A stretch of 34,743 nucleotides of DNA. Origin: Planctomycetota bacterium. Lineage in GTDB: Bacteria > Planctomycetota > Phycisphaerae > UBA1845. The notes beneath the pieces are model-generated. The model saw only the letters and a program-made list of their open reading frames with translations. It had not been told where the DNA came from and did no database searches. The position numbers and the translations under genes are program-made. The stretch is from assembly GCA_030622435.1 (NCBI GenBank), contig JAUXGE010000005.1, positions 1 through 34,743 on the forward strand. The letters run 5' to 3'. Positions 1-34,743 of the stretch are shown piece by piece (position 1 is the first letter of the stretch; the number at the start of each line of letters is the position of its first letter).

Positions 1-1083
1 GAGGCGTCCATCGCCCAGATGAACACGCCGCCAACGGCATCGGATCAGAGCGTTTCGCTTGCGTCAGACAATGCCGTGTCGTTGACACTCTTGGCAAGTG
101 ACGCAGACGGTGACGACCTGACGTTTTCGATAGTCGATGGACCGGAGTATGGGACGCTGGGTGCCGTCGACAACTATCCGTTATCGACTGCGGCGGTTGT
201 CTACACGCCGGATTCGGGTTTCACCGGCACTGACGCATTCACGTTCCAGGTCAGTGATGGAGAGGCTGAGTCAACTGTAGCAACTTTCACGATTCTGCCT
301 TGTGAGACGCTGAAGATCATTCCGTGGGTGGAATTGAACTATTCGGCATACGACGAACAGGGTATTGAGGGACTACTGATCTGGCAGGAGGTGACTGACA
401 CTGCAATTGTCTCGACGATTCCGGGTCGTGACGCCCTGTACACCAAACTGCAAAATCGCGTGCCGGGTATGCGCATCATCCCCGGCCTGAAGACGATGGA
501 CTTGCTGGATCGGTTCGACTCCGTGGAGGGATGGCAGGCGGTCGCCCAGGAGGTTTCAGCGATCCGACAGACTTCCGGCGAGAGTGTGATCCTGCTTGAG
601 AACGAGGTGGCGATTATGGACTATCGCTTGGGAGAGCAGAGCATCGATCTCGATCAGCTTGGAAGCGGGCTCGGGCAGTTACCGAACGACATCGAGTTCA
701 TCTGGTATCCGAGCATTCACGGCCACAGTATGATAGCTCAGGAGCGCTATGCGGCTGTGTGCCGAGTGGTCTCGGCCGTGTGCAACGTGCGTTTTGTAGA
801 TCGCAGCGTGGAGACGCCAGCGGCGTTGGAGGACTTGTGGTTGCAACAAGCCCGAAGCACACTGGAGCTTATCTCATCGTCGCCGACACTGCCGATGTTG
901 TATGCCTATGCTGAGGACTCCGGGTTCATTCACTGGCCGGACAGTCAAATCCCCGAGGCCCTGGAGTATGTGCGCAAAGAATGGGGGCCTGATGCTGAAG
1001 TGATCATCTATCCCGGCGTGGAACGTTGGGTTGAAGCGGCATGGTCTCTCTCGGAGCTACTTCCAGCACCGTGCGCGCCTTAG
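1..1083 (+). CDS. Partial (5' truncated) secreted/surface protein: cadherin/Ig-like repeat followed by a conserved domain of unknown function
   Basis: Frame is open to base 1 (gag gcg tcc atc gcc cag atg). 'ASDADGDDLTFSIVDGPEYGTL...YTPDSGFTGTDAFTFQVSDGEAES' is a typical cadherin-like/bacterial Ig repeat. The C-terminal ~260 aa is highly similar to the product of 1592..2494. Confidence 0.8.
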   Translation, partial: EASIAQMNTPPTASDQSVSLASDNAVSLTLLASDADGDDLTFSIVDGPEYGTLGAVDNYPLSTAAVVYTPDSGFTGTDAFTFQVSDGEAESTVATFTILPCETLKIIPWVELNYSAYDEQGIEGLLIWQEVTDTAIVSTIPGRDALYTKLQNRVPGMRIIPGLKTMDLLDRFDSVEGWQAVAQEVSAIRQTSGESVILLENEVAIMDYRLGEQSIDLDQLGSGLGQLPNDIEFIWYPSIHGHSMIAQERYAAVCRVVSAVCNVRFVDRSVETPAALEDLWLQQARSTLELISSSPTLPMLYAYAEDSGFIHWPDSQIPEALEYVRKEWGPDAEVIIYPGVERWVEAAWSLSELLPAPCAP

Positions 1084-1591
1084 CAGCCAGTCCAGAACGT
1101 CCGTGGGAGAGACTTCAAGGCTTGTCAAGACACGCCCCGAGGGTGTGAGCCCCGCCTCTGAGATCGTCCCCGTGTGCGTCTGTAGCTTCTCGACGCGGTG
1201 CGAGCCGACCGGCGTCTTCGCTGTGCATGCAAAGATGCCGAAGAGCGCGCATCAGCGCGATTATGTGAGGCGCGCTCTCTTCGATGGTATCCGCCGGTCC
1301 ACGTTCGTTCCTCGCCGAGCCTGCCGATTATCGGTATCTTGACACTCATCCCGGGCTCAAGTAGGCTGAAACCGTTGACGATCCAGGAACCGGAGGCGCT
1401 CTGCGCGACTTCGGGTGGCGACGTTGGTTACCTGAGTTCAGCGACCCATCAGCCTGCGGAGTGTGGAGCGGTGGCGCGTCCGCTGTACGATGTTGACAAG
1501 GCACCGGTGCCGGTCGAGTCCAAGGTCGCGGCGAACGTCGGGTGGTGCATAGGCAGGTGAGCGATGTGCTCGACCCTTGCGAAGGAGCTTT

Positions 1592-2494
1592 ATGGTCAGG
1601 GTCCTGGCAACCGTAGGCGCAGTGCTAATTACCGTCTCGGGTACAGCCCGCTGCGAACCGCGCGGCGATGCAGCAGGGGGCCTCACGTCGGAACAACGGT
1701 TGAAGATCATTCCATGGGTGGAACTGAACTACGCCATCCACGACGAGTACGGCATTAAGGGTCTGTTGGCCTGGAAGGGCCTTACTGATACTGCGATCGT
1801 CTCCACCAGGCCCGGCCGCGCTGCCTTGTATTCCAAGCTGAGAGAACGAGTACCGGGTATGCGCATCATCCCGGGCCTGAAGCCGAACGGCGCCAGGGTC
1901 GATCTGCTGCCGACCTTTGATTCGGTCGCGGGATGGCAGAAGGTCGCCGAGGAAGTTGCCGCGATGTGCGAAACGTCCGGTCAGCGGGTGGTTCTGCTCG
2001 ACAATGAGGTGGCGATCAAGCGCTACCGCATGGGGAAGCAGAGGATCGAGCTTGATCGGCTGCGAGCCGGCCTCGAGTATCTTCCGAAAGACATCGTGAT
2101 CATCTGGTATCCGAGCATTCACAGCCATACCACCAAAGTCCAGAAGCGCTACGCGGACGTGTGCCGAGTCGTCGCTGACGTGTGCGATGTACGGTTTACG
2201 GATCGGAGCACGGAGACCCCGGCGGCGTTGGAGGACCTCTGGCTACAGCGAGCTCGGCGCACGCTCGAGGGCATGTCTTCGAGACCCACACTGCCCATGC
2301 TGTACGCCTATGCTGAGGACTCCGGCATCATTCATTGGCCGGACGCACGAATCCCCGACGCCCTGGAGTATGTTCGCAAGGAATGGGGTGATGGTGCCGA
2401 GGTGGTTATTTACCCCGGTGTGCGGCGCTGGGTCGAAGCCGGAGACTCGATCAAGAAGATCCTGCAGCGCCCAGACTCCCCAACGCGTCCTTAG
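1592..2494 (+). CDS. Secreted protein of unknown function, paralog of the C-terminal domain of CDS 1..1083
   Basis: Signal-peptide-like N-terminus (MVRVLATVGAVLITVSGTARCEPRG). Shares LKIIPWVELNY, VPGMRIIPGLK, IIWYPSIH, ETPAALEDLWLQ, TLPMLYAYAEDSG and ALEYVRKEWG with the upstream ORF. ATG 1592 preferred over TTG 1577. Confidence 0.85.
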   Translation: MVRVLATVGAVLITVSGTARCEPRGDAAGGLTSEQRLKIIPWVELNYAIHDEYGIKGLLAWKGLTDTAIVSTRPGRAALYSKLRERVPGMRIIPGLKPNGARVDLLPTFDSVAGWQKVAEEVAAMCETSGQRVVLLDNEVAIKRYRMGKQRIELDRLRAGLEYLPKDIVIIWYPSIHSHTTKVQKRYADVCRVVADVCDVRFTDRSTETPAALEDLWLQRARRTLEGMSSRPTLPMLYAYAEDSGIIHWPDARIPDALEYVRKEWGDGAEVVIYPGVRRWVEAGDSIKKILQRPDSPTRP

Positions 2495-2701
2495 CACCGG
2501 AAGTTCGAGGCATCGAGAGTGTGATGAGGTGGTAGCTTGCCAGGCCCCGCAGTAGCTTGGCCCCTGGGACGAATGTCACGGCAATGTGCCGAACTTCGGT
2601 TGCGTGTCCACGGCAATGAGTCATGAGCCGCTCGGTCGGCTTTCGAAGTGCGTTGCATCGGGGTGGGCGGTCACCGGCAATGACGCGAGTGGAAGCGTCA
2701 C

Positions 2702-4177
2702 ATGAATACACAGCTTCTGCTATACATTGCGGCCTTTCTGGGCGCAATCACATTCGGGCTGACTTGCCTGATGCTTCGCTTCCGTGGGAGAGACTGCCTG
2801 TTCTTTGCGGCGGTGCTGCTGCCGAATATCTGGCTCAGCCGTTTCGACGTTAATGAATTCAATCCGTATCGTCTCGACTTTCCGACGTTCTGGCTTGTTC
2901 TTCTCGCCATTATTGCCTTGTCCATTCTGGCCCTTCGGACGAAGACAGTGCGGTTGTTATGGGGCCCTGGGAAGGGGATCTGGGGCAGCATGGCGCTGCT
3001 TCTGTTCGCCATTGCCCTCAGTACGGTCGTCCATAGTAGAGAGCTTGGGGACTTCGTTCGCGGATTTCACGCCTCGTGCTTCGTGGCCCTTCCGTTTATG
3101 GGGGCGTGGTGCATATTGCAGTGTTGCCATGTGGACGAGAGGGCTATCGCCCGCGCAGTAACGGCGATACTCATTGCCGGTACTGTTGCTGCTTTGGCGA
3201 GCGTTCTGAGTGCGACGTGGCCCAGTTTCTTTCGCAGCATACTGGCCACGTACAGAAGAGCCAGCGAGGCGGAGCGGGCTTTCAGCCCTTTGGGTGGGCC
3301 GAGCGCCGTTGCCATGTGTCTGCTGATGGTCTACTGCCTGGCGGTCGGTCAACTGATGGGCAAGCGCCACCGGCTCTTGAGTCTTGTCGTCTTGGGACTC
3401 TGCTTTCTAGGATTGCTGACCACGCTCGCTCGGGCAGCCTTGATAGCATTCCTTGCAGCGAACATCTACCTTTACGGTCGCCATCTTCGTGGTTTCGGCG
3501 GTCGTCTGGTGATCTTCGTTGTCACGGGTGCTGTCGTGTTGCTACCTGCGGTATACGGACTGAGCCGAGTATATTCTCTGGAACGCTTCGGCGACGATTG
3601 GAGCGGAGCGCGCGCGGGTTCCGTGAGATTGAGACTCGAGAGTATGCAAACCGCCATATCCTACGGCGCCCACCATTTGCCATTCGGCGGAGGCTGGGGC
3701 TTGGTCTATTACCCGGCGCGGGAGATCGGAAGCAAACAGGCTCGCGAACGGCTCTTGACCTTCGAAGAGGGTCGCACTGCTTCAAAGCCTCACAGCCTCT
3801 TTGCACTCGTCTTCGCCGAAGCGGGGATCCTCGGCTTCGTGTTTCTTCTGCTTCTCTTCTGGCAGATCTGGCGGCACATGAGACCTCCGGATGTGCGTTT
3901 TCAGCCTTACGGTCACTGCATTGTCCACGGTTTTCGGACAGGTTTTCTCAGTTTCCTGGTTTTCAGTGTGGCACAGGATCATCTGTTTTTTGCCAGTAAA
4001 ATCTCCTTGTTCTTCTATCTGTTCGTGTTCATGGGCGTGGCCGCGAGCACGTATTATCGGGTCGCAGACGCCGTGCGACAGGACACCGCCACCGACTCTC
4101 AAGCGGAACCCAGCCAACCCATCACGCCCCTGAGTCGCCCCGGGGGGCGGTGGCGCGATCCTCTCCCGGAGATCTGA
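2702..4177 (+). CDS. O-antigen ligase/polymerase-like (Wzy/WaaL type) multi-pass membrane protein
   Basis: 491 aa with many TM segments, a large loop (ARAGSVRLRLESMQTAI...HHLPFGGGWG...KPHSLFALVFAEAGILGF) typical of the O-antigen ligase superfamily, in a glycan cluster. Confidence 0.85.
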   Translation: MNTQLLLYIAAFLGAITFGLTCLMLRFRGRDCLFFAAVLLPNIWLSRFDVNEFNPYRLDFPTFWLVLLAIIALSILALRTKTVRLLWGPGKGIWGSMALLLFAIALSTVVHSRELGDFVRGFHASCFVALPFMGAWCILQCCHVDERAIARAVTAILIAGTVAALASVLSATWPSFFRSILATYRRASEAERAFSPLGGPSAVAMCLLMVYCLAVGQLMGKRHRLLSLVVLGLCFLGLLTTLARAALIAFLAANIYLYGRHLRGFGGRLVIFVVTGAVVLLPAVYGLSRVYSLERFGDDWSGARAGSVRLRLESMQTAISYGAHHLPFGGGWGLVYYPAREIGSKQARERLLTFEEGRTASKPHSLFALVFAEAGILGFVFLLLLFWQIWRHMRPPDVRFQPYGHCIVHGFRTGFLSFLVFSVAQDHLFFASKISLFFYLFVFMGVAASTYYRVADAVRQDTATDSQAEPSQPITPLSRPGGRWRDPLPEI

Positions 4178-4181
4178 CGCA

Positions 4182-5612
4182 ATGTCCGGACGATCGTGTG
4201 ACAGTCCGCCCGGGGCGCGCAATGAGGATGAAATCGAGCCCAGAGGCGTGGAGTCGACTTCGGGACCGTCCAACGTTGGCCGATCGAGCGGCTTGCTGAA
4301 GGACACCACAGTGACCTTCGCGAGCCGGGTCATGGCGATCGTGCTCAGCATCGGTGTTGCCGCCGCCACGGCATGGCTCCTCGGACCGTCCGGCAGGGGC
4401 GAGCTGGCCATCTGCCTGCTATTCGGGCAACTGCTGGTGCTGGGGCTCGGCTTCGGTGTCGAGATGGGTTGTGCCTACTACGCCGGTCGCGAACCCGAGA
4501 AGATCGGCGCCGTTCTCGGCACTCAGCTCGTGGCCATAGGCGTAACCACGGTTTTCGTCATCGGCGCGGGTGTTGCATGCATGCACCTGCCGTTGCCGTT
4601 TGTCGAGAAAGTGCCGGCTTCCGCTCTGGCCTGCGCGATCGGGTTCGCCGTGGCGCAACTACTCTTCGTATTCATGACCGTTCTGTTCATGGGGCTCGGT
4701 CGACTGACGGAGTACAACCTGGCGCGCATCGGCAACCAAGCCGCAACGTTCGTTTTCATTGTGGTTGCCTGTTGGATCACACGAAGTGTGACACTCGCCG
4801 TCGTTGCATACGTGATCGGCTCGCTGCTGGCAGGCGTGGCTCTGGTGGCGTGCCTGGTACGCAGCCGTCTCTTGTCGCAAATCACCGTTTCATGGCGTAT
4901 GATCAGCGCGTGTTACCGATATGGCATCAAGTACTATTTCGGCAAGCTGGCAACACTGGTCGATGTGCAGATCGGTGTGATCGTCATTGCGATGGTCGGC
5001 AACACGGAGCAGGTCGGCTTCTTCGCTGCGGCGTTGGGGCTTGTCAGCCGGTTGTGGATCCTGCCCGAAACGCTCAATATAGTGCTTCTGCCGCGCGTCC
5101 TGACGGGGCAGTCGGCACTGATAAACCTGGTCATTCGAAGCTGCCGCGTAACCGTGCTCGCAGTGGCCGTTGCCGCATGCCTCCTCGCCATCCTCGCCAA
5201 ACCGATCGTTGCCGTATTGCTGTCGCCCGCGTTCCTGCCGGCGGTGGTTCCGTTGATGGTTCTTCTGCCAGGCGTGGTCATGGGATGCGTGACCAAGGTG
5301 TTGATCTCCTATTTCAACGGTACGGGTCGGCCTGAATACACTTCGATCACCCTCCTGGTCGGAGTCGTATTGAACGTGACCATGGTTATCGTGCTGCTAC
5401 CGCGTTGGGGGTTGCTGGGCGCTGCTGCGGCGACGTCGGCGGCCTACGTTGTCGAGGCGACATTGGCCGTTCTGCTGTTCATCAAGCTCACGCGATGCTC
5501 GTGGCGAGAGTTCTTGCCGCAGGTGGACGACTGGCGGACAATCCGGTCTTTGCTGCGCCGCTGGAGAAGGCTACAGGCGGAATCCGATCGGGCCGAGGAG
5601 ATGTCCAAGTGA
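4182..5612 (+). CDS. Polysaccharide flippase (Wzx/MATE-like, MOP superfamily)
   Basis: 476 aa; 'LLKDTTVTFASRVMAIVLSIGVAAATAWLLGPSGRGELA' N-terminus and many TM helices; starts 4 nt after the ligase stop. Confidence 0.88.
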   Translation: MSGRSCDSPPGARNEDEIEPRGVESTSGPSNVGRSSGLLKDTTVTFASRVMAIVLSIGVAAATAWLLGPSGRGELAICLLFGQLLVLGLGFGVEMGCAYYAGREPEKIGAVLGTQLVAIGVTTVFVIGAGVACMHLPLPFVEKVPASALACAIGFAVAQLLFVFMTVLFMGLGRLTEYNLARIGNQAATFVFIVVACWITRSVTLAVVAYVIGSLLAGVALVACLVRSRLLSQITVSWRMISACYRYGIKYYFGKLATLVDVQIGVIVIAMVGNTEQVGFFAAALGLVSRLWILPETLNIVLLPRVLTGQSALINLVIRSCRVTVLAVAVAACLLAILAKPIVAVLLSPAFLPAVVPLMVLLPGVVMGCVTKVLISYFNGTGRPEYTSITLLVGVVLNVTMVIVLLPRWGLLGAAAATSAAYVVEATLAVLLFIKLTRCSWREFLPQVDDWRTIRSLLRRWRRLQAESDRAEEMSK

Positions 5613-6871
5613 GCGAACCCTTGACGGTCTACTTCCTGTGTGAAACCTATACCGGTTACCGTAACTTCTTCATGCGACAGGTGCCCGAGCCAGAGGGGTT
5701 GCCGCCGCTGTACAATACGTGGAATGGGTATGCCGAGCGCGATCACCGTGTGCACATTTTCAGCCAGGACTTCATGTACGATCGCTACGACGATTGGAAC
5801 CATCACGGCAAACAGATGCACAACATACCGGTGCCATTCACGTACCTGCGGCGGCATCGCTATACACTAACCGGCAAGACGCTGTTCCGTTTCGCACGGC
5901 TGATCGGACTGTCCAGACTCCGGAAGCGTCTGATCAGGGTGGCCGCAGAGGATCCCCCGGACGTCGTGTACAGTTGCAGTCCATGGTGTACGCTCGTCGC
6001 CTACCGTGCTGCAAGACGGTTCAATGCGGTCCACGTCGTCCGCCGATTCGGAACCGTCCTGTACGAGCAAATACAGGGCAAGTCCATGGGGCTGCAAGAC
6101 AGCCTGTACGTCGAGGCGTTGGGTTACCGGTTGCCGTTTGACCTGCTCGTCATGGGTAACGACGGAACCTACGGTGACCGCGTGGCTCGACACTACGGCT
6201 GCCCACCGGAAAAGCTGCGTTTCTGGACGAACGGGATTGACAAGGGGCTGTATGACGAGGGCTTCGATCGGGCAGGGTTCCGCCGCCGGCTCGGGTTCTC
6301 CGAGGACACGCCACTAATCCTGTCGTTGAGCCGGCTGGCGGGCTGGAAGAGACTGGATCGGGTGTTGGAGATGATGCAGCATGTCAAGAGGAAACGCCCC
6401 GATGCGAGGCTTGTCCTTGTAGGCTCCGGCGAGTTGGAAGAGAATCTGAAAGCACTCGCCCGGAGCCTTGCCGTCGACGACGTGGTCCGGTTCGTTGGCC
6501 CGGTGGAGCATCGGGAGGTTGGCGATTACTACAACGGATGTGATGTGTACGTCCAGTTCTTCGACCTTACCAACCGCTGCAATCCGTTGTACGAGGCGAT
6601 GGTGTGTGCCATGCCGGTTGTCACTCTGCACGATCCGAGCATCGAGGATGTCGTGGAGGATAAGGCCACCGCGCTCCTCGTTGATTCTGCAAATATGGAA
6701 CATGCCGCCAAGCCTGTTCTCGATCTGTTGGGTGACGAACAGCGACGCAGGCAATTGGGGGAGGCCGCCCGCGCACACATCGTTCGTGAGTTCAAGACCT
6801 GGCCCGAGCGGATCGGGATGGAGGTCGAGACCGTGCTCGACCTGGTCCGAGCGAAGAAGCACAGCCCCTGA
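5609..6871 (+). CDS. Glycosyltransferase family 4
   Basis: Frame of listed ORF 5405..6871. GTG at 5609 overlaps the flippase stop (GTGA), giving VSEPLTVYFLCETYTGYRNF. Rossmann motifs 'LILSLSRLAGWKRLDRVLEMM...ARLVLVGSGELEENL'. Confidence 0.88.
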   Translation: MSEPLTVYFLCETYTGYRNFFMRQVPEPEGLPPLYNTWNGYAERDHRVHIFSQDFMYDRYDDWNHHGKQMHNIPVPFTYLRRHRYTLTGKTLFRFARLIGLSRLRKRLIRVAAEDPPDVVYSCSPWCTLVAYRAARRFNAVHVVRRFGTVLYEQIQGKSMGLQDSLYVEALGYRLPFDLLVMGNDGTYGDRVARHYGCPPEKLRFWTNGIDKGLYDEGFDRAGFRRRLGFSEDTPLILSLSRLAGWKRLDRVLEMMQHVKRKRPDARLVLVGSGELEENLKALARSLAVDDVVRFVGPVEHREVGDYYNGCDVYVQFFDLTNRCNPLYEAMVCAMPVVTLHDPSIEDVVEDKATALLVDSANMEHAAKPVLDLLGDEQRRRQLGEAARAHIVREFKTWPERIGMEVETVLDLVRAKKHSP

Positions 6872-7073
6872 AGCCATGGGCCACCCAGCCGTTAACGGCG
6901 TCTTCGCGCTTTCGAGAAGATGGACGACGTTCCTGGCCGATCATATACAGTGCAGGAGTGGTAAGGGCGTGGAATCGGGCTCACGGCGGCGGAGCAAGGC
7001 GGTCTGAATCGACAACGGCCTTACCTTGCGGGGCAACAGCCTGATCACGATGCACAGGTGCAGGGCGACGATC

Positions 7074-8321
7074 ATGGTGAGTGACTTGATACTTGGGACG
7101 TGCGGAAACCCTCTGGCGCAGCGCGGCGGCAAGTGGTACACGCACCATTCCTACGGGACGATCGTGGAACTAATCGCTCATCGGGTGCAGCAGGTTATGT
7201 GCCACGGCCCGGTTCTGCCGGATGCGAGCGCGCACAAGGCGGACTGCGAACTGAGTCAGCCGAACATCACGGTTCACCAGTGGGGCACCTGGTACAACAC
7301 CTTGCGTGCGCTCAAGCGTCCGGACCTCCTTCTGCGACACTACTGGAAGGTGACAAAAGGGTGCGACGCGTTGTTCATTCGGGGCACTCATCCCCTCAGT
7401 TGGTCTTTGCACTGGCTGGCCCGGGCGCGCGGGCAGCGCGTCGTCCACTGGATCGCGGCCGATTCCGTGCAGATCATGCGCACCGACCCTCGCGGCTACG
7501 GCCGGCTCGTGGAGCGGCTGGGTTTGTGCTTCGCGTACTTCGAGCGGGCCATGATCCGGCTGGCGGCGAGGGTGAGCCGGGGGTACTTCGTAACCAGCGG
7601 TCTGCAGCTCGCCGAGATCTTCCACTCGAAGCGAACCGTAGGCTGCCCCAGCTCGAGCACCACGTCGGAAAAGGACTTCCTCGTTCGTGAGGATACCTGC
7701 ATCGGGCCGTCGGTCAGAATCCTGTTTCTCGGCTTCATTCGCGCCGAGAAGGGGATCGAGTACCTGCTTCGGGCCTTGCCGCATGTCGAATCCGACCGGC
7801 CAGTGATTCTGGCACTCGTCGGCGGGTGGGATCAGTTCCCGGAAGAACGCGAGAGATTGCTGAGAATCATCGAGGAACTGGGAATCGAAGAAAAGGTCGT
7901 CTGGGAAGGATACGCCAAGTTCGGGGCGGATTTGTTCGCCCAGATCGATCGATCCGACATGTTGGTATTACCGAGCCTGTCCGAAGGCACACCGCACGTG
8001 CTGATCGAGGCTCGGGCACGGAGCCTGCCGATCATTGCGAGCCGCGTCGGGGGAATCCCGGGCAGTGTAACCGACGGCGAGGACGGTCTGCTCGTGCCGC
8101 CGCGCGATCCGACGGCAATAGCCCAGGCCATCTCTCGCGTCATCGGGGATCAGGAGCTGCGACAGCGGCTGATTCGGCAAGGAAGAGAGCGAGTCAGGAT
8201 GCTCACGATCGAGTGGTTCGTCGATCTTGTGATGGACCTGCTCACCCGCCCCGATTCAGACATCCCAGTTGATTATGCAGAAACCATCGCACGGACCAAC
8301 GGTCGTGGTGGTGGAATGTGA
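7074..8321 (+). CDS. Glycosyltransferase family 4
   Basis: 'VRILFLGFIRAEKGIEYLLRALPHV', 'DMLVLPSLSEGTPHVLIEARARSLPIIASRVGGIPGSVTDGEDGLLVPPRDP' is the classic GT4 C-terminal region. ATG 7074 preferred over TTG 7026. Confidence 0.9.
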   Translation: MVSDLILGTCGNPLAQRGGKWYTHHSYGTIVELIAHRVQQVMCHGPVLPDASAHKADCELSQPNITVHQWGTWYNTLRALKRPDLLLRHYWKVTKGCDALFIRGTHPLSWSLHWLARARGQRVVHWIAADSVQIMRTDPRGYGRLVERLGLCFAYFERAMIRLAARVSRGYFVTSGLQLAEIFHSKRTVGCPSSSTTSEKDFLVREDTCIGPSVRILFLGFIRAEKGIEYLLRALPHVESDRPVILALVGGWDQFPEERERLLRIIEELGIEEKVVWEGYAKFGADLFAQIDRSDMLVLPSLSEGTPHVLIEARARSLPIIASRVGGIPGSVTDGEDGLLVPPRDPTAIAQAISRVIGDQELRQRLIRQGRERVRMLTIEWFVDLVMDLLTRPDSDIPVDYAETIARTNGRGGGM

Positions 8322-8437
8322 GGATGTCGGTCGGCGCCGTCTGACCCGTTAGTCGTGCGCTACTTTCGAGTCCGCTGACACTCATCACTTCGGCATCGAA
8401 GTAAAACTCGTAGACTTCGGCGGGTGTCAGCAGGTAA

Positions 8438-9676
8438 TCACCGGCCCGTATCATGTGAATTGTGGAACACGTCCTCGAGGGTCTTGACGAGGCGGTCCCC
8501 CAGCAGGTCACGCGAGAACTCCTTCTCCGCGAGCTTCCGCGCACGCTGCCCCATTGCGGGTAGCTCGCTGCGACGATCCCGCATCCGGATTACCGCATCG
8601 GCGAATGCCGCCGGGTCGTTCGGGGGGACGACAATTCCGCACCGGTTCTCCTCGATCATGTCCGCCAGCCAGCCAGGGTAGTTGTTGAGCACGGGAAGCC
8701 CGCTTGCGATGTAATCGAAGAACTTGTTCGGTGAGGTTCCATAGTAGAACGAAGGTACGTTCTTGAGGATCATCATGCCGGCATCGAACCTCGGAAGAAG
8801 TCTCGCCAACTCCTCTTTTGGGATCGAGCCGATCCAGTTAATCATGAAGTCAAGCCCCTCCCGGGAACTCCGCTCCATGAGCCGTTCCTTCTGACCGCCC
8901 TCCCCGATGAAAACGAACTGCACGCCTTTCTCGGAACGAAGCTTCAGCTCGGCGGCCGCATCGAGCACGGCATCCAGCCCGTTAGCCTGGCCGTGAGCCC
9001 CGGTGAAGACGAGCTTGAGGTCGCCGGGCGGGCCGAAACGCGCGTCCGTCAGCGGCTCATCGCTGGGACCAAACAGCTCGAGATCCGAGCTGTTCGGAAT
9101 CACCGGGACCTTATCCGCCGGGTAACCCGTTTTGCAGATGCCTTCCTTTATCCCGGGTGCCAGTGCGATCACACGCTGAGCCGCCCGGTAGATCTTCCTC
9201 TCCAGCCGACGTGCGTAAGCCACGAGAAGGGGATTCCGGAGCACTCCCATGGCAATAACGAGTTCCGGCCAGAGGTCACGTACCTCGAACACGAAGGGAA
9301 CCCGGAGGCGTTTCGCTCCCTTCATACCGGGGATGCCGACCGTCAGCGGAGTTGACGTGGCAAACACGAGATCCGCGTCCAGCTTGCCGACCACCCGCGT
9401 GGCCGTGCGAGCGAAGCGCCCAAAGGCCATCAGACGACGAGTAAAGCCCATCTCGTTTCCGTAGGGCTCGGCCACGCACAGCACGCGGATGCCGTCCACG
9501 TCGTGCTCGGTTACCCGCTGATGCCGGTCGGAGGTCACACCGCCATATGCGTACTCGCCGCAGATCATCGTGACACGATGGCCGGCGCGCATCAGTCGCT
9601 TGCTCATCTCGTAGGAGCGCGTTCCTGATGCGCCGTGCATCGTGGAGAAATGTTGATGTATATAAGCTACGTGCAT
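8438..9676 (-). CDS. Glycosyltransferase family 4 (WcaI/WbuB-like)
   Basis: 'MHVAYIHQHFSTMHGASGTRSYEMSKRLMRAGHRVTMICG...KLVFTGAHGQANGLDAVLDAAAEL'; listed ORF extends to 9718, with M at 9676 the better start. Confidence 0.9.
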   Translation of the reverse strand: MHVAYIHQHFSTMHGASGTRSYEMSKRLMRAGHRVTMICGEYAYGGVTSDRHQRVTEHDVDGIRVLCVAEPYGNEMGFTRRLMAFGRFARTATRVVGKLDADLVFATSTPLTVGIPGMKGAKRLRVPFVFEVRDLWPELVIAMGVLRNPLLVAYARRLERKIYRAAQRVIALAPGIKEGICKTGYPADKVPVIPNSSDLELFGPSDEPLTDARFGPPGDLKLVFTGAHGQANGLDAVLDAAAELKLRSEKGVQFVFIGEGGQKERLMERSSREGLDFMINWIGSIPKEELARLLPRFDAGMMILKNVPSFYYGTSPNKFFDYIASGLPVLNNYPGWLADMIEENRCGIVVPPNDPAAFADAVIRMRDRRSELPAMGQRARKLAEKEFSRDLLGDRLVKTLEDVFHNSHDTGR

Positions 9677-9800
9677 TGTCAGTCCGGATAGCCTACCAGG
9701 ACCGCCACAATCGGTCACGGCCCCGAAGCACGTTTCAGGGTGTGGCCATCATTTGTGGCAAGTGCGGACAATTCGTGTCTTGCGGGCAATTCGTTTCTTT

Positions 9801-9918
9801 CTGTATCGGCCGACCCCTGTGTCGGCCGTAGCTGTACCGTAGCGGCCGGCGTTCCCGCTGGCCGTCGTGAGCAATAGCACCTGCTCGGGGAAACGGCCTG
9901 CGAGGACGCTGGCCGCTA
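9801..9918. repeat. Cluster of three TGTAGCGGCC-type palindromic intergenic repeats
   Basis: tatcggccgacccctgtgtcggccgta, ccgtagcggccggcgttcccgctggccgt and inverted aacggcctgcgaggacgctggccgctaca; the same family recurs at 26763-26906. Confidence 0.75.
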
Positions 9919-9958
9919 CAATCTCAGGAGAACGATTTCACTTCCAATGTTACCCGCG

Positions 9959-10381
9959 TCACCACGATCTCAGCGTGCGCAGCTTCTCGATCTGTTCGAA
10001 GTCGTGGTGTGTGCCGCAGTTTATGGCGGGGCATTTCTCGCAGCAATCGTTCCAGGTCTCGGGGGAACGGAGGTTCTGGTTCCAGAAGGGCCAGGTCCGG
10101 CACTGCAAAGGCCTGACGTCGTAGATCGCGCACTTGCCACCGTCCCGGCCGTGTTTAAGGAAGATGCAGTCGCCATCCGGTTTCTCGGTAAGGCTGTATC
10201 GCAGACCCACGCGGCGCAGGTGCTTCTTGTCGAGCCAGCCGTCGCTGCGACCGAGGAACACGGATATACGGCGAATCTCCAGCTTCGTGGTCCATACATA
10301 GCCCGGCTCGCCACTACAGCAATTCCCGCACTGGGTGCACTCGAAGTTCAGCCCTGCGCTGTACCACTTCTCTTTTGCCAT
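9959..10381 (-). CDS. YkgJ family cysteine-cluster (Zn/Fe-chelating) protein
   Basis: 'FECTQCGNCCSGEPGYVW ... DCIFLKHGRDGGKCAIYDVRPLQCRTWPFW' matches the YkgJ/UPF0153 pattern. Confidence 0.9.
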   Translation of the reverse strand: MAKEKWYSAGLNFECTQCGNCCSGEPGYVWTTKLEIRRISVFLGRSDGWLDKKHLRRVGLRYSLTEKPDGDCIFLKHGRDGGKCAIYDVRPLQCRTWPFWNQNLRSPETWNDCCEKCPAINCGTHHDFEQIEKLRTLRSW

Positions 10382-10805
10382 GAGACGCTCGTTACCTCTT
10401 CCCTTTTCTCATCGCCGGGCACACCCCCGAGCGTCCGATACCCTATCCGGATCAAACTGTCCGGTCGAGGTGCCGATCCAGCCCGTTCGACTTGCTTTCT
10501 GCTTCGCCCGAACTTCCCGGACGTCGTGCCATCTGTGGCCACAAGCTAAGTCGAGTCGGGAACGGAACGTGACGAAGGACGCATGGACAACGTGTGCGCC
10601 GAATGTGTCCCGGCGCCTGCGCAGCGACCGGCCCTGCATTGGCTTTACCTCTGCCAATGCCGTCGCGGACAGCGTTCGTCGGCAGAACGACCGATAGCAA
10701 CTCCGCGAGCGGCCGTCCGATGTGCGGTCTTGCGGAGTGTGGGCGCGCTGAAGATGCCCGGACACTCGTTGCGTGCAATGGGAAGTACGAAACTCCGGCT
10801 ACGCC

Positions 10806-12158
10806 ATGCACAAGCACAACCTGGTTTGGATTGCGATATTCGGTGTCATCGCGCTGCTTTTCTTCCGTCTGCCTCAGATGGCAGCCAGGCAGGACGCGGT
10901 TGTCAACACATACAGTGCGCTCGTCGAGGTCGACGCACTGGCGAAGCAGAAGTACGTCGAGCCGATCGCGGGTGACCGTCTCGTCGACGGGGCCATTCGC
11001 GGCATGCTGCGACAGCTCGATCCCTACAGCGGGTATATCGCACCGGACAAACTCCCTGCCTTCGAGCGACGCGCGCGGGGCGACTTTATCGGAATCGGGA
11101 TCGAGGTCGGAGTGCGGAGCGATCGACTCACGGTGATAGCCCCTGTGGAGGGAAGCCCCGCCGCCAAGGCAGGCATTCTCCCAGGCGACGTGATCCTCTC
11201 GATCGACGGTCGGGATATCGAGAATCTCTCCGTCTTCGACGCAGAGCAACTGCTGGACGGTCCGGCCGGCAGCACACTCCGTCTGCGCGTGCAACATATC
11301 GACCAATCCAAGCCGGAAGATCTGACCATCGTACGCGGCCCGGTCAACATGCACACCGTTCGGGGGTTTCGGCGCGATACTGACGGGCGCTTCGAGTACA
11401 TGATCGACGAAGCCAACGGCATCGGGTACATGCGTATCAGCAACTTCCTGTACAACACCGTTCGCGATTTCGACGCCGTCTTGCAGAGACTCAGCGGGCA
11501 GGGTGTCAAGAGTCTGATCATCGATCTGCGATTCAATCCCGGAGGCGTGATGCAGCAGGCTGTCGCGATGGTGGATCGATTCGTTGACGACGGGGTCATC
11601 CTATCAACCGTCACGCGTCGCAAGGCGGTTCAGACCTACATGGCCACGGATGATGGAACCCTGAAGGATGTGAAGCTGGTCGTCCTCGTGAACGAGGCAT
11701 CAGCCAGCTCCGCGGAGATCGTGGCCGGCTCGCTCCAGGCCCTGGGCCGGGCTGAAATCATCGGGGAACGCAGCTTCGGCAAGGGCAGCGTGCAACACCT
11801 GATCCACCTGACCGAATCCAAAGGCGCGGTCAAGCTCACGACTGCGCATTACCGGCTTCCGGACGGTCGGATCATCCATCGAACACGAAAAAACGCTCAC
11901 ACCGATTCGTGGGGTGTGATCCCGGATATCGAGATCTCGCTAAGTGACGATGAACGCCGTGCGATCCGGGAAACGCGCCGTATACTGGATCTCGCCTTCG
12001 CCGATTCGGCACCTGGATCTCAGTGCCAACAAGATGACACCTCAGCGCACGAACAACCCGCCTCGCAGCCTCAAGAGCCGCTCGAAGTCCAACGTGACCG
12101 GCAGTTGCTCGAGGCGCTGGAGAACCTGCGCAAACGTATCCCCACTCGCAGTCCGTAG
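10806..12158 (+). CDS. ctpA: S41 family C-terminal processing peptidase with PDZ domain
   Basis: 'GAIRGMLRQLDPYSGYI', PDZ 'EGSPAAKAGILPGDVILSIDG', catalytic 'VNEASASSAEIVAGSLQALGRAEIIGERSFGKGSVQ'. Upstream in-frame start at 10773 also possible. Confidence 0.93.
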   Translation: MHKHNLVWIAIFGVIALLFFRLPQMAARQDAVVNTYSALVEVDALAKQKYVEPIAGDRLVDGAIRGMLRQLDPYSGYIAPDKLPAFERRARGDFIGIGIEVGVRSDRLTVIAPVEGSPAAKAGILPGDVILSIDGRDIENLSVFDAEQLLDGPAGSTLRLRVQHIDQSKPEDLTIVRGPVNMHTVRGFRRDTDGRFEYMIDEANGIGYMRISNFLYNTVRDFDAVLQRLSGQGVKSLIIDLRFNPGGVMQQAVAMVDRFVDDGVILSTVTRRKAVQTYMATDDGTLKDVKLVVLVNEASASSAEIVAGSLQALGRAEIIGERSFGKGSVQHLIHLTESKGAVKLTTAHYRLPDGRIIHRTRKNAHTDSWGVIPDIEISLSDDERRAIRETRRILDLAFADSAPGSQCQQDDTSAHEQPASQPQEPLEVQRDRQLLEALENLRKRIPTRSP

Positions 12159-12216
12159 GGTGCGTCCCAGACACACCATTCTTACTGCGATCGGCACGTC
12201 AGTGACGCACCCTACG
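12154..12216. repeat. Palindromic repeat overlapping the protease stop codon; possible bidirectional stem-loop
   Basis: 13-bp inverted arms cgtagggtgcgtc (12154-12166) and gacgcaccctacg (12204-12216) between the protease and the convergent SDH gene. Confidence 0.7.
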
Positions 12217-12237
12217 GGCGAAACGCGATCGAAGGGA

Positions 12238-13569
12238 TCACGCCTTCTCGGTCTTCTCCACACACCGGATATCGAGTGTGGCCAGCTCGTCGAGGACCGG
12301 ATTGTAGATCGCTTTCTTCACCGGAACGTGTACGCCCGGGACCATGATCTTGCCAGTCAGGATGAGGTTCGTTCCGATGGCGGCCGGCAGGCTGACCGTC
12401 CGGGCCATGGATGAGTCACCGTCCGGCTGACCGTAGTCGATCATGGTGGATGTAATCCGCTCATCCGGAGCCGACGGGAACTTGGCGACGAAGTAATGAC
12501 GCAGCACGATCATATCGCGCTCGCCGGGCTTGTAGGGCATCTTCTCCAACATGCGCGCGGACAGCACGTCCAGAGGCGTAGTCTCCTCGTCCGTGATCGT
12601 GATCGGGTCATCACTGAACAACCCGAGCCACTCGAGGCGGTCCAGGATCGGAGAGGCAGAGTCCAGTCCGAATTGAGCGGCGAGATCCTTCCGAACGTTG
12701 CCCGTCGGCTGAGACTTGAGGAAACGCTGGGTGTACTGCGCGTAGGTCGTTCCGGCCGGGAAGGTAACCGGAGTTTCTTCGAGCAGCCCTAGATCCACGA
12801 TCTTCTCGAGTGTCTCGCACCAGCCACGATAACGGAACGTCCCTCGGAACATCGTCTGGATGCCCTCGAGACCATAGACATCAATGTAGCCGAGTGAATC
12901 GCGATTGGGGTATGCCTCGAGGTCGCCGACGCCCTCGACGTGCATCGGATGCACGCAGGTGAAAAGCTTCGGGCCGGGGATGTCGATCTGCTTGCCGTCT
13001 TCGAGGAAGCGGCCGGGGTTCTTGCCGGCCGTGCAGACGGCACGCGGGCTCCAGGAGAACTTATACCCGAAGGGGTTGTCGTTATTCTCGGGCGCGGGCA
13101 AACCGCCGCAATACGACTTGAAGCTGACGACCTTGCCGCCGCGCTCCGTGACATCATCAATGATCCGCATGGCCGACATGTGGTCGATGCCAGGGTCCAC
13201 GCCGATCTCGTTGAGGATCATGACACCGGCCTCGCGGGCGGGCGCATCCAAGGCCTGCATCGCGTCGCTGACGTAAGATGTCGTGACCATGTGCTTACGG
13301 TGCTTGATACACAGTTCTGCAACGACCGGATGGAGCGGCGCGGGCAGGAGGCTGACGGACAGGTCATGCTCACTGACCAGCTCGGCGAGTTTCTCCTTGT
13401 TGTCGGCCAGGAGAGGAATCGCCTTCCCCTTCGGGTGACCGTCGACCAGAGCTACGGCCTTGCTGACCGTGCGGCTCGCCACGGTCACGTGATAGTCGGG
13501 CTGATCCAGCAGGTATCGCACGAGCGGGCGAGTCACCAGACCGGCGCCAAGAACCAGAATCTTCTTCAT
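12238..13569 (-). CDS. Saccharopine dehydrogenase (Lys9/AASS SDH-domain type)
   Basis: 'MKKILVLGAGLVTRPLVRYLLDQPDYHVTVASRTVSKA', 'MILNEIGVDPGIDHMSAMRIIDDV', 'SFKSYCGGLPAPENNDNPFGYKFSWSPRAV' are highly characteristic. Confidence 0.95.
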   Translation of the reverse strand: MKKILVLGAGLVTRPLVRYLLDQPDYHVTVASRTVSKAVALVDGHPKGKAIPLLADNKEKLAELVSEHDLSVSLLPAPLHPVVAELCIKHRKHMVTTSYVSDAMQALDAPAREAGVMILNEIGVDPGIDHMSAMRIIDDVTERGGKVVSFKSYCGGLPAPENNDNPFGYKFSWSPRAVCTAGKNPGRFLEDGKQIDIPGPKLFTCVHPMHVEGVGDLEAYPNRDSLGYIDVYGLEGIQTMFRGTFRYRGWCETLEKIVDLGLLEETPVTFPAGTTYAQYTQRFLKSQPTGNVRKDLAAQFGLDSASPILDRLEWLGLFSDDPITITDEETTPLDVLSARMLEKMPYKPGERDMIVLRHYFVAKFPSAPDERITSTMIDYGQPDGDSSMARTVSLPAAIGTNLILTGKIMVPGVHVPVKKAIYNPVLDELATLDIRCVEKTEKA

Positions 13570-13676
13570 CGGATCATCTCCTGAGTACTTCCGTTACGGT
13601 GGCGTTTGTGAAACGGGAACGGTCAATCACGCTGTTGAATCCGCGCGGCTTCCAGAGAAATATCCTCGCAGGAAGC

Positions 13677-14972
13677 CTACGGGTTCAAGAACGTCTCCAA
13701 ATAGCGGTACGGCTCAGTCAGTTTACCCTGGTACACGATCGTGGCCGCGATCAGCTCGGGCGGTAACCCGCTGTCGGCCAATGGGGCGCTATAGTCAGCA
13801 TGAGCCAAACCGGGCATCAACGGACTCAGTGAATGACTGAAATAGGTTGACGAGTCCACTGGAAGCTCACAAGGCAGGTGATCCACGGCCAGGATCACCG
13901 GCCCGTGCCCCGCAACTCCGTCGCGAGCCTGCCCGGATTGCGGTTCGTACACGAAAGCCGGATTATCCGGCTCCGTCGCCTTCAGGTTGCATTCAATCGA
14001 GCCGTCAACATCGGCCGTGATGTCGCCTATGACACGGAGCCGGGGCTGCTGAGACCCACCGTATAGCTCGCGCAGCAAGTCCAGCGAAACCAACCGTGGA
14101 TACTTCTCTTCCCAATAGATTCCGTTGACAAGCACCGTCAGATGCGGAACGAAGGGTGCAAAGACACCACGGTACCGCTCCGGATGGTCGTAGTACTCCT
14201 GCAAATCGAACGGCAAAGCGGGATCCACACGCTCGACCATATGCTTCTCGTAGAATACCGACTTGAAGCACACATTGGCCGAATTTGGTACGGTGGACAG
14301 ATCGGCCGGTGCGACTTCCTGCATGGGAAGCAGATCGGCGATCTCCTGTGCCCCCTGGGAGACCTGGCCGTATCCCGCGAAGCCGAACACGAGAGGTCGG
14401 CAGGCCTCGGGAAGCCCGTCCTTCCGAATCAGGTCACCAACCTTGGCGATGTCGGCTTTGGCATGATCGAGGGTGTCGTACTGGTAGGCCTTGCGGAGGG
14501 TCGAGAAAGGCGTGTCTATGCCTTCGTGTTGCCAGCGCTGTCCCAGTGCCCAGAGCGTGTCGATCATCCCCGCCAGTCCGGCGTATCGTCCGAAGAACAC
14601 CAACCGGCGTCCCTGTGCATCGACGATCTTCTCATAGTCGATCAGTTGGCAGTTCAACTCCATCAGGCGGCGTAGCGCCGGCATGTTGGACGCCTGCCCT
14701 TTGATCACGTGGGAAAAGTAGAGGTAGGTACGATCCGGCAGGAGCTTCTCTGCCGGGATCTCCTTGACGCCCACGATGATCGGGCAGTCATCCACGTTAT
14801 CCGCGACGGTCGCCCCGGCCGACGTGTAGTCAGCGTCGGGAATGGCCCGGGTCGGCGACGTCTGCACATGGAAAGCGAGCCCATGGTCACGAATCAGCAC
14901 ACGGACATCGTCAGGCACCAACGGCACCCGTGCCTCCCAGACGCTCTTGTCTTCATGCCGAATCCCGATCAT
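13677..14972 (-). CDS. Lysine-ketoglutarate reductase-like (AASS LKR-domain) / alanine dehydrogenase N-domain family protein
   Basis: 'MIGIRHEDKSVWEARVPLVPDDVRVLI...VKEIPAEKLLPDRTYLYFSHVIKGQ...LIDYEKIVDAQGRRLVFFGRYAGLAGMIDTLWALG'. Listed ORF extends to 15038. Confidence 0.9.
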   Translation of the reverse strand: MIGIRHEDKSVWEARVPLVPDDVRVLIRDHGLAFHVQTSPTRAIPDADYTSAGATVADNVDDCPIIVGVKEIPAEKLLPDRTYLYFSHVIKGQASNMPALRRLMELNCQLIDYEKIVDAQGRRLVFFGRYAGLAGMIDTLWALGQRWQHEGIDTPFSTLRKAYQYDTLDHAKADIAKVGDLIRKDGLPEACRPLVFGFAGYGQVSQGAQEIADLLPMQEVAPADLSTVPNSANVCFKSVFYEKHMVERVDPALPFDLQEYYDHPERYRGVFAPFVPHLTVLVNGIYWEEKYPRLVSLDLLRELYGGSQQPRLRVIGDITADVDGSIECNLKATEPDNPAFVYEPQSGQARDGVAGHGPVILAVDHLPCELPVDSSTYFSHSLSPLMPGLAHADYSAPLADSGLPPELIAATIVYQGKLTEPYRYLETFLNP

Positions 14973-15208
14973 CTCACGTTCTCTCGCAAAGCGGCAGAGG
15001 CTGCCCGGGCAATAGCCCTTACATTCGTGACGACACAAGTTCGGACGGGGATGCCATGCGGCTCCCTCCCGTCACCGCAGATTGAGGGGTGATCCTAGAA
15101 GACCCGCCGATACCGGTCAACCACGATCGGGGACAGTCTTTGGAACCTTGTGCCGTGTTTCATCAGTTCCGCGCCTACCCGAGCCTCGACCCGGCGCCCG
15201 CGCCGCGT

Positions 15209-15303
15209 TTGGCCAAGGCACCCGCTTCGACCGGTCTTGACCATGCCACGCGTCGGCGGGTCTTGGCCACGGCACTCGCTTCGTTGGGTCTTGAACTTGG
15301 CGC
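15209..15303. repeat. Two degenerate tandem copies with ~54-bp period
   Basis: ttggccaaggcacccgcttcgaccggtcttgaccatgcc (15209-15247) and ttggccacggcactcgcttcgttgggtcttgaacttgg (from 15263). Confidence 0.6.
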
Positions 15304-15550
15304 CCATACGGAGTGAGGGACTGTTCCGTCGTGGGTGCCATGCTCAACCGCAGCGCGGGCCAGATGGTCCCACACTGCCTCGCCGAGAGAGACGTTGTCG
15401 TACGGAAGAGCGCGAGAGGAATCGGGCACCGACCATTTCCTCACGCGTATCAACGCGATCGATCACAGGCCGCTTCAGCGGTCTTCCCCGAAGGGCGATT
15501 AGGCCCGCCGTTTTACGCCGGGTCGCCCTCGGGCCACCATCTCTCTCAGT

Positions 15551-15599
15551 CTCCCCGTATCCCCCAACCCGTCTTCAACGGGTTGGGGGATACGGGGAG
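15551..15599. repeat. Long perfect palindrome: 22-bp arms, 5-nt loop
   Basis: ctccccgtatcccccaacccgt-cttca-acgggttgggggatacggggag. Confidence 0.95.
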
Positions 15600-15649
15600 T
15601 CGTTGGTCGTCGCCCACATGACTGGCCCTGGAGTACGTGTTTAGCGGTT

Positions 15650-15855
15650 TAGCCCCGGATGGGGCGTCAGAATCTAGCCCCGGGCGTGAGCCCGGGGAAA
15701 GGTACGGACCATGGACTAAGCCCCAGAGGGGCGGCAGAAACCTGGCATAGGCGACGGTCAAAGTCTGTCGCCCCTCCAGGGCTCGGCGCTCGCAGTCGGA
15801 GCCGCGAACCCCGGGCTCGCGCCCGGGGCTACGATCTGTCGTCCCTACGGGACTT
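15650..15855. repeat. ~205-bp imperfect inverted repeat made of nested palindromic modules
   Basis: ccccgggcgtgagcccgggg (15678-15697) mirrored by ccccgggctcgcgcccgggg (15809-15828); agccccagaggggcggcaga (15719-15738) mirrored by tctgtcgcccctccagggct (15764-15783). Confidence 0.8.
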
Positions 15856-16340
15856 GAGGCCGGGACGCTAAAGATGTCCCTGATCGCTCCATGACTGCCC
15901 CCATACTGATTTCGGCGATTCGACTTTTTGACGTTTCAACGTTTGGACGCGATTGCTCAACACAGCCCTCCAGAGCGAGCGCCCGTGAAGTTATTACTAC
16001 AGAGGGCCGTTGCGCGCCGCGCCGCCCCCCTCATGACACAGGAGCTACCGCTATGATCAAAGTCGTCTCCAACGGCCGACTGCGGCAAAGGCCTCAAAGC
16101 CCGCTTCAGACAGCAAAGGACCGGCCCAGATGAAAAATGAATATACCAAACGAACCCATGTGAAAGTGTGACTGTATGCGCCCGCCCCATCCTGATTGAA
16201 GAAGAGGAATGGGAAGAAGTGTTGTCATGCTCAAGCGCAGTGCGGGCATGTTTTTCCGTAAAACGGACGGCTCAACGAGCATGGTCGAGCCCGGCGAATC
16301 GATTGACTGCATAATGCCCATCTGATACGACGAAGCCGTT

Positions 16341-19300
16341 ATGAGTGTTCGTTTCATCATCGGTCGGGCCGGGACGGGTAAGACCTATCACTGCCTCGAC
16401 GCAATACGGAGCCAACTGCGGGCAAGCCCCATCGACGGCCCGCGCCTTGTTTTTCTCGTTCCCGAGCAGGCCGGTCTGCAGATGGAGCGAGCCATCCTCT
16501 CTCTGGATGTCCCGGCAGGGATACACGACTCCGAAGAGAATCTGCCGGCGGCCCATCGCGCCGAGGTGCTCTCCTTCCAGCGTCTCGCATTCCGCGTGCT
16601 CGATTCTGTCGGCGAGCCGGGACACCGTGCACTCACCGAACCCGCCAGGGCCATGGCATTGCGGCATATTGTAAGCACGCGTGCAAGCCAACTTCAGTAC
16701 TACCAGCGCGCTGCGCGGGCGGGTGCGTCGGCCGGTCGACTCGGCGGGTTCGTCGAGAGGCTCTGTCAGACGATCACCGAACTCATTCAGGAGGGGATCG
16801 ATCCCGAGCAACTCGTCGAGGCGGGTGACACCGAGACCGCAAACGGCGACGGCAGCCGCGGGGGCGATCCGGCGCAGCGCGCCAAACTCCACGACCTCCA
16901 CCTGATTTACAGCGCCTATCTCGATTATCTCGGCGACGAGCGTCTGGATCCCTCACAGTATCTCGAGGCGGCGCGCGAGCTTATGCCCCGGTGTGCCTGG
17001 TTGGACGGAGCGCGTCTCTGGGTTGACGGCTTTGCCTCGCTCAGCGGACAGGAAACCACCATGCTTGTCGAGCTCGCAACTCGGTGTCAAGCTGTTGACA
17101 TCACCGTCATGATGGACCCCTCTCTACACGACGGTCGATGCCCGGCCACCGGTTCGGCGAGCGACGCCCGGCGACTGTTCTCCCGGACTCATGGCACCTA
17201 TACGGACCTTCATGACCGGTTCATCCGTGCGGGGCTGGATATCGAGGAACCCGTGGTGTTCGAGGGGGCGCCGGCACGGTTCCGACCCGGCGTTTCGCTC
17301 GCGACCATTGAACGCAGTCTGTTTTGCGGCTTAGACACGTCCGAGACGCAAGCCAATACGCCGCCTCGGGGGGTGGAACTCGCCGAGCTGCCCTCACGGC
17401 GCGTCGAGGTCGACTATGCCGTCTCGCAAGTCGTGCAGTGGGTCCAGGATCCGACAAGGAAGTATCGCTACCGTGACATTGCCATCATTGTTCGCGATCT
17501 GGAGCCCTATCATGACCTGCTGAGCGAGGCGCTTGACGCCCGGGAGATCCCATTCTTCATCGATCGGCGCAGGCCCATAGCCCATCATCCGCTTGTCGCT
17601 CTCCTGCGAGCGGCGCCGGCTCTGGCGGCCGAGGGCATGTCCATCGAGTCAGTGCGAACGGCGATCAAGACCGGAATGCTGCCCGTACCGGCGGAGGCAG
17701 CGGACGAGCTGGAAAACTATCTCCTCGCCCACGCGCTGACGGGGATCGATGCGTGGCGAGGCGATGATTGGGTTTTTCGACCGCGTCCAGTGTTCGGTGC
17801 CGAGGACAAGGCGCCCACTGACTTTGAGAAAGCCTTGCTTAAGCGGGTAAACGCCACGCGAAGGGCGCTGTTCGATTGCCTCGATCCATGGCTGACGTTC
17901 TCCCTGGATTCACGGCCTCACGACGGTCCCGCCTGGACCTCGGCCATTCAGGGTTGGCTCGATCGACTCGGGGCCGGTGCGACTCTGCAACGCTGGGCGG
18001 ACGAAGCCGAAGCCGACGGCGACCTGGACCAGGCCGAGGAGCATCGACAGGTCTGGCGTGACGTGATGTCGTTCCTGGACGATCTCTCGTTTGCCTTCAA
18101 GGATGCCGTCTTGACGGCTGGGGAACTCGCGGACGTACTCGATACGGGTCTGGGCGGTCTCACGCTCGGATTGGTTCCCCCGACCGTCGATCAGGTTCTT
18201 GTCGGTTCGATCGAGCGAAGTCGCCATCCCAACATCAAGGCGGCAATTGTCCTCGGGTTCAACGACGGCGTATTTCCCAAACGGCTGTCGGAGGATTCGA
18301 TCCTCAACGACGACGATCGGGCGCTTTTGCAGGACGCCGACATTCCTGTCCGGCCGCCGGCTCGCAGGCGTGCTCTCGACGAGGCTCTGCTGGTCTACGC
18401 CGCGTTGACGAGGCCCGGCCTGGCGCTCTTGGTGACCTACGCCGGTGCGGACACCGACGGCAGACCATTGAGACCGTCACCTTACGTGGCTGCCTTGTGT
18501 GCCGCCTGTCCAGGTCTTTCACCGAACTCGGTCGCGGATCCTCGCCGGGCACGCGACATGTGGGATATTCTCTCCGTCCTCGATCTGGGCGATCGCCTGA
18601 CGTCGGAGTTTCGCGCTCGCCCCGCGCCTGCGGACGATGACGCTTCCTTGCGCGGCCGGTGGAACGAACTGTACGACTCGACTCGTGCCGACCTCGGCGC
18701 AACCGCGGCTACCCGCCTGGCAATGGCAACACTCGAGGATAGAAGTGCCACTAATCTGTCACCATCCTCGATCCAACAATGGTGCGGCGGCTCGCTGCGA
18801 ACCAGCGTTTCGGAGTTGGAGACCTTCGCCGCCTGTCCGTTCCAGCGTTTTGCGCGGCATGTTTTGCGGCTGCGCGAGCGGGCTGAGGCGGCGATCGATC
18901 CCGTGGACGTCGGGCAGGTCCACCATGCGGTGCTCGAGGACTTCGTCCGGACCGTGGCGGATCGGGGCGGGGGTCTCTCCCAACTGGGAGATGGCGAACT
19001 CATCGATCGCCTTCACGAAAGCTGCCGGCGCGTCGCGACGCGGTTGCCCACCGGAGGAATCCTCTCTGATGCCAAGAACACCTACAAGCTCAGCCGGTCG
19101 GCGTCCGAGCTGGCCAGGGTGATCCAGGCCCAGCGGAGGTTGTCAGAGTCGGGCGTGTTGCGCCCACGCAGCACAGAGCTGCCCTTCGGGTTTGACGAGG
19201 CCGGGGGACTTCCCGCGTTGTCGGTATCGACGCCGGCGGGTCGCCGCGTGCTCGTTCGGGGCTACATAGACCGCGTGGACCTGGCCGAACTCGGTGACGA

Positions 19301-19949
19301 ACTCCTCGGAATCGTGATCGACTACAAGCGAAAGCGAGATCGACCGCTCAGTCTATGCGAGGTGTATCACGGTCTGTCACTGCAACTTCTTGGCTACCTG
19401 CTTGTGTTGCGTGAGGTCGGGCATACGCTGGCCGGTCGGCCGATCAAACCCATCGGCGCGCTCTACGTCGGCCTTGCACAACAATATCAGAGCGTCGATC
19501 ACCCGAATGCCCTGAGCGTTCGTGACAAGACCCTGCACGGTACGGCTCGCCCCCGCGGACTGCTGCTGGCAGACGATTTCGCCGCTCTGGACAGCTCGGG
19601 TGAAACGGGCCGGTGGTCCGACGGCTACTCGGTCTATATCAAGAAGGACGGATCCGTGGGGAAGATCGACCAGAGCGACGCGGCCGATGCCGACGCGTTC
19701 GGCTCCTTGCTCGATCATACCCGGACGAAGTTGGGCGAACTGGCCGACGGCATCCTCGACGGCCGTGTGGCGGCAAGCCCCTACCGACTCGGTACGCTGT
19801 CGCCCTGTACCTGGTGCGCGATGCCCGCCGTCTGCCGCTTCGAAATGGGCATCTCAGAGGCTCGCTTCCTGGACAAGCTGCGTCGCTCGGAGGTGTTTCG
19901 GAGACTGCCTGGAGGATCTTCAGAGCCGCACTCACCTCCTGCCGCATGA
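16341..19949 (+). CDS. addB: AddB-like helicase-exonuclease subunit / PD-(D/E)XK nuclease family protein
   Basis: 1202 aa with Walker A-like N-terminus 'FIIGRAGTGKTYHCLDAI'; C-terminal RecB-type nuclease 'VRGYIDRVDL...IVIDYKRKRDRPLS...LQLLGYLLVL'; Fe-S type cysteines 'LETFAACPFQRFARHVL' and 'SPCTWCAMPAVCRFE'. Confidence 0.9.
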   Translation: MSVRFIIGRAGTGKTYHCLDAIRSQLRASPIDGPRLVFLVPEQAGLQMERAILSLDVPAGIHDSEENLPAAHRAEVLSFQRLAFRVLDSVGEPGHRALTEPARAMALRHIVSTRASQLQYYQRAARAGASAGRLGGFVERLCQTITELIQEGIDPEQLVEAGDTETANGDGSRGGDPAQRAKLHDLHLIYSAYLDYLGDERLDPSQYLEAARELMPRCAWLDGARLWVDGFASLSGQETTMLVELATRCQAVDITVMMDPSLHDGRCPATGSASDARRLFSRTHGTYTDLHDRFIRAGLDIEEPVVFEGAPARFRPGVSLATIERSLFCGLDTSETQANTPPRGVELAELPSRRVEVDYAVSQVVQWVQDPTRKYRYRDIAIIVRDLEPYHDLLSEALDAREIPFFIDRRRPIAHHPLVALLRAAPALAAEGMSIESVRTAIKTGMLPVPAEAADELENYLLAHALTGIDAWRGDDWVFRPRPVFGAEDKAPTDFEKALLKRVNATRRALFDCLDPWLTFSLDSRPHDGPAWTSAIQGWLDRLGAGATLQRWADEAEADGDLDQAEEHRQVWRDVMSFLDDLSFAFKDAVLTAGELADVLDTGLGGLTLGLVPPTVDQVLVGSIERSRHPNIKAAIVLGFNDGVFPKRLSEDSILNDDDRALLQDADIPVRPPARRRALDEALLVYAALTRPGLALLVTYAGADTDGRPLRPSPYVAALCAACPGLSPNSVADPRRARDMWDILSVLDLGDRLTSEFRARPAPADDDASLRGRWNELYDSTRADLGATAATRLAMATLEDRSATNLSPSSIQQWCGGSLRTSVSELETFAACPFQRFARHVLRLRERAEAAIDPVDVGQVHHAVLEDFVRTVADRGGGLSQLGDGELIDRLHESCRRVATRLPTGGILSDAKNTYKLSRSASELARVIQAQRRLSESGVLRPRSTELPFGFDEAGGLPALSVSTPAGRRVLVRGYIDRVDLAELGDELLGIVIDYKRKRDRPLSLCEVYHGLSLQLLGYLLVLREVGHTLAGRPIKPIGALYVGLAQQYQSVDHPNALSVRDKTLHGTARPRGLLLADDFAALDSSGETGRWSDGYSVYIKKDGSVGKIDQSDAADADAFGSLLDHTRTKLGELADGILDGRVAASPYRLGTLSPCTWCAMPAVCRFEMGISEARFLDKLRRSEVFRRLPGGSSEPHSPPAA

Positions 19950-20070
19950 CAGGACGGCGACTCCATTGAAACGGCTCCCATTGTCATCAAAGAGATTCTC
20001 CCAGACGACCGGGATCTGTAATCGGATGATGAAACAGAATCGGGAGTAACCTGGAGCGTTTCCGCAAGCC

Positions 20071-20859
20071 ATGGGTGTCCTTGCAGACCGTATCAAGATT
20101 GTCAGCGCCTATGTCGACGAACTCGTGAGACGAGGTGCATCGGAGCGCGTCGGTCCCGTCAATCGAGAGGTTCTCTTTCTGCTCGACGGTGTCGGCGGGT
20201 TGCAGGCCGGACCTCTGTTGGCGCGACGCGCGCTGCGGCTCGAGGGACACCGTTGTGGCACCATTCTCTACTCTTGGCAGTACGGCGTTCCGGGCGAGAT
20301 CTGGACCGACCTGATGTGGTTTCGACGCAACCGTGTGGTCGCCGCCAAGCTCACCCGGAAGCTGCTCGCGTTTCGGCGCGCCAATCCCGAGACGAAGATT
20401 CACATGTTGGCATTCAGCGGTGGCGCTGGGATCGCCGTATTCGCATGTGAGCAGTTGGACGGACGTCCCCTGATCGACACGTTGATCCTGGCCGGCCCCG
20501 CCCTCGCCCCAGCCTACAACCTCGGGCGGGCGCTGCGGGCGGTCAACCGTTGCTACGCCCTGATAAGCCACCGGGACAAGTGGATCCTCGGCGTCGGGAC
20601 ACGCCTCTTCGGGACAATCGATCGATTTCACTGTGCCGCCGCGGGACAGGTGGGTTTCAGGATTCCTGCCGGGCTCTCGGCGGAGGATTCGCAGGCCTAC
20701 GACCGGTTTCGAGAGATCCCCTGGTCGCCGGCGCTGGGCAGACTGGGTCATCACGGTGGGCACACGAGCTGGGCGAGCGTTGCCTTCCTCCGCCGTCACC
20801 TGCCTTCCATGCTGGAGGGAAACCCGGCACTCCCCGCCCATGAGTTGAAGCCGCCGTGA
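20071..20859 (+). CDS. Putative alpha/beta-hydrolase fold protein
   Basis: 'REVLFLLDGVGGLQAGPLLARRAL...KIHMLAFSGGAGIAVFACEQLDGRPLIDTLILAGPAL' resembles a nucleophile-elbow region. Confidence 0.6.
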   Translation: MGVLADRIKIVSAYVDELVRRGASERVGPVNREVLFLLDGVGGLQAGPLLARRALRLEGHRCGTILYSWQYGVPGEIWTDLMWFRRNRVVAAKLTRKLLAFRRANPETKIHMLAFSGGAGIAVFACEQLDGRPLIDTLILAGPALAPAYNLGRALRAVNRCYALISHRDKWILGVGTRLFGTIDRFHCAAAGQVGFRIPAGLSAEDSQAYDRFREIPWSPALGRLGHHGGHTSWASVAFLRRHLPSMLEGNPALPAHELKPP

Positions 20860-21129
20860 AGGCCCTGGCAGCTTCATTCCATATCACATCCAGGAGCCAA
20901 ACGGCCCGGCATTGCACCCCGTCCCCCCCGACCGCAGGCTGAAAGGGCTTGCTTACCCCCCGGCGCGGCGCCTACCATCTTCTGGCACGGTTTCCCGGTT
21001 GCTCCCGGAAGTGCGCCAAGGTCGCGGCGAGCATGGACCGATACATGATTGGCGGTACGCGCGGTCTGCCGTGACGTAGCGATAGCAGAACGTCAGGCTT
21101 GATGCCGCGGTTGATTTGGAGAGGCAACG

Positions 21130-22116
21130 ATGAACGCAACGCGGAGGTTTGTGGGTCTTATGAAACAGCTACTCGTCGTGATGGCGCTGGTGGCGGCCTT
21201 GATCAGCTCGGTACCCGCCCGGGCACAGTCACCCCAGGCGAATACGAAGCAGCAACAAGCCCCGGATGATCCAAAGGCAAAGAACACGCCGACGGCCCCG
21301 AACGCCGAATCGGCCGGCCAAATGGCTTCGCCGGAATCCAAGTCGAAGGGAAAGGCGGAGATTGAGGGGCAAGAGGGCACACAGGTCGACAAACAGTCCC
21401 CGGGACGGGAGCCCGCGTTGAAGGGCTATTGTCCCGCTGCATACATGTTGGAGGGGAAGGCTGTCAAAGGCGATCCCGAGATCCGATCCACATATGCGGG
21501 TGAGTTGTATTACCTCTCGAACGCCGAGGCCAAGAAAAAGTTTGACGCCGATCCAGAGAAGTACCTCCCAAAATTCGGCGGGTTATGCACGACCGCGCTT
21601 GGCGGCCCATACCAGAACCGCCTGCCCTGCGACCCTGAGGTGTTCGAAGTCCTGCACAACAAGCTTTACCTTTTCTCATGTGAGCGAGCCAAGCGAGCCT
21701 TCGTCAAGAAACCTCAATGGTTTATCTCGGGCGCGAAAAATGCATTTGGCAAGCCCGCCCTCGGAGGATTCTCCCCGGTGGCGTATCAAACGCGCAACAA
21801 GGCGATCATGGGACACAAGAGCGTCATGACCGTCTATCGCGGGAACGTCTACTGGTTCCCCAGCGCCAGCGAGCGAGGCACGTTCATCGAGAACCCGGAG
21901 AGGTATTTGCCCAAATACGATGGTTTCTGTGCCGAGGGAGTCAGCCGGAACAAACGATACCCTGCCGATCCCGAGAGCTTCGCCGTCCACGACGGCAGAA
22001 CCTACCTTTTCTACGACCCCAAGGCCAAGGTGACTTTCCTCGTCAACCCCAAGGAGGCCGCTGGGAAAGCCGACGCCAATTGGGTGACGCTCAAGGACAA
22101 GCCCCTCCTGCCCTGA
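21130..22116 (+). CDS. Secreted protein with two tandem YHS-like domains
   Basis: Signal peptide, Pro/Gln/Lys-rich linker, then 'CPAAYMLEGKAVKGDPEIRSTYAGELYYLSNAEAKKKFDADPEKYLPKFGGLC' and 'FSPVAYQTRNKAIMGHKSVMTVYRGNVYWFPSASERGTFIENPERYLPKYDGFC...KADANW'. Confidence 0.82.
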   Translation: MNATRRFVGLMKQLLVVMALVAALISSVPARAQSPQANTKQQQAPDDPKAKNTPTAPNAESAGQMASPESKSKGKAEIEGQEGTQVDKQSPGREPALKGYCPAAYMLEGKAVKGDPEIRSTYAGELYYLSNAEAKKKFDADPEKYLPKFGGLCTTALGGPYQNRLPCDPEVFEVLHNKLYLFSCERAKRAFVKKPQWFISGAKNAFGKPALGGFSPVAYQTRNKAIMGHKSVMTVYRGNVYWFPSASERGTFIENPERYLPKYDGFCAEGVSRNKRYPADPESFAVHDGRTYLFYDPKAKVTFLVNPKEAAGKADANWVTLKDKPLLP

Positions 22117-22167
22117 GACCGTGCGTGAAAAGCCTTATCCGAGCCGCCGTGGAGTGCGTGCCATTGG

Positions 22168-22375
22168 GGGTGGCATGGGCAAAGCGGAAGGCACAATTCA
22201 CGCTCCGTGCCGACTCATTCTTGGGCTGCAAGAGCCCATTTGTAAGCATGAAGTGGAGCTTGCCCGTGTCGCGCAACTGCGACCGCCGGACAACCCGAGC
22301 ACGGGCAAGGACCGCCCCCAGACAACCTTTAGCACCTGGAAACCGCTGCGTAGGCGGCCCTTGCCCATGCCACCC
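22168..22375. repeat. 208-bp segment bounded by perfect 15-bp inverted repeats
   Basis: gggtggcatgggcaa (22168-22182) and ttgcccatgccaccc (22361-22375); nested IR cttgcccgtg (22259-22268) / cacgggcaag (22300-22309). Confidence 0.8.
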
Positions 22376-22555
22376 TCCTCGGATTCGGCGCCCAGTTTGG
22401 GTTGCACCCGTCGCCGTGTTATGACGTCCATTGCGCTTGAGGTCCCACCGGTGCCGTCGTACACTGACAACCTGTTTGAAAACCCGCCGGATGCCCGGAT
22501 GCGGCCGCGTATGCCGGCGTGGAAATCCGTCACCTGATTGACCGAGACTGAAGCC

Positions 22556-23617
22556 ATGCGCAAGGAATCCTACGACTTTCTCAAGACGATCCAGGAAACG
22601 CCGTCGCCATCCGGGTTCGAGCAGCCCGTGCAGCGCGTGGTCCGTGAACGCATGGAGCCTTTCGCCGACGCGATCGAGACGGATGTGCATGGCAGCGTGA
22701 TCGCATCGCTCAACCCCAAGGGCTTCCCTCGCGTCATGCTGGCCGGTCACTGCGACCAGATCGGCATGATGGTGAAGTACATCGACGACAATGGGTACCT
22801 CTTCTTTGCGCAGATCGGAGGTATAGACCCGTCCGTCCTGCCCGGATTGCGAGTCGTGGTTCACACTGCTCACGGCCCGATCGACGGTGTGATCGGGCGC
22901 AAACCGGTCCATGTGCTCAAGCCGGAGGAGCGCGGCGGCAAGACGGAGTTGCGCGACATGTGGGTCGACATCGGAGCGAAAGACAAGAAGGAAACGGAGC
23001 GAGTGGTCAGCATCGGGGACCCGATCACGTTCCATCTGGGACTGACACACTTGGGCGGGGATCTCGTTACCGCCCCGGCGTTCGACAACAAGAGCGGCGT
23101 GTTTGTCGTGATGGAAGCCCTTCGACTTTGCTCGGTTAAGAAGATCAAGTGTGCCCTGTTCGCCGTCAGCACGGTCCAGGAGGAGATCGGCCTGCGCGGT
23201 GCAAAGACCTCGTGTTTCGGGATTGACCCCCAGGTGGGGATCGCCGTGGATGTGACGCACGCCACCGACTATCCGGACATCGACAAACGTGTCAACGGCG
23301 ACATCAAGATCGGTTCCGGACCGACGATCCCCCGCGGTGCGAACATCAACCCCAAGCTCGAGACGATGCTCGTCAAGACCGCCAAAGCCAAGCGCCTGCC
23401 GTTTCAAATGGAGGCCTCGCCGGGAGCCACCGGGACCGACGCGAATGTGATTCAATTGACTCGTGCCGGTGTGGCGACCGCCCTAATCGGCATCCCGAAC
23501 CGATACATGCACACGCCGACGGAGATCGTCAGCCTCTCGGACCTGGAGGCCGCTGCGAAGCTGGTGTCCGAGACCGTAGCAACGATCAACCGCCGGACCA
23601 AGTTCATTCCGGAGTGA
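22556..23617 (+). CDS. M42 family metallopeptidase (glutamyl aminopeptidase/endoglucanase type)
   Basis: 'QETPSPSGFEQPVQRVVRERM', 'LAGHCDQIGMMVKYID', 'APAFDNKSGVFVVMEAL', 'STVQEEIGLRGAKTS', 'HTPTEIVSLSDLEAAAKLV'. Alternative TTG start at 22538. Confidence 0.95.
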   Translation: MRKESYDFLKTIQETPSPSGFEQPVQRVVRERMEPFADAIETDVHGSVIASLNPKGFPRVMLAGHCDQIGMMVKYIDDNGYLFFAQIGGIDPSVLPGLRVVVHTAHGPIDGVIGRKPVHVLKPEERGGKTELRDMWVDIGAKDKKETERVVSIGDPITFHLGLTHLGGDLVTAPAFDNKSGVFVVMEALRLCSVKKIKCALFAVSTVQEEIGLRGAKTSCFGIDPQVGIAVDVTHATDYPDIDKRVNGDIKIGSGPTIPRGANINPKLETMLVKTAKAKRLPFQMEASPGATGTDANVIQLTRAGVATALIGIPNRYMHTPTEIVSLSDLEAAAKLVSETVATINRRTKFIPE

Positions 23618-23624
23618 CCGTCCG

Positions 23625-25412
23625 GTGAAGCCCCCTGCTGATGATGGAGGAGTGGTGGATTTGGCCACGTCGCGGCTGACCCAACTCGTTACACGCGAGA
23701 CCCTGCAGACACTTCAGGATCGCTTTGCCGCCCTAGGCATGGTCACGGTGTGTGTCTGTACGGTCGACGGTGAGCCGACCACGAAGCCGAGCTGGGGGAG
23801 CCGATACTCCGAGTTGGTCGGGACGTCCCCCCGCGGACGCAGAGTCTTCTCGGAGACGACCCGCGCCTGCGCCAAGGACCCCGATTCCGAAGTGCCGTCC
23901 ATGTGCCACGGCGGCATGACGATGTACGCCGCACCGATCGCACATGACGGAGAGTGTCTGGGTGTGATCGTTGTCGGCACACGCGCATCCGACCTGCCGT
24001 CACCCGAGACGGTCGAGACAATCGCCGAGAAGTACGGGATTCCGTCCGAGAAACTGCATGAAGCTGTTGCATCGATCAATCCGCATGCGGGTGGTACGCC
24101 GGAAGCCATCCGCTGCTTCGCGGACGGGCTTGCACGCACGATAGCCACACTCTACGGCCAGGCCGACCGCATCGAGCATCAACTCCACGACCTTCGCACT
24201 GTCCACTCGTTTACCGAGCTGCTCTCGTGCATGTGTGACCTGCAGGAAGTTCTCGATCTGACGGTCCTGCGGGTTGCGGAGGTGATGCCCATCAAGGCTT
24301 GTGCAATCCGGCTGCTGGACCCGGACACGGGCGAACTCGTGATCAAGGCGGTTCACAATCTGTCGGAAGAGTATTTGAAGAAGGGGCCGGTCATGCTTCG
24401 CGATAACGCCATCGATACTACGGCGTTTGCGGGTGAGTCCGTCTTCATTGCCGACGTATCCAACGATCCACGAACACGCTACCCGGAAAACGCGCGGCGC
24501 GAGGGCCTTGTCAGCAGCCTGTGCGTACCGCTCACCTATCGCGGTCAGACGATCGGTGTGATCCGGGTGTACACCGCAAGACCGCACAGGTTCACGGATA
24601 CGGAGGAATCGCTTCTGCGGTCGATCGGCTCACAGGTGGCGGCCGTAGTTATCAGCACGCGGTTATGGGAAGGCCGGGCGAAGGCGGAGGACTTCCAGCG
24701 ACAGGTGGACGCCGCCGCCGCCGTTCAGCGTCACATGCTGCCGGCCGGCCCACCAATGAGTGCGGGTCTCGAGTTCGGCTGTGTGTACGACCCGAGCCGG
24801 CAGCTCGGTGGCGATCTTTATGACTTCATCGAGTTCGCTGACGGAAGCATCGGCGTCTGTGTGGCGGACGTTGTCGGGAAGGGCCTTCCTGCAGCGTTGC
24901 TCATGGCGGCCATCCGGTCCATCCTGCGAGGTCATGCCCATGATTCTGACGAGATCAGCAGACTCGTCATGCACGTCAACGAACACATGTGTCACGATAC
25001 GCTGCCCAACGAGTTCGCGACACTAGCCTACGGCGTGTTCTCACCCGATGGACGAACATTCACGTACTGCAACGCCGGGCACGTGCCACCACTCCTGCTT
25101 CGTGCCGGAGAGTTCCACGAGCTGAACGCCGGCGGCATGGTCATCGGCGTCCTGCCCGGGGAGGAGTACGAGCAGGACATCGTCAATCTTGATAGTGGCG
25201 ACATCCTCGTCATGGTGAGCGACGGGATTACCGAAGCGATGGACTTCGAAGAGAATTCCTACGGTCGGGATCGATTGCTGGCGTCCATCCAGCGGCACCA
25301 ATCCCTCGACGCCCAACAGCTTGCACAACAGATACAGTGGGATGTCCGGCGGTTCGCCGGTCTGGCCGAGCAGTCAGACGACATTACGATCCTGGTCGCG
25401 AAAAAGATCTGA
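23625..25412 (+). CDS. PocR-like sensory domain + GAF + SpoIIE-type PP2C phosphatase
   Basis: N-terminal PocR-like pattern (TRETLQTLQDRFAALGMVTVCVCTVDGEPTTKPS...CHGGMTMYAAPIAHDGECLGVIVVG), GAF (DLTVLRVAEVMPIKACAIRLLD...GLVSSLCVPLTYRGQTIGVIRVYT), SpoIIE (QRHMLPAGPPMSAGLEFGCVYDPSRQLGGDLYDF...VVGKGLPAALLMAA). GTG start, 7 nt after the M42 stop. Confidence 0.88.
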   Translation: MKPPADDGGVVDLATSRLTQLVTRETLQTLQDRFAALGMVTVCVCTVDGEPTTKPSWGSRYSELVGTSPRGRRVFSETTRACAKDPDSEVPSMCHGGMTMYAAPIAHDGECLGVIVVGTRASDLPSPETVETIAEKYGIPSEKLHEAVASINPHAGGTPEAIRCFADGLARTIATLYGQADRIEHQLHDLRTVHSFTELLSCMCDLQEVLDLTVLRVAEVMPIKACAIRLLDPDTGELVIKAVHNLSEEYLKKGPVMLRDNAIDTTAFAGESVFIADVSNDPRTRYPENARREGLVSSLCVPLTYRGQTIGVIRVYTARPHRFTDTEESLLRSIGSQVAAVVISTRLWEGRAKAEDFQRQVDAAAAVQRHMLPAGPPMSAGLEFGCVYDPSRQLGGDLYDFIEFADGSIGVCVADVVGKGLPAALLMAAIRSILRGHAHDSDEISRLVMHVNEHMCHDTLPNEFATLAYGVFSPDGRTFTYCNAGHVPPLLLRAGEFHELNAGGMVIGVLPGEEYEQDIVNLDSGDILVMVSDGITEAMDFEENSYGRDRLLASIQRHQSLDAQQLAQQIQWDVRRFAGLAEQSDDITILVAKKI

Positions 25413-25428
25413 AGCAACCGCCGAACGA

Positions 25429-25444
25429 GGAGGCTACAGCCTCC
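25429..25444 (+). promoter_or_regulatory. Perfect inverted repeat abutting the hgcA Shine-Dalgarno
   Basis: ggaggct-ac-agcctcc directly followed by ggagga (25445-25450), 7 nt before ATG 25458. Confidence 0.45.
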
Positions 25445-25457
25445 GGAGGATCACCAA

Positions 25458-26615
25458 ATGAACGAGCCGCCGGAAACAACCCCGTCCTGCTGCTGTGGCG
25501 GAAGTATTCCCTCGGCCGGTGGTCCCGGAACGGATCTCGCACGGGCTGAGCCACCCGCCACTCCTGCCCGTGCGTACGAACCGTGGATGATCGGCACGGT
25601 GAGGACACCTCACGGCGACGTGCCGCAAGTCTCCACGACGCTGGACCGGCGCGACCGCATCGGTCATTGGAAAGCACGCTGGGGCATGCGACGGATGCTG
25701 TTCCTGGTCCAACCCGGACTGTATGCCGCCGGGTCTCCGGACAGCGACTCGCCCGTACTCGTGTCGGCGAACTACAAGATGAGCTTCGACCGGCTGCGAT
25801 CGCAGTTCGATAGTCTCGACGCGTGGATTCTGGTGCTCGACACCAAGGGCATCAACGTCTGGTGTGCGGCCGGCAAGGGGACGTTCGGAACCGACGAGAT
25901 CGTCCGGCGTGTCGGAGCGGTCGGACTCGACGACATCGTGACTCACCGACGTTTGATCGTTCCACAGCTCGGTGCTCCCGGCGTGGCCGCGCACGAGGTG
26001 AGAAAGCGGTGCGGCTTCTCGGTCACGTTCGGGCCGGCGCGTGCCGAGAACATTCCGCTCTTTATCAATGCCCGGCTCGAGGCCACGCCCGAGATGCGCC
26101 GCGTCCGGTTCCCCCTGTGCGACCGCATCGTGCTGATCCCGATGGAGCTGGTCGGCGGCCTGAAGTACGCCGTGTGGATCGCGGTGGGCTTTCTGCTGCT
26201 GGCCGGATTGGGCGAAGGCTACTACTCGCTCGAGCGGGTCGGGGATCCCGGTTTGCGGCATGCGGGCCTGTTGCTGGCTGCCTTTCTGCTGAGCGTCGTA
26301 CTGGTGCCGGCACTGCTGCCGTGGCTGCCGGGACGAGCGTTCTCGGCCAAGGGTGCGTGGCTCGGGATCGCGATGGCGTTGATCCTCGTGGCGTGCGAGT
26401 GGCGTGCGCCCGGCATGTTCGAGAATTGGTGGACTCTGGCCGCATGGGTCCTGATGATCCCCACACTGGCGAGCGTCCTCGGCATGAACTTCACCGGGGC
26501 GTCGACCTATACGTCGCTGTCCGGCGTTCAACGGGAGATGCGCGCTGCGCTGCCGCTTCAGGCAGTGTGTGGGGTGATCGGGGTGGGCCTGTGGCTGGCC
26601 GGTCGGTTTCTTTGA
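25458..26615 (+). CDS. hgcA: HgcA, corrinoid iron-sulfur-like mercury methylation protein
   Basis: Signature cap-helix motif N(V/I)WCA(A/G)GK as 'GINVWCAAGKGTFGTDEIV'; corrinoid-domain context 'VSANYKMSFDRLRSQFDSLDAWILVLDTKGINVWCAAGK'; C-terminal multi-TM domain with 'GMNFTGASTYTSLSGVQREM'; hgcB downstream. Confidence 0.95.
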   Translation: MNEPPETTPSCCCGGSIPSAGGPGTDLARAEPPATPARAYEPWMIGTVRTPHGDVPQVSTTLDRRDRIGHWKARWGMRRMLFLVQPGLYAAGSPDSDSPVLVSANYKMSFDRLRSQFDSLDAWILVLDTKGINVWCAAGKGTFGTDEIVRRVGAVGLDDIVTHRRLIVPQLGAPGVAAHEVRKRCGFSVTFGPARAENIPLFINARLEATPEMRRVRFPLCDRIVLIPMELVGGLKYAVWIAVGFLLLAGLGEGYYSLERVGDPGLRHAGLLLAAFLLSVVLVPALLPWLPGRAFSAKGAWLGIAMALILVACEWRAPGMFENWWTLAAWVLMIPTLASVLGMNFTGASTYTSLSGVQREMRAALPLQAVCGVIGVGLWLAGRFL

Positions 26616-26949
26616 TAGGATGTCCGTGCCACACAACGTTCGGCAGGTGTGCCACTGGTGTGTCAGCAGTGCTCGGTTTTCTACGTCGTTGCACGACCAG
26701 AGCACGGCTCATAGAGCCGTGGCACACAGGCTGCAAGGTGCGTCTCTGACGCACAGAGTCGATGTAGCGGCCGACTCCCGTGTCGGCTGAAGATGCCGGA
26801 ACGTCGAGCAATCTGTAGCGGCCTGCGTCTCGCAGGCCGAAGATGTCCGTTCACAGCCGAGGGCGGCTGTGCCACACGCCGGCCGGCGGGGACGCCGGCC
26901 GCTACGGTGTTCTTTGCGTCTCGGATTCTGACTGGAGAGTCGAATTGAT
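26616..26949. repeat. Cluster of several distinct palindromic repeats between hgcA and hgcB
   Basis: cacggctcatagagccgtg (26703-26721), tgcgtctctgacgca (26739-26753), tgtagcggccgactcccgtgtcggctga (26763-26790), tgtagcggcctgcgtctcgcaggccga (26814-26840), inverted acgccggccggcggggacgccggccgctac (about 26876-26906). Confidence 0.8.
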
Positions 26950-27288
26950 ATGAGCCTACGGTATCTCGCAAACGTGGCCACGCTGAGGTTGGACCCGGAC
27001 AAGTGCACGGGCTGCGGCGTCTGCACGGAGGTCTGCCCTCAGGGTGTTTTCGCCATGGAGTCCCGCAAGGCCCGGATCATCGACCTCGACGCATGCATGG
27101 AGTGCGGCGCATGTGCCCTCAATTGCGCCTTCGGCGCGTTGACCGTACACGCCGGTGTGGGCTGCGCGGCCGCCGTCATCAACGGGATGCTGCGCGGCGG
27201 CGAACCCAACTGCGACTGCGGCCCCAGCACCGACTCCTGCTGCGATAGCGATTCCAACCGCGACAATGATCCCGGCTGCTGCGGCTGA
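26950..27288 (+). CDS. hgcB: HgcB, 2x[4Fe-4S] ferredoxin of mercury methylation
   Basis: 'DKCTGCGVCTEVCPQGVF', 'DACMECGACALNCAFGAL', 'VGCAAAVINGML', Cys-rich C-terminal tail 'NCDCGPSTDSCCDSDSNRDNDPGCCG'; downstream of hgcA on the same strand. Confidence 0.94.
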   Translation: MSLRYLANVATLRLDPDKCTGCGVCTEVCPQGVFAMESRKARIIDLDACMECGACALNCAFGALTVHAGVGCAAAVINGMLRGGEPNCDCGPSTDSCCDSDSNRDNDPGCCG

Positions 27289-27318
27289 TCTCAAGGGCTA
27301 TTCCCGACAGTCAGACCC

Positions 27319-28392
27319 TCACGCCGGTTCGCCGGCCACGCCATCACTCTCCACGAAGTAGCGCCGTTTGAGCCAGAACGCCACGTTGACCAGCCCGATC
27401 AGCACCGGCACCTCGACGAGGGGACCAATGACCGCGGCGAACGCGACGCCCGAACCGATGCCGAAGACCGCCACGGCCACGGCGATCGCCAGCTCGAAGT
27501 TGTTGCTGGCGGCCGTGAAGGCGATCGTGGTCGTCTTCTTGTAGTCCGCCCCGAGCTTCTTCCCCATCCAGAAAGAAACCAGGAACATGACGACGAAGTA
27601 GATACACAGCGGAATGGCAATACGGACGACGTCGAACGGAAGCCGAACGATGTATTCCCCCTTCAGGGAGAACATCACCAGAATCGTAAACAGAAGGGCA
27701 ATCAACGTGACCGGCGAGATCTTCGGGATGAACTTCGTTTCGTACCACTCGCGCCCCTTGGCCTTGAGCAGCACGAACCGAGTGATCATGCCGGCCAGGA
27801 ACGGAATGCCCAGATAGATGAAAACGCTCTCGGCGATCTGGCCGATCGTCACCCCCACCTCGACACCCTTCAGACCGAACAACGGCGGCAGGATCGTGAT
27901 GAAGAACCAGGCATAGACCGAATAGAAGAGCACCTGGAAGATGGAGTTGAAGGCTACCAGGCCCGCCGCATACTCGGTGTCCCCCTTGGCCAGGTCGTTC
28001 CACACGATCACCATGGCGATGCATCTGGCCAGACCGATCATGATCAAACCGACCATGTACTCCGGATAGCCGCGTAGAAACAGGATCGCCAGGGCAAACA
28101 TCAGAACAGGACCGATCACCCAGTTCTGCACCAGGGAGAGGCCCAACACCCTCACATTGCGAAAGACATCACCCAGCTCCTCGTACTTCACCTTGGCCAG
28201 CGGAGGGTACATCATCAGGATCAGACCGAGGGCGATCGGGATGTTCGTCGTCCCGACCTGAAACCGGTTGATTAAGTCCTCCACGCCGGTAAAGAAGTAG
28301 CCCCCGCCGACTCCCACGGCCATGGCCAGGAAAATCCAAAGGGTCAGGAACCGATCGAGAAAGGACAGCCGTTTCCCTCGGGCTGCTTCCAT
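27319..28392 (-). CDS. acr3: ACR3 family arsenite efflux permease
   Basis: '[22 protein letters not shown]', '[24 protein letters not shown]', '[45 protein letters not shown]', '[21 protein letters not shown]'. Confidence 0.96.
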
Positions 28393-28443
28393 GTTTCATA
28401 CTCCACTGATAAATCGAGTGCCTTCTGGACTGGTGCGGCGAAC

Positions 28444-28508
28444 GTAGCGCCGCTCCTTGTGGGCGGCGCCTCCGTGTTTCTGCCGTCACCCACAAGGGGT
28501 GACGCTAC
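28444..28508. repeat. Inverted repeat pair between the NapH-like gene and acr3
   Basis: gtagcgccgctccttgtgggcggcg (28444-28468) mirrored by gtcacccacaaggggtgacgctac (to 28508). Confidence 0.75.
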
Positions 28509-28529
28509 ATCGAGACGAGAAACGCCGGA

Positions 28530-29786
28530 CTATCCACCCGCTGTGCCGTACTCCTCGGCAGCCTCTTCCTCGACCACGTCGTCCTGGGCTCCGCCTTCCT
28601 CCGTGGCGTCTTCGTCGATCCCGAGCGGATCGTATCCCTTGATCACGAAAGGCGAGAAGCGCCAGAGCCCGCCAAGCGCATCGTAGTACGGCTCCGTGAT
28701 GGCCTGCTTGACGGCCGCCTCGCTGCTCTGCGACGGGTCAAAGGTCACGCGAGCAGGCGCCGCTCCGGGACCGGGCCACGCCTCCAGTTTCAGGTAGCCC
28801 TTCAGCTCGAACTCGTCGTCGCGTTCCAGAAAATAGACAAGAAGGTTGGCAGTGCCACGGCACGTCAGACCCGTGATGTCGAGGTCCACTGCGGCCGTCA
28901 CCTCAGGCGCCTGGCCTCGCGTCTTGACGAAGGACGGCAATGGAAACACGTAGCTCGCCATCACCGCCACTGCCGTGCAAGACAGCAGGATGCCGACAAG
29001 AACACCATTCGACCAACGACGCCCTAACCACGGGGGTGGTCCCCATGTCATAGCGCCGTCACTGCGAGCTGGGCACACGTCGACACAGCTCAGACACGAC
29101 AGGCATCGTGCGGCCGTTACTTGCTCGACCTTGTCAACGGGGATATCCATAGGACAGGCGGCCGCACAGTCGCCACAGTCCAGACAGGCCTCCCCATCGC
29201 GCCTGACCCGCGCCAACCCGACACGCGAAACCGGGTTGAGCACGGCCGCGAGCGGGCACAGCCACCGGCAGAACGGCAACGTCAGGACCAGCGATCCGAT
29301 CACGATGATCCCGGCCACCACATACGCCCAGAACGTGATGTCCTCTCCGTGGCGGCTGATCAGCGCATAACAGGGATCGTACCCCCGGAAGACCAACTCC
29401 GCGGTCGTATACGTGAAGTACAGAATGATTGCGAGCACCGTATACTTCAGAACGGACAAGCTTCGATCCAGGGAGGGCGGTACACGGAACGGTCGAACGC
29501 CTACCTTTGCAGCGCACCGCTGAAGCCACTCGGAGATCGTGCCTATCGGGCACATATACGCACAGAACGCCCGCCGAAGCAGCAAGGTCATCAACACAAC
29601 GGCGGCCAGAATGTAGAAGTTGGAGACGGCCAGAGAGCAGGCGAGGTTGCCTTCCTTGACGTACGTGTACAGAGCCTCGATACCGCCGAACGGGCACCAT
29701 CGCTCGGCGTTGCCGCGAAACACGAAGACACCACCCAGCGTCAAGAGCAGGAAGCCCAGTTGGATCGCTCGCCGCGTGGTTCTCAT
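28530..29786 (-). CDS. NapH/NosR-like 4Fe-4S polytopic membrane protein with C-terminal degenerate HMA-like domain
   Basis: 'RRAFCAYMCPIGTISEWL', 'LPFCRWLCPLAAVLNPVSR', 'EACLDCGDCAAACPMDI', 'ARCLSCLSCVDVCP', then 'LDITGLTCRGTANLLVYFLERDDEFELKGYLKLEAWPGPGAAPARVTFDPSQSSEAAVKQAITEPYY'. ATG 29786; listed ORF extends to 30038. Confidence 0.85.
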   Translation of the reverse strand: MRTTRRAIQLGFLLLTLGGVFVFRGNAERWCPFGGIEALYTYVKEGNLACSLAVSNFYILAAVVLMTLLLRRAFCAYMCPIGTISEWLQRCAAKVGVRPFRVPPSLDRSLSVLKYTVLAIILYFTYTTAELVFRGYDPCYALISRHGEDITFWAYVVAGIIVIGSLVLTLPFCRWLCPLAAVLNPVSRVGLARVRRDGEACLDCGDCAAACPMDIPVDKVEQVTAARCLSCLSCVDVCPARSDGAMTWGPPPWLGRRWSNGVLVGILLSCTAVAVMASYVFPLPSFVKTRGQAPEVTAAVDLDITGLTCRGTANLLVYFLERDDEFELKGYLKLEAWPGPGAAPARVTFDPSQSSEAAVKQAITEPYYDALGGLWRFSPFVIKGYDPLGIDEDATEEGGAQDDVVEEEAAEEYGTAGG

Positions 29787-29902
29787 TCGCGTCCCGTTAA
29801 ACAAGTGCGCTTTGTGGGCCAATGGCCGGTGGCCGGAGTCGACGTCTTGCCTGCTGCGTGCCCGCTCCTTGACAGTCGCGGTTCTGATTGAGAGCACTGC
29901 AC

Positions 29903-29920
29903 GGGCAAACAAGTTTGCCC
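29903..29920. repeat. Short perfect palindrome
   Basis: gggcaaac-aa-gtttgccc followed by atgccaccc, the same flank as the 22168-22375 repeat family. Confidence 0.7.
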
Positions 29921-29956
29921 ATGCCACCCGGCGCGCCGTTCCCATCCAGGCTGCAA

Positions 29957-30826
29957 CTAGTCGTCGCTCTTTTGCGCCTTGCCCTGTCCACACGTGGCCC
30001 GCTTGGGACACTGGCCGCACGATGGCCCCTTGCTGCACCCGGATTCCTCGACCCGGGACGAGGTCTTCAACACCTGGGCGAAGTCGGGATGCTCCAAGAG
30101 TGAGCTGAACTCCGCATTCACTTTGACCTGGGACTTGAGAGCGTCTAGCTGGCTGGGCGGCGTCAACTGGAACGACCGTGTCAGCGCATAGAGTGCACCC
30201 CGCGCATTCCCGAGCAGAACCCGCACGCGGGCCAGGTCGAGGAAGTAGAGTGGCCCGGCCTCGTCCGTTTCCATTTCCGGCTTCTCCGCCAGCTTCTTCG
30301 CCTCATCAATGCGCCCCAGTCGCGCCAGGGCGAGTCCGTGAAGCACGCCGACCCGTGCGGAGGTTTGCCCATCCGGCAGGTTCCCGAGCGTCTCGGCAGC
30401 CTCGGAATTCCGGCCTAGTGCGAGCTGTGTCTCGGCCAGCAGCACGGCACTCTCGGCCGACGGCTGTCGCCGGTACCGCTCCTGATCCAGTGGAAGCGCT
30501 TCGGCGTGAATCTGATGATCGTAGTAGTACGCGCGCAAAGCGCCGGCCGTCTTCAACCATCGTTCGGGGTCCTGCTCACGCGGGCAATCCTTGCGCAGCT
30601 TAATCACCTGACGGAGCAGGGCGTATTGCTGCGCGTATTCCTGATTCTCGGCGTCCTTCCGAGCGGCCGTCTTGAACGTCTTGAGCGCCTCCTCGAAGTC
30701 GGCATGGGCAAGCAACGCCTTTCCGGCGGCGAACTCTCCGGCGGCGTCTCGGATCGGCTTTGCATGGACGGGCGCGACGATCGACACCCAACCGGCCAAC
30801 AAACACAACGTCACAATTCGGTTCAT
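29957..30826 (-). CDS. Secreted TPR-like repeat protein with Cys-rich C-terminus
   Basis: Signal peptide (MNRIVTLCLLAGWVSIVAPVHA), helical repeats (FEEALKTFKTAARKDAENQEYAQQYALL; LAETQLALGRNSEAAETLGNL), C-terminal 'CSKGPSCGQCPKRATCGQGK'. Confidence 0.72.
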   Translation of the reverse strand: MNRIVTLCLLAGWVSIVAPVHAKPIRDAAGEFAAGKALLAHADFEEALKTFKTAARKDAENQEYAQQYALLRQVIKLRKDCPREQDPERWLKTAGALRAYYYDHQIHAEALPLDQERYRRQPSAESAVLLAETQLALGRNSEAAETLGNLPDGQTSARVGVLHGLALARLGRIDEAKKLAEKPEMETDEAGPLYFLDLARVRVLLGNARGALYALTRSFQLTPPSQLDALKSQVKVNAEFSSLLEHPDFAQVLKTSSRVEESGCSKGPSCGQCPKRATCGQGKAQKSDD

Positions 30827-30847
30827 AGGAAAGCCCCTTTCCGAGAA

Positions 30848-31528
30848 TCACAGTACGTCGAAGATAAACGCCAGACAGAAGTATATCCCCAAACCGATGA
30901 AGATCACCCCCGTTACACGGCGAGCCCAAAGCTCGAACTGGGTGATCTTGTTGAAGGCTCGACCCACCGCCCCCGTGCCGACCGCGATGAGAATCGCAAA
31001 CGCCATCACTGGCAATGCGGTGCCGACGCCGTAGACGAGCGGCACGAGGAATCGAGATTCATACTTGATGGCCAGAGAGACAAGACTCAAGAAAAACAAA
31101 GCAGCCGAGCCGGGGCAGAACGACAAGGCAAACACGACACCCAGCACAAGACCACCCCAAACACCCAGTGACTCGACACGCTGCCCCAGCTTCTCGCCGA
31201 CCCCGGCACCTCGCATGTTGAATCGGAGTAGGTCCAGCAGGATCATCCCGACCAGGATCAGGATCGGACCCAGCAGCTTGCTCATGTGGTCTTGAAGGAA
31301 TTGGGAGACGACATGCGTCGTAAGCAGGCTCGAGACCAGCACAGCCCCGAGAACGATATACACGACCGATCGGCCCAGCGTATACAGAAGACCGGTTGTT
31401 ACGACGTACCTGGCATTCGCCACGCGCCGGCCGATGAACGAGATCGCCGCTATGTTCGTCGCCAGCGGACACGGACTGATCGACGTCAGGATCCCCAGCC
31501 AAGCGGCCGACGCGAGCCCGATCAACAT
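30848..31528 (-). CDS. arsG: ArsG-family (CcdA/DsbD-like fold) membrane permease
   Basis: 'WLGILTSISPCPLATNIAAISFIGRRVANARYVVTTGLLYTLGRSVVYIVLG' and 'LSFCPGSAALFFLSLVSLA'. Start uncertain: ATG 31528 or GTG 31540 overlapping the arsF stop. Confidence 0.8.
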   Translation of the reverse strand: MLIGLASAAWLGILTSISPCPLATNIAAISFIGRRVANARYVVTTGLLYTLGRSVVYIVLGAVLVSSLLTTHVVSQFLQDHMSKLLGPILILVGMILLDLLRFNMRGAGVGEKLGQRVESLGVWGGLVLGVVFALSFCPGSAALFFLSLVSLAIKYESRFLVPLVYGVGTALPVMAFAILIAVGTGAVGRAFNKITQFELWARRVTGVIFIGLGIYFCLAFIFDVL

Positions 31529-31536
31529 CTCACCTG

Positions 31537-32025
31537 TCACGGGCTCTGCTCCAGGTATGCTCGCGTCTCGTCCTCGACAAACCCCAGGAACGCCGGCTTG
31601 TCCGAAACCAAGTTCCACACCTCCTCCACCGTCTTCCAAGCTTTCTGCTCGCCGCCCCGCATGTCGACAAGGACGAGGGAGCTTGTCGTCAACTCATAGT
31701 CACGGAGGAAATGCTCGTTCTGCCGCTCGTCGAAGTTGACGACCTGCCACTGGAGCCGGCCCGAGGCAAGCTCATCGGGGAAGGCGCTCGTCAAGGCCTC
31801 GTGGGCATACTCCTCGATGGCCAGGCACGTCTTGCAGCGCACATCACTATGGAAGTAGTAGGCGATCAGAATATCCTGCACGGCGGAAGTCGCCTCGCCG
31901 GGTACCGCCGCAGCCGCGCCGGGCTCAGGCTCCGATCCAGATCGCAGTTCACTGGCGACAAGATAGACGACACTGACGGCTACGAAGAGCAGCAGAACCG
32001 CCGATACGATGTTCTTGGACTTCAT
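31537..32025 (-). CDS. arsF: ArsF-family protein (thioredoxin-like, membrane-anchored)
   Basis: N-terminal TM, 'ILIAYYFHSDVRCKTCLAIEEYAHEAL...WQVVNFDERQNEHFLRDYEL', adjacent to the ArsG-like gene. Confidence 0.78.
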   Translation of the reverse strand: MKSKNIVSAVLLLFVAVSVVYLVASELRSGSEPEPGAAAAVPGEATSAVQDILIAYYFHSDVRCKTCLAIEEYAHEALTSAFPDELASGRLQWQVVNFDERQNEHFLRDYELTTSSLVLVDMRGGEQKAWKTVEEVWNLVSDKPAFLGFVEDETRAYLEQSP

Positions 32026-32175
32026 GTCTGATCCTCACCCGTCTCGGGCATGTGTGCGACGTCTTCAATATCGCCTGTCCGCCATGGCTGACACAGTGAT
32101 GACACACACAGCCGGCGTCCGAGGCTGATCGCTGTGCGGGGCCAGACAGCCTCTCCGCAAGTACACCCACACGAG

Positions 32176-32412
32176 TCATTTCCCTTGAATCATAGCCTTA
32201 ATCTGGTCTACCGACAGCAGCTTGCCGGAGGCCTTGACCTGGCCGTCAACCACGAGCGCCGGCGTCATCATGACGCCCTTGGCCATGATCTGCGTAATAT
32301 CCGTGACCTTCTCGACCTCGCAATCCAAGCCGAGTTGTTGAACCGCCGCCGCAGCAGCAGCGGCCAGGGCGTTACACTTCTGACATCCCGTACCCAAAAC
32401 CTCGATTTTCAT
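32176..32412 (-). CDS. arsE: MTH895/ArsE-family small thioredoxin-like protein
   Basis: 'MKIEVLGTGCQKCNALAAAAAAAVQQLGLDCEVEKVTDITQIMAKGVMMTPALVVDGQVKASGKLLSVDQIKAMI' with CxxC; overlaps the upstream permease stop by ATGA. Confidence 0.85.
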   Translation of the reverse strand: MKIEVLGTGCQKCNALAAAAAAAVQQLGLDCEVEKVTDITQIMAKGVMMTPALVVDGQVKASGKLLSVDQIKAMIQGK

Positions 32413-33728
32413 GACGAAACTCCAGTACTCAACGCGCCGTACACCATCCCGACGATCGTGGCCATGACCACGACTAGAATGGTGAATACTGCTGTCTTCT
32501 TCAGCCCGATAACAGACCGGATCACAAGCAAGCTCGGTATCGAGAGCGCCGGGCCGGCCAGCAACAGCGCCAAGGCCGGTCCTTCGTGCATACCTCGCTC
32601 CATGAGTGCCTGCAAAATCGGAACCTCCGTGAGCGTCGCAAAGTAGAACAGGCAGCCCACGACCGACGCGACCAGGTTCGACTTGAGGCTGTTGTCGCCT
32701 ACAAGACCGGCCACCTGCTCGTCAGGAAGCAGCGCGCCGAGAAAACCCACGATGAACACCCCGCCGAAAAGCAGCGGAATGAGCAGCTTGGCGAAGTCCC
32801 ACGTGTTGTGCATCCACTCGGCAACCTCGTCACGATCAAACCATCGCCACACCATCAGAAGCACGGCCAGACCCATCGCCCCGGCCAGGATCCACTTCAT
32901 GTGAAAGATCGCCATGACCAGGCCCTGCGCCTCTTCGATTCTCTCGATCTCCGCTTTTGCAAGCGTGATCTTGTCACCGACCTTCATTCCGCCGACGGGC
33001 CGGTCCACCTGGATGAGCACTTCGTCTCTGGTCTCCTGCAAGAGGACGGCCGGGATCGTCACGCCGTCGCGTCTGTGTACGACCACGTTGCCGGGGTTGT
33101 ACCAGTCACTGAAGACGAGAAAGGCCATCATGCAGGCGAAATAGAGGACCATCTGCCAGAGGGATCGCCGAGCCGGCGGCGATTCGGGCAAATCGGCCAT
33201 AGCTTCGTTGCGTTCCTGCTCATCCTTCCGAAAAATGACGGCCATGATCAGGCCGATGATTATGCCGAAGACGATCGCGCCTACCGCCCGTGCCACACCG
33301 ATCTGAAAGCCGAGTACGCGCGCGGTCAGAAAGATCGCCAGGATGTTGAGCGCCGGACCGGAGTAAAGGAACGCCGACGCCGGCCCGAGACCCGCGCCCA
33401 CTCTGTAGATTCCGGCGAACATCGGTAGCACGCTGCAGGAACAAACCGCAAGCACTGTTCCCGAGACCGAAGCCACCGAGTAAGCCTCGACTTTGTTGGC
33501 CTTCGGCCCAAGGTGTCGCAGAACAGCTTCCTTAGACAGAAACGTGATGATGCCTCCGGCGATGAAAAGTGCCGGCACCACACAAGCCAGCGTGTGGTTA
33601 CGGGCATACCACTGGAGCATCTTGAAGGCTTCCAGGATGGCGCCGGTCACCTTCGCGCTCGATAGGGGAAGAAAGTAGGCCGCCAGAAAGACGGCAAGGA
33701 ACGCAACAAAGATCTTCCACTCTCTCAT
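32409..33728 (-). CDS. COG0701/UPF0718-type permease (ArsP-like or SO_0444-like metal(loid) efflux)
   Basis: 'GGIITFLSKEAVLRHLGPKANKVEAYSVASVSGTVLAVCSCSVLPMFAGIYRVGAGLGPASAFLYSGPALNILAI' with the characteristic VCSCSVLPM motif. Confidence 0.88.
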   Translation of the reverse strand: MREWKIFVAFLAVFLAAYFLPLSSAKVTGAILEAFKMLQWYARNHTLACVVPALFIAGGIITFLSKEAVLRHLGPKANKVEAYSVASVSGTVLAVCSCSVLPMFAGIYRVGAGLGPASAFLYSGPALNILAIFLTARVLGFQIGVARAVGAIVFGIIIGLIMAVIFRKDEQERNEAMADLPESPPARRSLWQMVLYFACMMAFLVFSDWYNPGNVVVHRRDGVTIPAVLLQETRDEVLIQVDRPVGGMKVGDKITLAKAEIERIEEAQGLVMAIFHMKWILAGAMGLAVLLMVWRWFDRDEVAEWMHNTWDFAKLLIPLLFGGVFIVGFLGALLPDEQVAGLVGDNSLKSNLVASVVGCLFYFATLTEVPILQALMERGMHEGPALALLLAGPALSIPSLLVIRSVIGLKKTAVFTILVVVMATIVGMVYGALSTGVSS

Positions 33729-33864
33729 GCTTTGGGCTCTCCGCTATCTGATGGCTTCATGGCCAACTCGCCATGGGTTCCTGAAAAAAAAGTAAAGAAC
33801 TCACGTTCTCGCATCACTCCAAACCGCATGGCAGCTGTTTTCAATCGGTGCAATCCCAGTGTGG

Positions 33865-33883
33865 CACCGGTTTGTAACCGGTG
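33865..33883. repeat. Perfect short palindrome in the arsR-permease intergenic region
   Basis: caccggtt-tgt-aaccggtg. Confidence 0.7.
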
Positions 33884-33917
33884 GGTGCCCGCCTCTGCAC
33901 TCTCCGCCGTAAGACCC

Positions 33918-34244
33918 CTACAAACTCGCCACCAGCTTCGCCTGGGTTTTGAAGTTCGCCTTGAGCACTGACTCCATGCATCCGAAGAAGCCATCCAGGC
34001 ACTGGCACGTGTTATGGTAGACGCTCATCGAGCCTTCCTTGCGATCCTCGACGAGCCCCGTGTTCTTCAAAACGGCCAAGTGCTTGGAAACGGTCGATTG
34101 ATCGGACCCGACCAGTTCCGTCAGCTCGCAAACGCACAGCTCCTGCTGCTGCAGCGCGTCCAGAATCATCAACCGGCTCGGATGCGCCAGCGCCTTGGCG
34201 ATCTTCGCTCGGGCCTCGTACCGTTGTCGCGTCTTGATTTTCAT
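33918..34244 (-). CDS. arsR: ArsR family helix-turn-helix transcriptional regulator
   Basis: 'ARAKIAKALAHPSRLMILDALQQQELCVCELTELVGSDQSTVSKHLAVLKNTGLVEDRKEGSMSVY', with the CVCEL metal-site motif and C-terminal cysteines. Confidence 0.95.
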   Translation of the reverse strand: MKIKTRQRYEARAKIAKALAHPSRLMILDALQQQELCVCELTELVGSDQSTVSKHLAVLKNTGLVEDRKEGSMSVYHNTCQCLDGFFGCMESVLKANFKTQAKLVASL

Positions 34245-34256
34245 GGCTATATGGCA

Positions 34257-34284
34257 ATTATACCATGTATCCGCGCTGTGTCAA
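34257..34284 (-). promoter_or_regulatory. Consensus sigma70-type promoter of the arsR cluster
   Basis: Minus strand TTGACA (34284-34279), 16-bp spacer, TATAAT (34262-34257), upstream of the arsR ATG (34244). Confidence 0.8.
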
Positions 34285-34340
34285 GCGATAAACCGCCGGA
34301 AACCGAGAAAGTCCGTCCCGTACCCGAACCGGCGGGTTGC

Positions 34341-34372
34341 GGGTGGCATGGTCCACGCTTGCGTGTCCATGC
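34341..34372. repeat. Palindromic GGGTGGCATG-type repeat
   Basis: gggtggcatggtccacgcttgcgtgtccatgc; imperfect IR gcatggtccacgc / gcgtgtccatgc. Confidence 0.65.
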
Positions 34373-34642
34373 TCGGTCGGGTGGCCCATAGCCTTGGCGG
34401 TGGGGGAGTCGAATCCTCCTTGCACGGTCAGTCGAGTAGGTCGGGTCAGCTGGGTAGGGTCAGCAGACCCGACGGCGGGTGGGCAAGCAAAACGCCGCCA
34501 TGTGCAAACCATGCCATGCCGGGTCCGAGTTTCCAAACCTGGGGAATTGATTATGCATGGGATCCATGAGACGCTTGCTGATGGACCCTAACCTAATGCG
34601 CGCGATACCGCTTGAGCAAAGAATCGAGCTTTTGAGACCTTA

Positions 34643-34669
34643 GAGCATCCGCGCCGTCAGCGGATGCTC
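34643..34669. repeat. Stem-loop, 10-bp arms
   Basis: gagcatccgc-gccgtca-gcggatgctc; no adjacent T tract. Confidence 0.7.
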
Positions 34670-34743
34670 GTCCCCGGACCCGGAATCCCCGTATCTTTCA
34701 CCTCGGAAGCCCGTCGGTCGTATCCGCAATCTCTCCGATTGCC

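Follow-up and report, generated by a model that had tools for sequence, protein, structure and literature searches.

The window, by which we mean the whole stretch of 34,743 nucleotides that was analysed, contains what its reading frames indicate is an intact hgcA and hgcB pair. The two genes lie on the same strand, downstream of genes for an M42 peptidase and a PocR-GAF-SpoIIE phosphatase, and an arsenic-resistance (ars) operon converges on them from the other side (Table 1). An Rfam search of the window returned nothing beyond two Acido-Lenti-1 RNAs (RF01687) at 15651-15697 (-) and 15809-15854 (+), which lie about 110 bp apart in opposite orientation, upstream of an addB-like gene.

Table 1. 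Features of the hgc-ars locus, with related fused proteins in the last row. Positions refer to the window unless stated otherwise.
Feature	Position	Strand	Assignment and basis
M42 peptidase gene	22538..23617	+	Pfam; ancestral flank
PocR-GAF-SpoIIE phosphatase gene	23625..25412	+	Pfam; ancestral flank, syntenic in G001 and G003, which lack hgcA there
hgcA	25458..26615	+	ATG 25458, stop 26615, 385 aa; corrinoid-binding domain and five transmembrane helices; NF040863, PF03599, 51-protein alignment, AlphaFold2 model
HgcA model helices	residues 227-248, 258-289, 295-316, 324-349, 354-384		Five transmembrane helices; AlphaFold2
hgcA-hgcB spacer	26617..26949	.	Dispersed hairpin-forming intergenic repeat
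hgcB	26950..27288	+	ATG 26950, stop 27288, 112 aa; dicluster [4Fe-4S] ferredoxin; NF040864, alignment of 23 HgcB, Cys positions
ars operon	27319-34244	-	Convergent with hgcAB, directly downstream of hgcB
ACR3 arsenite efflux transporter	27319..28392	-	TIGR00832, 462.6 bits (cut-off 282.8); convergent with hgcB
NapH-like membrane 4Fe-4S protein	28530..30038	-	Fer4_5; NapH models below cut-off
TPR protein, Cys-rich C-terminus	29957..30826	-	Weak TPR matches, below cut-off
ArsG-type permease (DsbD-like)	30848..31639	-	NF040495, 278.9 bits (cut-off 200)
ArsF-family protein	31537..32025	-	NF040494, 110.3 bits (cut-off 60)
ArsE/MTH895 thioredoxin-like protein	32176..32412	-	TIGR00412, 105.4 bits (cut-off 62)
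ArsP_1-family permease	32409..33728	-	PF03773, 257.8 bits (cut-off 32.3)
ArsR/SmtB regulator	33918..34244	-	Head of ars operon; NF033788, 90.4 bits (cut-off 55)
Fused HgcAB-like protein records (G033 and G026)	L085, L084; L121 7787-14623		

Profile scoring of the two proteins, which the earlier note had proposed, placed both above their curated equivalog cut-offs. HgcA matched NCBIfam HgcA_corrinoid (NF040863) over profile positions 1-324 of 325 (441.6 bits, 1.7e-132; cut-off 275 bits), and HgcB matched HgcB_ferredoxin (NF040864) over positions 1-93 of 93 (124.1 bits, 1.5e-36; cut-off 99 bits). The sole Pfam match of HgcA is its corrinoid domain, recognised as CdhD (PF03599, 44.8 bits vs. a cut-off of 24.8). 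These NCBIfam and Pfam scores exclude a chance match. The NVWCAAGK motif occupies HgcA residues 133-140, with Cys136 as the strictly conserved cysteine, and the protein retains all 41 columns that are invariant among 51 aligned HgcA, with N133, V134, W135, C136, A138, and K140 among them. An AlphaFold2 model (mean pLDDT 88.6, pTM 0.83) combines an alpha/beta domain with five membrane helices, and the hydropathy of the protein is consistent with these. The cap segment (residues 137-140) is non-helical and has pLDDT <50 in this model, which was built without cofactor. The top PDB match of the model is the HgcAB model 9a0b (E 7.3e-21), itself also computed, and next come four CFeSP structures and a CODH/ACS complex; the predicted fold matches those of the published HgcAB model and CFeSP. 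The identification of HgcA in the earlier note, made from NVWCAAGK and a C-terminal membrane domain, is borne out by the equivalog score, the motif itself, and the five helices.

HgcB contains two CxxCxxCxxxC cluster motifs (Cys 19/22/25/29 and 49/52/55/59), and all eight cysteines are kept in an alignment of 23 HgcB. Cys72 is the conserved cysteine in GVGCA, and the tail carries cysteines at 88, 90, 97, 98, 110, and 111, with 97/98 and 110/111 forming pairs. The same-strand HgcB-type ferredoxin described previously is thus confirmed in its profile score, its two [4Fe-4S] motifs, and its Cys-rich tail. A GGAG sequence resembling a ribosome-binding site precedes the hgcB ATG. In the same-genus genome G002, N stretches within 11599-12006 and 14498-15181 of the record (L117) interrupt, among others, the hgcB tail and an ArsR-like gene, and comparison of HgcB with this relative is partial.

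hgcA and hgcB are separated by 334 bp and are not tightly adjacent, whereas the typical arrangement is near-abutting. Counted between the final hgcA codon and the first cluster cysteine of hgcB, the distance is 392 bases, compared with a median of 74 among measured pairs, and only 3 of 86 relatives have a wider spacing (88 rows minus two for the window itself; a few genomes occur twice). The extra length is due to a dispersed repeat, which matches 44 other places in the same assembly, nearly all of them on other contigs, and whose RNA fold has a z-score of -4.35. Such a structured repeat could lower co-transcription of hgcB. Members of this repeat family at 26617-26949 and 9803-9920 of the window have GTAGCGGCCG cores and inverted arms, and the genome holds dozens of copies.

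The ars operon is convergent with hgcAB, and the two are therefore not one transcript. The NapH-like Fe-S protein encoded within it (28530-30038) has an extra C-terminal domain (LTCRGTANLL). In G249, a genome of the same order, hgcAB is accompanied by a convergent ArsR-ArsP-ArsE-ArsF-ArsG set arranged as in the window. Among 80 named hgcAB loci, many with short flanks, at least 10 have ACR3 or other ars genes nearby, and ars genes including acr3 have already been published beside hgcAB (McDaniel et al., PMC7438021). An ArsR-ArsP-ArsE-ArsF-ArsG set resembling that of the window also adjoins the gene for a fused HgcAB-like protein in G033, a genome of the same family.

No 16S gene was found in the assembly, and the lineage was therefore assigned from rplB (ribosomal protein L2). 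The rplB of the assembly falls in a group with a genome labelled Planctomycetia (support 95/94) and in a group with genomes labelled Phycisphaerae and Phycisphaerales (100/98). By this marker the host is a Phycisphaerae-type planctomycete, in agreement with the PVC/Planctomycetota lineage guessed in the earlier note. Two records titled Actinomycetes/Actinomycetota (L044 and L024) have rplB identical to that of genomes in the planctomycete class of the window, and their titles look wrong.

In a 90-row tree, HgcA splits from CFeSP-type proteins at 99, and the window protein lies among the HgcA rows with those of G002 and G249, beside a row labelled Poribacteria. A 41-row tree joins it with the G002 copy (L082) at 100/94. 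A single HgcA clade of the window, G002, and G249 is compatible with the data (p-AU 0.338), this clade being only putative. One clade for all HgcA of the class is rejected (p-AU 0.0014), and HgcA therefore does not track class; hgcAB phylogeny generally departs from taxonomy (McDaniel et al., PMC7438021). The HgcA cut-off was passed in 9 of 299 sampled genomes of the class, the window's own counted, and in 2 of 60 genomes searched, namely G002 and the window's own. G001, which belongs to the same genus and is 97% complete, has no HgcA above the cut-off, and in G002 hgcA lies at a different site with different neighbours. hgcAB is thus patchy even within one genus, with two members carrying it at different sites and a third lacking it.

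Comparison with relatives indicates how the surroundings of the pair have changed. The M42 and SpoIIE-type genes keep their order in G001 (82% and 69% identical, respectively) and in G003 of the same family (73% and 56%). In both relatives the SpoIIE-type gene is followed by tRNA-Pro(UGG), and the sequence covered around the syntenic site contains neither hgc nor ars genes. In the window, the stop of the SpoIIE-type gene is followed after 45 bp by the start of hgcA, and the two could share a transcript; the SpoIIE-type gene is, like the M42 gene, conserved in the family. ARAGORN detected no tRNA in the window, and the tRNA-Pro(UGG) of the relatives was not found in its assembly: what matched was a tRNA-Pro(GGG), a tRNA-His, and, only in part, a sequence on a third contig. 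The contigs bearing these matches were rejected as the far edge of the block, as they show no synteny with the flank in the relatives. The contig stops at 34743, a short way beyond the ars operon, and the comparison covers the near edge of the block; no att repeat was seen. Because the relatives have the upstream genes and then tRNA-Pro, with hgc and ars genes absent, the block resembles an insertion, and it is plausible that it entered beside tRNA-Pro; alternatively, G001 and G003 may have lost it.

A broader proposal is that hgcAB moves among planctomycetes in a mercury-plus-arsenic block entering at the tRNA-Pro site. It is suggested by the convergent layout shared by the window and G249, and by the bare tRNA-Pro site of relatives lacking hgcA, where in G001 a serine-recombinase frame overlaps the tRNA. 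The window proteins scanned against profiles included none recognisable as a mobile-element product. We offer the proposal tentatively and think it rather unlikely; if true, it would identify a specific unit of transfer for genes that have lacked a known vehicle of spread. Horizontal transfer of hgcAB is already published, and McDaniel et al. (PMC7438021) reported that hgcA was not close to any known insertion sequence or transposase.

Several other explanations of the locus bear on these observations. The corrinoid domain resembles the CFeSP large subunit in both sequence and fold, which might suggest a CFeSP/CdhD-type Wood-Ljungdahl protein with a ferredoxin nearby. However, the CFeSP gamma-subunit model scores only 70.9 bits against a cut-off of 306, the protein has a membrane domain and NVWCAAGK, and the tree separates it from CFeSP-type proteins. 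This identity is refuted by profile score and tree position, leaving it next to no credence, and HgcA stands outside the CdhD-like proteins, as the earlier note held. A mis-binned or chimeric contig, with hgcAB from another organism, might be suspected in so fragmented an assembly (423 contigs, 76% complete), and the nearest HgcA rows beyond the window's own order come from other phyla. It is nevertheless very improbable: the M42 and SpoIIE-type genes on the contig are syntenic with those of G001, dozens of the assembly's other contigs also carry the spacer repeat, and the closest HgcA is that of the same-genus G002, a one-contig genome. The upstream synteny and the genome-wide repeat inside the locus tie the contig to its genome, to which it very likely belongs.

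The remaining alternatives accept the genes and question their role. Insertion of the repeat may have uncoupled hgcA from hgcB, leaving the pair decaying or silent. The rarely exceeded spacing and the strong fold of the repeat speak for this; yet both frames are intact with all invariant residues kept, hgcB has its own ribosome-binding-like sequence, and the gaps are even larger in three relatives, making decay improbable. A genuine HgcAB might instead be selected for another job, such as a methyl or metal(loid) reaction tied to arsenic handling, with mercury methylation as a side reaction. This draws on the adjoining ars operon in the window and G249, the ars genes near other hgcAB loci and in the survey of McDaniel et al. 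(PMC7438021), and the same genes beside the fused protein of G033. Against it, the ars genes lie on the opposite strand to hgcAB, resistance genes generally cluster together, and the 10 of 80 loci may reflect chance. We regard this explanation as possible but doubtful. The reading we prefer, and hold with high confidence, is that the locus is a complete, apparently working hgcAB in a Phycisphaerae-type planctomycete, probably acquired horizontally.

From the precedent of strain ND132 (PMC7305189), the window pair, if expressed as we infer, is predicted to convert Hg(II) to methylmercury. A corrinoid bound by HgcA, its cobalt coordinated from below by Cys136, would be methylated from the methyl pool of the cell. 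The resulting methyl-cobalamin would transfer its methyl group to Hg(II) brought in by the tail cysteine pairs of HgcB, whose two [4Fe-4S] clusters would re-reduce the cobalt. Neither MetH nor MeTr was found as a methyl source in the 76% complete assembly, where the only Pterin_bind match is one 308-residue frame; other kinds of corrinoid proteins occur elsewhere in the genome, and G001, G002, and G249 have large B12-binding frames of MetH size. As to its origin, the pair probably entered horizontally between the conserved SpoIIE-type gene and what in relatives is the tRNA-Pro gene, in a block that held, or later gained, the ars operon.

Methylmercury acts as a neurotoxin in food webs, and which lineages can make it is of importance for interpreting amplicon and 16S surveys. 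The present case adds one planctomycete genus to the carriers of hgcAB, and the comparison of occupied and empty sites makes the idea of horizontal transfer testable. Features that merit closer study are the within-genus patchiness, the intergenic repeat, and the shared hgc-ars block, whose site is empty in relatives.

Among known systems, the pair is like HgcAB of Desulfovibrio desulfuricans (Pseudodesulfovibrio mercurii) ND132 in the corrinoid domain with its cap-region cysteine, the five transmembrane helices, and an HgcB with two clusters, an extra cysteine, and a tail cysteine pair; HgcA is 46% identical to model 9a0b (ND132 HgcAB) over the alignment. Mutagenesis in ND132 showed that Cys93 of HgcA and Cys73 and the terminal cysteine pair of HgcB matter (PMC7305189), and the conserved cysteines of the window proteins correspond to these residues. 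Unlike in ND132, the HgcB tail is longer (Cys 88/90, 97/98, and 110/111), a 334-bp gap separates the genes, and the host is a planctomycete. HgcAB-like fusion proteins (NF043039) likewise combine an HgcA-type domain containing NVWCA with a ferredoxin, but do so in one chain and lack the lysine of NVWCAAGK, whereas the window has two separate genes and scores 198.5 bits with this model, below the cut-off of 285. Two genomes of the same family, G033 and G026, encode such fused proteins (357 and 386 bits), with NVWCA and no lysine. hgcAB has been published from Planctomycetes/Phycisphaerae and other PVC bacteria (PMC10469668, PMC7438021, and PMC7573106), which share the pair and belong to the same class or superphylum. 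With Phycisphaerae hgcAB already reported, the window pair is a good further example and not a new system, distinguished from the published PVC cases by HgcA that forms no single clade across the class and by a genus where two members carry hgcA at separate places and a third has none.
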